This document shows, in pieces, positions 1 to 64,000 of a DNA stretch of 64,000 nucleotides. How positions within the stretch are numbered: the stretch's first letter is position 1; each line of letters starts with the position of its first letter. Under the pieces are notes generated by a model. That model was given only the letters and a program-made list of their open reading frames with translations, searched no databases and was not told where the DNA came from. Origin of the DNA: a virus. The translations under genes were made by a program, and so were the position numbers. The stretch covers positions 1 through 64,000 of the IMG/VR virus record IMGVR_UViG_3300028115_000004; one strand, 5' to 3'.

Positions 1-435
1 ATTGCTGAAATCTCTTCTCATGCGGGAAGACTAAATACCCTTGAGTCTGAGATGGATTCCAACGAGACCCTTCTTGGTGCTACTCTACTTTACAATGTAG
101 ATAATCCTTATAGTTGGGTTAAGTCTACTCCGGTTAAGACTGCAATCAATGATCTAGATAGTGCAGTTGGTACGTTATCTGATCTGGATGGAACCACATT
201 CGTATCTGCCTCAGACAAGGCAAATGTTGTGGCTGCACTCAACGTGCTTGCGGGTGACGTACAACAACTTCACGACAGCGCTGGAACACTTGATGCTAGA
301 ATCGGATCACTTGCAAACCTTGCTGCATTCTTTGATAGTGCGGGAGCGACTGCAAGTATTGTAAACGCCCTGAACCATATGGCAAGTAGAGTAGTGGATA
401 TCTATGATGAGAATGGCACTCTCTTAAATACTTAA
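1..435 (+). CDS. Fibre-like virion protein, 3' end only
   Basis: The frame is open from the first base, so only the C-terminal 144 residues are visible and the true start lies upstream. The sequence is rich in Ala, Leu, Asp and Ser and has a loose repeat of the type LDSAVGTLSDLD / LDARIGSLANL joined by short linkers. This looks like alpha-helical or trimeric fibre material. There is no Cys and no enzyme motif. It ends 15 bases before the next gene, whose ribosome site (GGACGGTGG) follows the stop. Its place ahead of a run of fibre genes suggests a virion structural role. That role is inferred from context and composition only. Confidence 0.6.
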   Translation: MAEISSHAGRLNTLESEMDSNETLLGATLLYNVDNPYSWVKSTPVKTAINDLDSAVGTLSDLDGTTFVSASDKANVVAALNVLAGDVQQLHDSAGTLDARIGSLANLAAFFDSAGATASIVNALNHMASRVVDIYDENGTLLNT

Positions 436-450
436 TAAAAGGACGGTGGA

Positions 451-2940
451 ATGCCAATTGCGAAAAGTAAACCGCTTAAACTCCAAAGTCCGGATCAAGG
501 CGATTTAAAGAGATTAAGTAGTACCGAAGAAAACTATCTGTCATATCTGGTAGGAACTCATCTTGTCGAAACAAGTAGCGATATCGGTGATATTACGCTT
601 ACTTCGACAGGCAATACTTCTATTGGCTCTCATTTAGATACTTTCTTTAATCAGGCGATAGGTACACACCCAGGCTCTTCGATCACTTCAGGAACAACGG
701 AGACCACCCTCTATCAGGTTGCGGGAACTGCATCCGAAACCGATTCGGACTTCCGTAAACCAGTCTCATACTATAATCCTCCGACAGACGGGCCTACCAG
801 TCTATTGGAGGGTGTGCATGAGATGGCAGATTCAGACATGAACCGTTTGGTTGACCGTCTCAACGGCCGTATCGCACTATCTGATTATATTGGTCAATAT
901 AAACTTGGTTCTTCTTCGCCTGGCGGAGACTACACCACACACATATCTAACGTGTTCTCTGATACTCTCAATAGTGGACTTGTTGCTAATTATAACATAT
1001 ATCGTAGAACAACGCAAGCACAACCTACCAGTATTTTAGACAGTGATGGTACTGTAACCGCACTCATGTCTATTAAGAGAAGTAGCGGCCGCACAGGAAC
1101 ATATCAGGGTGTTGAACGGATGACGAACCGACAGATGAAAATCTCGTTGGGTCAACGTGCGAAGACTAGACGTGCAATTGCAGATAGTATTGGGTCTTAT
1201 CAATTAAGGTCAAGTTCTCAGGGCGCACCTCTGACGGGTTCTTGGAGAGCCGTTGGTACTGCGACTGACACTAAACAAATCTTGGAAGAGACTGCATATA
1301 CTCGTACAAGAGTTTCGACTTACAATAGAGACCGAGCTTCAACCTATACTCGTGTATCGACACGCACCAGTACTAGAGACTTTGCTGGAGATTATGTAGG
1401 TAACTACTCAAGAACGTTTGAAGGTAATTATAACAGAACCTTCGTGGGTAATTATGTAGGCGACTTCATTGGTAACTACACCCGAACCAGACTCTCCATT
1501 TATAACAGAACCAGAACTTCTGCATACACTGGTGACTATGTTGGTAACTACACTAGACTCTTTGGTGGTAACTATACCAGAGGCTTCCTTGGAGAATATG
1601 CCAGAAACTTTGCGGGTGACTACACAGGCAATTACTCTAGAAACTTCGAAGGTAATTATTCTCGTGCTTTTACTCGGACTAGAGCTTCTAATTATACCAG
1701 AACGTCAACCAGAACGTCAACCCGCACAAGAACTTCTGCATATGCTGGTGATTTTGTTGGTAACTATGGTCGTTCTTTCACAGGGAATTACAGTCGTGGT
1801 TTTGTAGGAAACTATGGTAGAACCAGAGTATCCTCTTATTCCCGAAACTTTGCAGGAAACTTTTTAGGCGAATATACACGTACATCAACACGTACATCGA
1901 CAAGAGATTTCACCAGAGATGCGATTTACCCTGACTATACTCGCACAAGTGTCCGTGATGGGTACTACTTTAGATTTGGAAACCCCGATACTTGGTCTGA
2001 AGTTCAGACCTTTATCGGCCCTGCTTATTATACGGGTAACTATACATTATCTCCTAGCTTTATAGGTAATTATACTACAGTTAGGTCTTCTGCTGTACAG
2101 TATGGTAGACTTATATTTTATATACAAGGCCCAGATAACGTAGATGCCGAAGGATTTCCTATCGGCAATATGTACAGTCGTTTTTTGTACTATGCCAGAA
2201 CAGCATTCTACACTGGTAACTATACAAGAACCAGCATTACTTCTTTTACGGGTAACTACTTAGGAGACTATGCTGGTAACTTTTTAGGTGATTACACTCG
2301 TACATCAACACGTACAAGAACGTCCGGTTATAGTAGAAACTTCGTAGGTAATTATAGTAGAACCAGAAATTCAGCATACTCACGCACCAGAAACTCAACG
2401 TACACACGTACCTCAACCCGAACAAGTTCTACAGATTTTGTTGGAGACTTTGCGGGTAACTTTGTTGGTGATTATGCTAGGGACTTTGTTGGTAACTATT
2501 CACGATCATATACCAGAACAAGAGTCTCGGCCTACACCAGAAACTCTACTCGGACACGTCCCTCTACATATTCAAGAACAAGAGTCTCTGCCTATACTCG
2601 TGGACGGGCATCCGCATACTCAAGAACCAGAATTACTGACTACTCACGTGATTTTATCGGGGATTACTCTAGAGGTTTCTTGGGGAACTACACAAGAAAC
2701 TCACTAAATACCTTTAGTCGAGATCGTGTATCTGCATACTCCAGAAATAGAGACTCCACATATGCCAGAACGAGCACACGAACAAGGGTTTCCAGTTATG
2801 CAGGAGACTTTACTGGTGATTATGCTAGAACCTTTGTCGGAAATTATTCCAGAAGTTTCTTAGGAAACTACGTTGGAACCACGATTGGTTCTTCCACTTC
2901 AGTCATTGAAACGTACACCTTGTATGTTCGATATGCATAA
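451..2940 (+). CDS. Giant tetrapeptide-repeat tail/fibre protein A (829 aa)
   Basis: Residues 1 to about 280 form a unique N-terminal region with motifs STEENYL, DITLTS.GNT, DSDMN and KLGSSSPGGDY, all shared with the next gene. From residue 284 to about 807 the chain is built of four-residue units: xGNY/xGDY/xGDF, xRxF, xRxR, xSxY and TRTS. An aromatic, Arg or Ser sits at every fourth position. A non-repeat cassette of about 90 residues (around 1951-2217, including YYFRFGNPDTW) interrupts the array. The last 20 residues (ending TYTLYV) are again shared with the paralogue. The array contains no Lys, His or Cys. I recognise no family. A surface fibre or adhesion role is inferred from its place between fibre genes. 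Ribosome site GGACGGTGG precedes the ATG. Confidence 0.85.
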   Translation: MPIAKSKPLKLQSPDQGDLKRLSSTEENYLSYLVGTHLVETSSDIGDITLTSTGNTSIGSHLDTFFNQAIGTHPGSSITSGTTETTLYQVAGTASETDSDFRKPVSYYNPPTDGPTSLLEGVHEMADSDMNRLVDRLNGRIALSDYIGQYKLGSSSPGGDYTTHISNVFSDTLNSGLVANYNIYRRTTQAQPTSILDSDGTVTALMSIKRSSGRTGTYQGVERMTNRQMKISLGQRAKTRRAIADSIGSYQLRSSSQGAPLTGSWRAVGTATDTKQILEETAYTRTRVSTYNRDRASTYTRVSTRTSTRDFAGDYVGNYSRTFEGNYNRTFVGNYVGDFIGNYTRTRLSIYNRTRTSAYTGDYVGNYTRLFGGNYTRGFLGEYARNFAGDYTGNYSRNFEGNYSRAFTRTRASNYTRTSTRTSTRTRTSAYAGDFVGNYGRSFTGNYSRGFVGNYGRTRVSSYSRNFAGNFLGEYTRTSTRTSTRDFTRDAIYPDYTRTSVRDGYYFRFGNPDTWSEVQTFIGPAYYTGNYTLSPSFIGNYTTVRSSAVQYGRLIFYIQGPDNVDAEGFPIGNMYSRFLYYARTAFYTGNYTRTSITSFTGNYLGDYAGNFLGDYTRTSTRTRTSGYSRNFVGNYSRTRNSAYSRTRNSTYTRTSTRTSSTDFVGDFAGNFVGDYARDFVGNYSRSYTRTRVSAYTRNSTRTRPSTYSRTRVSAYTRGRASAYSRTRITDYSRDFIGDYSRGFLGNYTRNSLNTFSRDRVSAYSRNRDSTYARTSTRTRVSSYAGDFTGDYARTFVGNYSRSFLGNYVGTTIGSSTSVIETYTLYVRYA
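1300..2871 (+). repeat. 12-bp-period tetrapeptide-coding array A
   Basis: Each 12-base unit codes one tetrad (for example SRTF-EGNY-NRTF-VGNY-VGDF-IGNY). The same tetrad is written with different synonymous codons in different copies: Arg as AGA, CGT or CGC; Thr as ACA, ACC, ACT or ACG. The regularity is therefore at protein level and not recent slippage of identical DNA. One non-repeat cassette at about 1951-2217 breaks the array. Confidence 0.9.
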
Positions 2941-2943
2941 ATA
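2936..2943 (+). promoter_or_regulatory. Weak late-promoter-like octamer CATAAATA
   Basis: CATAAATA differs at one base from the T4 late element TATAAATA and lies about 35 bases before the next start. It overlaps the stop of the preceding gene. It could let the second repeat gene be transcribed separately. The single mismatch makes this uncertain. Confidence 0.3.
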
Positions 2944-2977
2944 GAGGAAGAACTAACGATATGGATGAGAAATTTTA

Positions 2978-5900
2978 ATGTCTTCGAACATACCACTAAA
3001 ACTAGAAGGAACGAATGGCGATCTTCAGGAGATGACCTCTACTGAAGAGAACTATTTGGCCTATGTGGTTGGTAAGGATAACCTAACAGGAACATCCAAT
3101 GATGTGAGTGACATCACACTGACATCTGCTGGCAACACAACCATTGGTTCATATGTAGATACGTTTTACAATCAAGCGGTTGGGACACACCCTGCCTCTT
3201 CGATTACTGGCGGATCAACCACAACGACTGTTTACCAGACTGCGGGAACGAAGACACCCTCATCTGGTTCTTTGCGTCCTGTTGGTTATACGACTGTTAG
3301 TTCAACACCAAGTTTATACGAAATGAATGACTCGGACATGAATGTCCTTGCAAGAAGACTTAACTCTCGTATCGCAACTTCCGACTATCCTGGCGTATTC
3401 AAACTCGGATCGTCTTCGCCTGGCGGAGATTATGCAGCACACATTGCCGGTGTCTTTACTGATACACAGACCGATGGTACAAGTGTAACATACAACATTT
3501 ATCAGAGAAATGCAATGACTGCACCAACTACGGTCAGACCTATTGGTCTTCGTAGTGATGGTGATACTCAAGAGATGGCGGATTCAGACATCTCTGATAG
3601 TATTGGTGCGTTCGTAAGAAATATTCGTGCAACGGCTGGTGAGATTGGTTCTTATCAGTTGCGTTCTGCTTCGCAGGGTGCACCTACAGATGCTGGTACG
3701 TGGACTGCGGTAGGTACTGCCACAGACACTAAGAAAGACACAGCTGAGACATCATACACTAGAACACGTACCTCAGCTTATACTAGAAACCGTGCATCGA
3801 CATACACAAGGGATCGTGTTTCTACCTACACAAGAAACTCGACACGTACTCGCACGTCAAGTTATCTTGGGGATTATATCGGGGATTACACTCGTGGGTT
3901 TATCGGAAACTACAGCCGAGACTTTGCGGGGGATTATGTCGGGGACTATGTTGGTAACTATGCCAGAACTCGCACATCAACATACACCAGAAATAGAGTA
4001 ACCAACTTTGCCGGTAACTTTATTGGCGACTATACTCGCACACGTGTTTCATCTTATACTAGAGATCGTGTTACCAACTTCACTCGTGATCGTGTTTCTA
4101 CCTATAATAGAACAAGAACCTCTACGTATTCAAGAACTCGCATCACCGATTATGTTGGCGACTTCATTGGTAACTACACCAGAGACAGAATTTCTACCTA
4201 CTCAAGAACTCGTGTATCATCTTATGCGGGTGATTATGTAGGTAATTATAGTCGTGCATTCCTTGGGAATTACTCTAGAGATTTCGCAGGTAACTACGCA
4301 AGAGACTTTGCAGGCGACTATCTTGGTAACTATGCAAGAACTTCTACTAGGGATTCTACTCTAGGTAGAGATTCTACTTATTCAAGAACGTCAACTCGTA
4401 CAAGAGTTTCAACTTACACAAGAACACGTGCAACCAACTATCAACGCACACGTAATTCAGCTTACACAAGAAATTCGACTCGTACCAGAACTTCGACTTA
4501 TACCCGTGACAGAGTAACTAACTTTGCTGGTAACTTCGTAGGCAACTATGCGAGAAACTTTGCAGGCGACTTTGTGGGTAACTACGCCCGTGGATTCTTG
4601 GGTAACTATGTTGGTAACTTTGTGGGTAACTACACTCGCACGGGTTATTATGCCGGTGACTTTGTTGGAGAATATTCTCGTACAAGAACTGCTACGGGTG
4701 ATTATACTCGTAACAGTACACGTACAAGTACACCAACCGGAAACTATCAAAGAACCAGAACTGCAACAGGTACGTATACTCGTACCTCTACCAGAACAAG
4801 TACTCCGACTGGCACATACACTCGTACAAGAACTGCAACGGGTACGTATACTCGTGTATCGACACGTACAAGAACTGCAACGGGTGATTATACTCGTGTT
4901 AGAGCGGCAACGGGTACGTATACTCGGGCCCGTGCTGCAGGGGTTGCGTATACTCGCAACCGTGTTGGTGCGGTGGCTTATACCAGAACCAGAGTTGCTA
5001 CGACTAGTTACACAAGAACTCAGAACTACGCCCGAACACTGTATTATGTTCGGTTTAATAATAACCCTTATGAACCAGACGTTTTAACTTATACTAGTAT
5101 TGGATATTATGCACGGACAACTAGTTACAACAGATCGGCATCATATACGGGTAACTACTCTCGTAACGTAACGTATGCGGGTAACTATGCGAGAACTGTG
5201 TACTACACTGGAAACTACACGAGAACCCTGTACTACACAGGTAACTACACGAGAACTCTATACTACGCTGGTGACTTTACGGGTAACTATCAAAGAACCC
5301 TGTACTACGCTGGAAACTACACGAGAACTCTATACTACGCTGGTGACTTCGTGGGTAACTACACGAGAACTCTGTACTACGTTGGTGATTATACCCGTAC
5401 TCTATACTACGCTGGTGACTTTACAGGTAACTATACGAGAACCCTGTACTACGTTGGTGATTACGCAAGAACGTCTACACGAACATCTACACCAACATTA
5501 GATTACACACGTACTCGTGCAACTGATTATACGAGAAACAGAAGTTCAGCTTATACTCGCACATCAACTCGTACTCGTGGTTCTGCATATACCCGTGACA
5601 GAGTAACTGACTTTGCCGGTAACTTTGCGGGTAACTACGCAAGAAACTTTGCTGGTGATTACACAGGCAATTACTCTCGTGGATTCCTTGGTGATTATGT
5701 GGGTAACTTCGTAGGTAACTATGCGAGAAACTTCGCAGGCGATTATGTGGGTAACTATTCTAGAAGTTTCCTTGGCAACTTCGCAGGTAACTTTGTGGGT
5801 GAATACACAAGAACATCCCTAAGAACTCGTACTTCTTCCTACAACCGAACAAGAACTTCAGCATACACCAGAAGCAGAACATCTGCTTACGCAAGGACAT

Positions 5901-6451
5901 CTACCCGTACAAGTACGAGCGACTTCCTTGGTGAATACACTCGTGGGTTCTTGGGTAACTACACAAGAAACAGTCTTAATACATTTACTGGCAATTTCTT
6001 GGGTAACTATTCACGAGACTTTGCTGGAAACTACTCAAGAACATTCACAGGCGATTACTTGGGTAACTTCATCGGTAACTATACCCGTGGATTCCTTGGG
6101 GAGTATACTCGTGATCGTGTGACTGACTTTGCCGGTGACTTTATTGGTAACTACTCACGTGACTTTGTGGGTGAGTATACCAGAACTTCACTACGTACCT
6201 CGACCCGCACAAGACTTTCGACCTACAGTAGAACTCGTTTGTCTACTTACACACGGAATAGTACACGTGATAGTACTAGAGACTTTGCTGGAGACTATAT
6301 AGGTGATTACCAGAGAACCTTTACTGGTGATTATTCTAGAGAATTCTTGGGTAACTACTCTAGAAGTTTCTTGGGTAATTATACAGGTACAACTATTGCG
6401 GCCACTTCTAGTACGATTCAAACGTACACTCTTTACGTAAGGGCAGCTTGA
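2978..6451 (+). CDS. Giant tetrapeptide-repeat tail/fibre protein B (1157 aa)
   Basis: Paralogue of the preceding gene. The N-terminal 255 residues share its landmarks (STEENYL, DITLTSAGNT, NDSDMN, KLGSSSPGGDY, SYQLRS). Residues 261-1135 are the same tetrad array, here longer. A middle stretch (about 4640-5480) switches to six-residue units such as TATGTY and TRTLYY alternating with xGNY tetrads. A short cassette (YYVRFNNNPYEP, about 5042-5110) matches the one in protein A. The C-terminus ends TYTLYV plus three residues, like A. The array has no Lys. Function is unknown; a fibre or host-contact protein is the best guess from context. Other-frame open stretches within it are by-products of the repeat. 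Confidence 0.85.
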   Translation: MSSNIPLKLEGTNGDLQEMTSTEENYLAYVVGKDNLTGTSNDVSDITLTSAGNTTIGSYVDTFYNQAVGTHPASSITGGSTTTTVYQTAGTKTPSSGSLRPVGYTTVSSTPSLYEMNDSDMNVLARRLNSRIATSDYPGVFKLGSSSPGGDYAAHIAGVFTDTQTDGTSVTYNIYQRNAMTAPTTVRPIGLRSDGDTQEMADSDISDSIGAFVRNIRATAGEIGSYQLRSASQGAPTDAGTWTAVGTATDTKKDTAETSYTRTRTSAYTRNRASTYTRDRVSTYTRNSTRTRTSSYLGDYIGDYTRGFIGNYSRDFAGDYVGDYVGNYARTRTSTYTRNRVTNFAGNFIGDYTRTRVSSYTRDRVTNFTRDRVSTYNRTRTSTYSRTRITDYVGDFIGNYTRDRISTYSRTRVSSYAGDYVGNYSRAFLGNYSRDFAGNYARDFAGDYLGNYARTSTRDSTLGRDSTYSRTSTRTRVSTYTRTRATNYQRTRNSAYTRNSTRTRTSTYTRDRVTNFAGNFVGNYARNFAGDFVGNYARGFLGNYVGNFVGNYTRTGYYAGDFVGEYSRTRTATGDYTRNSTRTSTPTGNYQRTRTATGTYTRTSTRTSTPTGTYTRTRTATGTYTRVSTRTRTATGDYTRVRAATGTYTRARAAGVAYTRNRVGAVAYTRTRVATTSYTRTQNYARTLYYVRFNNNPYEPDVLTYTSIGYYARTTSYNRSASYTGNYSRNVTYAGNYARTVYYTGNYTRTLYYTGNYTRTLYYAGDFTGNYQRTLYYAGNYTRTLYYAGDFVGNYTRTLYYVGDYTRTLYYAGDFTGNYTRTLYYVGDYARTSTRTSTPTLDYTRTRATDYTRNRSSAYTRTSTRTRGSAYTRDRVTDFAGNFAGNYARNFAGDYTGNYSRGFLGDYVGNFVGNYARNFAGDYVGNYSRSFLGNFAGNFVGEYTRTSLRTRTSSYNRTRTSAYTRSRTSAYARTSTRTSTSDFLGEYTRGFLGNYTRNSLNTFTGNFLGNYSRDFAGNYSRTFTGDYLGNFIGNYTRGFLGEYTRDRVTDFAGDFIGNYSRDFVGEYTRTSLRTSTRTRLSTYSRTRLSTYTRNSTRDSTRDFAGDYIGDYQRTFTGDYSREFLGNYSRSFLGNYTGTTIAATSSTIQTYTLYVRAA
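3758..6382 (+). repeat. 12/18-bp-period tetrapeptide- and hexapeptide-coding array B
   Basis: About 200 units. Most are tetrads (AGDY, VGNY, SRDF, TRTR, VSTY, TRTS). In the centre hexads (TATGTY, TPTGNY, TRTLYY) alternate with tetrads. An aromatic residue closes most units. Synonymous codons vary between copies, as in array A. Confidence 0.9.
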
Positions 6452-6476
6452 CAAACGATACAGAATACTGTATCAT
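6448..6476 (+). promoter_or_regulatory. Sigma70-type promoter with an internal operator-like dyad
   Basis: TTGACA at 6448-6453, a 17-base spacer, then TATCAT at 6471-6476. The spacer and -10 carry a 7-bp perfect inverted repeat, GATACAG (6457-6463) AATA CTGTATC (6468-6474). A bound dimeric repressor there would block the promoter; the dyad could alternatively form an RNA stem. It is the only early-type promoter I found in the first 32 kb on the plus strand. It lies just ahead of the coiled-coil, glycosyltransferase and oxygenase genes. Confidence 0.6.
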
Positions 6477-6522
6477 AACAATTGAACTATATACATTGGT
6501 AGATCATTTATAGGAGACTGAA

Positions 6523-6996
6523 ATGAGTTATAGAAAATGGATGGATAATGCGTTCTGGGAAAACGACGAAAAGGAAATGCTTAACTGCATCCTTGAGATG
6601 GAAGATGATGTCGGACGTGTTACCCGTCAAGTAATGAAACTTCGTAAGGCCGATGACGAAGGTAATGTAAACCCCGACTTCGCAGAGGTTGTTGAACTTC
6701 TTGGTGAATCCATCATCGATGAGAATACAACTGAACGTAACTCACGTAAGAAGCGTGAAGCAGAAGAAGAAAAACAACGTGAACTTGAACACGCCAAGGC
6801 ACGTAAATTAGAACAACTCTTTAACTACAAGCTCGAAGCGTTTGAGATTGAGGATATCAAGAACTCTAAGAATCGTCAACTCAAGTCCAAACTTCGACGT
6901 GCAAAGAATCGTGTAGAGGTAGACCTCTATGCAATTATGATTGTCATGGAAGAAATGAAGCGCAAAGAAGAGGAAGCTGCGAGTGGAGAAGAGTAA
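6523..6996 (+). CDS. Charged coiled-coil protein of unknown function
   Basis: 157 residues, strongly charged. A long Lys/Glu/Arg-rich helix (about residues 80-150, with KKREAEEEKQRELEHAKARK) should form a coiled coil. The N-terminus (SYRKWMDNAFWENDEKEML) is more globular. I recognise no domain or catalytic motif. The start is supported by TAGGAGACTGAA ahead of the ATG. It is the first gene after the sigma70-type promoter at 6448-6476 and overlaps the next gene by 14 bases, so the three genes 6523-8406 look like one small transcription unit. Function unknown. Confidence 0.8.
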   Translation: MSYRKWMDNAFWENDEKEMLNCILEMEDDVGRVTRQVMKLRKADDEGNVNPDFAEVVELLGESIIDENTTERNSRKKREAEEEKQRELEHAKARKLEQLFNYKLEAFEIEDIKNSKNRQLKSKLRRAKNRVEVDLYAIMIVMEEMKRKEEEAASGEE

Positions 6997-7711
6997 AGGT
7001 TATGTAATTGTCGCATCCAAGAAGATCAACTTTTATCGATATGCGGTCAACCTTGCAGAGTCTATTCTAGATTTTTACGAAGACGCAAAGATCACTCTAG
7101 TCTGTGAAGAGTGGATGTTTGAGGAAGTCCATCGTGAACTTTTCGATCAAGTAATCTGGTGCAACAATCACTATCGTGCGAAACTGTGGGGCATGGCAAA
7201 GTCTCCCTATGACCTCACGATGTATATCGATGCCGATATGGAATGTGAACACGGAGATATCGAACATGTCTTCGAAGGACTAGGCGACAACGATGTCATG
7301 TTCACTGCACTCACAGATGATCGTGAGTATGTTTATGCAGAACGTAGATTCGACAGTCCCGAAGGTGAACAAATCTTCACCCTCTGTGGTGGTGTCTGTC
7401 TGTACGATATGTCTAAACCTATCGTGAAAGAATTTATCTGGGACTGGTGGGAACTGACTAGACGACAGATGGATCATGAATGGTGGCCTGAAGGTTATGG
7501 TGAGAGTCTTCGTTCTTGGGATCAATTCTCCTTGTGGTGGTTGGTTGAGAAAGAACCGAAGTACAAAGACTTGAAGGTAGGAATCTTTGAAGAAGACCTC
7601 CGTTGGAATTTCTACAACGCTCTGAATGAAGCAATAACACCCGCTCCTGAATCTGGTATTGTCTTGAGACACTACTCTTCTGGTTTGGATAAAGACGGTT
7701 ATATTTTATGA
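6983..7711 (+). CDS. Glycosyltransferase-like protein (GT-A fold)
   Basis: 242 residues. The N-terminus KGYVIVASKKINFYRYAVN plus the motif MYIDADMEC (about residues 74-82) fits a nucleotide-sugar-binding GT-A fold, where a DxD motif binds metal and sugar nucleotide. Later WDQFSLWWL and VLRHYSSGL resemble acceptor-side segments of phage glycosyltransferases. The start is a GTG (6983) preceded by AGAGGAAG and overlapping the upstream gene. It overlaps the next gene in an ATGA junction. It may add a sugar to a virion protein, the cell surface or DNA; the acceptor cannot be told from sequence. Confidence 0.6.
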   Translation: MEKSKGYVIVASKKINFYRYAVNLAESILDFYEDAKITLVCEEWMFEEVHRELFDQVIWCNNHYRAKLWGMAKSPYDLTMYIDADMECEHGDIEHVFEGLGDNDVMFTALTDDREYVYAERRFDSPEGEQIFTLCGGVCLYDMSKPIVKEFIWDWWELTRRQMDHEWWPEGYGESLRSWDQFSLWWLVEKEPKYKDLKVGIFEEDLRWNFYNALNEAITPAPESGIVLRHYSSGLDKDGYIL

Positions 7712-8406
7712 GTATGAGAACTATCCCTATCAACAGTCAAGAGTTGATTGATCTACTCAATCAATATGTTGATATTGCTAATCATGAAGCATTTGAGGAT
7801 AACGTTCATGTTTGGTGTGAAAATCAGAATGATGTGGGTCACAAAGAAAAGTGGACTGGTGATGAATATCTAAACCACTTGCGATATGTCGAAGGAGAAT
7901 CCCACGAAGGATTCCCTGATCACATGGTCGCTCGTTCCTTCAAACCAAACCAACCCGAAGAAATGATCAAGGCTTTCGAAAGAGATTCCGATCCTATTGT
8001 GAGGAAAGAACTTCTAGATAGGATATATAAAGCCAATGAAGAGATGATGTTGTTTCTGGGTACGAGAAACAATGCATTATGTGCGTACTATCCCCCCGAT
8101 GGATATATCTCATGGCACACCAACTGGAATGCTCCAGGCTACAACCTGATCTTCACTTGGTCTGAGACTGGGGAAGGTTGGTTTAAATATCTCGACCCCA
8201 AGACCAACAAGGTTGTGCACTGTCAAGACCAGCCCGGATGGCAACTGAAGGCGGGATACTTTGGTCACATTAGAGAGAAGGATAAGATTGTCTACCATGC
8301 AGCCTCAACTGATTGTAGACGTATCACCGTATCCTTTATCTTCTCAGCAAATGATATGTCCCTCGATCTCCAAGAAGATGTTATTTCTGAAATAACCGGA
8401 GAATAA
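7708..8406 (+). CDS. 2-oxoglutarate/Fe(II) oxygenase-like protein (copy 1 of 3 paralogues)
   Basis: 232 residues. The core motif SWHTNWN (His137, Asn139) follows AYYPPDGYI, and the distal part YHAASTDCRRITVSF supplies His197 and Arg205. This layout matches the double-stranded beta-helix of 2-oxoglutarate oxygenases: first His near residue 137, second His about 60 residues later, then an Arg for the co-substrate. The usual HxD/E acid is an Asn here. Two paralogues (33207-33857 and 60297-60965) share the WHxN motif. It is coupled by an ATGA overlap to the glycosyltransferase-like gene. Substrate unknown. Confidence 0.7.
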   Translation: MSMRTIPINSQELIDLLNQYVDIANHEAFEDNVHVWCENQNDVGHKEKWTGDEYLNHLRYVEGESHEGFPDHMVARSFKPNQPEEMIKAFERDSDPIVRKELLDRIYKANEEMMLFLGTRNNALCAYYPPDGYISWHTNWNAPGYNLIFTWSETGEGWFKYLDPKTNKVVHCQDQPGWQLKAGYFGHIREKDKIVYHAASTDCRRITVSFIFSANDMSLDLQEDVISEITGE

Positions 8407-8419
8407 GTCCATTTTCCAG

Positions 8420-8448
8420 TTTCTTGTTTATATAAATAAAACAAGAAA
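8420..8448 (+). promoter_or_regulatory. Late promoter TATAAATA as the loop of a perfect hairpin
   Basis: TATAAATA at 8431-8438 is the consensus T4 late element, about 35 bases ahead of the gene at 8475. It is framed by a perfect 10-bp inverted repeat, TTTCTTGTTT (8420-8429) and AAACAAGAAA (8439-8448), so the octamer lies in the loop. The stem may end transcription from the early cluster upstream while the octamer starts late transcription. Confidence 0.7.
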
Positions 8449-8474
8449 GTATTCACTTAACACTGGAACTGGGA

Positions 8475-8834
8475 ATGGCGACTTACGAAGAACTACTCAT
8501 AGATCAAGGCGCAGACGTTGCGATTGAGATCGAACTGGTTGAACAGGACGGGTCTAAGAAAGACCTGACTGGATTTTCTGCTGCCGCAAAAATGAAAAGA
8601 AGTTTCAACTCCACGGACAGTGATGAGATCGTAGATTTCACCGCTGTCATTGGCGATCCTGCTGCGGCCGGAGTTGTTGTCCTCTCCCTCACAAACACCC
8701 AAACCGATGCGCTGAATACTCGTGGAAGATATTTTTATGATGCAGAGATTTCTTTCCAAGACTCCGATGGTAATACTATTATCGAAAGAGTACTGGAAGG
8801 CAAAGTAAAAGTATCACCTTCTGTGACAAGGTAA
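8475..8834 (+). CDS. Small beta-rich virion-associated protein
   Basis: 119 residues. It begins MATYEELLIDQGADVAIEI and continues with alternating beta-type segments (VVLSLTNTQTDAL, GRYFYDAEIS, ERVLEGKVKVSPSVTR). This resembles the small immunoglobulin-like baseplate or fibre-attachment proteins (BppU N-terminal type) of tailed phages. That likeness is of pattern only. A consensus late promoter lies 37 bases upstream and the gene is followed after 4 bases by another fibre-type gene, so a structural role is likely. Confidence 0.6.
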   Translation: MATYEELLIDQGADVAIEIELVEQDGSKKDLTGFSAAAKMKRSFNSTDSDEIVDFTAVIGDPAAAGVVVLSLTNTQTDALNTRGRYFYDAEISFQDSDGNTIIERVLEGKVKVSPSVTR

Positions 8835-8838
8835 ACAG

Positions 8839-9183
8839 ATGGCCATTCAAGTACAGAACGTATCACAGAAGCGGGTCTCAATTGTAAAACGTGTTACGGT
8901 TGGTAAACCTGTACGCAAGATTAATCCTGCCACAACGTCTATTGACAATTTGGCGGGAGTTGATACGTCCACAAAAGAGAATGGATATATTCTTGTTTAC
9001 AACTCTTCTACTGAAAAGTGGGAAGCCGTTGATAACCAAGCAGCTACCAATCTTGGTGGTATTAATGATGTTGAAGTGAGCACACGTGTGGATGGAAGTA
9101 TTCTCGTTTATAATGAAACTACTGAACAATGGGAATCAAAAATAGAACTAGAGAAACAAACAATTAACGGAGGCCAATACTGA
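8839..9183 (+). CDS. Fibre-associated protein with a duplicated ILVYN motif
   Basis: 114 residues. Two copies of a 25-30 residue unit are visible: ENGYILVYNSSTEKWEAVD and VDGSILVYNETTEQWESKI. Such ILVYN...W units are common in tail fibres of marine T4-like phages. No catalytic motif is seen. The gene overlaps the start of the next fibre gene (ATGATG region at 9180-9185), which suggests translational coupling and assembly into the same structure. Confidence 0.65.
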   Translation: MAIQVQNVSQKRVSIVKRVTVGKPVRKINPATTSIDNLAGVDTSTKENGYILVYNSSTEKWEAVDNQAATNLGGINDVEVSTRVDGSILVYNETTEQWESKIELEKQTINGGQY

Positions 9184-11195
9184 TGGCATCAATTATTAGA
9201 ATCAAACGAAGTGGGGTATCGGGCAATCCCACAACGCTAGCTCAGGGCGAGTTAGCGTATTCCTATTATAATGGTGCCGGCGGCGACAGACTCTACGTAG
9301 GTACTGGAATAGAAACCGCAGGAGATGCGGTAAATCATACAGTAATCGGTGGTAAATATTACGTCGATCTGTTGGGAGGACAGGGTGTTGCCCCATTCGG
9401 TACACTCACTGCAAACACCGCCCTAATTGCAGACTCCAACTCTAAGTTAGATCACTTAATCGTAGATAATATTGACCTGAATGGCAATACGATTTCCTCA
9501 ACAACTGCCAGTTTGGTACTCGCCCCGTCCAACGGAGTAGTTTCGGTTAATGGTTCTCGTATTGCGACTGTTGCAACGCCCATTGCAGACAGTGATGCGG
9601 TCAACAAACTCTACGTCGATACTCAGATTAGTAATGTAACATTTACTATTTCGGATGATGCGGCTGACTCGGACGAATTCTCTTCCGTTTCTGGTACTCT
9701 TAGATTTGCTGGTGGTACTGGTCTTACTTCTACAGTAACAGACGATACCGTAACATATGACATTGATGCAACTGGTGTGGCTGCAGGAACCTATGGTTCT
9801 ACAACTCAGATTCCGGTCTTCACGGTAAATGCACAAGGTCAACTTGATAGTGCGGGAACTGTACCTGTCGCAACAACTCTGACAATAAACTCCAGTCCTA
9901 TCAGCATCCTCGACTCGGATATCACCTTTGCAGCCACTGGTAACATCACTCTTGATGTCAATGAAGACACCAATACATTTACATTCAACCTAAGAAATGC
10001 AAGTACAGACAGTCATGGTGCTGCGTACTTCGAAGCCGATGACTTTGATGTTGTCTCTGGTTTCGTATCTTTGGAAGACACTGTTGTCAAAGGTGTAACT
10101 GCTGACACAGGAAGTGCAACTCCCGCTACTCATGACTTTACCATTGCGGGTACTTCGGCACAAGGGATCAATACTTCCGGTTCTGGTTCTACAATCACAA
10201 TCACCGCTGCAGACGCTGACTCTGATCAAAAGGGTGTTGCATCGTTCCGATCTGGTGACTTTGTTGCGACATCTGGTGATATCGAACTTGTGGACGAGGT
10301 ACTCAAGTCTCTACAGACAGACGATGGTACTGTAACACCTACTGGGCATTCTATCGCCATCTTCGGTGGAGAGGGAATCAATGTAACCCACTCCGGTGCG
10401 GTTATTACGGTTGCTGGTGAAGACGCTGATTCTGATAACAAGGGTGTTGCATCGTTTAACTCAAACGATTTCACAGTAACTAACGGTGATGTTGTTATTG
10501 CATCTGGTGGTGTGGATAACGCACAACTTGCCAATTCTACTGTAGTTGTCGGTAGCACAACCGTAAACCTTGGTGACACAATCACCGATGTTGTTGGTCT
10601 TACTTCTCTTGAAGTTGATAATATTCAGATCGACGGTAACACAATTAGTACTACCGATGTTAACGGCATCATGTATATTGATCCGAACCCTGTTGGGGAT
10701 TCGGGTGATTTGGTTATCCTTGGTAACCTCACGGTTCAGGGAACCACAACCACGATCAACTCGACTGAGTTGTCGGTCAATGATCTCAACATCACTCTTG
10801 CGGACAGTGCTGCAAATGCGGCCGCTGCAGATGGTGCGGGTATCACGGTTGCGGGTGCAAATGCGACTATCACATATGCAGCTGCTGGTGACGAATGGCA
10901 ATTTAACAAACCCCTCGACGTTACAGGTGCGATCACTGCATCGGGTAATGTTGAAGCAGGTTCTCTCACAATCAACGGTGTCACATTTGAACAACTGGTT
11001 GATAGTGAGGTTGCAAACCTTCTTACTGCGGGTGAGGGTATTGACCTCACATACAATGACGGTTCAAATGAACTGACCATTGCCGCAGAACTCGCCACGG
11101 TAACTAACCCTGGCGTGGCCTCCTTCGATTCGGATCAATTCACTGTAACATCTGGTGCGGTGACTGTATCTGAACTTGATGGTGGAACATACTAA
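9183..11195 (+). CDS. Tail fibre protein with four-fold ASF.S.DF modules (670 aa)
   Basis: The N-terminus IIRIKRSGVSGNPTTLAQGEL...DRLYVGTG is the small attachment domain found at the start of many phage fibre and adhesin proteins. The centre has repeated modules with landmarks GAAYFEADDFDVVSG, GVASFRSGDFVATSG, GVASFNSNDFTVTNG and GVASFDSDQFTVTSG, each separated by beta-rich spacers. Composition (Thr, Ser, Gly, Val, Asp; no Cys) fits an extended beta-fibre. It ends in a module, without a clear receptor-binding tip. The next gene starts with the same attachment domain, so these may be alternative or stacked fibres. Confidence 0.8.
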   Translation: MASIIRIKRSGVSGNPTTLAQGELAYSYYNGAGGDRLYVGTGIETAGDAVNHTVIGGKYYVDLLGGQGVAPFGTLTANTALIADSNSKLDHLIVDNIDLNGNTISSTTASLVLAPSNGVVSVNGSRIATVATPIADSDAVNKLYVDTQISNVTFTISDDAADSDEFSSVSGTLRFAGGTGLTSTVTDDTVTYDIDATGVAAGTYGSTTQIPVFTVNAQGQLDSAGTVPVATTLTINSSPISILDSDITFAATGNITLDVNEDTNTFTFNLRNASTDSHGAAYFEADDFDVVSGFVSLEDTVVKGVTADTGSATPATHDFTIAGTSAQGINTSGSGSTITITAADADSDQKGVASFRSGDFVATSGDIELVDEVLKSLQTDDGTVTPTGHSIAIFGGEGINVTHSGAVITVAGEDADSDNKGVASFNSNDFTVTNGDVVIASGGVDNAQLANSTVVVGSTTVNLGDTITDVVGLTSLEVDNIQIDGNTISTTDVNGIMYIDPNPVGDSGDLVILGNLTVQGTTTTINSTELSVNDLNITLADSAANAAAADGAGITVAGANATITYAAAGDEWQFNKPLDVTGAITASGNVEAGSLTINGVTFEQLVDSEVANLLTAGEGIDLTYNDGSNELTIAAELATVTNPGVASFDSDQFTVTSGAVTVSELDGGTY

Positions 11196-11208
11196 AATAA
11201 GTATTGAA

Positions 11209-11243
11209 GTCCCTCGAAAGGGGGACAACCCTTATATAAGGGT
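11209..11243 (+). promoter_or_regulatory. Two tandem stem-loops between fibre genes
   Basis: First stem: GTCCCTC (11209-11215), GAAA tetraloop, GGGGGAC (11220-11226), with one G-T pair. Second: the 16-base perfect palindrome ACCCTTATATAAGGGT at 11228-11243. No T-run follows, so it is not a classical terminator. It may be an RNA processing or stability element; TATATAAG inside the palindrome could also be a weak late promoter for the next gene. Confidence 0.5.
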
Positions 11244-11277
11244 GTAATTAATCCAATATTGGACTAGAGGATGACAA

Positions 11278-12645
11278 ATGTCAAACACATTATTTCGGCT
11301 TAAAAGAAGTTCTGTAGCCGGAAAGATACCGACAGTTGACCAACTAGAACTTGGTGAAGTTGCGATCAACACTTATGATGGACTTATGTTCATCAAAAAG
11401 AATGTTGACGGTACGGAATCGATTGTACAGATTGGTGAAGACACTGTAGAAGCTGCGGGATACGACGAATATTATTTCAGCGCAGACAGTGGCCAGACGG
11501 TATTTACCGGAAACGATTTTGACGGGGACACATTAGGATATTCCCCTGTACGTAGTAATGTCTATCTGAATGGTATTCTACTTGATTCAGACAAGGACTA
11601 TACTGGAACTGACGGATCGACAATAACACTTACCACGGGTGCGGACTCGGGTGACGTTATTCAGGTTCAGGCCTACACTTCCTCTCTCCAAATTGCGGAA
11701 TACAATTACACCTGTAGTGCAGCACAAACAACGTTTAGTGGTCTTGACGACAACAACAGATCACTTAACTATGCTGTGGATTATCTTGAAATATATCTGA
11801 ACGGTGTACTTCTTGATCCTAAAGTTGACTACACTGCGACTAGTGGGTCATCGGTTGTACTGACAGTACCCGCTGCCCTTAACGACTTTGTACAAATTTT
11901 CGTACTGCCTGAATTTAAGGCAGCTGCAACAAACTATCAAGCGTATCATTTTAGTTTCGTAGATAGTGGTGGTAAGACACAACTCGTTGGAAACGACAGT
12001 GACGAAAACCTACTCACATATTCTGTAGGTTCGTTAAAAGTATTCAACAACGGTGTATTGATGAGTCCGGATACGGACTACTCTGCCATCGACGGTGTTA
12101 GTGTTAACTTTACGGCTGGTCTGGATTCTTCTGATAAAGTAGAGATTCAGGCATACGCACAGAGTGCGGAAAGACCTTCTTACGAAGACGTGAAGGTCAC
12201 TGCAGGTATTTACGTTGGAGGAACTTCTAACGAATACCTGATCAAAGAATATAGAAACACTACCTTCACTCCCGTTATCGAAGGAACAACGACTGCGGGA
12301 ACTGCGACATATAGTGCACAGGTAGGTAGATATACAAGAATGGGTAACGTTGTCAACTTTACCCTACAACTCGTATGGAGTGGACATACGGGTACAGGTG
12401 ATTTGATTGTTACGGGACTTCCCGTGGCTTCTCTTGATGAGACTGGATTGGAGTATACTTTCTCAGTATCCTCAAACGGTCAATTGACTTATACAGATGG
12501 TGACACCTTATTGTCTAGAATGGAAAAGAATTCCACACAAATTATTCTTCAGACAGAAGATGGGGCAGGGAACTATACTGCTGTTGGAATGGCGTCAAAT
12601 AGTTCTGGTAGAGTTTTGATTACTGGTCAATACTTCATTGCCTAA
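11278..12645 (+). CDS. Tail fibre protein with three 75-residue modules (455 aa)
   Basis: N-terminal attachment domain (NTLFRLKRSSVAGKIPTVDQ, LELGEVAINTYDGLMFIKK) is related to that of the preceding fibre. Three modules follow at about residues 63-300, each with the pattern YxF...T.FxGxD, YLNGxLLD and DYTxxxGSxxxL (third copy VFNNGVLMSPDTDY). A C-terminal domain (TTAGTATYSAQVGRYTRMGN, then beta strands to the end) is of the type placed at fibre tips. Role: adhesion, inferred. The ATG is preceded by AGAGGATGACAA. Confidence 0.8.
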   Translation: MSNTLFRLKRSSVAGKIPTVDQLELGEVAINTYDGLMFIKKNVDGTESIVQIGEDTVEAAGYDEYYFSADSGQTVFTGNDFDGDTLGYSPVRSNVYLNGILLDSDKDYTGTDGSTITLTTGADSGDVIQVQAYTSSLQIAEYNYTCSAAQTTFSGLDDNNRSLNYAVDYLEIYLNGVLLDPKVDYTATSGSSVVLTVPAALNDFVQIFVLPEFKAAATNYQAYHFSFVDSGGKTQLVGNDSDENLLTYSVGSLKVFNNGVLMSPDTDYSAIDGVSVNFTAGLDSSDKVEIQAYAQSAERPSYEDVKVTAGIYVGGTSNEYLIKEYRNTTFTPVIEGTTTAGTATYSAQVGRYTRMGNVVNFTLQLVWSGHTGTGDLIVTGLPVASLDETGLEYTFSVSSNGQLTYTDGDTLLSRMEKNSTQIILQTEDGAGNYTAVGMASNSSGRVLITGQYFIA

Positions 12646-12649
12646 ATTG

Positions 12650-12657
12650 TATAAATA
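12650..12657 (+). promoter_or_regulatory. Late promoter TATAAATA
   Basis: Exact match to the T4 late promoter octamer, starting 5 bases after the preceding stop and 57 bases ahead of the large fibre gene at 12707. Likely read by host polymerase with gp55. Confidence 0.75.
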
Positions 12658-12706
12658 AGAGAGAACACGCTTGGCGTGAAAACGAGGAAAATAAAGGGAA
12701 CGTCTA

Positions 12707-15700
12707 ATGGCACAATCAAAAGCTAGATATCTGTCCAGTCTGTTGACAGCTTCTGGTTTCGTAAGAGACGATAGGTCACAATTAGCAGGTTCGGATGGTT
12801 TACTTGATTCACCGTCATTGCCTGCTATCTCCAACGCTATGTTGGTGCATACGGGTATCACAATTAATGATTATACCGTATCTTTGGGTGACAGTCAAGA
12901 CCTTACGACCGGAGACATCGCAGAACACGTAAATCTGTATTACACTACCGCACGGGCGGATAGTGATGCAAAGAATGCGATCAGTGGTGGCACTGGTCTC
13001 ACATATAACTCCACAACTGGTGTTATCGATATTACCAATACCGGAGTGGCCTCTGGTACGTATGGCAGTGCATCTCAAGTTCCCGTTTTCACTGTTAACG
13101 CACAAGGTCAGATCGATAGTATTGGTGTTGTAAATGTTGCCGGTGTAGACTCTTTTGGGTATAATAACGGTACAGGTGAGATGTCCATCGCCACTGCGGA
13201 TGGTGGTAACTTCACTGCAACCATAACTCTTAACCCCTTCACGTCTACTGATCTTGTTGAAGGTACAAACCTATACTACACGCAAAACAGAGTCGATTCC
13301 TCGTTCGACGCACGTCTTGCTACGAAAACAACAGACAATGTAACAGAAGGTACAAACAACCTTTACTGGACAAATGCACGATTTGACAGTTCTCTTGCGG
13401 GTGCATCTACAACTGATTTGAGTGAGGGCGAAAACCTCTATTACACTCAGGTAAGATTCGACTCTGCATTTGGTGATAAGACTACGGACGGTCTGACAGA
13501 AGGTTCTACTAATCGGTACTTTACAACTGCAAGAGTTCGTTCTTCTATCAGTGCAAGTGGAGACATCAATTACGACTCCGCTACGGGTGTAATCTCACTC
13601 ACAGTTGAGAACGTCTACAACAAGGCAAGTTTCGATTCCGACTTTAATGTCGCAATGGACTCTGCAACGACAAGTGATCTTGCAGAAGGATCAAACCTTT
13701 ATTACACGGACACACGTGCACGTAACGCCATTGGTCTTCAGGATCAAGGTGGTGACGGATCGTTAACATACGACTCTGCATCTGGTAGATTCTCGTACAC
13801 AGGCCCCTCTGCGACAGAGGCAAGGGCACACTTCTCTGCCGGTACTGGACTAACATTCAATTCTGGTGAGTTCTCTATTACAAACACAGGAGTCGCCGCA
13901 GGAACATACGGTTCTGCATCTCTGGTTCCTGTTGTTACCATCAATGCACAGGGTCAAGTAGACTCCATCGGAACAGTAAGTGTTGCGGGTGTCTCTAGTA
14001 TCAACTTTGACTCTGCGAATGGTAACTTCACGATTAACACCGCTGATGGTGGTGTATACGTTGAGACCATTACACTTGATCCTTACACAACGACAGACCT
14101 CACAGAAGGTACTAACCTTTACTATACACAAGCAAGGTTTGATACTGCATTTACTGGTAAGTCAACTACTGACCTTTCTGAAGGTAACAACTTATACTAC
14201 ACCACAGCACGTGCGGATAGTGATGCGAAAAACGCCATCTCCGTTGCTGATTCTGGTGGTGATGGTTCGTTGTCCTATAATGCAGGCACAGGTACAATCA
14301 CGTATACAGGGCCTTCTGCAACTGAAGTCCGTGCTCACTTCTCGGGTGGTACGGGTGTCACAATCACAAATGGCGTGGTTGCTGTTGGACAGTCAGTAGG
14401 TACAACCGATGACGTAACATTCGGTAAGGTCACTGCGGACTCTGCGGTTCTTGATGGTATCAACTTTAATGTTCTAACATCAAGACATTCAAATGCTGCT
14501 GGAACATTGTATTTTGACTCTGATCACCAAAAGGGTCTATCACTTGTTCTTGATACACAGAACAATCCAAACCCTGACGTAACTCTTAATATTGGACAAG
14601 AGATATTCCTCTATGTCCATAACTTAACTGGTGCTCAGATTGACAATGGTGATGCGGTATATATTTCGGGAACTGCACACGGTAAACACCCCCAAGTATC
14701 TCTTGCACGTGCAAATGCTTCTGCAACAGGACAACCTAGTGGTCTTGCGACTATGGACATTCCTGATGGTGCTCACGGTTGGGTAACAAGATACGGTATT
14801 GTCCGTGATGTAAACACTGGTAGTTTTGCTGCTGGTTCTACACTATATCTTTCCGCTGATTCCGCAGGTAAGTGGACATCAACCGAAGTTACTGTAGATA
14901 CTGGATATCCTTTCCATATTGGTCAGGTTCTGACTTCTGACTCTAGTGTTGGTACAATCCTTGTAGACGGATTCAGTGAACACTACGAATATCTACGTAT
15001 TGAAGATAGATTAAAAGTCTCAGGTAGACTTGAAGCTGACTCTGCGTCACTTCTGAATGTTCAATTTAATACTACACTGTTTGATTCACATCAACCGTAT
15101 AGTGAAGGTCTATTATACTACGATAACAAACATAAGACTCTAAACTATAATGATGATATCACTGGTATGGTTCACGAGGTTGGTACTCAAGAACACCAAC
15201 GTGTATTCAACAATACGGGTTCTTTGATCAGAAAAGGACAACCGTTATATTTCAGTGGTAACTATACATCCGGAAATCTTAATGTTCCGACTGTCGATCT
15301 CGCTGATGCGACAGATGTAAACGCTTATAACGCACAGGGTATTGCTGCACAGGACATTGCAGATAACTCCTACGGACACTGTTTGATCTCTGGACAACTT
15401 ACTAATGTAAACACATCCGGTCTATCAGATGGATCAAACTTCTTCGTGGGTCTTGGGCCTGGATTGACTCAAAACTCATCTCCGGTTTACCCCAACTTCC
15501 CAATGTGTTTGGGTTGGGTTGTGCAGTCTGGTGACTCTGACACTGGTATCCTGTTGGTCAATCAACAGAACCACTCTGTTAACAGTTTCCGTGTAACATC
15601 TTCTGCACACATTGGTACAAACCTACAGGTTGACGGTAACCTTACAGTATTGGGTTCTCAGACCACAGTAGGTACGTCTAACGTAACTCAGGGTGCACCT

Positions 15701-17101
15701 TTCTATCGTCTCAACGAAGGTGATGCGATTGGTGAGGCCAACACAGTATTTACAGGAACGGGTCTTGATGACGCATTCTTCGCTGGTCACTTCACTGGTA
15801 CTACTGCACAGACTTACTATGTCCGAATCGACGGTGTAGGAACTGGGCCTGGCGGTGTTGACACCTTTGAGGTTGCACTTAGTGACGATAGTGCGTTTGC
15901 ATCTCCGGTACTCACTAAAGAACCGATCACGGGTGAAGAGCAACTTATCCACTCTACCGATAATATTTCGGTTGACTTTGGTGCAACTACGGGTCACGAT
16001 AGTGGTGACAGATGGTCTGGTACTGCTGCTCCTGTAAACATTGACACTGGTTTCTTCACAAACCGAAACACTGGTACAAGTGGTGTTGGTTATACTCATA
16101 TGGGTATATTCTTCGATGTCACCGATGAGAAGTGGAAACTTCTTGATGCATATGACTCGACGCCCACTGGTTCAATCAACATGGCAGATTCTTCTGTCAG
16201 TCTCGCAACTTTGGTGGCGGGTGCGTTTGAGGGTAACTTAACTGGTGACTTAACAGGTAATGCGGATACCGCAACAGCCCTTGCAAATGGTAGAAACTTC
16301 TCTATCACGGGTGATGTGATCGCAAACGTTATCTCGTTCGATGGTACGGGTAACGTTGCACTTTCTGCTGCAATTGCTGCGGGATCGATTGTCAACGCAG
16401 ACATCAACGCAACAGCAAACATTACAGACACCAAACTCGCAACGATCTCGACTGCGGGTAAAGTACAGAACTCTGCAACGACTGCAACCGATGCGAACAC
16501 AGGTTCTACAATTGTCGAAAGGGATGCATCTGGTAACTTCGCTGCGGGTACGATTACTGCTGCTCTAACGGGTAACGTAACTGGTAATGTGACAGGTGAT
16601 GTGACAGGTGATGTCACAGGTACAGTTAGCAGCATTGCCAACCACAGTACGACTGACCTTAGTGAAGGTACTAATCTCTACTACACAACTTCACGTGCAG
16701 ACAGTGACTTTGATATCAGACTTGCAATCAAGTCTACAACAAATCTGTCTGAAGGTTCGAACCTGTATTACACTACTGCGAGAGTAAATACTGACTTTGA
16801 CACTAGACTTGCAACTAAGTCTACCACAAACTTGAGTGAAGGTACTAACCTTTACTACACAACTGCACGTGCGGACTCCGATGCGAAGAATGCAATCAGT
16901 GTAAGTGGTGACCTTGGTTACAATGCTGGAACGGGTGTGATCTCCTTTAGTGAGACATACTCGACTGCAACCGAACTGTTGACTGCAATCAAGACTGTGG
17001 ATGGTGCAACCTCTGGATTGGATGCTGACCTCCTTGACGGTCAACACGGTTCTTACTACAGAATCAACGTGTACAACTCTGCGGGCGTCTTGCAGAACTA
17101 A
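12707..17101 (+). CDS. Large tail fibre protein with LSEGTNLYYT repeats (1464 aa)
   Basis: Repeated units of the form TTDLSEGTNLYYTTARADSD occur at both ends (about residues 60-560 and 1310-1420), the hallmark of long fibres in marine T4-like phages. They are separated by GVASGTYGSASQVPVFTVNAQGQIDS units. A central region (about residues 620-760, with GQEIFLYVHNLTGAQIDNGD) and a second copy (about 825-950) look like shaft beta domains. A GNLTGDLTGNADTATALANG block (about 1170-1200) and NVTGNVTGDVTGDVTG (about 1288-1303) resemble fibre linkers. The C-terminus LLDGQHGSYY is typical of fibres that continue in a partner protein. A late promoter lies 57 bases upstream. Confidence 0.85.
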   Translation: MAQSKARYLSSLLTASGFVRDDRSQLAGSDGLLDSPSLPAISNAMLVHTGITINDYTVSLGDSQDLTTGDIAEHVNLYYTTARADSDAKNAISGGTGLTYNSTTGVIDITNTGVASGTYGSASQVPVFTVNAQGQIDSIGVVNVAGVDSFGYNNGTGEMSIATADGGNFTATITLNPFTSTDLVEGTNLYYTQNRVDSSFDARLATKTTDNVTEGTNNLYWTNARFDSSLAGASTTDLSEGENLYYTQVRFDSAFGDKTTDGLTEGSTNRYFTTARVRSSISASGDINYDSATGVISLTVENVYNKASFDSDFNVAMDSATTSDLAEGSNLYYTDTRARNAIGLQDQGGDGSLTYDSASGRFSYTGPSATEARAHFSAGTGLTFNSGEFSITNTGVAAGTYGSASLVPVVTINAQGQVDSIGTVSVAGVSSINFDSANGNFTINTADGGVYVETITLDPYTTTDLTEGTNLYYTQARFDTAFTGKSTTDLSEGNNLYYTTARADSDAKNAISVADSGGDGSLSYNAGTGTITYTGPSATEVRAHFSGGTGVTITNGVVAVGQSVGTTDDVTFGKVTADSAVLDGINFNVLTSRHSNAAGTLYFDSDHQKGLSLVLDTQNNPNPDVTLNIGQEIFLYVHNLTGAQIDNGDAVYISGTAHGKHPQVSLARANASATGQPSGLATMDIPDGAHGWVTRYGIVRDVNTGSFAAGSTLYLSADSAGKWTSTEVTVDTGYPFHIGQVLTSDSSVGTILVDGFSEHYEYLRIEDRLKVSGRLEADSASLLNVQFNTTLFDSHQPYSEGLLYYDNKHKTLNYNDDITGMVHEVGTQEHQRVFNNTGSLIRKGQPLYFSGNYTSGNLNVPTVDLADATDVNAYNAQGIAAQDIADNSYGHCLISGQLTNVNTSGLSDGSNFFVGLGPGLTQNSSPVYPNFPMCLGWVVQSGDSDTGILLVNQQNHSVNSFRVTSSAHIGTNLQVDGNLTVLGSQTTVGTSNVTQGAPFYRLNEGDAIGEANTVFTGTGLDDAFFAGHFTGTTAQTYYVRIDGVGTGPGGVDTFEVALSDDSAFASPVLTKEPITGEEQLIHSTDNISVDFGATTGHDSGDRWSGTAAPVNIDTGFFTNRNTGTSGVGYTHMGIFFDVTDEKWKLLDAYDSTPTGSINMADSSVSLATLVAGAFEGNLTGDLTGNADTATALANGRNFSITGDVIANVISFDGTGNVALSAAIAAGSIVNADINATANITDTKLATISTAGKVQNSATTATDANTGSTIVERDASGNFAAGTITAALTGNVTGNVTGDVTGDVTGTVSSIANHSTTDLSEGTNLYYTTSRADSDFDIRLAIKSTTNLSEGSNLYYTTARVNTDFDTRLATKSTTNLSEGTNLYYTTARADSDAKNAISVSGDLGYNAGTGVISFSETYSTATELLTAIKTVDGATSGLDADLLDGQHGSYYRINVYNSAGVLQN

Positions 17102-17113
17102 AGGATAGGATAG

Positions 17114-17875
17114 ATGGCGATACCTAACACTAGAGATGAGTTTACAGACTACTGCTTACGTCGATTGGGACATCCGGTTATTGAAATTAATATTGATGAA
17201 GAACAACTGGAAGACAACATCGATGAGGCTCTGCAGTGGTTTCGTGAACACCATCCTGACGGATCACGTAGGTTTTACATCTCCCATCAATTATCAGCGG
17301 ATGATATATCGAACGGATATATCGATTTAGGTAACACGGATGTTACCACCGTTGTCCGCATGTTTCCGATCAACACTATATCGCAAACAACTAACTTCTT
17401 TGACATCAAATATCAAATGATGTTGAACGATATCACTGACCTAAATAACTACGCTGGTGATATTGCATATTACGAACAGATGCAACAACATCTCTCTTTG
17501 CTTGATATGAAACTAACAGGTATTCCTGAGATCACGTTTTCAAGACAAGAGAATCGTCTCTACTTCTATCTCAGTAATGAGAAGACAAGTGCGGGAGACT
17601 ATGTTGTCATTGAAGTGTATGGTATTAGAACTCCCACTTCTTCTGGTGCGGATTACAACTCACTCTGGAACCATGCGTTCCTAAAAGAGTATTGTACTGC
17701 CCTGATTAAGAAACAGTGGGGAACTAACCTACTCAAGTTTGATGGTATGCAACTTCCTGGCGGGGTGACGATCAATGGTAGACAAATCTATGAAGATGCC
17801 CAAACTGATCTTGAAAAGTTAATGCAGAAGTTTAGGGAAGAAGAGGATGTTGGGCCTGTCTTCTTCATAGGGTGA
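17114..17875 (+). CDS. 13: Neck protein gp13 (head completion)
   Basis: 253 residues. It starts IPNTRDEFTDYCLRRLGHPV and has EEQLEDNIDEALQWFREHH, the helix typical of T4 gp13. In T4, gp13 joins gp14 in a neck ring that caps the portal after packaging and accepts the tail. Order gp13-gp14-gp15 with gaps of 6 and -1 bases matches T4 and its marine relatives. No TATAAATA was found immediately upstream, so it may be read through from the fibre gene. Confidence 0.85.
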   Translation: MAIPNTRDEFTDYCLRRLGHPVIEINIDEEQLEDNIDEALQWFREHHPDGSRRFYISHQLSADDISNGYIDLGNTDVTTVVRMFPINTISQTTNFFDIKYQMMLNDITDLNNYAGDIAYYEQMQQHLSLLDMKLTGIPEITFSRQENRLYFYLSNEKTSAGDYVVIEVYGIRTPTSSGADYNSLWNHAFLKEYCTALIKKQWGTNLLKFDGMQLPGGVTINGRQIYEDAQTDLEKLMQKFREEEDVGPVFFIG

Positions 17876-17881
17876 TAGACA

Positions 17882-19576
17882 ATGGCAACAAATCCGTATA
17901 TCAGTCAATCGGTAAAATCTGAACAGAACTTATACGAAGACATAGTAATTGAGTCTCTCAAGTTCTACGGACAGGATGTGTATTACATCCCCCGTGAGAT
18001 TGTCAACAAAGACCCCATCTTCCTAGACGATGTACCTTCACGTTTCAGTGATGCGTACAAGATCGAAATGTATATTGAGAACACCGAAGGTTTCGACGGT
18101 GAGGGTGACTTGTTCACTAAATTCGGTATTGAGTTACGTGACCAAGCTACCTTCGTAGTTGCCCGTAGACGTTGGAAACATCTAATCGGTAACTACTTGG
18201 ATGAGAAGAAATTCCGTCCACGTGAAGGAGATGTTATCTTCCTTCCCATGTCTAACTCTATCTTCCAGATTCAAAAGGTGGAGACAGAGACTCCGTTCTA
18301 TCAACTCAGCAATCTACCTACGTTCAGACTTCAGGCAGAACTCTTCGAATATAACGACGAAGACTTTGATACTGGTATCGATCAGGTTGATGAGATTGAA
18401 TATGAAGGTGCGTATCAGTATAAGATTACTATGCGACCTAATGATACCACAGGTTCTACCGCTGGGGCAACATCAACAATTAATGAACAAGGTACGATAA
18501 CTTCACTCACCTTGACCAACGCTGGCCGTGGATATGAGACGGCACCAACACTTAGTTACTCTGACTTCACTGAAGCGGAGACGAAGAAGTTTGGTCTGAA
18601 CTCTATTAACATGAACAACGCACAAGGTAGAGAGGGAGAATTCCTTTACACCAGTAACAACGGTGTTGCCGAGGTGTTCCTCCTTCTCAATAATTTCCCG
18701 ACTACCCAAGGTTCTTTGTTCCTACATGGTGAAGATTCTGCACAGTATATGTGGGGTGTCGATGCTAGTGGTGGTTTGGTCTATCAAACAATAGGAATGA
18801 GTTCTCCCAAGGTTGTGCCTGGCGCAACTGTTGCACGTGGTGCATGGCAGCACATTGCCATTGCACAAGACAGTGACAATCTGTCTGTCTATTATAATGG
18901 TGTGAAGGTTCTGGATTCGGATGCGCCTGTCACCGCACAGTTTGCGGGTTCAAGTGGGTTCTCTGTTGGTGCAACATCTGCACGTACATTCAACGGTGTG
19001 GATTGGGAAGCTACAAGAGGATACCTCGACGAAATCAGATTCCGTTCGGGTGTGAGAAACACTCTTATCGGTGACTCTGATATGACTGTACCGACTGAAG
19101 CATATGATTCAGATGCATCTACTATTCTTCTTGAACATGCAGACGGTACTGCGCCTACTATCACAACAACAATTGATGCAACCACAGGATCGGTCACAGG
19201 GTTTACTATTACGGATGGTGGTTTCCTCTATCAAGAGGCTCCGACTATTACGATCACACCGCCTGTGACAGGAGGTGACTTTGTGATTGGAGAGATTGTT
19301 ACTCAAACCAACTCTACATACACAATGAAGGGCGAAGTCACAGACTGGTCAGATTCAGATAGAGTTTTACAATTAGCACACTCTGGTGCAACGGATGGAG
19401 ATTTCCACGAGTTTGGAGTCAACCGCAAGATCGTTGGTGCGAATGCTAATTGGGTTCCTTCATTGGTAGAAGAACTACAGGAGATTCAAGTCTCTGCACA
19501 GAATGTCACCTTCAATAACTTCGAATCTGACTTCTTAGACTTCTCCGAATCAAATCCCTTTGGAGACATGGAATAA
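17882..19576 (+). CDS. 14: Neck protein gp14 with an inserted LamG-like domain
   Basis: 564 residues, about twice T4 gp14. Residues 1-175 match the gp14 type (NPYISQSVKSEQNLYEDIVIESLKFYGQD is split here across two typical segments, then RRRWKHLIGNYLDEKKFRP). The C-terminus (EELQEIQVSAQNVTFNNFESDF) is also gp14-like. Between them lies an insertion of about 300 residues: a Gly/Thr-rich repeat (APTLSYSDF, APTITITPP) flanking a domain with RGAWQHIAIAQDSDNLSVYYNG and RGYLDEIRFRSGVRN, which fits a concanavalin/LamG jelly-roll. The insertion may project from the neck and bind glycans. Role of the insertion is inferred. Confidence 0.8.
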   Translation: MATNPYISQSVKSEQNLYEDIVIESLKFYGQDVYYIPREIVNKDPIFLDDVPSRFSDAYKIEMYIENTEGFDGEGDLFTKFGIELRDQATFVVARRRWKHLIGNYLDEKKFRPREGDVIFLPMSNSIFQIQKVETETPFYQLSNLPTFRLQAELFEYNDEDFDTGIDQVDEIEYEGAYQYKITMRPNDTTGSTAGATSTINEQGTITSLTLTNAGRGYETAPTLSYSDFTEAETKKFGLNSINMNNAQGREGEFLYTSNNGVAEVFLLLNNFPTTQGSLFLHGEDSAQYMWGVDASGGLVYQTIGMSSPKVVPGATVARGAWQHIAIAQDSDNLSVYYNGVKVLDSDAPVTAQFAGSSGFSVGATSARTFNGVDWEATRGYLDEIRFRSGVRNTLIGDSDMTVPTEAYDSDASTILLEHADGTAPTITTTIDATTGSVTGFTITDGGFLYQEAPTITITPPVTGGDFVIGEIVTQTNSTYTMKGEVTDWSDSDRVLQLAHSGATDGDFHEFGVNRKIVGANANWVPSLVEELQEIQVSAQNVTFNNFESDFLDFSESNPFGDME

Positions 19577-20346
19577 TGTTTGGTAATTATTTTTATCACA
19601 AGAGAGTGAGAACTGCGGTCTCCGTATTTGGTTCCCTATTCAATGACTTACACATTCTAAGACAGAACGCTGCTGGTGAGGTAATCTCACAGGTCAAAGT
19701 TCCATTGTCCTATGCACCTCGTAGAAACTTCATCGAACGTCTCAATGAGATGGCGAAGGGAGAGGATGCAGAACGTAGAGTGGCCATTAAACTGCCTCGT
19801 ATGTCCTTTGAGGTTACGAACATGCAGTATGACCCACAGAGACAGTTACCGAAAGTAAATCGTTTTGAAAAAGAGTATGAGAGTGACAACAACAAACGTT
19901 ATAAGATGTACACTGCGACTCCTTATGATATCACATTCCAGTTGAGTATATACGCAAAGAGTCAAGACGATGCACTTCAGCTTGTAGAACAGATTCTACC
20001 TTACTTTGCACCTCAGTACACAGTCACAGTAAAACCTTTTTCGGACATCCCCGACATCAAGGAAGATATACCTATCAGTCTTGATACGGTGACGTTCCAA
20101 GACGCCTATGATGGTGCGATTGAACAGAGACGTACTATCGTGTACGATCTCTCATTCACCATGAAGATCAACTTCTATGGGCCTAACCTAGAGTACGGTA
20201 TCATCCGTGAGGTTAATAACAACCTATATATTATGGGTGATAGTGATACTTTCTATACAAACATTAATGTAACACCGACACCCGTAGGTGTTAGTCCTGA
20301 CAGTGACTATGGATTCTTGATACAATATTTGGATAGTTCTGCATGA
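19576..20346 (+). CDS. 15: Tail sheath stabiliser / tail completion protein gp15
   Basis: 256 residues, the usual length. It begins FGNYFYHKRVRTAVSVFGSLFNDL and has MSFEVTNMQYDPQRQLPK, both characteristic of gp15 of T4-like phages. In T4, a gp15 hexamer caps the tail tube and sheath and docks to the neck. The start codon overlaps the gp14 stop (TAATG) and the stop overlaps the gp16 start (ATGA), so translation of the three is probably coupled. The C-terminus contains DSD motifs seen in several virion proteins here. Confidence 0.85.
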   Translation: MFGNYFYHKRVRTAVSVFGSLFNDLHILRQNAAGEVISQVKVPLSYAPRRNFIERLNEMAKGEDAERRVAIKLPRMSFEVTNMQYDPQRQLPKVNRFEKEYESDNNKRYKMYTATPYDITFQLSIYAKSQDDALQLVEQILPYFAPQYTVTVKPFSDIPDIKEDIPISLDTVTFQDAYDGAIEQRRTIVYDLSFTMKINFYGPNLEYGIIREVNNNLYIMGDSDTFYTNINVTPTPVGVSPDSDYGFLIQYLDSSA

Positions 20347-20687
20347 GTGAAGATAAAGATAATGTAAAAAGTGATTATGATTATTCAAGAGAAACATACT
20401 ACGATCTTCTAGAGAAGGGTCGGGAGTCTCTTGACCTCATGATCGAAGTCGCTCGTGAGAGTGAACACCCCCGTGCATTCGAAGTGTTGTCAACCATGAT
20501 GAAAAACATGGCGGAAATCAACGATAAACTCATGGCTTTGAATAAGACCAAGAAAGAAATTGATCGTAGTGATGACCCCAAACAACTGGGAGGAACTACT
20601 AACAACTTGTTCATTGGTTCCACTACAGACCTACAACGATTTTTACAGAATGAAAAGGTGATTGACGTTGAGCCTGACACAGACTAA
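20343..20687 (+). CDS. 16: Small terminase subunit gp16
   Basis: 114 residues between gp15 and the large terminase gp17, the expected place. Helical protein with central segment EVLSTMMKNMAEINDKLMALNKTKKEI, typical of gp16 of marine T4-like phages, which forms a ring that regulates the packaging motor. It is shorter than T4 gp16 (164 residues). It overlaps gp15 by 4 bases and gp17 by 20 bases. Confidence 0.8.
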   Translation: MSEDKDNVKSDYDYSRETYYDLLEKGRESLDLMIEVARESEHPRAFEVLSTMMKNMAEINDKLMALNKTKKEIDRSDDPKQLGGTTNNLFIGSTTDLQRFLQNEKVIDVEPDTD

Positions 20688-22275
20688 GGAGTCCTATCTT
20701 GGTAACCCACTCGTCAAACGTGATGGTATCAATGAAGATTGGACTGAGGACAAGGTAAGAGAATATGCTCGTTGTATGGGTGACCCTGCCTATTTTGCTC
20801 GTACTTACGTTAAGATCATTTCTCTTGATAAGGGGCTCGTACCCTTCAACCTATACACCTATCAAGAAAAGATGTTTCACCACTTTAACTCTAATAGATT
20901 TTCTATTGTTCTTGCTTGTCGTCAATCTGGTAAATCCATTTCTTCTGTAGTATATCTGTTATGGTACGCTATCTTTCACCCCGAAAAAACTATCGCAGTA
21001 CTCGCCAACAAAGGTGCAACTGCGAGGGAAATGTTACAACGTGTCACGCTCGCTCTTGAAAATCTTCCTTTCTTTTTGCAGCCTGGCTGCAAGGCACTCA
21101 ACAAGGGTAGCATCGAATTTTCCAACAACAGTCGCATTATTGCTGCTGCCACCAGTGGTAGTTCTATACGGGGTATGTCTGTTAACCTTCTTTTTCTTGA
21201 CGAGTTTGCTTTTGTTGAACGGGCTAATGAATTCTATACTTCAACCTATCCTGTCGTCTCTGCTGGTAAAGATACGAAAGTCATTATCACGTCTACGGCA
21301 AATGGTATCGGGAACACCTACCAGAAAATCTGGGAAGGTGCAGTCCAAGGAATAAATGAATATAAACCGTTTGAGGTAAACTGGTGGGACGTGCCTGGCC
21401 GTGATGAGAAGTGGAAAGAACAAACTATCTCAAACACATCACAACTACAGTTCGATCAGGAGTTCGGGAATACATTTTTTGGGACGGGCGACACCCTAAT
21501 CAACGCAGAGACTTTACTCTCGTTGAGGACGAAACCCCCAATTGAAGTATTGGAAGGTGGTGACTTGTTAGTATACGAACAACCAAATCCAAATAAAGAA
21601 TATATTTGTATGGTTGACGTATCAAAAGGAAGAGGGCAGGATTATTCGACCTTCACGGTTATCGACATAGCGGCCAGACCCTTTAAGCAGGTCTCGGTTT
21701 ATCGCTGCAATACTATCTCTCCAATTCTCTTTCCTAACATTATATATAAGTATGCAACTCTCTACAACAACGCATATGTGGTTGTGGAATCGAATGATCA
21801 GGGTGGAGTTGTATGTAATGGATTATATCACGATTTAGAATATGAGAATGTTCATGTAACCAGTGCAGTGAAAGCCTCCGGTATCGGAATCGAAATGAAC
21901 CGCAAGGTTAAACGTCTTGGTTGTTCTAGCATAAAAGATATTCTAGAGAATCGCAAGTTAGATATTGTAGATGAAAATACGATCCTTGAGATATCGACGT
22001 TTGTCGCAAAGGGTCAGTCATATGAGGCCTCGGATGGAAACCACGATGACCTCATGATGAATCTAGTCATGTTTGGATACTTTGTTTCGACGCAGTTCTT
22101 CGCAGACATGACAGATATCAATATCAAACAGATGTTGTTTGATGAAAGAATGAAACAGATTCAGGATGATGTCCCTCCATTTGGATTTATTGATGATGGT
22201 AGCGCACACATAATCGAACAGGAAGCTCAAGAAGGTATTAATGAATGGCAGGTTTGGCGTCAAGATGATTGGTGA
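20668..22275 (+). CDS. 17: Large terminase subunit gp17 (packaging ATPase and nuclease)
   Basis: 535 residues. The ATPase has Walker A CRQSGKS (about residues 84-90) and Walker B LLFLDEFAF, with coupling motif TSTANG. The C-terminal RNase H-like nuclease has VDVSKGRGQDYSTF and a late DGNHDDLMM acidic pair. It pumps DNA into the prohead and cuts the concatemer. I chose TTG at 20668 (SLTQTKESYLG), which sits about 9 bases after AAAGGTG; a TTG two codons earlier is also possible. It overlaps gp16, so the two are likely coupled. Confidence 0.9.
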   Translation: MSLTQTKESYLGNPLVKRDGINEDWTEDKVREYARCMGDPAYFARTYVKIISLDKGLVPFNLYTYQEKMFHHFNSNRFSIVLACRQSGKSISSVVYLLWYAIFHPEKTIAVLANKGATAREMLQRVTLALENLPFFLQPGCKALNKGSIEFSNNSRIIAAATSGSSIRGMSVNLLFLDEFAFVERANEFYTSTYPVVSAGKDTKVIITSTANGIGNTYQKIWEGAVQGINEYKPFEVNWWDVPGRDEKWKEQTISNTSQLQFDQEFGNTFFGTGDTLINAETLLSLRTKPPIEVLEGGDLLVYEQPNPNKEYICMVDVSKGRGQDYSTFTVIDIAARPFKQVSVYRCNTISPILFPNIIYKYATLYNNAYVVVESNDQGGVVCNGLYHDLEYENVHVTSAVKASGIGIEMNRKVKRLGCSSIKDILENRKLDIVDENTILEISTFVAKGQSYEASDGNHDDLMMNLVMFGYFVSTQFFADMTDINIKQMLFDERMKQIQDDVPPFGFIDDGSAHIIEQEAQEGINEWQVWRQDDW

Positions 22276-22288
22276 AAACCCCGCTTTT

Positions 22289-22296
22289 TATAAATA
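22289..22296 (+). promoter_or_regulatory. Late promoter TATAAATA ahead of gp18
   Basis: Exact T4 late octamer, 13 bases after the gp17 stop and 66 bases before the sheath gene. It would allow strong late expression of sheath and tube. Confidence 0.75.
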
Positions 22297-22361
22297 AAAG
22301 TATTGAGAAAATCCGTATTATGTTCAACTTATAATTTGTAAACGAAAAAAGGAAAAGAGTC

Positions 22362-24155
22362 ATGGCATTACTATCACCGTCTCTGTCTCCTGCGATTACG
22401 GTCAAAGAGATCGATTTGTCGGGTGTTGCACCCAACGTATCGACTTCTGTTGGCGCATTCGTCGGGAACTTTCGTTGGGGCCCCGTGAACTCTCGTACAT
22501 TAGTCGCAGACGAGTCTGGACTGGTGAGAGTGTTTGCCGCACCTGACGAAGACAACGCTGTGGATTTCCACAGTGCTTCGTACTTTTTAAAGTACACCAA
22601 CTCGCTTTACATTGTTCGTGGTAACAATGGAGGCATTAACGCACACAGTGCAGTAACTAAACTTACTGGCGATTCCGCAGTAGTTGAAAACCAAGAAGAT
22701 TGGGAAACTACAGTTAAATCTTCTGTAAACGCTCGAACACTGGCAACAGGTTCTTTCATTGCAAAATATCCAGGCTCTCTGGGTAACGCATTGACTGTAT
22801 CTTTCTGTCCTGCCGCTGATTCAGATGGTGCAAACTACTTCAACGCATGGTCTTACAAAGGATCATTCGACCGTGCCCCCACAACTTCTGCCTATGCAAC
22901 CGACAACGGTGCATCGAAGGACGAAGTTCACGTAGCAGTTATTGACCGTACAGGTTCTTTCACAGGTACGCCTGGCAGTGTGTTGGAAACATTCCCTCAC
23001 CTGTCTGCTGCTAAGGGCGCAGTAACTCCGGATGGATCACCTAACTACATCCAAGAAGTACTCAACAGTCGTTCTGAGTATGTGTGGTGTGGTCAGTTCG
23101 ATAACGATTCCGCTTTCGGTGCTTCTTACGAAAACATTGGTCAAAACTGGGGTAAGACACCTTCGGTTGACTCTGCAGTAGATTACTCTACAGGTACTTC
23201 TGCATGGACTAATGATGTTTCTAAGATCAAGCTCGGTGGTGGTGTTAACAGTTCTGATTTGACCAACGGTCAGGTTACAACTGGTTTCGATCTATTCGAC
23301 GACACCGAACAGATTCAGGTAGACTTCCTGATTCCTCTTCAGTCTGCTAACGACTCGGATGGGGTTACAATCGCTAATTACTGTAACGCAATCGCTAAAG
23401 ATCGCAAAGACTGTGTGGTTCCTGTGTCTCCTCCTAGAGAAGACATTGTTGGTATTCCTACAGCCACGGCTAATACAAACGCAATTTCGTTTGCAAATTC
23501 TTTGTCGAACAGTTCTTACCTGATCGTAGATAACAACTACCTCAAGGTATTCGATAAGTACAACGATAACTACATCTACATCCCTGCTAACTCTAGTACT
23601 GCGGGTATCATGGCTGCAACAGACTTTGTTGCTGCACCTTGGTACTCTCCTGCTGGTCAGAGACGTGGTAACTATCTTGCAATTACAGATATTGCCCACT
23701 CTCCGAACAAAACGCAGAGAGACTCACTGTACAAGGCTAACGTCAACCCAATCTCCAATATTCCTGGCGTGGGTATCGTCCTTTATGGTGATAAGACACA
23801 CGAACTCAGACCTTCTGCATTTGACAGAATCAACGTTCGTAGATTGTTCATCGGTATTGAGAAGTCTATCGCAGCTGCTGCGAAGAACATTCTCTTCGAA
23901 TTCAACGACGAGTTTACTCGTGCAGAATTCGTGAATGTCGTTGAACCTCTGCTTCGTGAGATTAGAGGTCGAAGAGGTATCACTGACTTTAAGGTGGTTT
24001 GTGACGAAACAAACAACACCCCTGCAGTGGTTGACAGAAACGAATTTGTCGCTTCTATCTTCATCAAGCCTGCCCGTTCTATTAACTTCGTGACGTTGAA
24101 CTTCGTCGCAGTTAGAACTGGTGTGGACTTTGAAGAAGTAGTTGGCGCAGTTTAA
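22362..24155 (+). CDS. 18: Tail sheath protein gp18
   Basis: 597 residues. N-terminus LLSPSLSPAITVKEIDLSGVAP and GAFVGNFRWGPVN is the classic sheath start. The C-terminal domain (RRLFIGIEKSIAAAAKNILFEFN, VVCDETNNTP, RSINFVTLNFVAVRTG) is the conserved part of contractile sheath proteins. It forms the contractile outer tube that drives injection. Ribosome site AAAGGAAAAGAG lies ahead of the ATG. It is followed after 13 bases by the tube gene, the standard order. Confidence 0.93.
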   Translation: MALLSPSLSPAITVKEIDLSGVAPNVSTSVGAFVGNFRWGPVNSRTLVADESGLVRVFAAPDEDNAVDFHSASYFLKYTNSLYIVRGNNGGINAHSAVTKLTGDSAVVENQEDWETTVKSSVNARTLATGSFIAKYPGSLGNALTVSFCPAADSDGANYFNAWSYKGSFDRAPTTSAYATDNGASKDEVHVAVIDRTGSFTGTPGSVLETFPHLSAAKGAVTPDGSPNYIQEVLNSRSEYVWCGQFDNDSAFGASYENIGQNWGKTPSVDSAVDYSTGTSAWTNDVSKIKLGGGVNSSDLTNGQVTTGFDLFDDTEQIQVDFLIPLQSANDSDGVTIANYCNAIAKDRKDCVVPVSPPREDIVGIPTATANTNAISFANSLSNSSYLIVDNNYLKVFDKYNDNYIYIPANSSTAGIMAATDFVAAPWYSPAGQRRGNYLAITDIAHSPNKTQRDSLYKANVNPISNIPGVGIVLYGDKTHELRPSAFDRINVRRLFIGIEKSIAAAAKNILFEFNDEFTRAEFVNVVEPLLREIRGRRGITDFKVVCDETNNTPAVVDRNEFVASIFIKPARSINFVTLNFVAVRTGVDFEEVVGAV

Positions 24156-24168
24156 GGAGTAGAGAAAG

Positions 24169-24696
24169 ATGGCAATTTTAGGCGTAGATGACTTTAAGTC
24201 GAAGTTGAGAGGGGGCGGTGCACGTCCTAATCTCTTCAAAGCGACAGTCAACTTTCCCGCTTACGCTGGGGGTGATGTCGAATTGACATCCTTCCTGTGT
24301 AAGGCTGCAGCACTCCCTGCTTCCGTGATGAACGTGATTGAAGTCCCGTTCCGTGGTAGACAGTTGAAGATCGCTGGTGACAGAACGTTCGAAACATGGA
24401 CGATTACTGTAATCAACGATACTAACTTCGACACTCGCAACGCAATGGAACGTTGGATGAACGGTATCAATGCACACAGTGCAAATACTGGTCTGACCAA
24501 CCCCGTTGATTACGAAGCAGACTTGATTGTTGAGCAATTGGACAAAGACGGTTCAACTCTAAAAACTTATCAGTTCCGTGGTTGTTTCCCAACCAACGTT
24601 GCTGCGATTGACGTTAACTACGAAACAGTTGACACAATCGAAGAGTTTACGGTTGAGTTCCAAGTCCAGTACTGGGAATCTGACACAACCTCTTAA
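24169..24696 (+). CDS. 19: Tail tube protein gp19
   Basis: 175 residues, close to T4 gp19 (163). Tube-family motifs LFKATVNFPAYAGGDVELTS, IEVPFRGRQLKIAGDRTFETW and YQFRGCFPTNVAAID are visible. It polymerises into the inner tail tube through which DNA passes. Ribosome site AAGGAGTAGAGAAAG precedes the ATG. A second, diverged member of this family is at 32705-33205. Confidence 0.93.
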   Translation: MAILGVDDFKSKLRGGGARPNLFKATVNFPAYAGGDVELTSFLCKAAALPASVMNVIEVPFRGRQLKIAGDRTFETWTITVINDTNFDTRNAMERWMNGINAHSANTGLTNPVDYEADLIVEQLDKDGSTLKTYQFRGCFPTNVAAIDVNYETVDTIEEFTVEFQVQYWESDTTS

Positions 24697-24702
24697 GGTT
24701 GG

Positions 24703-24710
24703 TATAAGTA
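24703..24710 (+). promoter_or_regulatory. Variant late promoter TATAAGTA ahead of gp20
   Basis: One mismatch to TATAAATA, between the tube and portal genes. It lies just upstream of a terminator-like stem-loop, so transcripts from here would run into that stem. Weak candidate. Confidence 0.35.
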
Positions 24711-24719
24711 GTACTGATG

Positions 24720-24746
24720 CGGGGGAGTTTATCTCCCCCGTTCTTT
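24720..24746 (+). terminator. Terminator-like stem-loop between gp19 and gp20
   Basis: CGGGGGAG (24720-24727), loop TTTAT, CTCCCCCG (24733-24740), then TTCTTT. A GC-rich 8-bp stem with a short T-rich tail fits a factor-independent terminator, perhaps leaky, lowering portal expression relative to sheath and tube. Confidence 0.7.
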
Positions 24747-24764
24747 ACAGGATTGGAAAGGTAT

Positions 24765-26294
24765 ATGGCAGAACAAGATAATAGTGTATTAAGACTTTTT
24801 GGATTTGAGATTAAAAAGGCCCGTAAGGTCGGTGAAGAAGACAAAAAGTTACAGTCTATCGTTCCGAAAACGGATGACGATGGCGCTGGGTACGTCACTG
24901 CCAGTGGTGCTCACTATGGTCAATACATTGACATGGAGGGTAATGATGCGAAAGACAATACGGAACTTATTAAGAAGTATCGTGGTCTTGCAGAACACCC
25001 CGAAGTCGATGCAGCGATTGAGGACATCATTAACGAATCTATCTCAGCCTCTGATATGGAGTCTTCGGTAGAAATTAATCTGGACAAAGTTGAAACCTCT
25101 GATAAGATCAAGAAGATGATGATCGAAGAGTTTGATCAAATTTGTTCTATGTTGAACTTCAACGAACTCGCACACGACATTTTCCGTTCGTGGTATGTTG
25201 ATGGTCGTTTGGTTCATCACTTAGTTGTAAATGAATCCAACCTAAAGGCTGGTATTAAAGAAGTTCGTCCTATTGACTCTGCGAAGATTCGCAAGGTCAA
25301 AGAGGTCACATATAAAAAGGATCAGGCAACAGGCGCAAAGATTGTAGACAAGGTAAACGAGTTCTACATCTATCAAGAGAAGGCTGGGTCTAACCAAGGG
25401 GTTAAACTCTCACCTGATTCTGTTTCATATGTGTCTTCGGGTCTACTTGACCCAACACGTAAGAGAGTGATCTCTTACTTACACAAAGCAATTAAACCCA
25501 TCAACCAGTTAAGGATGATGGAAGACTCTCTGGTGATCTACCGTCTCGCACGTGCACCTGAGAGAAGAATTTTCTATATCGATGTTGGTAACCTACCTAC
25601 GGGTAAGGCAGAACAACACATGAAAGACATCATGTCTCGTTATAGAAACAAGTTAGTTTACGATGCCAACACCGGACAGATCAAGGATGATCGCAAACAT
25701 ATGTCCATGTTGGAAGATTTCTGGTTACCTCGTAGAGAAGGTGGCCGTGGTACAGAGATTTCTACACTGCCTGGCGGTGAGAATCTTGGACAGATTGACG
25801 ATATCATCTACTTCCAGAAGAGATTGTATCGTTCTCTGAATGTACCTATTAACAGACTGGAACAGGAAGCACAGTTCTCTCTTGGTCGTTCTACTGAGAT
25901 CAGTAGGGACGAAGTTAAGTTCCAGAAGTTTATTGATAGACTGCGTAGAAGGTTCTCTAATGTATTCCTGAACATTCTACGCAAACAGTTATTGTTGAAG
26001 GGTGTAATGACCGAACAGGATTGGGAAGATTGGAAGAACGATATCCAGATCGACTTTATCCGTGACAACCACTTCACCGAGCTGAAGGATGCAGAACTGT
26101 TGAGAGAAAGACTCGACACAATGGATCGAATCACAAACTACGTGGGCGAATACTTCTCACGTGAGTGGGTAATGAAGAATGTCATGATGATGTCCGATGA
26201 AGACATTGACTTGATGAAGAAAGAAGTCGAATCCGAAAACTCAGTTGCTGATGAGGAAGGAAACGACGAAACAGAAGATGACTTTGGAGGTTAA
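24765..26294 (+). CDS. 20: Portal vertex protein gp20
   Basis: 509 residues from the ATG at 24765, which follows GGATTGGAAAGG; the upstream in-frame ATG at 24717 lies in the terminator stem and is unlikely. Portal landmarks include HPEVDAAIEDIINESI, DGRLVHHLV, RMMEDSLVIYRLARAPERR, FWLPRREGGRGTEISTLPGG and NQEQEA-like RLEQEAQFSLGR. The dodecameric ring occupies one capsid vertex, starts head assembly and is the docking site for terminase. The acidic C-terminus (NSVADEEGNDETEDDFGG) is typical. Stop is one base before the next ATG. Confidence 0.93.
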   Translation: MAEQDNSVLRLFGFEIKKARKVGEEDKKLQSIVPKTDDDGAGYVTASGAHYGQYIDMEGNDAKDNTELIKKYRGLAEHPEVDAAIEDIINESISASDMESSVEINLDKVETSDKIKKMMIEEFDQICSMLNFNELAHDIFRSWYVDGRLVHHLVVNESNLKAGIKEVRPIDSAKIRKVKEVTYKKDQATGAKIVDKVNEFYIYQEKAGSNQGVKLSPDSVSYVSSGLLDPTRKRVISYLHKAIKPINQLRMMEDSLVIYRLARAPERRIFYIDVGNLPTGKAEQHMKDIMSRYRNKLVYDANTGQIKDDRKHMSMLEDFWLPRREGGRGTEISTLPGGENLGQIDDIIYFQKRLYRSLNVPINRLEQEAQFSLGRSTEISRDEVKFQKFIDRLRRRFSNVFLNILRKQLLLKGVMTEQDWEDWKNDIQIDFIRDNHFTELKDAELLRERLDTMDRITNYVGEYFSREWVMKNVMMMSDEDIDLMKKEVESENSVADEEGNDETEDDFGG

Positions 26295-26295
26295 C

Positions 26296-26604
26296 ATGAG
26301 TGATATTGAGAACGAAACTAATAGCGCAGTCGAAGAGTTTATCGATGCGTTACAACAGAAAAACTACAACGCTGCACAGAATATGTTCGGTAATCTGATT
26401 CAGGACAAGGTGAACACACGTCTTGATGCAGAGAAAGTTGCTGTTGCAAATTCCATCTTTAACTCAGCAGATGATGACATCGACATCTCAGAATACGAAG
26501 AAGATGAGTTGGATGCAGCTGCAGTCGAAGACGAAGATGACTTCGAAGAAGAAGATACAGCCGAGGATGAGGGTAAACACATCTACGCTGGTGGTGAAGT
26601 TTAA
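26296..26604 (+). CDS. 67: Prohead core protein, gp67-like
   Basis: 102 residues from the ATG at 26296, supported by GGAGG at 26286-26290. N-terminal helix (VEEFIDALQQKNYNAAQNMFGNLI) and a very acidic C-terminal half (SEYEEDELDAAAVEDEDDFEEED) are the signature of the small prohead core protein gp67 of T4-like phages, which is cleaved by gp21 during maturation. Position right after gp20 agrees. Confidence 0.75.
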   Translation: MSDIENETNSAVEEFIDALQQKNYNAAQNMFGNLIQDKVNTRLDAEKVAVANSIFNSADDDIDISEYEEDELDAAAVEDEDDFEEEDTAEDEGKHIYAGGEV

Positions 26605-26633
26605 TAAAAAATTCATCTAAAAAACCTTTTTTG

Positions 26634-26641
26634 TATAAATA
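26634..26641 (+). promoter_or_regulatory. Late promoter TATAAATA
   Basis: Exact T4 late octamer 23 bases ahead of the small core gene at 26664, placed to feed the protease, scaffold and capsid genes. Confidence 0.7.
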
Positions 26642-26663
26642 ATAGTTAAACAGGAAACTTGAA

Positions 26664-26867
26664 ATGAAAACATTTCAACAGATTCGTGAGGCAAAATCAC
26701 CGAAGGGTGAAGTTGTCTTCGATAAGAAAATACAAAAAGTCCCTGTCAAGATAGTCAAGGATAAAAAAGGTTTTACCGCCTATGTGGATGGAGATATGTT
26801 GGACACGTTCCGCAATCAGAAAGAAGCAGAGAAGGCAGCTGAGACAATTATAAAGGAACTCAGATGA
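26664..26867 (+). CDS. Small prohead core-region protein (gp68 position)
   Basis: 67 residues, basic (MKTFQQIREAKSPKGEVVFD, then a beta-hairpin-like KGFTAYVDGDMLDTF and helix). It occupies the place of gp68 between gp67 and gp21, but is much shorter than T4 gp68 (141) and I see no clear sequence match. The ATG follows AGGAAACTTGAA. Its last bases overlap the protease start (ATGA). A core or assembly role is inferred from position. Confidence 0.65.
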   Translation: MKTFQQIREAKSPKGEVVFDKKIQKVPVKIVKDKKGFTAYVDGDMLDTFRNQKEAEKAAETIIKELR

Positions 26868-27523
26868 AATTAATTAGCGAATACACCGAAAACGATGTCC
26901 AGTGCATCGTAGAGAAAAGAGAAGATGGCGAGAAGAAATACGTCATTGAAGGCGTATTCGCCCAAGCAGATCAAAAGAATCGTAACGGACGTATCTACCC
27001 CAAACCCATTATGGAGAGAGCGGTAAGTAAGTACGTTACAGATCAGGTTAGCAAGAAACGTGCGGTCGGTGAGTTGAATCACCCTGAAGGGCCGACAGTT
27101 AACCTTGACAAAGTTTCGCACCTCATCACAGACCTCAAGTTTGAGGGAAATGATGTAGTCGGAAAGGCACAGATATTGGATACTCCAATGGGTAAGATCG
27201 TAAAAGGTCTCCTTGAGGGCGGTGTTCAACTAGGTGTGTCAACTCGTGGTATGGGTAGCCTTGAGCAAAGAAATGGCGCAATGTACGTCAAAGACGACTT
27301 TATTCTTAGTACGGTTGACATCGTACAAGACCCTAGCGCACCTGACGCCTTCGTTAATGGAATCATGGAAGGTGTAGACTGGGTTTGGAATAACGGCATT
27401 TTAAAGCCTCAGGTAATTGAGAAAATGGAGACTGAAATTAAAACTGCTCCGAAAGCATTTCGTCCCGAAGTGCAGATTCGAGAGTTTAAGAATTTCCTCT
27501 CGTTAATTAAATCACAATTGTAA
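26864..27523 (+). CDS. 21: Prohead maturation protease gp21
   Basis: 219 residues (T4 212). The catalytic region shows His in ELNHPEG (about residue 72) and Ser in GVSTRGMGS (about residue 126), the herpesvirus-assemblin-like serine protease layout of gp21. It cleaves scaffold, core and capsid proteins after sites of the type L/I-x-E. It overlaps the upstream gene by 4 bases. A C-terminal tail (EVQIREFKNFLSLIKSQL) is probably removed by autocleavage. Confidence 0.9.
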   Translation: MKLISEYTENDVQCIVEKREDGEKKYVIEGVFAQADQKNRNGRIYPKPIMERAVSKYVTDQVSKKRAVGELNHPEGPTVNLDKVSHLITDLKFEGNDVVGKAQILDTPMGKIVKGLLEGGVQLGVSTRGMGSLEQRNGAMYVKDDFILSTVDIVQDPSAPDAFVNGIMEGVDWVWNNGILKPQVIEKMETEIKTAPKAFRPEVQIREFKNFLSLIKSQL

Positions 27524-27532
27524 GGAGTCAAT

Positions 27533-28573
27533 ATGACTGATAATACAAAGACAGTCGAAGTCGAACTCCACGATGAAGAAATTAACGATATCGTGGAAGA
27601 AACTCTCGACGAGGCGGCTCCTGCAGCTAAAGCCCCGAAAGGTGACGAAGGTGAGGTAACCGAACCTGAGTCTATCGCATCGGTGGACAAAGCGGCAGAT
27701 GCCACTAAACAAGCTCCTGTTCCGAAAACAAAGGCAGGAATGATCAATGCTATGTACGGCAAAATGAACGCAATGAAAAAGGTTGATTTGCAGGCTGCAT
27801 ACGGTAAGATGATGGGAGAAGAAGTGGTAGCAGAAGAAGAAGTGGTTGCTGAAACCACTGACACTACTGCAGAACTAGACGCATTGGTCGAGTCTGAGGC
27901 TACACTCAGTGATGAGTTCAAAGCCAAAACTGCTGTAATTTTCGAAGCTGCTGTGAAGTCGAAGTTGTCCGAAGAAGTGGACAGAATCGAAGCACAGTAC
28001 AAGGAGGAACTTTCCGAGGAAGTCGCATCTATTAAGAGCGATCTAGTCGAGAAGGTTGACAGCTACCTCAACTACGTAGTTGAATCTTGGATGGAAGATA
28101 ACAAGGTTGCAATCCAGAACGGTCTCCGTACTGAAATTGCAGAGACCTTTATGGATAAGATGAAAGACCTCTTCGTTGAGTCTTACATCGAAGTTCCTGA
28201 GTCCAAGGTAGACTTAGTTGACGAACTTGCTTCACAGGTTGAAGAGTTGGAAGAAAAACTCAACACTCAAACTGGTGACGCAATCAAACTTGCCGAAGAA
28301 CTTGAGACATACAAGCGTGAATCGATCATTGCGGAAGCAACTCGTGACATGGCTGAAACTCAGGTTGAAAAACTCCGTGGTCTCATTGAGAACGTAGACT
28401 TCGATGACGAAGCATCGTTCAAGATGAAAGTTGCCACTGTGAAGGAGTCTTTCTTCAAGGCAGAAAAAGTATCGGTACAAGAAACCATGGCAGAAGAAGC
28501 TGACGCAGAAGTTGAAGTTTCTAGTGTGATGGAACAGTACCTCAAAACAATTAGACAAACCGCTAAGAAATAA
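27533..28573 (+). CDS. 22: Prohead scaffold protein gp22
   Basis: 346 residues, rich in Glu, Ala, Lys and Val, with long predicted helices (ASQVEELEEKLNTQTGDAIKLAEELETYK). Conserved features include AMYGKMNAMKKVDLQAAYGKMM near the N-terminus and a C-terminus SVMEQYLKTIRQTAKK, as in gp22 of marine T4-like phages. It is the main internal scaffold, degraded by gp21. It starts 9 bases after gp21, with AAGGAGTCAAT as ribosome site. Longer than T4 gp22 (269). Confidence 0.88.
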   Translation: MTDNTKTVEVELHDEEINDIVEETLDEAAPAAKAPKGDEGEVTEPESIASVDKAADATKQAPVPKTKAGMINAMYGKMNAMKKVDLQAAYGKMMGEEVVAEEEVVAETTDTTAELDALVESEATLSDEFKAKTAVIFEAAVKSKLSEEVDRIEAQYKEELSEEVASIKSDLVEKVDSYLNYVVESWMEDNKVAIQNGLRTEIAETFMDKMKDLFVESYIEVPESKVDLVDELASQVEELEEKLNTQTGDAIKLAEELETYKRESIIAEATRDMAETQVEKLRGLIENVDFDDEASFKMKVATVKESFFKAEKVSVQETMAEEADAEVEVSSVMEQYLKTIRQTAKK

Positions 28574-28584
28574 GGAAATCTATT

Positions 28585-29916
28585 ATGAACTCTTACGATC
28601 ATTTGATTGAGAAGTGGTCTCCCGTTCTGAACGAAAGTTCTGCTGGCGAAATCACCGATTATCACAGAAAAGCAGTTACAGCTGCAATCTTGGAAAACCA
28701 AGAACGTGCAATGCATGAAGAGCGTGCACAACATGCCGGTTTCGGTTCTTTGACCGAAGCAGCGCCTGGTGGCGCTAACACAGGTTCTATCGGTACATGG
28801 GATCCGATTCTGATCTCTCTCGTTAGACGTGCTATGCCTAACCTCATGGCATACGATGTGTGTGGTGTTCAACCGATGTCTGGCCCGACTGGTCTTATCT
28901 TCGCTATGAAGGCAAGATACCAAGGTGGTTCTACTTCTAACCGTGAAGCACTGTTCAACGAAGCTGAAACTCAGTACTCTGGCGACAGCGGTGGTACACA
29001 TGATTCCGACAACGTGTCTGGTTTCAACGGTATCACTCCTACTGGTGACTCTGCTGACGCACTTCGTGCAACTGCTCTTGCTGCAGGCGGTATGCCTACT
29101 GCAGACGCTGAAGCACTTGGTTCGACAGGTGGTTCTTCATTCAACGAGATGGGCTTCACCATCGAAAAGGCAACCGTGACTGCGAAGTCTCGTGCGCTGA
29201 AAGCCGAGTACAGTCTTGAACTCGCACAAGACCTGAAAGCGATTCATGGTCTTGACGCTGAGACTGAACTTGCAAACATTCTCTCTACGGAAATCCTTGC
29301 GGAAATCAACCGTGAAGTTATCCGTACTATCAACAGCCAGGCGAAGACAGGTGCTCTTCAGGCGAACGTTACCAAGCAAGGTATCTTCGATCTGAGCTCT
29401 GACGCTGACGGTCGTTGGTCTGCAGAGAAGTTCAAGGGTCTTGTTGTTCAGCTTGACCGTGAAGCAAACGTAATTGCAAAAGAGACAAGACGTGGTAAGG
29501 GTAACGTTATCGTGTGCTCGTCTGACGTTGCAACTGCACTGTCTGCTTCTGGCATGCTCGACTACACTCCTGCAATGTCTACCAACCTTCAGGTTGACGA
29601 CACTGGTAACACCTTCGCTGGTGTACTGAACGGTCGTATGCGTGTGTACATCGATCCTTATGCACAGACTGACTACGTGACAGTTGGCTACAAGGGTACA
29701 AACGCTTATGACGCAGGTGTGTTCTACTGCCCCTACGTTCCTCTGCAGATGGTTAAGGCAGTTGGTGAGGACACGTTCCAGCCGAAGATCGGATTCAAGA
29801 CTCGCTACGGCATGGCTTCGAACCCCTTCGTTGGTTCAACTCCTGCTGACGGTCTTGCTGCTGCTAAGAGCAACCCGTATTACAGAATCTTCCGTGTGGA
29901 CAACATCCTCGCCTAA
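28585..29916 (+). CDS. 23: Major capsid protein gp23
   Basis: 443 residues. The N-terminal propeptide contains GSLTEAAPGG, with a gp21-type site LTE at residues 56-58, so the mature chain probably starts at Ala59. The HK97-fold core shows PNLMAYDVCGVQPMSGPTG, IFAMKARYQ, FTIEKATVTAKSRALKAEYS, GKGNVIVCSSDVATAL and a C-terminal RVDNIL, all typical of gp23. It builds the capsid lattice. A strong terminator follows. No separate gp24 vertex gene is seen here, as in marine relatives that rely on gp23 alone. Confidence 0.95.
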   Translation: MNSYDHLIEKWSPVLNESSAGEITDYHRKAVTAAILENQERAMHEERAQHAGFGSLTEAAPGGANTGSIGTWDPILISLVRRAMPNLMAYDVCGVQPMSGPTGLIFAMKARYQGGSTSNREALFNEAETQYSGDSGGTHDSDNVSGFNGITPTGDSADALRATALAAGGMPTADAEALGSTGGSSFNEMGFTIEKATVTAKSRALKAEYSLELAQDLKAIHGLDAETELANILSTEILAEINREVIRTINSQAKTGALQANVTKQGIFDLSSDADGRWSAEKFKGLVVQLDREANVIAKETRRGKGNVIVCSSDVATALSASGMLDYTPAMSTNLQVDDTGNTFAGVLNGRMRVYIDPYAQTDYVTVGYKGTNAYDAGVFYCPYVPLQMVKAVGEDTFQPKIGFKTRYGMASNPFVGSTPADGLAAAKSNPYYRIFRVDNILA

Positions 29917-29958
29917 GACCTGTATAAAAAATAGAACTAGGTTTACTAGTCATTTTAT

Positions 29959-29986
29959 GGGGAGACTTCGGTCTCCCCTTTTTTTT
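29959..29986 (+). terminator. Strong terminator after the capsid gene
   Basis: GGGGAGAC (29959-29966), TTCG tetraloop, GTCTCCCC (29971-29978), then eight T residues. A textbook factor-independent terminator. It ends the late morphogenesis transcript and shields the reverse-strand genes that follow. Confidence 0.93.
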
Positions 29987-29996
29987 GACATAAGAA

Positions 29997-30019
29997 AAGG
30001 GGGACTGAATGTCCCCCTT
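29997..30019 (-). terminator. Terminator of the reverse-strand islet
   Basis: AAGGGGGAC (29997-30005), loop TGAAT, GTCCCCCTT (30011-30019): a 9-bp stem. Read on the minus strand it is followed by TTTTCTTA and lies 9 bases past the stop of the DUF262/HNH gene, so it ends that transcript. It forms a back-to-back pair with the capsid terminator. Confidence 0.75.
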
Positions 30020-30027
30020 AATTTTTA

Positions 30028-31368
30028 TTATACTTGAATAGGATTCTTACCAAGTTTTCTATTATCCTCTCTGGTCTGAATCGCAAAGTTTGACAGTTCG
30101 GATTTGCCTCCATCGGCATACGGTTTGATGTGACCTATTTCAAAGTCAGCAGTCAAAACATCTTCCATTGGAATCTCTACACCTTCAGGAGTAACCCAAC
30201 CCTGATCTTTCGCTGCGATAAGTTTCTCTTCTATGCTGCCATTTCTGCGAGAGTCTAATTGTACGAAGTATTTCGTACAGTCGAACTTCGATGTGATCAA
30301 CTTATTTCGCAGAGTGTTGAAACGAATCTCTCGTGAACGTAACAACTCAGAGAAAGTCGCTGAACGGCCGTTCTCATTGTAAGAATGTTCTGTCTTGTCT
30401 TTCATAAGATCAATCTGAATGTTGATGTAATCTTTAACGAAAGATTCTGGTTCTGTTATTTTCTTTCCACCACGAATCTGTTCTAGATAAATCACAAACA
30501 AATCTAACAAACCATTTTCACGTTTAAAGATAGAGAGATTTTTACCAACAGTCTTCAAGAAGCGTTCAACTTCACGAACAAACTTGTTAACCAATTTGTT
30601 TGCGTTTTCGTTATAGTACATTTCTTCTAGTGATTTAGCGGTAATCTTACTATCTAAACCATCAAGATAGATCATACATAGACCAGCGAAATAATCATCT
30701 AGTTTGCGGCGATTAATTTCTTTTTGTGTAAAGACACCCGCTGCGGAAAAAGTCTTAGAGTATTTTGTAGCGAGTTCACGAATCTCATCTGCAACATTAG
30801 AAAGAATTGGGTTTCTCAACTCTGGTGCGTTAAGAGTAACCCCACTGTTAACAACCAAGAACAAACGAGTAATGTCTTCTCTAGTGGCATTAAGGTAAAC
30901 CTCTAGAGTTATCTTACGTGAATCTAAAATGTTTTTCATTCCAACGGGTAGTTTGGAGTAAGTGCCATTTTCTGAAGTGATAGTGTACACTTCATCACCA
31001 ATAACGTAATTGCCTTCGGGTATACTGAATTTGTTTTGTTTGTATTCAAGAATAGTGTTTGTTCGATTATTAGAATCCAAATTCAGATAGGTTGCCCTTT
31101 CAACAAACTGAGTAAAATAATCCACAGACTTCTTATCGTTACTAATTTCTGCATTGTTCAGACAAGAGTTTACGTGCGCCAGAATAAATTTTGACGGCGC
31201 AGTATTTAAGATCACTGAAACAATAAATGATTGTTTGTTGGATAAGTCCCACCTAGTAACTGATTGACAGTTTAGATCAGCATAGACTTTATCGATGATA
31301 GTCAAGTATGATCCGAAAGTGGTGTTTGAAGTTTTTGATTCAACAGATTTGAATGTTACATTTTTCAT
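30028..31368 (-). CDS. DUF262 plus HNH nuclease protein (GmrSD-like)
   Basis: 446 residues. Residues 40-115 resemble DUF262 (ParB-like NTPase fold): WDLSNKQSFIVSVILNTAPS, then LDSNNRTNTILEYKQNKF, matching the family pattern vDGqQRltTi..f..g.f with the Asp and Arg kept. The C-terminus (from about residue 406) is an HNH endonuclease: FEIGHIKPYADGGKSELSNF and TREDNRKLGKN give the H...H/N...N metal site. This pairing defines GmrS/GmrD-type modification-dependent nucleases, here in one chain. Base composition is more AT-rich than the flanking capsid gene. It could attack modified DNA of a rival phage or the host, or be a mobile nuclease. Family fit is by motif only. Confidence 0.65.
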   Translation of the reverse strand: MKNVTFKSVESKTSNTTFGSYLTIIDKVYADLNCQSVTRWDLSNKQSFIVSVILNTAPSKFILAHVNSCLNNAEISNDKKSVDYFTQFVERATYLNLDSNNRTNTILEYKQNKFSIPEGNYVIGDEVYTITSENGTYSKLPVGMKNILDSRKITLEVYLNATREDITRLFLVVNSGVTLNAPELRNPILSNVADEIRELATKYSKTFSAAGVFTQKEINRRKLDDYFAGLCMIYLDGLDSKITAKSLEEMYYNENANKLVNKFVREVERFLKTVGKNLSIFKRENGLLDLFVIYLEQIRGGKKITEPESFVKDYINIQIDLMKDKTEHSYNENGRSATFSELLRSREIRFNTLRNKLITSKFDCTKYFVQLDSRRNGSIEEKLIAAKDQGWVTPEGVEIPMEDVLTADFEIGHIKPYADGGKSELSNFAIQTREDNRKLGKNPIQV

Positions 31369-31449
31369 AATAATTACCTTATATACATTAGTTGGGTTTT
31401 GTAGGAAGAGAAGGAGTCACCATGAGTCGTTCTTTGAACCTACAATCAT

Positions 31450-31479
31450 ATAGTACCATAAGTATTTCTACTTTGGCAA
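31450..31479 (-). promoter_or_regulatory. Sigma70-like promoter for the DUF262/HNH gene
   Basis: On the minus strand, TTGCCA (31479-31474), an 18-base spacer and TACTAT (31455-31450). It would give a leader of about 75 bases before the ATG at 31368, whose ribosome site is AAGGTAATT. Both boxes have mismatches. Confidence 0.4.
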
Positions 31480-31484
31480 TACTT

Positions 31485-32615
31485 TTATCGAATAATATCG
31501 ATATCTTCTGCGTTAGTGTTCCAAGTCTCTACAACGGAACGCAGTCTACCGTCTGACTTCAGAGACTCGTATCGTTTACCTGCCTTCTTACGCCACCATT
31601 CAATGACGTTCTCCACTTCGAAACGATCAAAGTTTTCAGCCCTGACCAACTCATCGGTCTCAAGGTTGAGGTACTGTGGTACGTTACTGTACCCGTAGGT
31701 AGAGAAGAAGGAACGTTTCTTCTCAGTCAACCCTTTCGCATTAGAAAAGGTCTGACAGAACTTCGCATAGGCATCCTCATCGTGATGTTTGAGAGAGGAC
31801 TTGATGATAGACGCCATCTTGGTCTGCGTCTTCAACTTGCGTGAAGATGCGTCAGCAGGAACCAAGAACTCACCATCGTTACGTACCTTAAACCAATCGT
31901 TCAGTTTACGGAAGTTGTCATCGTTGATGAGCGGTGCGAAGTTTGAGTCTGTCAGACCGTTAAACCTCAATAGTGGTTTCATCCCGTCATACATCGAAGA
32001 TGACTTGGATGACCCATATAGTGAAGTAGTCTCAAACATACAGATGTTTGCGGCATACTTCTTACTCAGTGCGAGTCGCACTTTGTGGGAACAACAGATG
32101 GCTGCAAGTAACTTACCACCAAGGTAGTTGAACCCGAACGGTTGAGTGGGTACAATGTTGAACCCCATTATCACTGACTGATTGAATCGACGCATCACGT
32201 CCGGACTCATCGTGTCCAGTGGTTTACCCAACCATTCATTACGTGGACGTGAGTTGATCGTCGGAGAACCGAAACGAATCATACCCACAACCATACCCGA
32301 ATTCTTTTCTTTGACCAACCACAACATCTGCTTGCCTGGGATACTTGACTCGACGGGTGCAGATGTGGTAATCTCCATGTATGACATGAACTGATCTTGA
32401 CGACACTCCGAAACCACAAACTCCATATCATTGGGGTGCATGTCGAACTTGTCGAACAGATCATTCTCAGGGCCCATGCCTGGCAAACTGCAAGGGAACG
32501 TCTCCATCCGTTCCATTTTAATCTTACGCATGTAATCGTCGATGCGGTCGAAGTTTGCAAAGAACTCTTCGAACACATTCGCAGCGTAGTGTGCGTCTTC
32601 TCTAGTTAGTAACAT
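31485..32615 (-). CDS. DruA/DUF4338-like protein
   Basis: 376 residues. The central part reads GMVVGMIRFGSPTINSRPR then NEWLG, followed by a hydrophobic stretch (FNIVPTQPFGFNYLGGKLLA) and the block MFETTSLYG. The order G.i.fgSp...R..WiG, then ...iLP...nlls..L..., then y...ETf.d.G is that of DUF4338, the family of DruA from the Druantia anti-phage system. The match is by eye and remote. Start ATG at 32615 is preceded by GAGAGGATC. It has its own strong reverse-strand promoter and shares the islet with the DUF262/HNH gene. Biochemical activity unknown. Confidence 0.5.
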   Translation of the reverse strand: MLLTREDAHYAANVFEEFFANFDRIDDYMRKIKMERMETFPCSLPGMGPENDLFDKFDMHPNDMEFVVSECRQDQFMSYMEITTSAPVESSIPGKQMLWLVKEKNSGMVVGMIRFGSPTINSRPRNEWLGKPLDTMSPDVMRRFNQSVIMGFNIVPTQPFGFNYLGGKLLAAICCSHKVRLALSKKYAANICMFETTSLYGSSKSSSMYDGMKPLLRFNGLTDSNFAPLINDDNFRKLNDWFKVRNDGEFLVPADASSRKLKTQTKMASIIKSSLKHHDEDAYAKFCQTFSNAKGLTEKKRSFFSTYGYSNVPQYLNLETDELVRAENFDRFEVENVIEWWRKKAGKRYESLKSDGRLRSVVETWNTNAEDIDIIR

Positions 32616-32639
32616 ATGATCCTCTCATCAATACTAATC

Positions 32640-32669
32640 ATTATATAGCAAAAGTATAGGGGTTGTCAA
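32640..32669 (-). promoter_or_regulatory. Strong sigma70-type promoter for the DruA-like gene
   Basis: Minus strand TTGACA (32669-32664), 18-base spacer, TATAAT (32645-32640): both boxes perfect. It points away from the plus-strand late promoter 4 bases beyond it, so the 90-base divergent region separates early reverse from late forward transcription. Confidence 0.75.
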
Positions 32670-32672
32670 GCG

Positions 32673-32680
32673 TATAAATA
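32673..32680 (+). promoter_or_regulatory. Late promoter TATAAATA
   Basis: Exact late octamer 25 bases before the tube-like gene at 32705, whose ribosome site ATAGGAGAT follows. Confidence 0.75.
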
Positions 32681-32704
32681 GAGAAAGTGATATAGGAGAT
32701 ATTC

Positions 32705-33205
32705 ATGGCAACTCTAACTGACAACAAAAACTATCTACAACCTACAGGGTTTGCGGTATCCATCGAAAAGACGAATTACCCAAACCTTCAATATTTCGCA
32801 CAGAGTGTAACACACCCTGGCGCTTCTGTCAACCCTATCGAACTGCCAGGCAGAAGAATTTCTGCATTACCCTTTGCGGGTGACAAGATTACCTATACGG
32901 AACTGTCCATCGACTTCATCCTTGATGAGGACATGGCATCCTATCAGGAGATGCAGGCTTGGTTGGAGAGAATGGTTAACGAAGGAAACATCACTAAGGC
33001 CCAAGCTCTCGCAGATAACACGATATCTACCTTTGCGGATATCACTCTCTCTATCCTCACTAGTCACAACAACCCCAACAAGAGGATTCGGTACTTCAAC
33101 TGCATCCCTACCAACATTGGGTCTATTGAGTTGAACGCAACTCAGAATCAGACCTATCTAACATACACAGCATCCTTCAGGTTCGATACATTTGAGTTGA
33201 TTTAA
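32705..33205 (+). CDS. Second tail-tube-family protein
   Basis: 166 residues with the gp19 fold pattern: YLQPTGFAVSIEKTNYPN, VNPIELPGRRISALPFAGDK, YTELSIDFILDEDMASYQEM and RYFNCIPTNIGSIELNATQN parallel VIEVPFRGRQLKIAGD, ETWTITVIND and FRGCFPTNVAAID of gp19. In marine T4-like phages a structural gene commonly sits between gp23 and uvsY. It could be a tube initiator, a tube terminator or a baseplate tube protein (gp54/gp3 role). A consensus late promoter agrees with virion use. Exact role undecided. Confidence 0.75.
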   Translation: MATLTDNKNYLQPTGFAVSIEKTNYPNLQYFAQSVTHPGASVNPIELPGRRISALPFAGDKITYTELSIDFILDEDMASYQEMQAWLERMVNEGNITKAQALADNTISTFADITLSILTSHNNPNKRIRYFNCIPTNIGSIELNATQNQTYLTYTASFRFDTFELI

Positions 33206-33206
33206 T

Positions 33207-33857
33207 ATGCAAAGAATTGAGATTAAGAACAAAAGAGTTCTTGACATATTAGATGATGTACGTTATAATTATACTAAGAAATACGATATCAAAACGATAT
33301 GTAAGGATTCTGGTCATCCAGATAATGCGAGGTGGTATACCTCAGACAAGTACCGAGATGCTATTATAGCTTCCGGAACTAAACATAAGGGTGGAGCTGA
33401 TTTTGCACACGCTTGGTTTTTAAAACCTTTTCATATAAAAGATGAAGTAGATGACAAGTTAAGGAAACAATATAAGGAAGATTGGATTGATCTAGATCGG
33501 AGATTGAAAATCGAACTTGGTCTTAAGACTAGCGCATTGCTTTTATATTATCCTCCCAAGGGACATATCGAATGGCACAACAATGCTAATGCTTCTGCGT
33601 ACAACCTGATCTTTACATACAGTGAAACTGGGGATGGTTGGTTCCGGTACTATGACCTAGAGAAGGGCGAGAACGTGACCATGCAGGACAAGAAGGGTTG
33701 GAGTCTGAAGGCTGGTTACTTTTCAGATTATGATGAACCAAATAACTTGGTGTATCATTGTGCATACACCGATTGTGATAGGATAACATTGTCCTATGTA
33801 TTAGGTAAACGTAAAGATTATTGGCAAGATTGTATAGATTATATTAGTGAGGAATAA
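33207..33857 (+). CDS. 2-oxoglutarate/Fe(II) oxygenase-like protein (copy 2 of 3)
   Basis: 216 residues. LLYYPPKGHIEWHNNANASAYN carries the WHxN motif (split: YYPPKGHIEW then HNNAN), followed by TYSETGDGWFRYYD and a distal YHCAYTDCDRITLSYVLG with the second His and the Arg. It is clearly paralogous to 7708-8406 and 60297-60965. The normal HxD acid is again Asn. More AT-rich than its neighbours. It lies between a virion gene and uvsY, and its 5' end contains a consensus sigma70 promoter that reads into the recombination genes. Confidence 0.7.
   Translation: MQRIEIKNKRVLDILDDVRYNYTKKYDIKTICKDSGHPDNARWYTSDKYRDAIIASGTKHKGGADFAHAWFLKPFHIKDEVDDKLRKQYKEDWIDLDRRLKIELGLKTSALLLYYPPKGHIEWHNNANASAYNLIFTYSETGDGWFRYYDLEKGENVTMQDKKGWSLKAGYFSDYDEPNNLVYHCAYTDCDRITLSYVLGKRKDYWQDCIDYISEE
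33241..33269 (+). promoter_or_regulatory. Consensus sigma70-type promoter inside the oxygenase gene
   Basis: TTGACA (33241-33246), 17-base spacer, TATAAT (33264-33269): perfect in both boxes. It lies in codons 12-21 of the oxygenase-like gene and would drive uvsY and uvsW early. Confidence 0.65.
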
Positions 33858-33858
33858 T

Positions 33859-34305
33859 ATGTTAGACCTTGAGTCTGTTTTGAAAGAGTGGGAAGAAGAT
33901 TCTAAGATTCCCATGCACCAACTTGATGAGACTTCTCGTAGCACCCCATCGTTACATGCGAAGTATCTGCAATACCTGTCACTGACCAAGTTGCAACTGA
34001 AACGTGCAGAACACGGTCAGAAGACTCTACTCAAAGACAAGTTCTTCTACTATGAAGGCAAGATGTCTCAGGAAGAGATCAAAGACAAGAAGTGGACGTA
34101 TGACCCCTTTGAAGGAAACATGCCTACCAAGGCGATGAAAGAAAAGTTCTATGACGCAGACGGAGACATCCAGAAGTCTGAAGAAAGAATTGAGTACTAT
34201 AAAGTTCTTATAAGTACATTGACGGAAATAGTTGATAGTCTCAAGTGGAGACACCAAACCATTAAGAACATCATCGACTGGAGAAGGTTTGAATCAGGCG
34301 GATAA
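33859..34305 (+). CDS. uvsY: Recombination mediator UvsY
   Basis: 148 residues from the ATG at 33859, just after the preceding stop and preceded by GTGAGGAATAAT (T4 UvsY is 137). Typical start LDLESVLKEWEEDSKI and core KYLQYLSLTKLQLKRAEH; the C-terminal helix EIVDSLKWRHQTIKNIIDW is characteristic. It forms rings that load UvsX on gp32-covered single-stranded DNA. Followed by uvsW as in T4. Confidence 0.9.
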   Translation: MLDLESVLKEWEEDSKIPMHQLDETSRSTPSLHAKYLQYLSLTKLQLKRAEHGQKTLLKDKFFYYEGKMSQEEIKDKKWTYDPFEGNMPTKAMKEKFYDADGDIQKSEERIEYYKVLISTLTEIVDSLKWRHQTIKNIIDWRRFESGG

Positions 34306-35782
34306 CACAATACGAGTGGGATTAGTCAACCACTCTTATATGGCGATTGAGAGTAATCCCGCTCAGGAACAGGAGCTACGGGAGTACTTCTCTTTCTTTG
34401 TGCCTGGCCATAAGTTCATGCCCGCATTCAAGAAACGTGTCTGGGACGGTAAGATCAAACTCTACAACCAAGTCACCAAACAACTGAATGTGGGTCTCTA
34501 TCATCATTTACGTAAGTTCTGTGCGGATCGTTTCTATCCTCTACAGATCGTAGACAGTTATGAGTGGGGTACACCAACCGCAAAGAACAAGATCAACCAT
34601 CCTGAGTTGGTGAAGTTTCTGGGCGGCCTAAAAACACCCTTTGAACCCCATGAGTATCAGTATGACGCAATCTCTCATGCGGTAGAGAACCGTAGGGCCA
34701 TTCTACTGTCTCCCACAGGATCAGGCAAGTCTTTTATCATCTATAATATCATGAGGTGGTTTGAGAAGAACGAGAACGGAAAGATTCTTGTTGTCGTACC
34801 AACAACCTCTCTGGTAGAACAGATGTACAAGGACTTCTCTGAGTATGGGTATGACGTAGAGAATCACTGTCACATGGTCTACTCCGGTAAGGAGAAGAAC
34901 ACGGACAAGAGGGTCATCATCTCTACGTGGCAGTCCATCTACAAGTTCCCTCATGAGTGGTTCGAACAGTTCCATTGTATTTTCGGAGATGAAGTCCATT
35001 TATTCAAGGCAAAATCTCTGTCTACCCTTATGGACAAGTGCGTCAATGCAAGCTATCGCTTTGGTACTACGGGTACACTTGACGGAACAGAGACGAACAA
35101 ACTGGTATTGGAAGGTTTATTCGGCCCTGTATTTAAGGTGACTACCACCGTAAAACTGCAGGAAAGTAAACAACTCGCAGACCTAGACATCAAGGTTATT
35201 CTTCTAAGATACCCTAACGACGAATGTGCGAAACTCAACGGTAAGACCTATCAGGAAGAACTTGACTACATAGTTACTAGTGAGAAACGCAATCGATTCA
35301 TCACCAATCTCACAGTTGACCAGAAAGGGAACACTCTGGTATTGTTTCAGTTCGTAGAGAAACATGGTAAAGTCCTATTCGACATGATCAGGGATGCGGT
35401 CGGAGAGGATCGAAAGGTGTTCTATGTCTCAGGTGAAGTTGATGCGAGTGATCGTGAACAGATACGTGGAATAGTGGAGAAACAGAAAGATGCTATTATC
35501 GTCGCCTCACTTGGCACTTTTAGTACTGGTATCAATATTCGTAATTTGCACAATATCGTTTTCGCTACACCTAGTAAGTCGCAGGTCAAGGTACTCCAAT
35601 CAATCGGTCGTGGCCTCAGAAAATCTGATGACGGTTCTGTTACTAAGTTATTTGACATTGCTGATGATTTTCATATGAAGGGGTATCGCAACTTTACTCT
35701 GAGACACAGCGCAGAAAGAATCAAGATATATACTAAGGAAGGATTTAAATATAAAGTCTTCCCTATAAATCTGAAAGGATAG
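34289..35782 (+). CDS. uvsW: Recombination/branch-migration helicase UvsW
   Basis: About 497 residues (T4 503). N-terminal domain with ELREYFSFFVPGHKFMPAF. SF2 motifs: I LLSPTGSGKSFI, II GDEVH, III TTGTLDG, and V/VI GTFSTGINIRN, QSIGRGLRK. It unwinds branched DNA and origin R-loops. The start is uncertain: no ATG occurs near the UvsY stop. TTG at 34289 keeps the first beta strand (IRVGLV), GTG at 34316 is the alternative, and both lie close to or inside the uvsY end. Confidence 0.9.
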   Translation: MNQADNTIRVGLVNHSYMAIESNPAQEQELREYFSFFVPGHKFMPAFKKRVWDGKIKLYNQVTKQLNVGLYHHLRKFCADRFYPLQIVDSYEWGTPTAKNKINHPELVKFLGGLKTPFEPHEYQYDAISHAVENRRAILLSPTGSGKSFIIYNIMRWFEKNENGKILVVVPTTSLVEQMYKDFSEYGYDVENHCHMVYSGKEKNTDKRVIISTWQSIYKFPHEWFEQFHCIFGDEVHLFKAKSLSTLMDKCVNASYRFGTTGTLDGTETNKLVLEGLFGPVFKVTTTVKLQESKQLADLDIKVILLRYPNDECAKLNGKTYQEELDYIVTSEKRNRFITNLTVDQKGNTLVLFQFVEKHGKVLFDMIRDAVGEDRKVFYVSGEVDASDREQIRGIVEKQKDAIIVASLGTFSTGINIRNLHNIVFATPSKSQVKVLQSIGRGLRKSDDGSVTKLFDIADDFHMKGYRNFTLRHSAERIKIYTKEGFKYKVFPINLKG

Positions 35783-35785
35783 ATC

Positions 35786-36145
35786 ATGTCAACAAATATA
35801 AAGCAGTTAAAATTAAGTACTGGTGAAGAAGTGATCTGCGAAGTTGTCGAGGACGATGATTTCGAAGTCATTGTTAAGAATGCTCTTAAGGTGGTGTCGA
35901 AGATTCAGGATGGGTATAAATTCTATACCTTCAAGAACTTCATGATCTATCAAGATCAACCTCATTCGTTGCAGGTCATTCGGGCTGACCACATTGTTTC
36001 ATATGCAGTTCCGCCTAAAGATTTGATTATAGAGTGGGAGACTGGATTGCAACAGATGTACGAACAGGGTGAAGAAGAACCTCAAATGATGGTATCAGGA
36101 GATTCGGATAGTAACATTATACCCTTTAAACCGTTATTGCACTGA
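35786..36145 (+). CDS. Conserved small protein, possible Sm-like fold
   Basis: 119 residues. The first 75 residues (QLKLSTGEEVICEVVEDDDF, VIVKNALKVV, YKFYTFKNFMIYQ, LQVIRADHIVSYAVPP) have the strand spacing of a small Sm/Lsm-type barrel, with an acidic C-terminal tail (YEQGEEEPQMMVSGDSD). It lies between uvsW and a cytidylyltransferase in the recombination cluster. Relatives are common at this place in marine T4-like phages, without known function. The fold call is inference. Confidence 0.6.
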   Translation: MSTNIKQLKLSTGEEVICEVVEDDDFEVIVKNALKVVSKIQDGYKFYTFKNFMIYQDQPHSLQVIRADHIVSYAVPPKDLIIEWETGLQQMYEQGEEEPQMMVSGDSDSNIIPFKPLLH

Positions 36146-36200
36146 GGGTATATTCAACCCTGCCCGGAAACTTAAAGTATTATATCATAGATTTTTTATT

Positions 36201-36635
36201 ATGTCAAGACAAATTGTAGGATTTACCGCTTCAACCTTTGATCTGTTACATGCTGGTCACGTCTCTATGTTAAGAGAGTCGAAGGAACAGTGTGACTATC
36301 TGATCTGCGGACTGCAGGTCGATCCCTCTATGGACAGACCGGAAAAGAACAAACCCGTCCAGACTCTAGTAGAGAGATACACTCAACTGGCGGGTCTTCG
36401 TTTCGTCGATGAGATCATCCCCTATCAGACCGAAGAAGATTTGGAAGACATTCTGAAGATGGTCAACATCGATGTACGCATCATCGGTTCCGAGTATAAG
36501 GATAAGACGTTCACAGGACGTGCGACTTGTGCAGCTCGTGGAATCGAAATCTATTTTAACCAGAGGGATCATAGGTTCTCTACCAGTGATCTGCGGAAAA
36601 GAGTAGTTGACAGTGAGACCCAATCTGGTTTATAA
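36201..36635 (+). CDS. Cytidylyltransferase (TagD-like)
   Basis: 144 residues. The nucleotidyltransferase signature is present: GFTASTFDLLHAGHVSMLR (HxGH motif, HAGH) and RFSTSDLRKR in place of the usual RTxxISTS-type C-terminal motif. Length and pattern match glycerol-3-phosphate or related phospho-alcohol cytidylyltransferases, which make a CDP-activated precursor from CTP. It may feed a surface-polymer or sugar pathway, together with the UDP-sugar genes at 54542-56564. Only TTTATTATG precedes the start, so its ribosome site is weak. Confidence 0.8.
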   Translation: MSRQIVGFTASTFDLLHAGHVSMLRESKEQCDYLICGLQVDPSMDRPEKNKPVQTLVERYTQLAGLRFVDEIIPYQTEEDLEDILKMVNIDVRIIGSEYKDKTFTGRATCAARGIEIYFNQRDHRFSTSDLRKRVVDSETQSGL

Positions 36636-36636
36636 T
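36607..36636 (+). promoter_or_regulatory. Sigma70-type promoter ahead of gp55
   Basis: TTGACA (36607-36612), 18-base spacer, TATAAT (36631-36636), overlapping the stop of the preceding gene and 30 bases before the gp55 ATG. Confidence 0.7.
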
Positions 36637-36665
36637 ATGCAAAATATGAGGAGTAATAGTACCAA

Positions 36666-37274
36666 ATGAAACCGAAAGATAAACCACATTACGTCAACAA
36701 CAAGGAGTTCTCTCAATCAGTAGTAGACTACTGTGAAAGGGTTGCTTGGTGTAAGAAAAAGGGTGACACAACACCGATTGTCCCCAACTATATCGCTGAG
36801 TGTTTCCTGAAGATTGCGGAAGGTCTATCTCACAAATCTAATTTCGTTAGGTACACCTACCGTGAAGAGATGGTCATGGATGCGGTTGAGAACTGCCTGA
36901 AGGCCATTGAGAACTATAATGTCGAGACTGCGACTCGCACGGGTAACCCCAATGCGTTTGCATACTTCACACAAATCTCTTGGTATGCGTTTCTTCGTCG
37001 TATTCAACGTGAGAAGAAGCAACAGGATATCAAATTGAAGTACATCTCTGAGGCAGGCGTAGAGGCGTTCCTAGACGGACATTCAGACCAAGAAAGGGAC
37101 TATTCGAACGTTGTTCCCTTTGTGGACGTACTGCGTCACAGGATCGATATTGTGAAGGACGCAGACGCAGAGTTCAAAGAATATGTGAACGAACAGAAGA
37201 AAAGAAAACGTCGAACTGTAAAGGCTGACTCTGATCTGACGGATTTCCTTATAGATGAAACGAGTTCTGAGTGA
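36666..37274 (+). CDS. 55: Late-transcription sigma factor gp55
   Basis: 202 residues (T4 185). Helical protein with REEMVMDAVENCLKAIENYN, NAFAYFTQISWYAFLRRIQREKKQQ, which resembles sigma region 2 and is conserved in gp55. It directs host RNA polymerase to TATAAATA promoters, which match those found ahead of virion genes here, with the sliding clamp as activator. The end overlaps the next gene by 20 bases. It is led by its own sigma70-type promoter. Confidence 0.88.
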   Translation: MKPKDKPHYVNNKEFSQSVVDYCERVAWCKKKGDTTPIVPNYIAECFLKIAEGLSHKSNFVRYTYREEMVMDAVENCLKAIENYNVETATRTGNPNAFAYFTQISWYAFLRRIQREKKQQDIKLKYISEAGVEAFLDGHSDQERDYSNVVPFVDVLRHRIDIVKDADAEFKEYVNEQKKRKRRTVKADSDLTDFLIDETSSE

Positions 37275-37815
37275 ACTGTGTTATTGGGAATTCCCTGTTC
37301 CTGATAACGTAATGGATACCATCGGTGCGGAGATATATTTCGAACCACCGAATGAATCCTACAACCACAGACTTGCTGGTAACATTGAGAACGAGTATGT
37401 GTTGCGATATTCTCGTGATGCGATTCGTGACTTTATTGTCGGACAGGCTTGGGCAGAGTTAGGTGCACCTTACGAACTAACGGACGTGTGGGTAAACATG
37501 CAGAAGGCGGGGGAGTTCAATCCCCCACACTCTCATGGTGGAGACTATAGTTTTGTGATCTTCCATACCATACCCTACCGAATTGAACATGAGATGGCGC
37601 AGTTCCCCGTAGTGAACGGGGGTTCTGTTGCAGGACACTTCTCGTTCTTATACCAAGATACTGTGAAGGGTGGGGTGGTCAGTCACATGATTCCCGTGGA
37701 TAAAAACTATGAAGGATTCTGTTTCTTATTCCCCGCCAACCTTAAACATGCGGTCTATCCTTTCTATACAACGACAGACCACCGAATCACGGTTGCAGGA
37801 AATCTTGTCAAATAG
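37255..37815 (+). CDS. 2-oxoglutarate/Fe(II) oxygenase-like protein (PF13759 type)
   Basis: 186 residues of a different family from the WHxN paralogues. The core is VWVNMQKAGEFNPPHSHGGD, with HSHGGDYSFV supplying His and the HxxxD acid, and a distal FPANLKHAVYPF with the second His, then TTDHRITVAGN with Arg. This is the putative oxygenase family common in marine T4-like phages. Substrate unknown. The start overlaps the end of gp55. Confidence 0.75.
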   Translation: MKRVLSELCYWEFPVPDNVMDTIGAEIYFEPPNESYNHRLAGNIENEYVLRYSRDAIRDFIVGQAWAELGAPYELTDVWVNMQKAGEFNPPHSHGGDYSFVIFHTIPYRIEHEMAQFPVVNGGSVAGHFSFLYQDTVKGGVVSHMIPVDKNYEGFCFLFPANLKHAVYPFYTTTDHRITVAGNLVK

Positions 37816-37817
37816 TA

Positions 37818-37846
37818 TTGACATATAGCAATATTTTTGATATAAT
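37818..37846 (+). promoter_or_regulatory. Consensus sigma70-type promoter ahead of gp47
   Basis: TTGACA (37818-37823), 17-base AT-rich spacer, TATAAT (37841-37846), in the gap before gp47 at 37876. Confidence 0.85.
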
Positions 37847-37875
37847 GTCGGGATATATTGTAAAATAGGTATATT

Positions 37876-38934
37876 ATGAAGCTAGTAATACTGAACGACA
37901 CCCACTGTGGTGCACGTAATTCTTCTGACATCTTTATGGATTATCAGGAACGCTTCTATACAGAGGTGTTCTTTCCGTATCTGTTGGAAAATGATATCAA
38001 ACAAATTCTCCACCTTGGAGACTATTATGATAACCGTAAGACGGTCAACTTCAAAGCCCTGAACCACAATCGTAAAATCTTTCTAGAGAAGTTGCGGGAG
38101 TATGGTATCACTATGGATATCATTCCAGGCAACCATGACGTGTACTATAAGAACACGAACGAACTGAACGCACTCAAGGAACTGCAGGGTCACTACATGA
38201 ACGAAGTGAACCTGATCATGGAACCTACCGTGATGAAGTATGGCAACTTAGATGTTGCTTTGATACCTTGGATCAATGCCGAGAACGAGAAAGCAACACT
38301 TGAGTTTCTTGAGACGTGCAAGGCTCCTGTGGTTGGTGCACACCTAGAGTTGCAGGGGTTTGATATGCAACGTGGTATGCCCTGTCATGACGGTATGTCT
38401 CCATCTCACTTCTCAAACTTTGAGATGGTTCTGACAGGTCACTTCCATGCGAAGTCTACGCAGGGTAACATTCACTACCTTGGGTCTCAGATGGAATTCT
38501 TCTGGAACGACTGTAACGACAAGAAGTACTTCCATATTCTTGATACCGAAACAAGAGAACTGACTCCGGTACGTAACCCCATCACGATCTACGAGAAGGT
38601 ATACTACGAGCAGAGTAAGATGAGTAAGTTCAAAGACCTTCGTTATCTTGACAACAAGTTTGTTAAGTTGATCGTGGTAGAGAAGGGTGACGCTTACGAG
38701 TTCGAACGTTTCGTGGATCGCATTCAGAATCAGAAGATTCACGAACTGAAAATCGTGGAGGACTTCAACGAGTTCATTGGTTCCAATGTGGACGACGATG
38801 CGGTATCTGTTGAGGATACCGAAACTCTGGTCTATGATTATATCGACGCTGTTAACACAGACCTAGATAAAGACCGGATTAAAAGGGAGATATCTTCTCT
38901 CATGACTGAAGCACAAACTATGGAGATTGTATAA
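37876..38934 (+). CDS. 47: Recombination endonuclease subunit gp47 (Mre11-like)
   Basis: 352 residues (T4 339). Metallophosphatase motifs in order: LNDTHCG (DxH), LGDYYDNR (GDxxD), IPGNHDVYY (GNHD), and late TGHFHAKS (GHxH). With gp46 it forms the SbcCD/Mre11-Rad50-like complex that resects DNA ends for recombination-dependent replication and host DNA breakdown. It is transcribed from the consensus promoter at 37818. Its stop overlaps the next small gene (TAATG). Confidence 0.92.
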   Translation: MKLVILNDTHCGARNSSDIFMDYQERFYTEVFFPYLLENDIKQILHLGDYYDNRKTVNFKALNHNRKIFLEKLREYGITMDIIPGNHDVYYKNTNELNALKELQGHYMNEVNLIMEPTVMKYGNLDVALIPWINAENEKATLEFLETCKAPVVGAHLELQGFDMQRGMPCHDGMSPSHFSNFEMVLTGHFHAKSTQGNIHYLGSQMEFFWNDCNDKKYFHILDTETRELTPVRNPITIYEKVYYEQSKMSKFKDLRYLDNKFVKLIVVEKGDAYEFERFVDRIQNQKIHELKIVEDFNEFIGSNVDDDAVSVEDTETLVYDYIDAVNTDLDKDRIKREISSLMTEAQTMEIV

Positions 38935-39113
38935 TGCGAGGCGCAACATCAAAACTTCTACGCAAAGCAGGCGTAGACACCAAAAAAGATAAACGCATGT
39001 TTAATGCCATGAGTCATAGAAACAAGGCTATCTTCTTAGATTTCTTGAGGACTTCTCTCCGTATCGAAAACTTCAAGACCAATTTGGTAGGAAAGGGGAT
39101 TGACATTGAGTAA
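38934..39113 (+). CDS. Small basic protein between gp47 and gp46
   Basis: 59 residues (MRGATSKLLRKAGVDTKKDK at the start), strongly basic in its first half, then a helix AIFLDFLRTSLRIENF. The ATG overlaps the gp47 stop in an ATAATG junction, and the stop overlaps the next start, so it is embedded in the operon. I recognise no family. Basic charge and place suggest DNA or gp46/47 association, which is only inference. Confidence 0.7.
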   Translation: MRGATSKLLRKAGVDTKKDKRMFNAMSHRNKAIFLDFLRTSLRIENFKTNLVGKGIDIE

Positions 39114-39312
39114 GGGAAGTAAACCACGTCCTATCACAGACAGAAAAAAGTTTGATGAAAATTGGGAAAACATTTTCCGTAAGGACAATATCACATCTAA
39201 ACCAGCCGAGTTCTGGAATCATGATTGTACTTCCGATGGGCCTATATCGATCCAGAAGGGATATCCTTGTAACTGGTGCGGTATAGATGAACATGGAAAT
39301 TACACGGGTTGA
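39106..39312 (+). CDS. Small protein with CxxC motif
   Basis: 68 residues starting at a TTG (SKGSKPRPITDRKKFDENWE), within the junction TTGAGTAA shared with the upstream stop; AGGGGAT lies about 7 bases ahead. The C-terminal half has HDC and CNWCG, a possible partial zinc-binding site. The start of gp46 follows after a promoter. Function unknown. A TTG six bases earlier is an alternative start. Confidence 0.6.
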   Translation: MSKGSKPRPITDRKKFDENWENIFRKDNITSKPAEFWNHDCTSDGPISIQKGYPCNWCGIDEHGNYTG

Positions 39313-39337
39313 CAGAAGTCAACCAACCGTGTATAAT
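39309..39337 (+). promoter_or_regulatory. Consensus sigma70-type promoter ahead of gp46
   Basis: TTGACA (39309-39314), 17-base spacer, TATAAT (39332-39337), only 9 bases before the gp46 ATG. Transcripts from it would have an almost leaderless start, so it may act mainly on downstream genes. Confidence 0.75.
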
Positions 39338-39345
39338 ATGCGACT

Positions 39346-41073
39346 ATGATTAAATTTGAGAAAATCCGGTACAAGAATTTCTTGTCCACCGGCAACAACT
39401 TTACTGAGATCGATTTTGAGAAGTCTCCTACTACTCTGGTGGTGGGACATAATGGTGCGGGTAAGTCTACCATGTTGGACGCCCTGTCGTTTGTCCTATT
39501 CGGTAAACCTCACCGTAAGATTTCCAAACCGCAACTCGTTAATTCAATCAACGGCAAAGGTACTCTTGTCGAGGTTCTCTTTTCTGTGGGTTCCGTAAAG
39601 TATAAGGTTGTCCGTGGTATCAAACCCAACGTCTTTGAGATTTGGGCTAACGATAACATGATCAACCAGAACTCCCATGCGAAGGAGTACCAACAGGTTC
39701 TAGAGAGAAACATTCTGAAACTGACTCACAAGTCTTTTCACCAGATTGTCGTTCTAGGATCAAGTTCGTTCGTACCATTCATGCAGTTGAACACGAGTGC
39801 ACGTCGAGAGGTTATCGAAGACCTACTTGATATCAACATGTTCAGTAAGATGAATGGTCTACTCAAAGAGAAGATGTCTATCCTCAAGAATGATATCAGT
39901 GAGAACGGACACGCTATCGAACTGGTCAAGACCAAGGTCAATGCACAGAAGAAATACTTGCGTGATCTATCGGCCCTGAACACTGCACATCGTAAGGAGA
40001 AAGAGTCAGAGATCACCGCACTACTTGCGGAGATTACGGAACTGCAGGACTTCAATACAGAAAACCTGTCTACGGCATCGACACAACAAGAAGACGTGTC
40101 GAAGAAGTTAGAGAAAGTGAACACGTCACGTGAGAAGTTGTTGGAGTATCAATCTACCTTCCGATCTCAGATTAAGTCTGTGGTGAAGGAAGCGAAGTTC
40201 TTCGATGAGAACGAACATTGTCCTACCTGTGACCAACACATCGCAGAGGACTTACGTGAGTCTAAGAAGAACGATGCTAACGCACGTGCGAAAGAACTAC
40301 ATGACGCCATGACCAAATCAAACAAACAGATGGAAGAGTTTGACAAACAACTCTTTGATCTGAATGAGGTGATGGTAAAGGTTAATGCACTACAGTCTCA
40401 GGTCAATTCTAACAACCAAGAAATCTCTAGTCTTAATCGTAGGATTGATCGTATTCGTTCTGAGTTGGATGGACTGTCTGAGAACAGTACCGAACTCAAC
40501 GAAGCGAACCAACAGCTTCGGACTCTAACAGAAGAACTAGAGATCAAACAAGATGAGAAGTATAAACTGCACGAGACTTACTCGTATCAACAGGTATGTG
40601 CGGAACTACTCAAAGATCAGGGTATCAAGTCTAAGATCATCAAACAGTACCTTCCGGTCATCAACCAACTGACCAATCAGTACTTACAGATTCTAGACTT
40701 CTTTGTTCACTTTGATCTGGATGAAGGATTCAACGAGACGATCCGTTCACGCTTCCGTGACAACTTCTCGTATGACTCTTTCTCTGAAGGTGAGAAACAA
40801 CGTATTGACTTGTCCCTACTATTTACATGGCGACAGATTGCAAAGATGAAGAACTCAGTGGCCACAAACCTACTGATTCTTGATGAGACGTTTGATTCGT
40901 CTTTGGATGACGATGGGGTTGACAACCTCATGAAAATCCTGTATAGTCTAGGGGAACAAGACACGAATGTATTTGTGATCTCTCACAAGGCAGAACTAGA
41001 GGACGCACAATTCAATCGTCGTATTGAGTTTGTCAAAGAGAAAAACTTCTCTAAAGTAAAGGAAGCGGCTTGA
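39346..41073 (+). CDS. 46: Recombination endonuclease subunit gp46 (Rad50-like)
   Basis: 575 residues (T4 560). N-terminal Walker A GHNGAGKSTMLDALSFVLFG, a coiled-coil arm broken by the zinc hook CPTC (in EHCPTCDQH, about residue 290), then the ABC signature FSEGEKQRIDLSLLF and Walker B LLILDETFDSSLDDDG. It is the ATPase partner of gp47. Ends at 41073, where the next promoter begins. Confidence 0.93.
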   Translation: MIKFEKIRYKNFLSTGNNFTEIDFEKSPTTLVVGHNGAGKSTMLDALSFVLFGKPHRKISKPQLVNSINGKGTLVEVLFSVGSVKYKVVRGIKPNVFEIWANDNMINQNSHAKEYQQVLERNILKLTHKSFHQIVVLGSSSFVPFMQLNTSARREVIEDLLDINMFSKMNGLLKEKMSILKNDISENGHAIELVKTKVNAQKKYLRDLSALNTAHRKEKESEITALLAEITELQDFNTENLSTASTQQEDVSKKLEKVNTSREKLLEYQSTFRSQIKSVVKEAKFFDENEHCPTCDQHIAEDLRESKKNDANARAKELHDAMTKSNKQMEEFDKQLFDLNEVMVKVNALQSQVNSNNQEISSLNRRIDRIRSELDGLSENSTELNEANQQLRTLTEELEIKQDEKYKLHETYSYQQVCAELLKDQGIKSKIIKQYLPVINQLTNQYLQILDFFVHFDLDEGFNETIRSRFRDNFSYDSFSEGEKQRIDLSLLFTWRQIAKMKNSVATNLLILDETFDSSLDDDGVDNLMKILYSLGEQDTNVFVISHKAELEDAQFNRRIEFVKEKNFSKVKEAA

Positions 41074-41099
41074 CAACCATTGTGAAACCGTGTTATTAT
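41070..41099 (+). promoter_or_regulatory. Sigma70-type promoter ahead of the sliding clamp
   Basis: TTGACA (41070-41075) and TATTAT (41094-41099) at 18 bases, or TTATTA at 17. The -35 overlaps the gp46 stop; the gp45 ATG is at 41128, after GAGGAAAC. Confidence 0.75.
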
Positions 41100-41127
41100 A
41101 CACGCATATTAACTGAGGAAACTTATT

Positions 41128-41805
41128 ATGGAACTTTCTGATCGTACTCTACAAGTACTCAAAAACTATGCAACCATCAACCCGAACATCGTGTTCAATG
41201 AGGGTAACAGTGTTAAAACTGTATCGGTTGCTCGCAACGTATTCTCTCGCACTTCGGTGTCTGAGGACTTTCCGGTCGGATTCGGTATCTATGATCTGAA
41301 CGAATTCCTGAATGTGTTGGGTCTCGTAGACAAACCCAATCTCTCTTTTGAGAAAGATTATGTTGTGGTTGGAGATTCAACGGGTCGTTCGAAGATCAAG
41401 TACTTTTACTCTGATCCGGATATGTTGACTTCGCCTTCGAAGGATATCAACCTTCCAGAATTCGAAGTTAACTTTCGACTAGATAATGCAACGTTGGGAC
41501 GCATTAAACGTGCGGCCGCAGCACTTGGACACACGGATATTTCGATCTCGCCTAACAATGGTGCGATTCAAATTTCTGTTGTGGATACCAAGGATGCAAC
41601 TTCCAATGCGTTCACTATCGACGTTGATGGGTCATATGATGAAGGAGTTGATTTCAACTTGGTTCTGAATGTGAACAACTTGAAGATTGTCAACGAGGAC
41701 TTTGAAGTCAACATCTCTAAGAAGTTGATCTCTCAGTTCAAGTCTGTTCAGTCGGATATTGAATATTTTATTGCACTTGAAAAATCATCTACTTACGGAG
41801 TATAA
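41128..41805 (+). CDS. 45: Sliding clamp gp45
   Basis: 225 residues (T4 228). Typical start LSDRTLQVLKNYATINPNIV and domain features FPVGFGIYDLNEFLNVL, IKYFYSDPDML, INLPEFEVNF, and C-terminal DIEYFIALEKSSTYGV. The trimeric ring tethers gp43 to DNA and is the mobile activator of late transcription with gp55. It is placed with its own promoter in front of the tRNA region. Confidence 0.92.
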   Translation: MELSDRTLQVLKNYATINPNIVFNEGNSVKTVSVARNVFSRTSVSEDFPVGFGIYDLNEFLNVLGLVDKPNLSFEKDYVVVGDSTGRSKIKYFYSDPDMLTSPSKDINLPEFEVNFRLDNATLGRIKRAAAALGHTDISISPNNGAIQISVVDTKDATSNAFTIDVDGSYDEGVDFNLVLNVNNLKIVNEDFEVNISKKLISQFKSVQSDIEYFIALEKSSTYGV

Positions 41806-41807
41806 CA

Positions 41808-42023
41808 ATGGCTAAAGCAGCAGAAGCACAAAAGCAAGACCACTCTCAGATTTACGAACTGGGTAACCGAGTGGCACGTTCGACTATCGCAGTGATTGAC
41901 ACTGTGGTACAGCGAGGCGGATTCAAGGGTGAGGAACTCTCTACTATTGGTCAGTTGCGTGATCAGGCAGTACAGGTTGTTCAGCTCGCAGAAGCATTCC
42001 AGTCTGAAGTAGCAGGTGAGTAA
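41808..42023 (+). CDS. Small helical protein after the clamp
   Basis: 71 residues: KAAEAQKQDHSQIYELGNRV then AVIDTVVQRGGFKGEEL and a final helix. It starts two bases after gp45 and ends directly before the peroxiredoxin gene, so it is cotranscribed. I recognise no domain. Small helical proteins of this kind commonly follow gp45 in marine relatives. Function unknown. Confidence 0.75.
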   Translation: MAKAAEAQKQDHSQIYELGNRVARSTIAVIDTVVQRGGFKGEELSTIGQLRDQAVQVVQLAEAFQSEVAGE

Positions 42024-42602
42024 ATGGAACTTTGGTCTTGGAAAGACTTCTTGCCCGATGTAGTCTTTCACATGCGTGAACGTGACGAATCCCTTGAGGG
42101 GGACAATCCCTTCAAGTGGGTTCGTAAGACTACGGGCGAACTCTTTGGTGGCAAGAAGGTTGTCATCTTTGGACTGCCTGGCGCATTCACACCCACGTGT
42201 ACTAACGAACAACTTCCCGGCTTTGATCGACTCTATCAGGAGTTTGTTGATGCAGGAGTTGATGAAATCTGGTGTACGTCCGTGAATGATGCATTCTCTA
42301 TGTACCAGTGGGCAAAACAACTAGACATTAAGAACGTCAAGATGTTGCCTGACGGTAATGGTGAATTTGCAGAAGAACTGGGGGTGGTGGTTAAGAAGAA
42401 TAACCTTGGTTTTGGAAAACGTTCTTGGCGTCACGCTGTCATTGTGAATGATCTGGTGATCGTCAAACGTATTGAGGAAGATGGACTACGTGACAACTGT
42501 CCAACCGATCCCTATGAGAACACCACACCCGAAAACATTCTTTCTCTTGTCAGAAAAATCTCGGGAGAGTCCAGACAGATGCAGCTAAACTTCGGGGTGT
42601 AG
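42024..42602 (+). CDS. Peroxiredoxin (Prx5 type)
   Basis: 192 residues. KKVVIFGLPGAFTPTCT (about residues 50-67) holds the peroxidatic Cys in the P-x-x-x-T-x-x-C motif, followed by NEQLPGFDRLYQEF and a TSVNDAFSMYQWAK block typical of Prx5. It reduces peroxides using thiols, in the cytoplasm. A phage copy would protect replication from oxidative stress during infection. Its last 10 bases are also the first 10 bases of the tRNA-Arg gene. Confidence 0.88.
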   Translation: MELWSWKDFLPDVVFHMRERDESLEGDNPFKWVRKTTGELFGGKKVVIFGLPGAFTPTCTNEQLPGFDRLYQEFVDAGVDEIWCTSVNDAFSMYQWAKQLDIKNVKMLPDGNGEFAEELGVVVKKNNLGFGKRSWRHAVIVNDLVIVKRIEEDGLRDNCPTDPYENTTPENILSLVRKISGESRQMQLNFGV

Positions 42603-42669
42603 CTCAGTTGGATAGAGCAATGGCCTTCTAAGCCATCGGTCGGGGGTTCGAATCCCTCCACCTCGGCCA
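42593..42669 (+). tRNA. tRNA-Arg (TCT)
   Basis: 77 bases. Acceptor CGGGGTG pairs with CACCTCG, discriminator G, encoded CCA (42667-42669). Anticodon stem ATGGC/GCCAT with loop CTTCTAA gives anticodon TCT, reading AGA. T arm GGGGGTTCGAATCCCTC is intact. Its 5' end overlaps the peroxiredoxin stop. Confidence 0.95.
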
Positions 42670-42673
42670 ATTT

Positions 42674-42747
42674 GCGGAGTTTGTATAGTGGTATTACCGG
42701 AGGTTTCCAACCTTCAGACGGTGGTTCGATTCCACCACTCCGCTCCA
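42674..42747 (+). tRNA. tRNA-Gly (TCC)
   Basis: 74 bases. Acceptor GCGGAGT pairs with ACTCCGC, discriminator T, encoded CCA. Anticodon stem GGAGG/CCTTC (one G-T pair), loop TTTCCAA, anticodon TCC, reading GGA. T arm GGTGGTTCGATTCCACC. Confidence 0.95.
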
Positions 42748-42751
42748 ATTT

Positions 42752-42827
42752 GCCGGTATAGCTCAGCAGGTAGAGTAGCTCACTTGTAATGAGAAGGTCG
42801 GGAGTTCGATTCTCTCTGCCGGCACCA
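42752..42827 (+). tRNA. tRNA-Thr (TGT)
   Basis: 76 bases. Acceptor GCCGGTA pairs with TGCCGGC, discriminator A, encoded CCA. Anticodon loop CTTGTAA, anticodon TGT, reading ACA; the outer pair of the anticodon stem is a mismatch (G-A). T arm GGGAGTTCGATTCTCTC. Confidence 0.93.
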
Positions 42828-42870
42828 TATCCTTATAACAAAATGATCTAAAAAAAGTTTAAAAAAACGC

Positions 42871-42899
42871 TTGACTTTAGACCAAGAATCTGTCATAAT
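42871..42899 (+). promoter_or_regulatory. Sigma70-type promoter after the tRNA cluster
   Basis: TTGACT (42871-42876), 17-base spacer, CATAAT (42894-42899), one mismatch in each box. It drives the small-gene run starting at 42931. Confidence 0.75.
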
Positions 42900-42930
42900 T
42901 ACCCTGTAATTGAGAGTGAGGATATAGATT

Positions 42931-43224
42931 ATGACTGCATTTGTTAAAGAAGAGTTTGTTTGGGACGGTATGTACTTGATGTATCGTGGTCGCCACGAAG
43001 GGTCTAAGAACATGGAAGAACATAACCCAAACTGTCACCCATCTTGGGTCGGTAAACCAAAACCTGAGTTTATCGTTCGATTCAAGTATGGGAAGTACAA
43101 GCCTTGGAAAGCGTGGGTTAACTTCCTAATGAAGAACGTTTCTGTCGAACAGTACGTTGCTTTGGAAAAGGAATCTAGTCCGGTTCAAGCAATGCGTCAA
43201 CTTGGTTATAAGGGGAAAATGTAA
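42931..43224 (+). CDS. Small conserved protein of unknown function
   Basis: 97 residues, rich in Trp, Lys and Tyr (VWDGMYLMYRGRHEGSKNM, KPWKAWVNFLMKN). Starts after GTGAGGATATAG, 30 bases past a sigma70-type promoter, and overlaps the next gene by one base. No domain recognised. Early expression and small size fit a host-interaction role, which is inference. Confidence 0.75.
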   Translation: MTAFVKEEFVWDGMYLMYRGRHEGSKNMEEHNPNCHPSWVGKPKPEFIVRFKYGKYKPWKAWVNFLMKNVSVEQYVALEKESSPVQAMRQLGYKGKM

Positions 43225-43715
43225 TGAAGATTGTATTCCAAACTCAAATCCGTGAGAACTACGGCGCCCATGATTGGGATGGCAAGGGCGAATGCCCTCA
43301 GCGATGGAAGTTCAAAGGTGGTAACACCTATGTGGTCAACTGTGACCTCAATCAAGCCATGGATAAGGCGTTCTGGGAACGTGCATCCGCTGCAGTCACC
43401 GAAGATGGTGACTACTTCGAAGAGTACGTGCTCTCTTCGGAGTTGATCGATGATATCGATTACGTGGAGTCTCAACACGTTGCGGAGTGGGACGCACCCT
43501 ACTATCTCACTGAGATCGATGGTGGGTTCCAAGTAAATCGTACTGAGAATAACGATGCGATGGGTTACATGCGTAAGGAGATTGCGAAGAAGTACGAGGC
43601 GTATGTCATTCGCAACAACACCCGTGAGGACTATAAGTCTTCTTTTGAGATGGTCAATGGTCAGATCATCCCCTACGCTGAGTTAGGTAACTGGTTTGAG
43701 GCCTACGCAGCATGA
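43224..43715 (+). CDS. Conserved acidic protein of unknown function
   Basis: 163 residues. Starts KIVFQTQIRENYGAHDW, a beginning seen in a widespread phage protein of unknown role, with WKFKGGNTYVV and a repeated acidic helix region (VTEDGDYFEEYVLSSELIDD). No catalytic motif recognised. The stop overlaps the next start (ATGA). It belongs to the early small-gene unit begun at 42931. Confidence 0.75.
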   Translation: MKIVFQTQIRENYGAHDWDGKGECPQRWKFKGGNTYVVNCDLNQAMDKAFWERASAAVTEDGDYFEEYVLSSELIDDIDYVESQHVAEWDAPYYLTEIDGGFQVNRTENNDAMGYMRKEIAKKYEAYVIRNNTREDYKSSFEMVNGQIIPYAELGNWFEAYAA

Positions 43716-44299
43716 GGGTAACTTGGGGTACATGGGTATCACTGGTACTCTTTTTAACTTTAATCGGAGTCGGGTTCTTTTATCAGGAACCCGCACCCAA
43801 GGTCGTAGTAGTTGATGCTCCTCTTGAGGAGGTTGTCCCTTCGGAACCGGAACCCCAACCGGAACCGGAGGGAACTTTTTATTCCGAGCGTGCGATAGAA
43901 TGTCTTGCACTTAACTCTTATTATGAATCACGTAATCAATCCCTTGCCGGTCAGATCGCAGTGGCGAACGTTGTCCTGAACAGGGTCAACAGTCCCAAGT
44001 TTCCCAATACTATCTGCGAGGTCATTCAACAAGGCCCTACCTTTGTGAACTGGAAAGGTAATGAGATGCCTGTTCGAAACAGGTGTCACTTCTCTTGGTG
44101 GTGTGATGGTAAGAGTGACATCCCCGCTGACGTAGTTACCTACTTAAAGATACTTGACACAGTGACCGAATTGTTGTATACTGACACAATTGATATCACG
44201 GATGGCAGTACGCATTACCATGCGGACTATGTTGAACCTGATTGGAGTAATCACTTTGAAAGGACAGTAGTGATCGACGATCATATATTTTATAAGTGA
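43712..44299 (+). CDS. Membrane-anchored cell wall hydrolase (SleB/Hydrolase_2 type)
   Basis: 195 residues. N-terminal membrane segment (WVSLVLFLTLIGVGFFYQ, residues 8-25), a Pro/Glu-rich linker (EPEPQPEPEG), then a SleB-type domain: ECLALNSYYESRNQSLAGQI, with catalytic Glu in YYESRN, VLNRVNSPKFPNT, and RCHFSWWCDG. Such enzymes cut peptidoglycan glycan strands. The anchor suggests work from the inner membrane into the periplasm, possibly in lysis. An internal sigma70-type promoter lies at 44154. Confidence 0.85.
   Translation: MRVTWGTWVSLVLFLTLIGVGFFYQEPAPKVVVVDAPLEEVVPSEPEPQPEPEGTFYSERAIECLALNSYYESRNQSLAGQIAVANVVLNRVNSPKFPNTICEVIQQGPTFVNWKGNEMPVRNRCHFSWWCDGKSDIPADVVTYLKILDTVTELLYTDTIDITDGSTHYHADYVEPDWSNHFERTVVIDDHIFYK
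44154..44182 (+). promoter_or_regulatory. Sigma70-type promoter inside the hydrolase gene
   Basis: TTGACA (44154-44159), 17-base spacer, TATACT (44177-44182), within the 3' part of the hydrolase; it would feed the small membrane genes and gp44. Confidence 0.55.
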
Positions 44300-44304
44300 A
44301 AGCT

Positions 44305-44514
44305 ATGAAACCAAGTGAATATTACGATGAGTTAGTTAGACACGACTGGTACTACGAGTACTCAGATGACTATAGTGTATGGCAGAGAGGTCAAGCTAAC
44401 AAACATCGTATACAGAGTATAGCTCAGGAGAACGAAGTTCTGTTGGGACTATATAAAGCCTACTCTGATTTTATTTTCAGAGAAGGCGATAAACCCACTA
44501 GACCGGAGGATTGA
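44305..44514 (+). CDS. Small Tyr-rich protein of unknown function
   Basis: 69 residues from ATG at 44305 (KPSEYYDELVRHDWYYEYSD). A GTG at 44296 overlapping the previous stop is an alternative start. Highly aromatic N-terminal half, helical C-terminal half. No domain recognised. It sits between the wall hydrolase and two membrane-protein genes. Confidence 0.65.
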   Translation: MKPSEYYDELVRHDWYYEYSDDYSVWQRGQANKHRIQSIAQENEVLLGLYKAYSDFIFREGDKPTRPED

Positions 44515-44515
44515 T

Positions 44516-44827
44516 ATGGAAGTAGGGCTAATAGTTGTCGGCGCAGCAGCAGTAATTTTGATGGTGCGAGTTATTTGGTGGTTTGTGGAAGGTGGAAGTG
44601 TGAACATTACTCCTATGGATGATGCAGGTGTTCGTCACCCTCCCGCTGATCCAACCGATCCAGTTAACGTGCAAGCCGAAGTTGTCGAGGACATCATCGA
44701 AGATTTGATCGAAGATGTGGACTTGATGAAACTCACTAAGAAAGAACTTATGAGCATGGCTGAAACTAAAGGCGTTGCTGTCTCTTCACGTATGAAGAAG
44801 TCAGACATCGTTGAACAGTTACAGTGA
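44516..44827 (+). CDS. Membrane-anchored protein with SAP-like C-terminal helix pair
   Basis: 103 residues. An N-terminal membrane helix (LIVVGAAAVILMVRVIWWFV, residues 4-23), an acidic linker (VEDIIEDLIEDVD), and a C-terminal LTKKELMSMAETKGVAVSSR that resembles the SAP/Rho-N two-helix nucleic-acid-binding fold. The combination could tether DNA or RNA to the membrane; that is inference. It lies directly before another small membrane gene. Confidence 0.65.
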   Translation: MEVGLIVVGAAAVILMVRVIWWFVEGGSVNITPMDDAGVRHPPADPTDPVNVQAEVVEDIIEDLIEDVDLMKLTKKELMSMAETKGVAVSSRMKKSDIVEQLQ

Positions 44828-45064
44828 ATGCAGTTCTTTGATAAGGAGATTGCAAGGGAAACCTTAATACATGTGCTGATGGGGACAATCGTGAATTACC
44901 CCATCAGCATATTTTTTGCCTGGCTGTTTATCAGTCAGTGGGGTATTACAGACCCCGTTGAGTTCGCAACAATTTCTACCGTTGGGTTTTTTTGTATTGC
45001 CTTCACACGCATATACGTGGTAAGATACCTAACTGAAAAACGAAAGTTACGACAATCTAAATGA
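44828..45064 (+). CDS. Small two-helix membrane protein
   Basis: 78 residues with two membrane segments (IHVLMGTIVNYPISIFFAWL and EFATISTVGFFCIAFTRIYV) and a basic tail (RYLTEKRKLRQSK). Length and topology resemble both phage holins and small phage inner-membrane proteins of unknown role. Being close to the wall hydrolase at 43712 makes a holin-like role thinkable. Starts directly after the previous stop. Confidence 0.65.
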   Translation: MQFFDKEIARETLIHVLMGTIVNYPISIFFAWLFISQWGITDPVEFATISTVGFFCIAFTRIYVVRYLTEKRKLRQSK

Positions 45065-45077
45065 TGGAGTTTTTATT

Positions 45078-46016
45078 ATGCGTGATGAATTTTTGTGGGT
45101 CGAGAAATATCGCCCCCGCAAAGTATCTGATACTATCCTTCCGAAAGAACTGAAGGAGACGTTTCAGAAAATTGTAGATGGTGGTGAGATTCCGAACATG
45201 TTGTTTTCTGGTACTGCTGGTACTGGTAAGACTACTGTCGCACGTGCCATCTGTGATGAACTGGGACTTGACTACATCGTCGTCAATGGTTCCGAGGAGG
45301 GTAACATCGATACCCTTCGTGGTAAGATCAAACAGTTTGCATCTTCCATCTCTCTGAGTGGTGGGTACAAAGTTGTTATCCTAGATGAGGCTGATTACCT
45401 CAACCCCCAATCTACTCAACCCGCCCTCCGTGGGTTCATCGAAGAGTTCTCTAAGAACTGTCGATTCATTCTGACTTGTAACTTCAAGAACCGAGTGATC
45501 GAACCTCTTCACTCTCGTTGTTCTAATTACGAGTTTAACTTCAACAAGAAAACTCAGGCGCAACTGTGTGGACAGTTCATGTCCCGTGCACAGACGATCC
45601 TGACCGACGAAGGTGTCGCATCCAACCCCGATACTCTCGCACAGGTTATCATGCGTCACGCACCAGACTGGCGTCGAGTACTCAACGAGTTGCAACGTCA
45701 CTCTATCTCTGGTCAGTTGGAAACTACAGTTGTCATTAATGACGCAAATGAAAACTATAGTATCCTTTTCAAAGCCCTCAAGGACAAGGAATTCAAGAAG
45801 ATGCGTTCTTGGGTCGTAAACAATATGGATGTGGAACCCGCATCTGTATTCCGTGGAATCTATGACGTGATGTCGGAGTATGTCCAACCACAATCGATTC
45901 CTCAACTCGTATTGATTCTCGCTGATTATCAATACAAGAATGCGTTCGTGGCGGATCACGAACTCAACCTAGTCGCTTGTATGACTGAAATCATGGCAAA
46001 CGTGGAGGTCAAATGA
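45078..46016 (+). CDS. 44: Clamp loader large subunit gp44
   Basis: 312 residues (T4 319). RFC-type AAA+ motifs: LWVEKYRPRKVSDTI at the start, Walker A GTAGTGKTT, Walker B VVILDEADYL, sensor 1 CRFILTCNFKNRV, arginine finger in HSRCSNYEF. With gp62 it opens gp45 and loads it at primer ends. ATG after GATGGAGTTTTTATT. Overlaps the MazG-like gene by 4 bases; gp62 is displaced about 1.6 kb downstream by three inserted metabolic genes. Confidence 0.93.
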   Translation: MRDEFLWVEKYRPRKVSDTILPKELKETFQKIVDGGEIPNMLFSGTAGTGKTTVARAICDELGLDYIVVNGSEEGNIDTLRGKIKQFASSISLSGGYKVVILDEADYLNPQSTQPALRGFIEEFSKNCRFILTCNFKNRVIEPLHSRCSNYEFNFNKKTQAQLCGQFMSRAQTILTDEGVASNPDTLAQVIMRHAPDWRRVLNELQRHSISGQLETTVVINDANENYSILFKALKDKEFKKMRSWVVNNMDVEPASVFRGIYDVMSEYVQPQSIPQLVLILADYQYKNAFVADHELNLVACMTEIMANVEVK

Positions 46017-46426
46017 TGGAAAATAAGAAAGGGTTCTCTCCCCAAGAGGATGTGGATGTCTTCATGACTGCTGCGGGTCAAGCCCTTCGGTATGATATTC
46101 CGAAAGACCCCACAGTCATGTTTGATGAGGATCAGTCTAAACTCTACATGGACTTGGTTGAGGAAGAGTTCAACGAGACCAAGGAAGCGTTTGCAAATAA
46201 GGACGTGGTAGAGGTTGCGGATGGTATCGCAGACATGGTGTGGGTCATCATGGGACTTGCCAGTAGTCTTGGTATCGACTTCTATAAGGTATGGGATGCA
46301 GTCTTTGAGTCTAACATGAGTAAGGTGCAGGATGATCAGTTGATTAAGAATCCAGAAACGGGTAAGGTCATGAAACCAGCTTCGTACTTTCCTCCCAAGA
46401 TCAAGGAGGCGTTGGGTCTTGAGTAA
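46013..46426 (+). CDS. MazG-like nucleotide pyrophosphohydrolase
   Basis: 137 residues. Helical fold with the metal-binding acids LVEEEFNETKEAF (ExxE-type) and VVEVADGIADMVWVIMG (D..D), the all-alpha NTP pyrophosphatase signature. It hydrolyses (d)NTPs or signalling nucleotides to monophosphates. MazG homologues are common in marine T4-like phages. It is inserted between gp44 and gp62 with the dCMP deaminase. Confidence 0.8.
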   Translation: MMENKKGFSPQEDVDVFMTAAGQALRYDIPKDPTVMFDEDQSKLYMDLVEEEFNETKEAFANKDVVEVADGIADMVWVIMGLASSLGIDFYKVWDAVFESNMSKVQDDQLIKNPETGKVMKPASYFPPKIKEALGLE

Positions 46427-46901
46427 ATGGGACTTAGCACACATGAAGGTTGCCGGAATCTATGGGGCGCTTTCTACTGCAATACGTGCAAAGGTTGGAT
46501 GTGTCATCGTGAAGGACAACCGTATTATCTCTATTGGGTATAACGGTATGCCTTCGGGATGGGACAACAACTGTGAGGACGAAGACTGGCCTATGTGGGC
46601 AAAAGACTATGATAAAGATAAAGTCGATCCTGTCTATGTTAAGTTGACAACCAAACCCGAAGTGTTACACGCAGAGACTAACGCAATCGCAAAGGTTGCA
46701 CGTAGTAATGAAAATTGTGATGGTGCAACACTATATACTACGATGCTGCCTTGTTTGGATTGTGCGAAGTTGATCTATCAATCGGGCATAAAAGAAGTCT
46801 TCTATGTAGAAGCGTACCCTAAAGGAACAGCAGGATTAGAGTTTTTACATAAGTGTAATATTCCTGTGAGAAAAATTAATGAGTACGAATCTGTATCGTG
46901 A
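46419..46901 (+). CDS. cd: dCMP deaminase
   Basis: 160 residues. Zinc-deaminase motifs HAETNAI (His and catalytic Glu) and PCLDC (two Cys). An inserted segment NNCEDEDWPMWAKDYDKDKV is longer than usual. It converts dCMP to dUMP, the substrate for ThyX at 59410. The start is a TTG within TTGAGTAA shared with the upstream stop, the same junction form as at 39106. It overlaps the next gene by 23 bases. Confidence 0.88.
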   Translation: MSKWDLAHMKVAGIYGALSTAIRAKVGCVIVKDNRIISIGYNGMPSGWDNNCEDEDWPMWAKDYDKDKVDPVYVKLTTKPEVLHAETNAIAKVARSNENCDGATLYTTMLPCLDCAKLIYQSGIKEVFYVEAYPKGTAGLEFLHKCNIPVRKINEYESVS

Positions 46902-47640
46902 AGAACTAAAAAAGATATTAAGAAAAAGATTAAGAGGATCAATGTCTGCATCGGAGAACGTTCTCTATTTTCCTAAAGATGTAGATGTTAGAATCTGTCC
47001 CAAGAACGGAATGACTTCTTTGAAATGGGCTTTGTTGTACGTAAACAACATTGAGATTTCCTCAGACAATCCAAAGTCTCTTATTTACGGAACAAAGAGA
47101 CATCGAATGGGGGAGATCAAAAAGTATGGAGACCGTGATTCCTTGCCGTTCAGGAAGGACAGTTTCCGAGTCGCAATCGCACGTGATCCGATCAAACGTT
47201 TCATGTCGGCTTGTGAGTATATCAAGACTGAATATACTAGAGTGAATGAAGTGATCGACTTGAACTCTGGTAAGGCTTTGTCTCATGACGAACTCAAGGC
47301 TCTAGAATCAATGTCGGACGTTGATATCTTGCCAGATAATCTGGACGAAATCATCGATGGTGTGTGGAACGGAGAGATTCAGAACACTCACTTTTACACT
47401 CAGACCTTTTACTATAGCAATCGTTCTCAGTACGACAAGATCGTCAAGATGAAAAACTTCAAAGAGTTCATGGAGTGGTTGAGAGTCCGTTGCGAAAGTC
47501 CGAAAAAGATTGATAGAGTACATACCAATAGAACATCTGGTCTATACTTTGGTGGTGTGGAGAAGTTGACAGAAGACCAGAAAAAACGTATAATGCGTAT
47601 TTACCAAGAGGATTATGATTATGGCTGGACAGAAGATTAG
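46879..47640 (+). CDS. Sulfotransferase family protein
   Basis: 253 residues. PAPS-binding motifs are visible: 5'-phosphosulfate loop CPKNGMTSLKWAL (about residues 40-52) and 3'-phosphate motif AIARDPIKRFMSACEYI (about 98-114). This is the Sulfotransfer_2 pattern for carbohydrate sulfotransferases, which move sulfate from PAPS to a sugar. More AT-rich than its neighbours. Acceptor unknown. The 3' end carries the promoter for gp62. Confidence 0.75.
   Translation: MSTNLYREELKKILRKRLRGSMSASENVLYFPKDVDVRICPKNGMTSLKWALLYVNNIEISSDNPKSLIYGTKRHRMGEIKKYGDRDSLPFRKDSFRVAIARDPIKRFMSACEYIKTEYTRVNEVIDLNSGKALSHDELKALESMSDVDILPDNLDEIIDGVWNGEIQNTHFYTQTFYYSNRSQYDKIVKMKNFKEFMEWLRVRCESPKKIDRVHTNRTSGLYFGGVEKLTEDQKKRIMRIYQEDYDYGWTED
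47566..47594 (+). promoter_or_regulatory. Consensus sigma70-type promoter ahead of gp62
   Basis: TTGACA (47566-47571), 17-base spacer, TATAAT (47589-47594), inside the end of the sulfotransferase gene. It restores separate expression of gp62 and RegA. Confidence 0.75.
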
Positions 47641-48013
47641 TCCATTTGATTTCTTGAATAGTATCAACACTACCAAGAAAAACCTCATGGAAGGAACAGA
47701 CGAAGAGAAACAGTACGTACCATTCGTGGTCAATCGGAGTCTGTCTTACTTCCCTGACACCGTTCATCTCGCAAATGTGATGAACATTCACCACAACCTA
47801 GACAATCGTCTACAATATGATTTTTTTATAAATATCATTAGGAAACGGAAACGTTTCTCTAAATGGGTCAAACCTGAAAGTGAAGCGAACGTGGAAGTGA
47901 TAAAAGAGTATTATGGGTATAGTCATGAGAAAGCCCGTCAAGCATTACCTCTCTTATCTTCCGATCAAATTGAATTTATAAAGAATAAGGTGAACAAAGG
48001 TGGAAGAAAATAA
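47621..48013 (+). CDS. 62: Clamp loader small subunit gp62
   Basis: 130 residues (T4 187, so short). SPFDFLNSIN at the start, central VNRSLSYFPDTVHLANVMN and C-terminal helices match gp62 of marine T4-like phages. It joins a gp44 tetramer to make the loader. ATG at 47621 gives a better distance from the ribosome site (AGAGG) than the ATG at 47615. Overlaps RegA by 14 bases. Confidence 0.85.
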   Translation: MAGQKISPFDFLNSINTTKKNLMEGTDEEKQYVPFVVNRSLSYFPDTVHLANVMNIHHNLDNRLQYDFFINIIRKRKRFSKWVKPESEANVEVIKEYYGYSHEKARQALPLLSSDQIEFIKNKVNKGGRK

Positions 48014-48410
48014 TATCGTTGAATGGAGTCCAGCGAAGATGCTGGAAGTCACTCTGGCAGAACCGGATGACTTCTTGAAGGTACGGGAAACACTAACCCG
48101 AATTGGTGTTGCGTCTCGTAGAGAAAATAAGTTATTCCAATCATGTCATATTTTGCATAAACAGGGCCGGTACTTTATCGTGCACTTCAAAGAACTGTTT
48201 ATGTTGGACGGCAAGAAATCAAACCTAGAACAGACAGACGTTGAACGTAGGAATACGATTGCAACTCTGTTGGCGGACTGGGGACTTGTCGAGATTCAAA
48301 ACAAAGAAGTTGCTAAGGACTGTGCCCCAATGCGTCAGATCAAGATCATTGGATACAAAGATAAAGACCAATGGGAGCTGTGTCCGAAATACAATATTGG
48401 TAATAAGTGA
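48000..48410 (+). CDS. regA: Translational repressor RegA
   Basis: 136 residues (T4 122). Motifs VEWSPAKMLEVTLAEPDDFL, TLTRIGVASRRENKLFQSCH, GRYFIVHFKELFMLDGK and MRQIKIIGYKDKDQW match RegA, which binds ribosome sites of early mRNAs. GTG start overlaps gp62. In T4 regA lies between gp62 and gp43; here three extra genes separate it from gp43. Confidence 0.9.
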   Translation: MEENNIVEWSPAKMLEVTLAEPDDFLKVRETLTRIGVASRRENKLFQSCHILHKQGRYFIVHFKELFMLDGKKSNLEQTDVERRNTIATLLADWGLVEIQNKEVAKDCAPMRQIKIIGYKDKDQWELCPKYNIGNK

Positions 48411-48946
48411 TGTTCAATATATTTGAAGACCGTGAAGAAGATATCGCAAACAAAAAACCTTTCTTCGGAAAACTTCCGGAAGGTATAGTAGAGGCTTACT
48501 CTTGGGATCAACACCTAGATATGCTGGATACCCATCCAGACAAGTTGCTTGATCCCAACAGTAAAAAGTTTCGAATCGGACTCAACAGTTTTCATAAAAG
48601 ACCTAGTGCGCCAGAATTCGCATCCACTATCGTAGAAGAGATGGAAGATGTCTTCTCTTTGCACGGCGACAAACGTTCGATCACTAATATTGCTTTCACA
48701 GGTTTTGGTAAGAACTCTGACAGTTACCCTTGGCACAAGGACAGTATGGATGTGTTCCTAGTACAGGTCAAGTCCACTATCGGTCTGAAGGTTGAGGGTG
48801 TCAACGACAACGAAGAGTTTGACTTTGAGCCAGGAGACTACGTGTGGATTCCTCGTGGAACCCACCACCAAATCTTTCCCCGTGTAAGTCGAGTGACCTT
48901 TAGTTTCGGAGTCGAGGGTGACCCTGACCCCTCAATCTATTTCTAA
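48410..48946 (+). CDS. Cupin-type Fe(II)/2-oxoglutarate oxygenase-like protein
   Basis: 178 residues from the ATG overlapping the RegA stop (TGATG). SYPWHKDSMDVFLVQV gives His and Asp of an HxD pair, EFDFEPGDYVWIPRGTHHQI gives a cupin turn and the distal His, and RVTFSFGVEG the closing strand. This is a JmjC/cupin-like layout and not the WHxN group. Substrate unknown. The tail-to-tail neighbour on the other strand overlaps its stop by 4 bases. Confidence 0.7.
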   Translation: MFNIFEDREEDIANKKPFFGKLPEGIVEAYSWDQHLDMLDTHPDKLLDPNSKKFRIGLNSFHKRPSAPEFASTIVEEMEDVFSLHGDKRSITNIAFTGFGKNSDSYPWHKDSMDVFLVQVKSTIGLKVEGVNDNEEFDFEPGDYVWIPRGTHHQIFPRVSRVTFSFGVEGDPDPSIYF

Positions 48947-49437
48947 GAGAGTCTTACAGGTCTTGTTAGTAAAGCAATAGATGGGATTACCGTCTTGTCG
49001 ATAACACGAAGTCTGACCGTATCTGTGTCGGTGTCTGAATCGTTGAAAGGATTTGTTTCGATGTCATGAGTACTGTCCGAATCAATAAGAGTCTGGACGA
49101 ATGCTCTACCCGTGATAGTAATTTGAGTACCGTCTGTGGGGCCTCTGAAGACACCTTGATCTAGAGAAAGGTTTCCGATCAGACCACCACCAGAAACCGA
49201 TAGGGTTACATCGTCATGATGATCCCCCGAAACGAAAGAACCTTCGGGTGGTGTGTAGGTGAAAGACTCTTCCGCAGAATCATCAAACATAAAAGGTAGG
49301 GTTACACTCAGACTTGGAGTACCCCATACCATTCGGTTTCTAGAACTGTTCCACGTCATCACGTCCCCACTATCCGGAGAAGCGTCTTCGTAAGCAAATG
49401 CGTAACGTGGGTAATCGGAATCAATAGTTAATGGCAT
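48943..49437 (-). CDS. Reverse-strand fibre-like protein
   Basis: 164 residues, beta-rich, with DSD motifs, DVMTWNSSRNRMVWGTPSL (like the ILVYN...W unit in fibre proteins of this phage), a Ser/Gly/Thr-rich centre and no Cys. ATG at 49437 follows GGAG by 12 bases; a TTG at 49443 is closer. It looks like a virion accessory protein but lies alone in the replication region and on the opposite strand. No late octamer was found upstream on its strand. Confidence 0.6.
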   Translation of the reverse strand: MPLTIDSDYPRYAFAYEDASPDSGDVMTWNSSRNRMVWGTPSLSVTLPFMFDDSAEESFTYTPPEGSFVSGDHHDDVTLSVSGGGLIGNLSLDQGVFRGPTDGTQITITGRAFVQTLIDSDSTHDIETNPFNDSDTDTDTVRLRVIDKTVIPSIALLTRPVRLS

Positions 49438-49465
49438 TGACAAAAAACTCCAAGTATGTTATAGT
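49437..49465 (+). promoter_or_regulatory. Sigma70-type promoter ahead of the small heat-shock gene
   Basis: TTGACA (49437-49442), 17-base spacer, TATAGT (49460-49465). The -35 begins at the last base of the reverse gene's start codon, so the two transcription units diverge from one point. Confidence 0.7.
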
Positions 49466-49551
49466 TTACAATACTATTTAGTATATATAGTAGTGCATAT
49501 GCCGATGGTCGGGTATGCAATAGTCTTGCTTATTTAAAAAGGAGATACAAC

Positions 49552-49980
49552 ATGACTAATAATCTTAAAGCTAATACGCTCTTCCCTCGTGCCTCGTTTG
49601 TGGGGTTTGACCACCTGTTTCAAGAACTTGATTGGGTTGCCAAACACGCCACTGATACATATCCTCCACATAACATTGTGAAGGTTAGTGAAAACGATTA
49701 TCTAATCGAAATCGCAGTCGCAGGGTTTACTATGGACGATCTGGAGATTGAACAGGATGAACGCACTCTTACCGTTAAAGGTGAGAAGGCCAAAGCTGAA
49801 GGTGTTGAAGAACCTTCCTACATCCATAAGGGAATCTCGCAGAAGAAGTTCAAGAGGGTGTTTAGACTGTCCGAATACGTCTTTGTTGACGGTGCTTCTC
49901 TAAAGGATGGAATTCTGTCCGTTCAGTTGAAGTTTGAACTCCCCGACGAGAAGAGACCTCGTAAAATTTCTATCACGTAA
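49552..49980 (+). CDS. Small heat-shock protein (Hsp20)
   Basis: 142 residues with a full alpha-crystallin domain: YPPHNIVKVSENDYLIEIAV, GFTMDDLEIEQDERTLTVKG, and a closing GILSVQLKFELPDEKRP. The IxI-like tail is RKISIT. It is an ATP-independent chaperone that holds unfolding proteins; phage versions are frequent in marine T4-like phages and may help capsid or replication proteins. Ribosome site AAGGAGATACAAC is near ideal. Confidence 0.92.
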   Translation: MTNNLKANTLFPRASFVGFDHLFQELDWVAKHATDTYPPHNIVKVSENDYLIEIAVAGFTMDDLEIEQDERTLTVKGEKAKAEGVEEPSYIHKGISQKKFKRVFRLSEYVFVDGASLKDGILSVQLKFELPDEKRPRKISIT

Positions 49981-49998
49981 TTTATCGAGGAAACTTAA

Positions 49999-50106
49999 AT
50001 GAAAAATCTAATGAAAAATCTTGATCGGTACTTTGAAGATGCTGGTATGCTGGTATTGCTTGTTGCAACAGTAGGCATCATGTTCCAAAGTCTAAGTCAA
50101 ATCTAA
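49999..50106 (+). CDS. Tiny single-helix membrane protein (35 aa)
   Basis: 35 residues: a short basic start (MKNLMKNLDRYFED) and one membrane helix (MLVLLVATVGIMFQSL). CGAGGAAACTTAA precedes the ATG, a good ribosome site, which is why I call it despite its size. It is cotranscribed with Hsp20. Function unknown. Confidence 0.6.
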   Translation: MKNLMKNLDRYFEDAGMLVLLVATVGIMFQSLSQI

Positions 50107-50114
50107 AATAAACA

Positions 50115-50133
50115 GGGGGGTGAAAGTCCCCCC
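50115..50133 (+). terminator. Stem-loop after the Hsp20 unit
   Basis: GGGGGG (50115-50120), loop TGAAAGT, CCCCCC (50128-50133). A very stable stem but with no T-run, so it may slow or partly end transcription or protect the 3' end. Confidence 0.5.
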
Positions 50134-50150
50134 ACCTATGGAGAGGAAAG

Positions 50151-50339
50151 TTGTTCAAGGAACTCAGGAAGTGTTTGCAATGCGGAGATGAGTTTGTATG
50201 TGTTTTAATATGGGCTAAATATTGCAGTGGAGAATGTGAGATAGAGGCGCATGAAGGTATACCAAATCATAATGAAGGACGACGAAAGGTCGGAGAAGTA
50301 TGCGGAGATCAGTCGGGAATCGTTTCGAAACCTGATTGA
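50151..50339 (+). CDS. Small zinc-ribbon-like protein
   Basis: 62 residues from a TTG start preceded by GGAGAGGAAAG. CLQCGDEF and KYCSGECE form a C-x2-C ... C-x3-C pattern typical of small zinc ribbons in phages. The C-terminal third overlaps the next gene in another frame and has no motif, so the functional part is residues 1-35. Function unknown. Confidence 0.5.
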   Translation: MFKELRKCLQCGDEFVCVLIWAKYCSGECEIEAHEGIPNHNEGRRKVGEVCGDQSGIVSKPD

Positions 50340-51045
50340 TGATGGAACCCTTGAGTTCCACACCTTCGATGCTATCACACCAGATCATCCTGACTTTGAA
50401 GACATCATTGCAATGTATGAGTGGAGACCCTCTCTTGCACTCATGGATAGAACCAAGGATGTAGATGATCACTCCCCAACCGAGAAGGCAGGAATGTGTT
50501 CTCACTGGGAACTTATGCGTAGACAAGGTGAGTCGGAAGAACGGTTCCTGATCATGGAACACGATACATACTTGTTGTCAGAACATGAGGATGAGTTCCG
50601 TAACCTATTGGGTTACATTGAAACGAAAGATATTTGTTATGCAAACATCGGTTTGTTTATGGGTTGTTATTCCTTCTCAACTCACTGTGCAAAGTGGCAG
50701 TATCAACTAATTAAGGATCAGGGGTTCTGGATCAACGGTGGGCCTTACGGTGTCCTAGAACGACTTTTTAAGAACTACATTGAACACTACTTATCAAAAC
50801 GAGATTATCTTGGAAAGGAAAATATTGTCATTCATCCTTGGCACGGTTGTGATACTCTGTATTTTGGCAGGGACATCTTCTCGGCCTATAACACGCACGA
50901 TCCCGATAGAGAGAACTCAGTACGTACTCCAACAACCCAAGTAGTTTCCAAATCACTGAAGGTCACCCAAGACCATCACAGATATCCAGACCAACACCTT
51001 GAGGAACCTTGGACTCGACACCACTATATGAAAATTGTCCCTTGA
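50251..51045 (+). CDS. Glycosyltransferase-like protein (GT25 type)
   Basis: 264 residues. Start MKVYQIIMKDDERSEKYAEI and block EKAGMCSHWELMRRQGESEE followed by FLIMEHDTYL match the GT25 pattern G..lSH..vw..i......liLEDD, with HD replacing the usual DD. A distal GCDTLYFGRD could hold further binding residues. GT25 enzymes add galactose or glucose to lipopolysaccharide or to collagen-like chains. The acceptor here is unknown. The gene ends just before the gp43 promoter. Confidence 0.65.
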   Translation: MKVYQIIMKDDERSEKYAEISRESFRNLIDDGTLEFHTFDAITPDHPDFEDIIAMYEWRPSLALMDRTKDVDDHSPTEKAGMCSHWELMRRQGESEERFLIMEHDTYLLSEHEDEFRNLLGYIETKDICYANIGLFMGCYSFSTHCAKWQYQLIKDQGFWINGGPYGVLERLFKNYIEHYLSKRDYLGKENIVIHPWHGCDTLYFGRDIFSAYNTHDPDRENSVRTPTTQVVSKSLKVTQDHHRYPDQHLEEPWTRHHYMKIVP

Positions 51046-51070
51046 CACCCACCAGTGGTTCATGTATAAT
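51042..51070 (+). promoter_or_regulatory. Consensus sigma70-type promoter ahead of gp43
   Basis: TTGACA (51042-51047), 17-base spacer, TATAAT (51065-51070), 27 bases before the polymerase ATG. Perfect boxes. Confidence 0.85.
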
Positions 51071-51096
51071 ACACGAACACTGACAGAGGCACCTAC

Positions 51097-53580
51097 ATGA
51101 TTCAACCAATGTTTTACACGTCCGTAGTCCGGTTCGGCAGTAACCTGTTGTTCCGTGGGTACGCAGAGAACGGCAAACGTATTCAAACCAAGATTCCGTT
51201 CAAGCCTACGTTGTACGTGCAGTCCAACAAGAACCAGTCGGGTTGGCGTGGCCTCGATGGTACAATGGTCGAACCCATGAAGTTCGACTCCATGAAAGAA
51301 GCAACCGAATTCCAGAAACGATACGAGGACATCCCTAACTTCAAAATCTATGGGATGAATAACTTCGTGTCTCAGTTTATTGCAGAGGTCTTTCCTGCCC
51401 CGATCAAGTTCAACCGTGATTGGGTGGATGTCTGCACCATCGACATTGAGGTGGCGTCCGACGATGGATTCCCCGAACCACAGTCCGCAGACTATCCTGT
51501 CATTTCGATCACTATCAAACAACCCAACTCTCCCTATCGGGTGTGGGGTCTGTATGACTACAATGCAGGCGAGGATGTGATCTACGAGAAGTGTGAGTCA
51601 GAATCCCAACTCCTCATGAAGTTTGTGGATCACTGGTTCCGTAACCAACCAGACATCGTGACGGGTTGGAACACACGGTTCTTCGATATCCCCTATCTGG
51701 TCAACCGCATCACCAAGACGATTGGTGAGGACATGGTGAAGAAACTTTCACCGTGGGGTCTCGTGCGTGAGGGTAACCCCACCATCAATGGCAAGAAACA
51801 ACAAGAGTATAAGCTCGAGGGTATCGAACAACTTGACTACCTAGAAATCTTCAAGAAGTTTACCTACAACACGTTGGGACAACAAGAGTCCTACCGTCTT
51901 GACCATATCGCACACGTGGTACTTGGTGAGGGTAAACTGTCCTATGAGGAACACGGTTCCCTACACGCACTGTACAAGACTGACTTTCAGAAGTTCATCG
52001 ACTATAATATCAAGGACGTTGAACTCGTGGAGAAACTGGATGAGAAACTTGATCTCATCTCTCTGGTTCTCACTATGGCTTATCGTGGTGGGGTGAACTA
52101 CAATGACACCCTTGGAACCACAAACATCTGGGACACAATCATCTATCGTATTCTAAACGGTCGTAAGATTGCAGTTCCGCCCAAAGTTGAGAAACCCAAG
52201 ACCCCCTACCCTGGCGGTTACGTGAAAGACCCACAGGTCGGCAGTCACGATTGGGTTACCTCGTTTGACCTTAACTCGCTGTACCCCAATATCATTGTCC
52301 AGTACAACATGTCACCTGAGACTGTCATGGACGGATTCTATAATGACGTATCGGTGGATGCATTCCTTGCCGGTGACATCGATGTGTCCGGTAATCCCTT
52401 CTCTATCGCACCGACAGGCATTAAGTTTACTCACGAACGTGAAGGTGTGATTCCTAGTATTATTAAACAGTACTATGATGAACGTCGAGTCATCAAGAAA
52501 GAGATGTTGAAGTTGCAACAAAAAAACCAAGACAATCCTAGTCGAGAGTTGGAATACAAGATCACCTCCCTGAACAACCAACAGATGGCCATCAAGATTC
52601 TAATGAACTCTCTCTACGGTGCACTTGGTAACCGATGGTTCCGTTACTTTGATCAACGGGTTGCGGAGTCCATCACACTTGCGGGTCAGTTGTCAATCAA
52701 GTGGGCAGAACGTGCCGTCAATGAGGAGATGAACAAGTTGCTCCAGACTGACGAAGATTACGTTGTTGCGATTGACACTGACTCCTTATACATTCGGATG
52801 AGTTCTCTGGTCGAGAAGTTCAATCCGAAAGACCCCGTGAAGTTTCTGGACAAGATTTGTTCCGAACACTTCGAAAAGGTTCTGGAGAAATCCTATGCGG
52901 AGATGGCGAGAGTCACCAGTGCAATGGTCAACCGTATGGAGATGGGACGTGAGGTAATCGCAGACCGTGGTATCTGGATGGCCAAGAAACGTTACATCCT
53001 CAATGTCCACAACAACGAGGGTGTGCAGTACGTGACCCCTAAACTCAAGTTGATGGGTATTGAAGCGGTCAAATCTTCAACTCCGCAGGTCGTTCGTGAT
53101 AAGTTCAAGGAAGTCTTTCGTGTCATCGTAGAAGGTTCCGAATCAGACACTCAGGCCTTTATTAGGGACTTTAAGTCCCAATTCAGGAACCGTCCACCCG
53201 AAGACATTTCGTTCCCTCGTGGGGTTTCGGAGATCACCAAGTGGCAGGATCGACAGACCGTCTACAAGAAGGGTTGTCCTATCCACGTGCGTGGTGCGAT
53301 CCTGTACAACAATGCGATCAAGGAACACTCCCTAACCAAACGGTACGAGCTGGTCAAAAATGGTGAGAAGATAAAGTTCGTCTATTTGAGAATGCCTAAC
53401 CGTCTAAATGAGAATGTGATTGCGTATCCTCTGAACCTCCCACCGGAGTTGGGGTTGCACGATTACGTGAACTATGATATGATGTTCGACAAGACATTCC
53501 TAGACCCACTCATACCTATTCTGGATGCAGTCGGATGGACTGCAGAACCACAGGCTACCCTTGATGATTTTTTCTCTTGA
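51097..53580 (+). CDS. 43: DNA polymerase gp43 (family B)
   Basis: 827 residues (T4 898). 3'-5' exonuclease: Exo [11 protein letters not shown], Exo [15 protein letters not shown], Exo [15 protein letters not shown]. Polymerase: motif [12 protein letters not shown], motif [18 protein letters not shown], motif [10 protein letters not shown]. The C-terminus ATLDDFFS fits a clamp-binding tail. No intein or split is seen. ACAGAGGCACCTAC precedes the ATG. The stop overlaps the next promoter. Confidence 0.96.
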
Positions 53581-53606
53581 CAAATACACTTGATGTATGA
53601 TATGAT
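53577..53606 (+). promoter_or_regulatory. Sigma70-type promoter ahead of the primase-like gene
   Basis: TTGACA (53577-53582), 18-base spacer, TATGAT (53601-53606). It predicts a transcript starting about 53613, almost at the chosen ATG (53614), so the mRNA would be near leaderless. Confidence 0.55.
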
Positions 53607-53613
53607 ACACCCC

Positions 53614-54549
53614 ATGTATGAATTAACTATGTTCAAAAACCAGTTTGACAACAAGACTCACCGGCGTCTGTCGTTTGAGTCGTGGGATTCCTTTGTCAAA
53701 TGGTTATATAAGATATCTGAAATTAAAGGAGAGAAAGGTGGAAATAATTCTAGTCCTCTTATTACTCCTGCTGTGTTTGAGGACGGTACTACTCGTTCAA
53801 ACAAAACAACTAACTATTGGGCAGGCTGGTGTTGCGTGGATGTTGATGATCATGACTTTCCTGCTGATACCCTGAAGGAGGTTTTGATTGATCGTTTTGG
53901 TGAGTATGACTTTGTTTGTTACAGTACTGCTTCTAATAGTAGCACTCTACCTAAATTTCGCCTCGTATTCCGAACTGACGAACAGGTGGATAGAGACCGA
54001 ATTAAACAATTCTGGTTTGCACTCAACACATCCCTTGGTGAACTTGGTGACCCACAGACAAAAGACCTTGCAAGAATGTATTACGTTCCAGCGCAGTATC
54101 CTTGTGATTCTAATTTTATTTTTGACCATCGAGGCGGGAGTTCTATTAATGTATCCGAGTTGATGGCGAAACACCCATACATTCAAAAGACAGGTAATTC
54201 CTTCCTAGATAGATTACCACCAGAATTGCAGAAGGCGGTAATTGAACACCGTAAGAGTCAACTAGATAATACCAACTATACGTGGACATCCTACCATGAC
54301 TGTCCTTTCTGGCCCAAGAGTCTTGCAGTAGAGTATATGCATATCTCTAATACAGGTTGGTATCACAAGATGTATCAGATCATGGTAGCGGTTGCGGGAC
54401 GTGCGTATGAGAGTGGTTATCCGATCACTGCAAATCAGATTGCGGAGATGTGTAAACAGTTTGATAGCGAGACGGGTAATTGGTATGAGAACAGACCATT
54501 GACAGTAGAGGCAGACAGAGCTTTGGAGTACATTTATAAAAATGGATAA
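53614..54549 (+). CDS. Primase-polymerase-like protein (AEP type)
   Basis: About 311 residues. WCCVDVDDHDF (near residue 72) gives the Asp pair of archaeo-eukaryotic primases, followed by CYSTASNSSTLPKFRLVFRT, the usual place of the sxH-K/R motif (His absent), and a RMYYVPAQYP segment. The C-terminal 120 residues are helical (WYHKMYQIMVAVAGRAYESG) like PriCT-type helper domains. It sits between gp43 and the sugar genes. It may serve as primase; no gp61 is visible in the window. The start is uncertain (ATG at 53590, 53614 or 53629). Confidence 0.6.
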   Translation: MYELTMFKNQFDNKTHRRLSFESWDSFVKWLYKISEIKGEKGGNNSSPLITPAVFEDGTTRSNKTTNYWAGWCCVDVDDHDFPADTLKEVLIDRFGEYDFVCYSTASNSSTLPKFRLVFRTDEQVDRDRIKQFWFALNTSLGELGDPQTKDLARMYYVPAQYPCDSNFIFDHRGGSSINVSELMAKHPYIQKTGNSFLDRLPPELQKAVIEHRKSQLDNTNYTWTSYHDCPFWPKSLAVEYMHISNTGWYHKMYQIMVAVAGRAYESGYPITANQIAEMCKQFDSETGNWYENRPLTVEADRALEYIYKNG

Positions 54550-55546
54550 GTTAAAAATATTAATCACAGGTGGGGCTGGTTTTATCGGTTCTCAATTGTA
54601 TGCGAGACTCGCAGATAAACATGATGTTGTATCGATGGATAACTACAACGATCATCTCTATCATCCCAAACTAAAGACTCAAAGAACCAAACAGTTCGAA
54701 CTTACGTTCTGGGATAGAGATATTCGAAGTGACATCTTGACGAATTCATCTCTAATTAATCACGGAGGCGCTGGGCCTTTTGATTATATTATTCACCTCG
54801 CAGCACACGCAGGTGTGAGAGATTCCTTTGGTAATGAAGCTGAGTATCATTCTAACAATATTGACGGTACTCAAAAGTTGATTGATATTATCAACGATAT
54901 GCCTGAAGGTATGAAGAGACCTCGTGTGATCTATGCATCTACTAGTTCTGTTTATGGTGGTACTCCCATTACAGAAAACGGTTGGGTTGAAGATAACGTT
55001 AAGGCGCACCAACTGAACGCTTATGCATACACTAAGTACGTCAACGAATGTCAGTTCAAGTCCTCTGGTATTGATAATGTTGGACTGAGATTCTTTACTG
55101 TTTATGGCCCTTGGGGTCGTCCTGATATGGCACTCTTTCAGTTTACGAAAAAAATACTTGACGGAGAGACCATTGACGTGTATAATTATGGGGACATGAA
55201 ACGAGACTTTACCTACATCGACGATATTCTTGACGGTATTGAGATTGTCCTTGAGAAGTTTGATAGTCGTGAAATTGAGTCAAATGAAATATTTAATATC
55301 GGTAGGGGTGAACAGGTTCAACTGATGGACTTCATCAAGGCGATTGAACGGGAGACCGGAAAGGGTGCCAAGATGAATCTCTGTGAGAAACACCCCGCAG
55401 ATACTAAAGAGACTTGGAGTAACACAGAGAAACTTCAGGCACTTGGATATAGTCCCAAGGTGTCTATTGATGAAGGTGTTAAGAAATTTTTTGAATGGTA
55501 CAAAGAGTGGATACCTAAACTAGGAGATGTAACAAATGGCAGATGA
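54542..55546 (+). CDS. UDP-sugar 4-epimerase (UDP-glucuronate type)
   Basis: 334 residues. Short-chain dehydrogenase fold: LITGGAGFIGSQLYARL (NAD-binding GxxGxxG), YASTSSVYGG, the active-site YAYTKYVNE (Y-x3-K), and the family hallmark RFFTVYGPWGRPDMALFQF of UDP-glucuronate/galacturonate epimerases. It would act on the product of the dehydrogenase gene that follows. An internal sigma70-type promoter lies at 55158. Overlaps both neighbours. Confidence 0.85.
   Translation: MDKLKILITGGAGFIGSQLYARLADKHDVVSMDNYNDHLYHPKLKTQRTKQFELTFWDRDIRSDILTNSSLINHGGAGPFDYIIHLAAHAGVRDSFGNEAEYHSNNIDGTQKLIDIINDMPEGMKRPRVIYASTSSVYGGTPITENGWVEDNVKAHQLNAYAYTKYVNECQFKSSGIDNVGLRFFTVYGPWGRPDMALFQFTKKILDGETIDVYNYGDMKRDFTYIDDILDGIEIVLEKFDSREIESNEIFNIGRGEQVQLMDFIKAIERETGKGAKMNLCEKHPADTKETWSNTEKLQALGYSPKVSIDEGVKKFFEWYKEWIPKLGDVTNGR
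55158..55186 (+). promoter_or_regulatory. Sigma70-type promoter inside the epimerase gene
   Basis: TTGACG (55158-55163), 17-base spacer, TATAAT (55181-55186). It could feed the dehydrogenase and uvsX. Confidence 0.5.
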
Positions 55547-56564
55547 TTTTGACAAATATAATCCAGCAATGAATGAGGCAGCTGGGCCTACTCAAGCGGA
55601 CAAACAGAAACCGATCAGTTACAACAACCCCTTTCGACTAGGGATTGTTGGACACGGCTTTGTTGGTCGTGCGGTCGAGTATGCATTCACACATCCCCTA
55701 GTGGATTTGCATATCGCTGATCCGAAGTATGATACTTCTGTTGACGATATGTTGGAGTTTGATCCTATGTGTGTGTTCGTGTGTGCGCCTACGCCCATGA
55801 ATGCAGAAACGGGTTTCGTGGATGCGTCTATTGTTGAGGATGCAGTACTCAAGTTGATTGAACATACCGAAGCATTGGTTGTTGTTAAATCGACAATTAC
55901 ACCTGACATTATTGACCGTCTGTACAACTCTATGTTCGAAGATGGGGTTGACCGTTTCGTGTATAACCCTGAGTTCCTCACGGAGAAGTCTGCAGAAGAA
56001 CAGTTCGTGAATGCTGACTTCCATGTTCTTGGTGGTACTGAACGTGGTACTGCAGAACTGACTCAGATTTATGATATCTTCAGTCTGTGCAAATCTGACA
56101 CGTACTATCGCATGTCAGCTGCAGAGGCATCGTTTGTTAAGTATGGTATTAACGCATTCCTTGCAACCAAGGTCACGTTCTTTAATCAGTTCTTTGATCT
56201 TGTCAACATGTTCGGATGTAGTTATAATATCGTTACTCGTGCAATGGGTTCTGACCCTCGTGTGGGTATCGGTCACACTCGTGTGCCGGGCTATGATCGC
56301 AAACGTGGATTCGGTGGTGCATGTCTTCCCAAGGATACGACTGCACTGTTGAAGTTCTCAGAGATCAAGGACGAAGAAGGTAACGTGGTCAGTTTTGATC
56401 TGTTGAAGAATGTGTTGGATATCAACAATCGTTATCGACAGAACTACGAACTTGACGAACGAGAGAAAGCAAACAATATTACATTTGGAGATGAAAATGA
56501 GCGTGATGGACAAACTGAAGAAGAACAGCAAGATCAAGACAACGGAGGTGTTGTCGGAGAGTAA
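55536..56564 (+). CDS. UDP-glucose 6-dehydrogenase family protein
   Basis: 342 residues. FRLGIVGHGFVGRAVEYAF is the NAD site, VFVCAPTPMN the family strand, VVVKSTITP and VYNPEFLTEKSA the substrate region, and RGFGGACLPKDTTALLK holds the catalytic Cys. It oxidises UDP-glucose to UDP-glucuronate. It is shorter than bacterial enzymes (about 390-450). The Gln/Asp-rich tail (TEEEQQDQDN) overlaps uvsX. Confidence 0.85.
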   Translation: MADDFDKYNPAMNEAAGPTQADKQKPISYNNPFRLGIVGHGFVGRAVEYAFTHPLVDLHIADPKYDTSVDDMLEFDPMCVFVCAPTPMNAETGFVDASIVEDAVLKLIEHTEALVVVKSTITPDIIDRLYNSMFEDGVDRFVYNPEFLTEKSAEEQFVNADFHVLGGTERGTAELTQIYDIFSLCKSDTYYRMSAAEASFVKYGINAFLATKVTFFNQFFDLVNMFGCSYNIVTRAMGSDPRVGIGHTRVPGYDRKRGFGGACLPKDTTALLKFSEIKDEEGNVVSFDLLKNVLDINNRYRQNYELDEREKANNITFGDENERDGQTEEEQQDQDNGGVVGE

Positions 56565-57549
56565 GTTCTTCACTGAAAAGGACATGGTTCCTACCGATGT
56601 GCCAATGGTTAACGTGGCACTATCGGGTTCAATCAACGGTGGTGTGACGCCAGGACTTACGGTTCTGGCAGGCCCATCGAAACACTTCAAGACTTCATTC
56701 GCCCTGTTGATGGCGGGTGCGTATCTGAAGGAGAAAGAAGATGCGGTATTACTATTCTATGATAGTGAGTTTGGTTCCCCCCAATCTTATTTCCAACAGT
56801 TTGGAATTGACACTAGTCGTGTCCTTCACACTCCTATCACAAATGTAGAAGAACTCAAGTTCGATCTAATCAATCAACTTGAAGAAATAGATCGTGATGA
56901 TAATGTCATTGTCGTTATCGATTCGATTGGTAACCTTGCGTCCAAGAAAGAACTTGAAGATGCATTGAATGAGAAAGGTGTTGCTGACATGTCTCGTGCG
57001 AAAGCACTGAAAGGTCTGTTCCGTATGGCAACCCCATACCTTGCGATGAAGAACATTCCTATGTTGGCTGTCAACCATACCTACAAAGAGATCGGTTTGT
57101 TCCCGAAAGATATTGTGGGTGGTGGTACGGGTATCTACTACTCTGCCGATAACATCTGGATTCTGGGTCGTCAACAAGACAAACAGGGTACTGAGATCAA
57201 GGGTTATCACTTTGTAATCAATGTGGAGAAGTCCCGTTATGTTAAAGAAAAGTCTAAAATCCCTATCTCAGTTTCTTGGGAAGGCGGTGTTCAACGTTGG
57301 AGCGGCCTTTTGGATGTTGCTCTTGTTGGTGGGTATGTTGCTAAGCCTAGTAACGGTTGGTACTGTCGTGTTGACACTAACACTGGGGAACTGGTTGACC
57401 CTAAAGTTCGATTGGCTCAGACACTAGAAGAAGAGTTCTGGGCTCCGATCTTTGAGTTTAGTGACTTCGCAGATTTTCTGGAGAAACAATACAAGATCGG
57501 TCTACCTCAACAGGTTGGGATGGATGAGATTGTCGATGCCGAAGATTAA
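56497..57549 (+). CDS. uvsX: RecA-like recombinase UvsX
   Basis: 350 residues from ATG 56497, six bases after GGAG (T4 UvsX 390). SESKFFTEKDMVPTDVPMVN at the N-terminus, Walker A AGPSKHFKTS, LLFYDSEFGSP, Walker B VIVVIDSIGNL, and PMLAVNHTYKE. It forms filaments that pair and exchange strands in recombination-dependent replication, with UvsY and gp41. It overlaps the dehydrogenase and the next small gene. Confidence 0.92.
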   Translation: MSVMDKLKKNSKIKTTEVLSESKFFTEKDMVPTDVPMVNVALSGSINGGVTPGLTVLAGPSKHFKTSFALLMAGAYLKEKEDAVLLFYDSEFGSPQSYFQQFGIDTSRVLHTPITNVEELKFDLINQLEEIDRDDNVIVVIDSIGNLASKKELEDALNEKGVADMSRAKALKGLFRMATPYLAMKNIPMLAVNHTYKEIGLFPKDIVGGGTGIYYSADNIWILGRQQDKQGTEIKGYHFVINVEKSRYVKEKSKIPISVSWEGGVQRWSGLLDVALVGGYVAKPSNGWYCRVDTNTGELVDPKVRLAQTLEEEFWAPIFEFSDFADFLEKQYKIGLPQQVGMDEIVDAED

Positions 57550-57853
57550 TGTCGATAAGGTCTCGGAGGGAATTGACTACAAGTTGATTCCCGTCGAGGA
57601 CTCACCAAATGATCAAGCGTGGGATGTTCGCATCCTACGTGGTGATCTTACAGAAACAGTTATTCGTTATGGAAATGTCGCTTTTGATGGCAGTAGGGAT
57701 TGCCTTACCTTCAACTTTGTGATAGTATACACCCCTGACCCTGAAGTGACAACTGAAGACGTAAACCTTCAAGAACATGCCGCTGATATCCTAGAAGACA
57801 TTCTGGAGAAGGCACATGCGGAGGGGTGGCTCGTCGCACAAGAGAGGAAATAG
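57536..57853 (+). CDS. Small acidic protein between uvsX and gp41
   Basis: 105 residues from the ATG at 57536 (PKINVDKVSEGIDYKLIPVE). Beta-rich with a helical acidic C-terminus (LQEHAADILEDILEKAHAEG). A homologue of unknown role is usual between uvsX and gp41 in marine T4-like phages. It overlaps UvsX by 14 bases and ends in a TAGTG junction with gp41, so translation is likely coupled. Confidence 0.75.
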   Translation: MPKINVDKVSEGIDYKLIPVEDSPNDQAWDVRILRGDLTETVIRYGNVAFDGSRDCLTFNFVIVYTPDPEVTTEDVNLQEHAADILEDILEKAHAEGWLVAQERK

Positions 57854-59241
57854 TGGATATTAATCTAGAACAAACGATTCTAAAGAACCTAGTAACAAAC
57901 GATCCATTTGCACGTAAAGTTGCAGCATTTATCCTACCGGACTACTTCGAAGGAGTGTACAAGTCACTCTTTCGGGAGTTCACCAAATTTATTGCCAAGT
58001 ACAACAAACTTCCTACCTTGGAAGCTTTCAAGATTGAGATTGATGAGGGAGATCGTCTATCGGATGAACAGTATCGTCATGCGGTGGAAATCTTACCTAA
58101 CTTGTTTGTAAAGGAAGAATCTAATCTTGACTGGTTGGTTGATCGTACTGAGAAGTGGTGTCAAGACCGAGCCGTTTTCAATGCGGTCATGGAGTCTATC
58201 CAGATCATTGAAGGTAAACACAAGTCTCTTGCGAAGGGTTCTATTCCAGAAGTCTTGAGTAAGGCACTGTCGGTGACCTTTGACACTAATATCGGTCACG
58301 ATTATCTGGAGAATGTAGATGCCCGATTCAACTTCTACCACGAAAAAGAAGAACGTATTCCGTTCGATCTGGAATACTTCAATGATATCACTAAGGGTGG
58401 ATTACCTAACAAAACCCTCAACATCGCTCTTGCTGGTACGGGTGTGGGTAAATCTCTTTTCATGTGCCATTGTGCTGGAGCTTCCCTGTCACAGGGGAAA
58501 AATGTCCTTTACGTCACTATGGAAATGGCTGAAGAGCGTATCGCAGAACGGATCGATGCAAATCTTCTCAACGTCCCGATAGATCAACTTGAGAACCTAT
58601 CGAAGGATATGTTCCGTGATCGTGTGGGTGAAATCTCACGTAAGACTCAGGGCAAGTTGATCATCAAAGAATACCCGACAGGACAGGCGAATGCCTCGCA
58701 CTTCCGTGCCCTGTTGAACGAACTGAAACTGAAGAAGAACTTTGTTCCTGACCTAATCTTTATTGATTACCTGAACATCTGTGCCTCTTCTCGTATGAAA
58801 GGAATGGGCGGTGCTATTAACTCGTATACGTATATCAAGTCTATTGCTGAGGAGTTACGTGGGTTGGCGGTGGAATTCGACGTGCCGATTATGTCTGCAA
58901 CACAGACGACACGTTCTGGTTACTCTAATGACGATGTGGGGCTTGAAGACACGTCCGAATCTTTTGGACTACCCGCAACCGCTGACTTTATGTTCGCACT
59001 CATCTCCAATAATGAACTTAATGCTCAGGGAAAAATACTTGTCAAACAGTTAAAAAACAGGTATAATGATCCCACACATAACCAAAGATTTGTGGTTGGT
59101 GTGGATCGTTCCAAGATGCGTCTGTTCGATTGTGATCAGTCATCTATGAATGATGATGAAGATAATGGGCCTGCATTCGATAATTCAGAAGCGGGTCAAC
59201 GTGTAAACATGGAACAGAAATTTAGGAACTTTAAGATATGA
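57853..59241 (+). CDS. 41: Replicative helicase gp41 (DnaB-like)
   Basis: 462 residues (T4 475). N-terminal domain INLEQTILKNLVTNDPFARK; RecA-like core with Walker A GTGVGKSLFMC, VLYVTMEMAEERI, Walker B LIFIDYLNI, and SATQTTRSGY. Hexameric 5'-3' helicase of the fork. GTG at 57853 is chosen because GAGAGGA lies 5 bases upstream and the T4 protein starts at the same point; the in-frame GTG at 57826 is less likely. An internal promoter is at 59039. Confidence 0.93.
   Translation: MDINLEQTILKNLVTNDPFARKVAAFILPDYFEGVYKSLFREFTKFIAKYNKLPTLEAFKIEIDEGDRLSDEQYRHAVEILPNLFVKEESNLDWLVDRTEKWCQDRAVFNAVMESIQIIEGKHKSLAKGSIPEVLSKALSVTFDTNIGHDYLENVDARFNFYHEKEERIPFDLEYFNDITKGGLPNKTLNIALAGTGVGKSLFMCHCAGASLSQGKNVLYVTMEMAEERIAERIDANLLNVPIDQLENLSKDMFRDRVGEISRKTQGKLIIKEYPTGQANASHFRALLNELKLKKNFVPDLIFIDYLNICASSRMKGMGGAINSYTYIKSIAEELRGLAVEFDVPIMSATQTTRSGYSNDDVGLEDTSESFGLPATADFMFALISNNELNAQGKILVKQLKNRYNDPTHNQRFVVGVDRSKMRLFDCDQSSMNDDEDNGPAFDNSEAGQRVNMEQKFRNFKI
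59039..59067 (+). promoter_or_regulatory. Sigma70-type promoter inside gp41
   Basis: TTGTCA (59039-59044), 17-base spacer, TATAAT (59062-59067). It would drive the small membrane gene and thyX. Confidence 0.55.
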
Positions 59242-59441
59242 CAGGGACAGAACATACATTATGGACATTGTGTTTAGTGATACCTATATACTACCTTGGT
59301 AATTATCTTGGTTACCAGAGAGGAAAAGAAGAGGGTGTTGCTGACGCAATAGAATTTTTTATTAAGAAGAAGTGGTTTAAGGATCACATCGAAAAGGAGA
59401 TAGCCGAAAATGAGTTCAGTGAAACTGATAGCTCTGAGTAG
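59238..59441 (+). CDS. Small membrane protein
   Basis: 67 residues. One membrane segment (LWTLCLVIPIYYLGNYLGYQ) then a charged tail (IEKEIAENEFSETDSSE). Overlaps gp41 (ATGA) and thyX (32 bases). Function unknown; position is conserved in spirit with small genes next to gp41 in relatives. Confidence 0.7.
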   Translation: MTGTEHTLWTLCLVIPIYYLGNYLGYQRGKEEGVADAIEFFIKKKWFKDHIEKEIAENEFSETDSSE

Positions 59442-60102
59442 TCCTAGTGCAGAGACAGGATGTCACACAGCAGAAGACTTAGTTGCGTATGCAGCTCGGG
59501 TAAGTAACCCTGCAAACCAGAACAATACGGAGACTGCGCCACGTCTCCTGAAGTACTTGATTCGGGAACAACATTGGTCACCGCTTGAGATGGTGCATAT
59601 CACTATGGAGATTCAAACGACTCGTGATATTAGTCGTCAGATCATTCGTCACCGATCATTCTCGTTTCAAGAGTTCTCACAACGATATGCGGTAAGTGAC
59701 AGTTTCACGAATCGTCAGGCTCGTCTTCAAGACCCCAAGAACCGTCAGAACTCAATCCCCATTGAAGTTCCGGAAGCCACGGGTGGCGAGGGTTCGGTAC
59801 GTTCCAGTACGGAACGTCTGTACGAAGACTGGAACATGAAACAACGTGAAGTGATTAACAAGGCGAACGATGTCTATAAGTGGGCGCTAAATAATGGTAT
59901 CGCAAAGGAACAGGCACGTGCAGTACTGCCCGAAGGTAATACTCAGACAACTTTGTATATGAGTGGTTCACTGCGGTCTTGGATTCATTACTGTGAACTT
60001 CGTCGAGGTCATGGTACACAACTAGAACATATGCGGGTAGCGGATCAATGTTGGGAAATCATTGGTGGCCACTTCCCGTCCGTAGTGGAGGCTTTATCAT
60101 GA
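59410..60102 (+). CDS. thyX: Flavin-dependent thymidylate synthase ThyX
   Basis: 230 residues. The signature RHRSFSFQEFSQRYA (RHRxxSxxxxSxRY) is intact, along with HWSPLEMVHITMEI and QARAVLPEGNTQTTLYMSG. It methylates dUMP to dTMP with FAD and methylene-tetrahydrofolate, using the dUMP made by the dCMP deaminase at 46419. ThyX in place of T4 Td is usual in marine T4-like phages. Stop overlaps the next ATG. Confidence 0.93.
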   Translation: MSSVKLIALSSPSAETGCHTAEDLVAYAARVSNPANQNNTETAPRLLKYLIREQHWSPLEMVHITMEIQTTRDISRQIIRHRSFSFQEFSQRYAVSDSFTNRQARLQDPKNRQNSIPIEVPEATGGEGSVRSSTERLYEDWNMKQREVINKANDVYKWALNNGIAKEQARAVLPEGNTQTTLYMSGSLRSWIHYCELRRGHGTQLEHMRVADQCWEIIGGHFPSVVEALS

Positions 60103-60275
60103 TGTATAGGTGCAATGTAGTTGAGGATAGTGATGGTCATCAATGTCTGGAATTTACAGACGAATTGATGGACGCACTTGATTTGAAAGTGGGTGATGAA
60201 ATTATCTGGGAAGAGAATCACATCACAGGTGAATGGTCGTTTAGAAAAAAGGTAGTTGCAGATAGTCTGAGATAG
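60099..60275 (+). CDS. Small AbrB-like protein
   Basis: 58 residues. FTDELMDALDLKVGDEIIWE resembles the strand-helix-strand of AbrB/MazE-type DNA-binding swapped-hairpin proteins (L.lk.GD.v...). GTGGAGG lies seven bases before the ATG at 60099, which overlaps the thyX stop. It might be a small transcription regulator; the match is by eye. Confidence 0.55.
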   Translation: MMYRCNVVEDSDGHQCLEFTDELMDALDLKVGDEIIWEENHITGEWSFRKKVVADSLR

Positions 60276-60296
60276 CGAGACTGCGGGAGGAAATGA

Positions 60297-60965
60297 ATGG
60301 AAGTAACGATTCGAAATAAAGACTTCCTTGCGACACTTGATGCTTTCAAGGATCAGATGTTTGCGGTAGAAGGTTACAACGATCCTAAGTATCATGTATA
60401 CAGTGAACCCGATGATAAACATCGTGGTAGGTACTACACCAGTGAACACTACCTTCGCAATATCTCTCTGAACGCAAAGGAACCTGTTGGCCCTCCGGAT
60501 CGACACTTCGCACAACCCATTGCAAAGATGGTACGTGAAGACCCTGAGAAGTGGAGTGCATACATGCAGTTGGTGAAGTATGACTTTGCCTCTGAGATTG
60601 GTGCACACACGTCTGCATTGTTGTCCTACTATCCGCCTGGCGGGTTTGTGGGATGGCATACCAACTGGGATGCGTCTGCGTATCAGGTGTTATTCACTTG
60701 GTCTACGGGTGATGGTTACTTCTCTTATTATGATAAAGAGAAAGACGAAGTGATCACAATTCAGGACGTGCCAGGATGGCAGTGTAGACACTACTACTTT
60801 GGGCCGAAGGAAGAACCTGAGAACCTGTGTTGGCACGGTGCGTATGCGGGAGGGGAACGTATTACCCTTGCATATAAATTCTGTGGTTATGGTAGGAACG
60901 ATCCTCGTGATGAGAAAGCGAGGCAGTTACGTGATTTATTAATTGAGGAGATTGAAAATGATTGA
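60297..60965 (+). CDS. 2-oxoglutarate/Fe(II) oxygenase-like protein (copy 3 of 3)
   Basis: 222 residues. LLSYYPPGGFVGWHTNWDAS with the WHTN motif, FTWSTGDGYFSYYDKEKDEV, and distal WHGAYAGGERITLAYKF with His and Arg. Paralogous to 7708-8406 and 33207-33857. The second metal ligand is again Asn, though an Asp follows at His+4. GCGGGAGGAAATGA precedes the ATG. The end overlaps the dsbA start. Substrate unknown. Confidence 0.7.
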   Translation: MEVTIRNKDFLATLDAFKDQMFAVEGYNDPKYHVYSEPDDKHRGRYYTSEHYLRNISLNAKEPVGPPDRHFAQPIAKMVREDPEKWSAYMQLVKYDFASEIGAHTSALLSYYPPGGFVGWHTNWDASAYQVLFTWSTGDGYFSYYDKEKDEVITIQDVPGWQCRHYYFGPKEEPENLCWHGAYAGGERITLAYKFCGYGRNDPRDEKARQLRDLLIEEIEND

Positions 60966-61197
60966 TGACGAAAAGAAGAAACTTCAGAGTGCAATTAAAG
61001 AGATGTCTATGTCCATGACTCGTGTGGACGCAGAGAAAGACCTTCAGAAGGATATCATCCAGAGTGCGTTTGATGATACTGGGGTAGACAAGAAGTACAT
61101 TCGCAAGTTGGCGATGATCTACCATAAACAGAGTCTCACCGACTTTCAGACTGAGACCGAAGAAGTACAGAACCTATACGAGGACTTGTTTCTGTAA
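60958..61197 (+). CDS. dsbA: Double-stranded DNA-binding protein DsbA
   Basis: 79 residues (T4 89). The C-terminal half, GVDKKYIRKLAMIYHKQSL then FQTETEEVQNLYEDLF, aligns with T4 DsbA (GVDGKMFNRLLALYHKDN...FEAETEEVVELYD). T4 DsbA binds DNA at late promoters. It may assist gp55-dependent transcription here. The ATG at 60958 follows GAGGAGATTGAAA. Confidence 0.8.
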   Translation: MIDDEKKKLQSAIKEMSMSMTRVDAEKDLQKDIIQSAFDDTGVDKKYIRKLAMIYHKQSLTDFQTETEEVQNLYEDLFL

Positions 61198-62648
61198 TGA
61201 TTATTGATAGATACATGATCCAAAATAGGGAAGACTTGTTCCTTAAGAACTTGATGAACCCTATGTTTGGTGATCCCAAACCCTACAACAAACAAGACTT
61301 CTGGAAGCTCATTGATCACTGGAAGGCCTATCTTTCGAATGAGTATGGTCTTCGTAAGGGAAACGTGGTGGGATGGGGTGTCGCAAAGAACAACGTCAAC
61401 TGTCATGCAATCCTGTTTGCAATTGCAGAACTTGGTGCACAGATTTTTCCTGCACACCTTGCATGGCATCCAGAGGCGGAAACCGACACTGTATCTACAA
61501 CCCTACGTCCTGAGTTTGGATTCTGGGATAACGTCACCCTGAATATGTTAGAGGGTGCACAGGGCAAGTTCTACGGAAAGTACCTTGATTATGAGATGAT
61601 CAACATCGATGAGGTTGACATTGTAAACTATAATGAAGAGATGGCCAATGTGACTCCCGATGTGTTTCCAGAAGACCCATTCTTCATTACCTACTCAGAT
61701 GGTTTATGCGAAGATGGATTTGAATTCCAGTATTACACACACCAAGAGACATGGGGTTTAGCGCACCGCCACTATAAACTGTTCAATATGAAGGACACGA
61801 TTGGTGTACATACGTTTAACTTCATGCACTGCATGTCCTTCATTACATACTCTCTTGCTGCTTACATGGGTTGTAAGGAACACTATGTCCTGAACTGGTG
61901 GGACAGGGTTGACCAGTGGAAGCCTGCCATGTTGAAGATGCTTCAAGAGGTATACAACAGACCAGAACGTAAAGTTATCTTCTTCAAGAATGAAGAGACT
62001 CTACGTCACAGTTTGTCAGTGATCGACGATACGGGTAAAGAGACGACTCGTTTCATTTGTCCTTACGGAGAATCTACGCAGTCTTTACATGATATTTGTC
62101 ATGACTTTAATATTCGTGCTACCGTCCTATACGGAGAAACCCGTGCGAAGGCACTGACTCTTTTTGTTAAACCAATTAATCCTGACTCAAAGTTCATTGA
62201 GGATTCGATTGGATTTGTGCCAGACAACTACTACGAGTGCGTGTATAGTCCGCAGAAGGGCGTTATGTTTGTGCGTGGGTATCATGACTCAGTATACCGA
62301 TCTTTCTCGTTTAGTGTAGAGAAGATGGAGACGGGTGAGTACATACATAAAGGCCTGCTCGAGAAACACCCCCATCAAAAACGTGTGGAGGAAATTCTAG
62401 GACACAGTGACTTCTTCTTACTGCGTAAGTATGGTGAGAGTTACCTTGCGGTCTATGAAGAACCTAAACCCGAACAGTATGAACTACTTGATATTTTGGG
62501 CTTGACACACATTGCAGTAATTGATAGAATGGCATACTGTTTGGAGAACAAACGTTATAGGGACTGGTTCGCATTGAAGAACCAGTTTTGGTATGGATTT
62601 GATTCTTATGAAGAAGGTAGAGTGAGGTATTATAATGGCGAAGGATAA
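61197..62648 (+). CDS. Divergent AMP-binding (ANL superfamily-like) enzyme
   Basis: 483 residues. The overall course is that of acyl-adenylating enzymes: W.AY...RKGNVVGWGVAKNN and LFAIAELGAQIFPAHL at the start, a degenerate P-loop FFITYSDG (about residue 163), a HTFNFMHCMSFITYSLAAYMG segment split over two helices, VLYGETRAKALTLF in the place of the A5 motif, and GVMFVRGYHDS plus TGEYIHKG near A7. The lysine-bearing C-terminal lid seems short. It might activate a carboxylate for transfer. Substrate and activity unknown. Confidence 0.5.
   Translation: MIIDRYMIQNREDLFLKNLMNPMFGDPKPYNKQDFWKLIDHWKAYLSNEYGLRKGNVVGWGVAKNNVNCHAILFAIAELGAQIFPAHLAWHPEAETDTVSTTLRPEFGFWDNVTLNMLEGAQGKFYGKYLDYEMINIDEVDIVNYNEEMANVTPDVFPEDPFFITYSDGLCEDGFEFQYYTHQETWGLAHRHYKLFNMKDTIGVHTFNFMHCMSFITYSLAAYMGCKEHYVLNWWDRVDQWKPAMLKMLQEVYNRPERKVIFFKNEETLRHSLSVIDDTGKETTRFICPYGESTQSLHDICHDFNIRATVLYGETRAKALTLFVKPINPDSKFIEDSIGFVPDNYYECVYSPQKGVMFVRGYHDSVYRSFSFSVEKMETGEYIHKGLLEKHPHQKRVEEILGHSDFFLLRKYGESYLAVYEEPKPEQYELLDILGLTHIAVIDRMAYCLENKRYRDWFALKNQFWYGFDSYEEGRVRYYNGEG
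62502..62530 (+). promoter_or_regulatory. Sigma70-type promoter inside the AMP-binding gene
   Basis: TTGACA (62502-62507), 17-base spacer, TAGAAT (62525-62530), about 105 bases before the DUF3310 gene. Confidence 0.5.
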
Positions 62649-63180
62649 GAAAAAGACTGGCAGTATTGATGACATTACGCCAGAACAATGGAATGAAATG
62701 AATCGTCTTCATCTTGAAGAGGTGCGAGACTCAAAAGAAAACGACAAAGTTGTGAATATTGAGTATGACACGTGTAACGATATTGGGTTTCCGGAAGACA
62801 CCTTTACTTTAAGTGTGGGTGACATTACGGCTGATTCCATTCCGTTCACACTACACACCGACGATACTGTGAGTTATACAATCAAAGAACCCATCAACTA
62901 CAAGTTCAATGAAGGTGTGTTGATGGCAGAGTTCAAAGATTACATCGATTCGACTTACAGTGGTCACTATGGACAGGGTGGTTTACAGTCCTCTGAGATC
63001 ATCGTAGATCGTGGTCATGGTATGGGTTTCTTCTCTGGCAATGTTGATAAATACAACGGACGTTACGGTAAAAAAGGAGAAACGCCTGCAGACTATAGGA
63101 AGGACATTTTGAAGATCATTCATTATGGTTTCCTGATGCTGTACGAGCACGATAGAATTCATGGGAATACTACTGACTAA
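62635..63180 (+). CDS. DUF3310-containing protein
   Basis: 181 residues. The C-terminal part (HYGQGGLQSSEIIVDRGHGM, then FFSGNVDKYNGRYGKKG and DYRKDILKIIHYGFLML) matches DUF3310, a short helical domain frequent in phages and often annotated as a nucleotide kinase without proof. The N-terminal 95 residues are unrelated to it and unrecognised. Overlaps both neighbours by 14-20 bases. Confidence 0.75.
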   Translation: MAKDKKKTGSIDDITPEQWNEMNRLHLEEVRDSKENDKVVNIEYDTCNDIGFPEDTFTLSVGDITADSIPFTLHTDDTVSYTIKEPINYKFNEGVLMAEFKDYIDSTYSGHYGQGGLQSSEIIVDRGHGMGFFSGNVDKYNGRYGKKGETPADYRKDILKIIHYGFLMLYEHDRIHGNTTD

Positions 63181-63991
63181 TGGTGACAGTTTTACGTATG
63201 GGGATGAACTGCCGGGTTCTCGGACTTATGGAGAGGACGGTGAAACGGCTCTCTTCGACTTAAATACACATCACCCCAAAACTTACACGTATAAACTAGC
63301 CAATCATCTTGGTGTTAACCACGTAAATTTGGCACATAACGGTTCTTCTAATCAAAAAATTTTTAGAAGAACCACCGCTTTCCTGCAGAGAACTACCAAG
63401 AAAGTAGACTACATGGTAATCATGTGGTCTTCTTGGGGTAGGTTGGAAGTTTTCTCGCCCATTACCTATAAGAAAGATAATGAAATGTTCATTCAGGAAG
63501 AGTGTAATATGAATCAACTTATTCCGGATCACCATGATCGTGAACTCGGGTTTAATCTAAAAAACTGGCCTGAAGGTGGTGAGGTTGGTCAAGCGGTAGT
63601 AGATTGGTACACCAAAGTTTATACCATGTCGACTCCGATTCTACATCATCTCAACTACATGTGTACTCTTCAACAGATCGCAGATTTAAAGGGTATCAAA
63701 ATCATACAAACCGGAATTCATCATGGAAACTGGCAGAATGTGTTGAGTTGTATGAATAGAGCTAAGAATGATGATCGTTTCAAACCTTGGTTGGCAGAGA
63801 TAGAATCTTGTTTTAGATACCTAAGACCGGAATGTAAGATAGGTTTTGGTGATAGACTAGATATGACATCTATTGCAGAGAGTCCAGATCACGAGGAATT
63901 TTTCATCTATCCCATGGGACATCCCTGCGAAGGAACACACACTTGGTATGCAGAGATGCTTTACAACGTATTTAAAGAGATGGAAGAATAA
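63161..63991 (+). CDS. SGNH/GDSL hydrolase-like protein
   Basis: 276 residues. Block I is LLTNGDSFTYGDEL (GDS catalytic Ser, residue about 10), block II/III NLAHNGSSNQKIF (Gly and Asn), and a late HPCEGTHTWYAEML resembling DxxH with the catalytic His. Such enzymes remove acyl groups from sugars or lipids. It shares its operon with the adenylating enzyme. Substrate unknown. Confidence 0.7.
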   Translation: MGILLTNGDSFTYGDELPGSRTYGEDGETALFDLNTHHPKTYTYKLANHLGVNHVNLAHNGSSNQKIFRRTTAFLQRTTKKVDYMVIMWSSWGRLEVFSPITYKKDNEMFIQEECNMNQLIPDHHDRELGFNLKNWPEGGEVGQAVVDWYTKVYTMSTPILHHLNYMCTLQQIADLKGIKIIQTGIHHGNWQNVLSCMNRAKNDDRFKPWLAEIESCFRYLRPECKIGFGDRLDMTSIAESPDHEEFFIYPMGHPCEGTHTWYAEMLYNVFKEMEE

Positions 63992-64000
63992 TGTTATTGA
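63991..64000 (+). CDS. Start of the next gene, cut by the window edge
   Basis: ATG TTA TTG begins in a TAATG overlap with the SGNH gene stop, the usual junction form in this operon. Only three codons are visible; nothing can be said of the product. Confidence 0.35.

Follow-up and report, generated by a model that had tools for sequence, protein, structure and literature searches.

Two neighboring genes in a 64,000-nucleotide stretch of viral DNA (the window; positions 1 to 64,000 of IMG/VR record IMGVR_UViG_3300028115_000004) probably encode tail-fiber subunits, A and B, with giant out-and-back antiparallel hairpin arms. Comparisons of the proteins with themselves and with their relatives establish the register, the complementarity of the arms, the mirrored indels, and the position of the apex, and the same comparisons together with a predicted model return the C-terminus to the N-terminal domain. 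The roles in fiber, trimer, and receptor binding we infer.

Layout of ORFs A and B

The N-terminal regions of A and B are 58% identical, and the repeat arrays extend over approximately residues 284–806 in A and 259–1134 in B. The parts of the two ORFs, with the evidence for each, are as follows.

451..2940, + strand: ORF A, putative hairpin fiber protein A (829 aa); relatives found; codon-level selection
451..1299, + strand: A N-terminal domain (residues 1–283); AlphaFold2 pLDDT mostly 70–95
1297..1881, + strand: A outgoing arm, paired part (residues 283–477); 98-pair segment
1882..2292, + strand: A apex region (residues 478–614), including the non-repeat island; residue 546 is the geometric apex
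2293..2877, + strand: A returning arm, paired part (residues 615–809); register, segment score, forbidden pairs
2878..2937, + strand: A C-terminal strand (..ETYTLYVRYA), predicted by AlphaFold2 to dock back onto the N-terminal domain
2978..6451, + strand: ORF B, putative hairpin fiber protein B (1157 aa); paralogue of A
2978..3742, + strand: B N-terminal domain (residues 1–255); alignments
3743..5029, + strand: B outgoing arm (residues 256–684); continuous 224-pair segment
5030..5113, + strand: B apex island (residues 685–712, YVRFNNNPYEPDVLTYTSIGYY..); apex at 698.5
5114..6400, + strand: B returning arm (residues 713–1141); six-residue units xRxLYY opposite xAxGxY
6401..6448, + strand: B C-terminal strand (..TIQTYTLYVRAA); sequence comparison

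Each arm measures about 270 residues in A (271), about 450 in B (446), and about 1000 in the related array L038.

Tetrad Grammar and Selection on the Arrays

A preliminary description of this DNA had proposed that both proteins obey a strict four-residue grammar, and counts of in-phase tetrad transitions bear out the succession rules. After xRxR comes x[STA]x[YF] in 18/18 cases in A, 28/28 in B, and 97.3% of 2235 cases across the family; xRxF directly precedes xGxY in 16/18, 20/20, and 90.5%, respectively; and xRxS leads into xRxS or xRxR in 8/12, 10/12, and 91%. The strictness of the unit length did not survive, as the middle of B contains six-residue units (TATGTY, TRTLYY), with xAxGxY units close to the apex on the outgoing arm. 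Arg–Arg spacings of up to 16 residues, counted across the whole ORFs, are even in 130/133 cases in B and 76/82 in A. Unit lengths are nearly always even, so both faces of the strand are preserved. The suggestion of an extended strand, Arg/aromatic on one face and Thr/Asn on the other, is supported.

The arrays of A and B contain no Lys, His, or Cys, with 76 Arg in A and 129 in B; the family's 50,440 tetrad residues include five His and no Lys. Recent DNA duplication was rejected for A, in which identical octads share codons at 0.34 versus the 0.37 predicted by codon usage, and identical octads of B show partial DNA relatedness (0.58 versus 0.40). The order of the array is kept at the protein level and does not stem from recent DNA duplication, with B partly related at the DNA level. 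Among B orthologues, 91–92% of face residues are identical and approximately half of the codons differ at unchanged residues, and codon comparison indicates that the reading frame is under protein-level selection. Lag mutual information was in excess at several long lags but is unusable for a solenoid reading because the sample is full of orthologues.

Antiparallel Register and Pairing Code

The C-terminal half of each array lies antiparallel to its N-terminal half at a single register, i + j = 1092 in A and 1397 in B. Within the Arg/Gly/aromatic face, Arg stands opposite Tyr or Gly and Phe opposite Ser. Facing aromatic–aromatic, Arg–Arg, and Gly–Gly pairs are absent from A (0/97; 24 expected) and B (0/220; 49 expected). 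The unit xRxR-x[ST]xY stands opposite xRxF-xGNY, and two succession rules of the preliminary description are one rule viewed from either arm. Across the family, xRxR faces xGxY 366 times versus three other classed tetrads, xRxF faces xRxR or xRxS once, and the six-residue xRxLYY units face Y-G-A/R. The preliminary description overlooked that the succession rules would arise from cross-strand complementarity in a giant hairpin, that the chain ends back at the N-terminal domain, and that the non-repeat island is the apex.

Mutual information between face residues, computed over 22 non-redundant arrays, peaks at a single antiparallel register, reaching 1.02 bits near the base against a median of 0.35, and the peak stays there or one step off out to 250 residues. 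We scanned registers without gaps over 241 shifts, using a matrix that leaves out the group being scored. Register 0 was the best shift in 17/22 non-redundant arrays, with arms of up to approximately 1000 residues and by a small margin in L028_109, and also in B. It was not the global peak in L001, L028_3251, L020_5411, L030_5046, and L043_7974; one-arm inserts account for L028_3251 and, in L001, for the inner part; they do not explain L020_5411 or L043_7974. A second family with a different N-terminal domain (L017_3003, L022_5544, L023_2989, L041_3019, and L049_395) has no clear single register.

With the held-out matrix, the best self-segment of A comprises 98 pairs and scores 76.7 (next self-segment, 30.4), and that of B is one continuous run of 224 pairs scoring 146.8 (next best, 27.9). 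None of 2000 unit shuffles scored as high (z = 3.9 for A and 11.2 for B), and the parallel orientation of the arms scores far below zero. Cross-group null pairings reach segment scores of up to 81, as high as A's own, indicating that complementary stretches can arise through shared grammar or shared ancestry. Support for A therefore comes from its fixed register, from the unit-shuffle null, and from comparison with orthologues.

Mirrored Indels and the Apex Island

Orthologue indels are mirrored on both arms in L010/B, L025/L049, L014/L049, L038/L049, and L020/L043. Between L038 and L049, for example, both arms carry indels of −8, −12, −188 in sum, −160, and −12. More distant array pairs, with a mean same-offset fraction of 0.39, align too poorly for mirroring to be judged. 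Residue pairs of constant i + j covary between the arms: changes on both arms are 2.0–2.4 times as frequent as expected at registers 0 and −2 (0.9–1.9 times at other registers), and a conditional model gives 0 as the direct register. The non-repeat island at the apex is variable, and its center lies at 0.49–0.51 of the array in most arrays and at 0.494 in B. An island on one arm displaces the register by as many residues as it contains, and L028_3251 steps by exactly 41 for each one-arm island.

The preliminary description had also offered a Tyr/Arg sticker polymer, which as a disordered chain would condense or glue to the host surface. About one third of the array is Arg plus aromatic residues, and AlphaFold2 confidence is low, both as expected of such a polymer. 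A disordered chain, however, needs neither even units, conserved face residues, nor mirrored indels, and the position-specific order along the chain and the complementarity of the arms at one register make this explanation extremely improbable.

Structure Prediction and Database Searches

In an AlphaFold2 monomer prediction of A, folding is confined to the N-terminal domain and the C-terminal strand. Strands 265–291 and 799–827 are paired (265 + 827 = 1092, the same sum as the register derived from the sequence), and the last block has a pLDDT of 96. As in a T4 gp37-type needle, the C-terminus comes back to the domain where the shaft begins, both in the predicted strands and in the base-to-apex register. 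The domain has helices at residues 24–40, 127–143, and 226–242, and we read the model as three tandem helix-plus-hairpin modules, with the array placed inside the hairpin of the third. Across most of the array pLDDT is 22–35 (36 at the B apex), so the hairpin itself rests on sequence statistics.

A single-pass fiber, whether solenoid or triple β-helix, would run one way from base to tip and take its order from local tetrad rules alone. The local grammar is indeed strong, and the T4 gp5 needle, a β fiber of the phage baseplate, is a one-way triple β-helix with octad repeats (PMC3004832). The octad periodicity is shared, but the gp5 chain runs one way with intertwined strands, whereas the arms here are antiparallel and complementary. 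A single-pass fiber predicts no single antiparallel register, mirrored indels, midpoint island, or docked C-terminal strand, and with the parallel score it is very unlikely.

The earlier statement that no named repeat family matches the array still stands. Pfam gave no match to A or B at E ≤ 1 and none to the N-terminal domain; PHROG gave a single weak match to B (phrog_23074, function unknown, E = 0.0025); and a PDB sequence search with B gave none. A PDB search with the N-terminal domain profile returned no credible match, and Foldseek with the A model, including that domain, returned none at E ≤ 0.001 in the PDB or BFVD. We found no relative in the bacterial genomes searched, and no paper containing the motif strings or describing the hairpin-code idea.

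Proposed Hairpin Fiber and Comparison with Known Systems

In the proposed hairpin fiber, the loop of one β-hairpin in a small N-terminal domain would have lengthened into a giant pair of out-and-back strands. The chain would exit the domain as an extended strand, reach the apex, turn in the non-repeat island, and return as its antiparallel partner, with the C-terminal strand completing the starting domain. On one face the side chains would form rungs, with Arg opposite Tyr or Gly, Phe opposite Ser, and Gly opposite Ser or a large residue, and this Arg–aromatic ladder would keep arms of approximately 270 to 1000 residues in register. Three such chains are probably wrapped into a six-stranded needle in the virion. 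The apex island may be the receptor-binding tip, approximately 60–90 nm from the base in A and 105–150 nm in B; these are probably very long tail fibers that hold such a tip far from the virus. Full-length pairing of A with B is ruled out by their unequal arms (271 versus 446 residues).

By analogy, the best reading is that A and B would work like the T4 gp37 needle but are several-fold longer and lack its histidine iron sites. In PMC6957217, the gp37 collar comprises residues 811–881 and 1010–1026, with the elongated domain (882–1009) in between and a receptor-binding tip, an out-and-back topology like that proposed for the arrays. Its arms span approximately 64 residues, and Gly of one strand packs on Phe of another (G921 with F970); by our own sum of these residue numbers, 921 + 970 = 882 + 1009. 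The accessible part of PMC6957217 reports no residue code. gp37 has no sequence or Foldseek match to the proteins here, and the gp37-type collar fold (gp12/gp10/gp11) is matched by neither the A model (Foldseek) nor the N-terminal domain profile (PDB). The Gly921–Phe970 contact is described there as lying between subunits, which raises a substantial, if less than even, prospect that the hairpin topology is correct but the arms pair with other subunits of the same homotrimer. This arrangement differs from pairing within the chain in the partner alone; the sequence is compatible with either and holds no counter-evidence.

We lean toward regarding the giant hairpin as a fold class in which two antiparallel strands of hundreds to a thousand residues would recognize each other by a residue code (Arg–Tyr, Arg–Gly, Phe–Ser, Gly–large) and evolve through compensatory changes and paired insertions, like RNA stems, to give a length-adjustable fiber. 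If so, it would be a protein analogue of complementary strands, with a readable pairing code in a natural fiber whose length changes through matched insertions on both arms. The fold and register of a large uncharacterized phage protein family would be predictable from sequence, and the likely receptor-binding tip could be located in each member. The family would also offer a template for designed fibers of set length and a direct test of Arg–aromatic ladders as a structural principle.

In thrombospondin type 1 repeats and the WSXWS motif, Arg and aromatic side chains alternate and stack across strands. Those ladders involve a few residues on a small domain and use Trp, whereas the putative ladder here would use Tyr/Phe over hundreds of rungs. 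A weak match to the TGNV/TGNL repeats of cyanophage structural proteins (e.g., S-RIM2 SWTG_00067) is due to a common xGNx tetrad rhythm; those repeats lack Arg/Tyr, and their gene position and N-terminus differ. The likeness of L028 to the S-RIM2 structural protein was set aside, as the xGN rhythm is all they share.

Genomic Setting

A and B adjoin tail-fiber assembly genes within a T4-like structural cluster. The neighboring genes are as follows.

1..435, + strand: upstream ORF, open at the window start; in the same place as the tail assembly chaperone annotated in phage C48C1
6523..6996, + strand: 157-aa conserved neighbor; in 45 loci, immediately downstream
6983..7711, + strand: 242-aa conserved neighbor, weakly glycosyltransferase-like; 45 loci
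7708..8406, + strand: 232-aa conserved neighbor; 41 loci
8475..8834, + strand: LtfC-like/L-shaped tail fiber assembly protein; 39 loci; phrog_3304, E = 3.6e-13

The upstream ORF has only a weak match, to a PHROG tail protein (E = 0.032). The 157-aa protein is a probable fiber accessory; among 50,697 phage records, it and the 242-aa protein occur in C48C1 only. The latter matches PF00535 under the cut-off (E = 0.024). The 232-aa protein has no family match, and its His/Arg pattern reads like that of a 2OG-Fe(II) oxygenase. The LtfC-like protein matches PF23926 at E = 5e-4 (21 bits versus a cut-off of 27).

The hairpin protein might instead be a capsid, neck, or other decoration filament, given that the C48C1 homologue (CDS0201) is annotated only as hypothetical. 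The gene, however, lies between the tail-assembly chaperone position and the LtfC-like tail-fiber assembly genes, an arrangement conserved in approximately 40 loci, and this makes a decoration filament unlikely. The fiber-like virion protein first suggested is supported, with tail fiber as its putative role. psbA, a clue to the host, was not found in the virus record, and the source appears to be a marine-type virus of bacteria.

Tetrad Grammar of the Array Proteins

Two adjacent paralogous ORFs in the window, A (829 aa) and B (1157 aa), encode proteins consisting largely of an array of four-residue repeats.

451-2940: ORF A, tetrad-array protein
2978-6451: ORF B, tetrad-array protein

The preliminary description had read strict succession rules for these tetrads in both proteins. 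This observation is confirmed, as the rules are nearly exceptionless in the window and across 12,610 in-phase tetrads taken from distinct tetrad-rich ORFs, both in the window and in its relatives. Besides tetrads, B contains six-residue units; because unit lengths are almost always even, the alternation of faces (one of them the every-second-residue side of an extended strand that carries Arg, Gly, and aromatic residues) is kept. The order of the array is maintained at the protein level, since codon sharing among identical octads of A is no greater than chance, and B orthologues keep 91-92% of face residues although roughly half of the codons for these are different. Lys is wholly absent from the tetrad arrays, with 0 of 50,440 residues compared to 7,282 Arg (window 451-6451 and relatives).

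Array Topology

AlphaFold2 was run on A using an input with relatives (19 sequences). The N-terminal 283 residues and the C-terminal 25 folded with good confidence, and most of the array had pLDDT values of 22-35; the model shows strands at 265-291 and 799-827. We read the alignment as showing three similar helix-plus-hairpin modules in the N-terminal domain of A, with the hairpin of the third broken by the entire array (..GTWxAVGTATDT-[array]-ETYTLYVRxA). An array interrupting this hairpin would mean that the chain must return. Both A and B also have an island, a non-repeat stretch, at the array middle.

Antiparallel Register between the Arms

With both array ends as anchors, residues at equal distance x from the N-side and C-side anchors were compared, and the comparison was confined to the Arg/Gly/aromatic face. 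A single register gives the highest mutual information (1.02 bits for x = 10-50, against a median of 0.35); in every further interval of x up to 250 the peak lies at that register or one step off. Pair scores learned from other groups, applied ungapped to the full length over 241 shifts, rank this fixed register best for A (0.607 versus 0.009 for the next shift) and for B (0.805 versus -0.072). It is the best shift for 17 of the 22 non-redundant arrays, counting A and that of locus L038 with its 500 face pairs. In B, the pairing score is positive all along from base to apex. None of 2000 shuffles preserving local units reached the observed score (z = 3.9 for A and 11.2 for B). A null comparison of one group's N arm with another group's C arm gives local scores up to 81; the claim for A is therefore based on the register being fixed, on the shuffles, and on the orthologues, and not on a segment score.

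In a conditional model including same-strand neighbors, the direct partner falls at register 0, and there is a diagonal partner at -2. A true register two residues off is conceivable from these sequence comparisons, because the excess of pairs changed on both arms is highest at -2 (2.36), followed by 0 (1.99).

Pairing Code

At the fixed register, Arg lies opposite Tyr in 390 pairs versus ~153 expected (x = 10-120). Other facing pairs are Arg-Gly, Phe-Ser, Gly-large residue, and Gly-Ser, and Tyr-Tyr, Phe-Phe, Arg-Arg, and Gly-Gly are almost absent. Aromatic-aromatic, Arg-Arg, and Gly-Gly pairs together account for 0 of 97 pairs in A and 0 of 220 in B (expected sums 24.4 and 49.2). Among whole tetrads, xRxR faces xGxY, x[ST]xY faces xRxF, and xRxS faces xGx[YF]; the six-residue unit xRxLYY, most often opposite Y-G-A or Y-G-R, obeys the same code. 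The succession rules follow from this pairing, because the succession xRxR then x[ST]xY on one arm complements xRxF then xGNY on the other. The preliminary interpretation (a new fibre fold or a Tyr/Arg sticker polymer) is supported in part. Literature searches for the motif and the idea found no description of such a strict residue pairing code.

Mirrored Indels and Apex

In sequence alignments, insertions between orthologues are matched on both arms. B and its L010 counterpart differ by -24/-24 and +12/+12, and L014 and L049 by +124/+124. Indels of -8, -12, -188, -160, and -12 (L038 versus L049) and of -8, -6, -20, and -36 (L020 versus L043) are mirrored on both arms, with equal or nearly equal intermediate sums. 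The island center lies at 0.49-0.51 of the array in most arrays, and in L020 relatives the apex is no more than GGGKSGDA or GGGKGGDA. The register of L028_3251 shifts three times along the array, each time by exactly 41, in agreement with short islands on its returning arm; that of L030_7992 steps by 229 beside a 233-residue island.

Comparison with the T4 Needle

The best reading of A and B is a very long tail-fibre needle, in which the chain would run out and then back, with the tip at the turn. We infer a trimeric state, pairing within or between chains, and receptor binding by the apex. T4 gp37 has a collar of residues 811-881 and 1010-1026, a needle of residues 882-1009, a receptor-binding tip, and Gly921 packed on Phe970 from another subunit (PMC6957217). 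By our own arithmetic on those positions, the Gly921-Phe970 i+j sum equals that of the needle ends. This is the out-and-back topology proposed here for the hairpin fibre. The T4 needle measures ~150 by 25 Å (PMC3004832); scaling by residue count gives predicted lengths of ~63-89 nm for the 271-residue arm and ~104-147 nm for the 446-residue arm. A and B probably function like the gp37 needle, several-fold longer and with a strict residue pairing code. They are not members of the gp37 family, having no His sites and no fold or sequence match to it.

Unusual Relatives

L001:19944-30035 and L050:4298-16000: very long relatives (3.3-3.9 thousand residues), several globular inserts in one arm
L017:3003-7433, L022:5544-9047, L023:2989-7377, L041:3019-7380, and L049:395-4978: second protein rich in tetrads, located upstream; its N-terminal domain differs and its repeats are looser
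L020:5411-7972 and L043:7974-10466: paralogues with the N-terminal domain of the hairpin proteins and arrays that misfit the hairpin register

The very long relatives have a clear inner hairpin and none resolved in the outer part. Along the fibre, their one-arm inserts could possibly act as side branches or as lectins; one insert reads like a concanavalin A/LamG-type domain. A hairpin register was sought in the second tetrad-rich protein of the five loci, and none was clear. At L006:8001-11514, a B orthologue is broken into two overlapping frames, probably by a frameshift or assembly error. The S-RIM2 structural protein (L063:2426-8164) carries C-terminal TGNV/TGNL tetrad repeats without Arg or Tyr.

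Distribution and Gene Neighborhood

The source virus record, of which the window is part, spans 115,859 bases, and relatives are present on 55 viral contigs. Among annotated phage records, a relative occurs only in OQ984149.1 (Phage C48C1, Kyanoviridae). There, a hypothetical protein of 3348 aa has a tail assembly chaperone on one side and an L-shaped tail fibre assembly protein three genes away on the other.

6523-8406 (window): three small genes (157, 242, and 232 aa) accompanying the hairpin gene in ~40 loci

The order and distance of these genes and an LtfC-like neighbor downstream are constant in ~40 loci; among 50,697 phage records, the three occur in C48C1 only. They are candidates for a module dedicated to assembly or modification, and the neighbors may assist folding of the Thr/Ser/Tyr-rich fibre or modify it. 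A putative glycosyltransferase among them has a sub-threshold match to PF00535 (E = 0.024), and a motif reading suggests that another may be an oxygenase. Farther downstream in the window lie a structural protein, a head-tail adaptor, a neck protein, and a tail sheath stabilizer. The neck protein (PF11649; 17882-19576) looks like an unusual fusion, as its residues 266-391 form a Laminin_G_3/concanavalin A-like domain.
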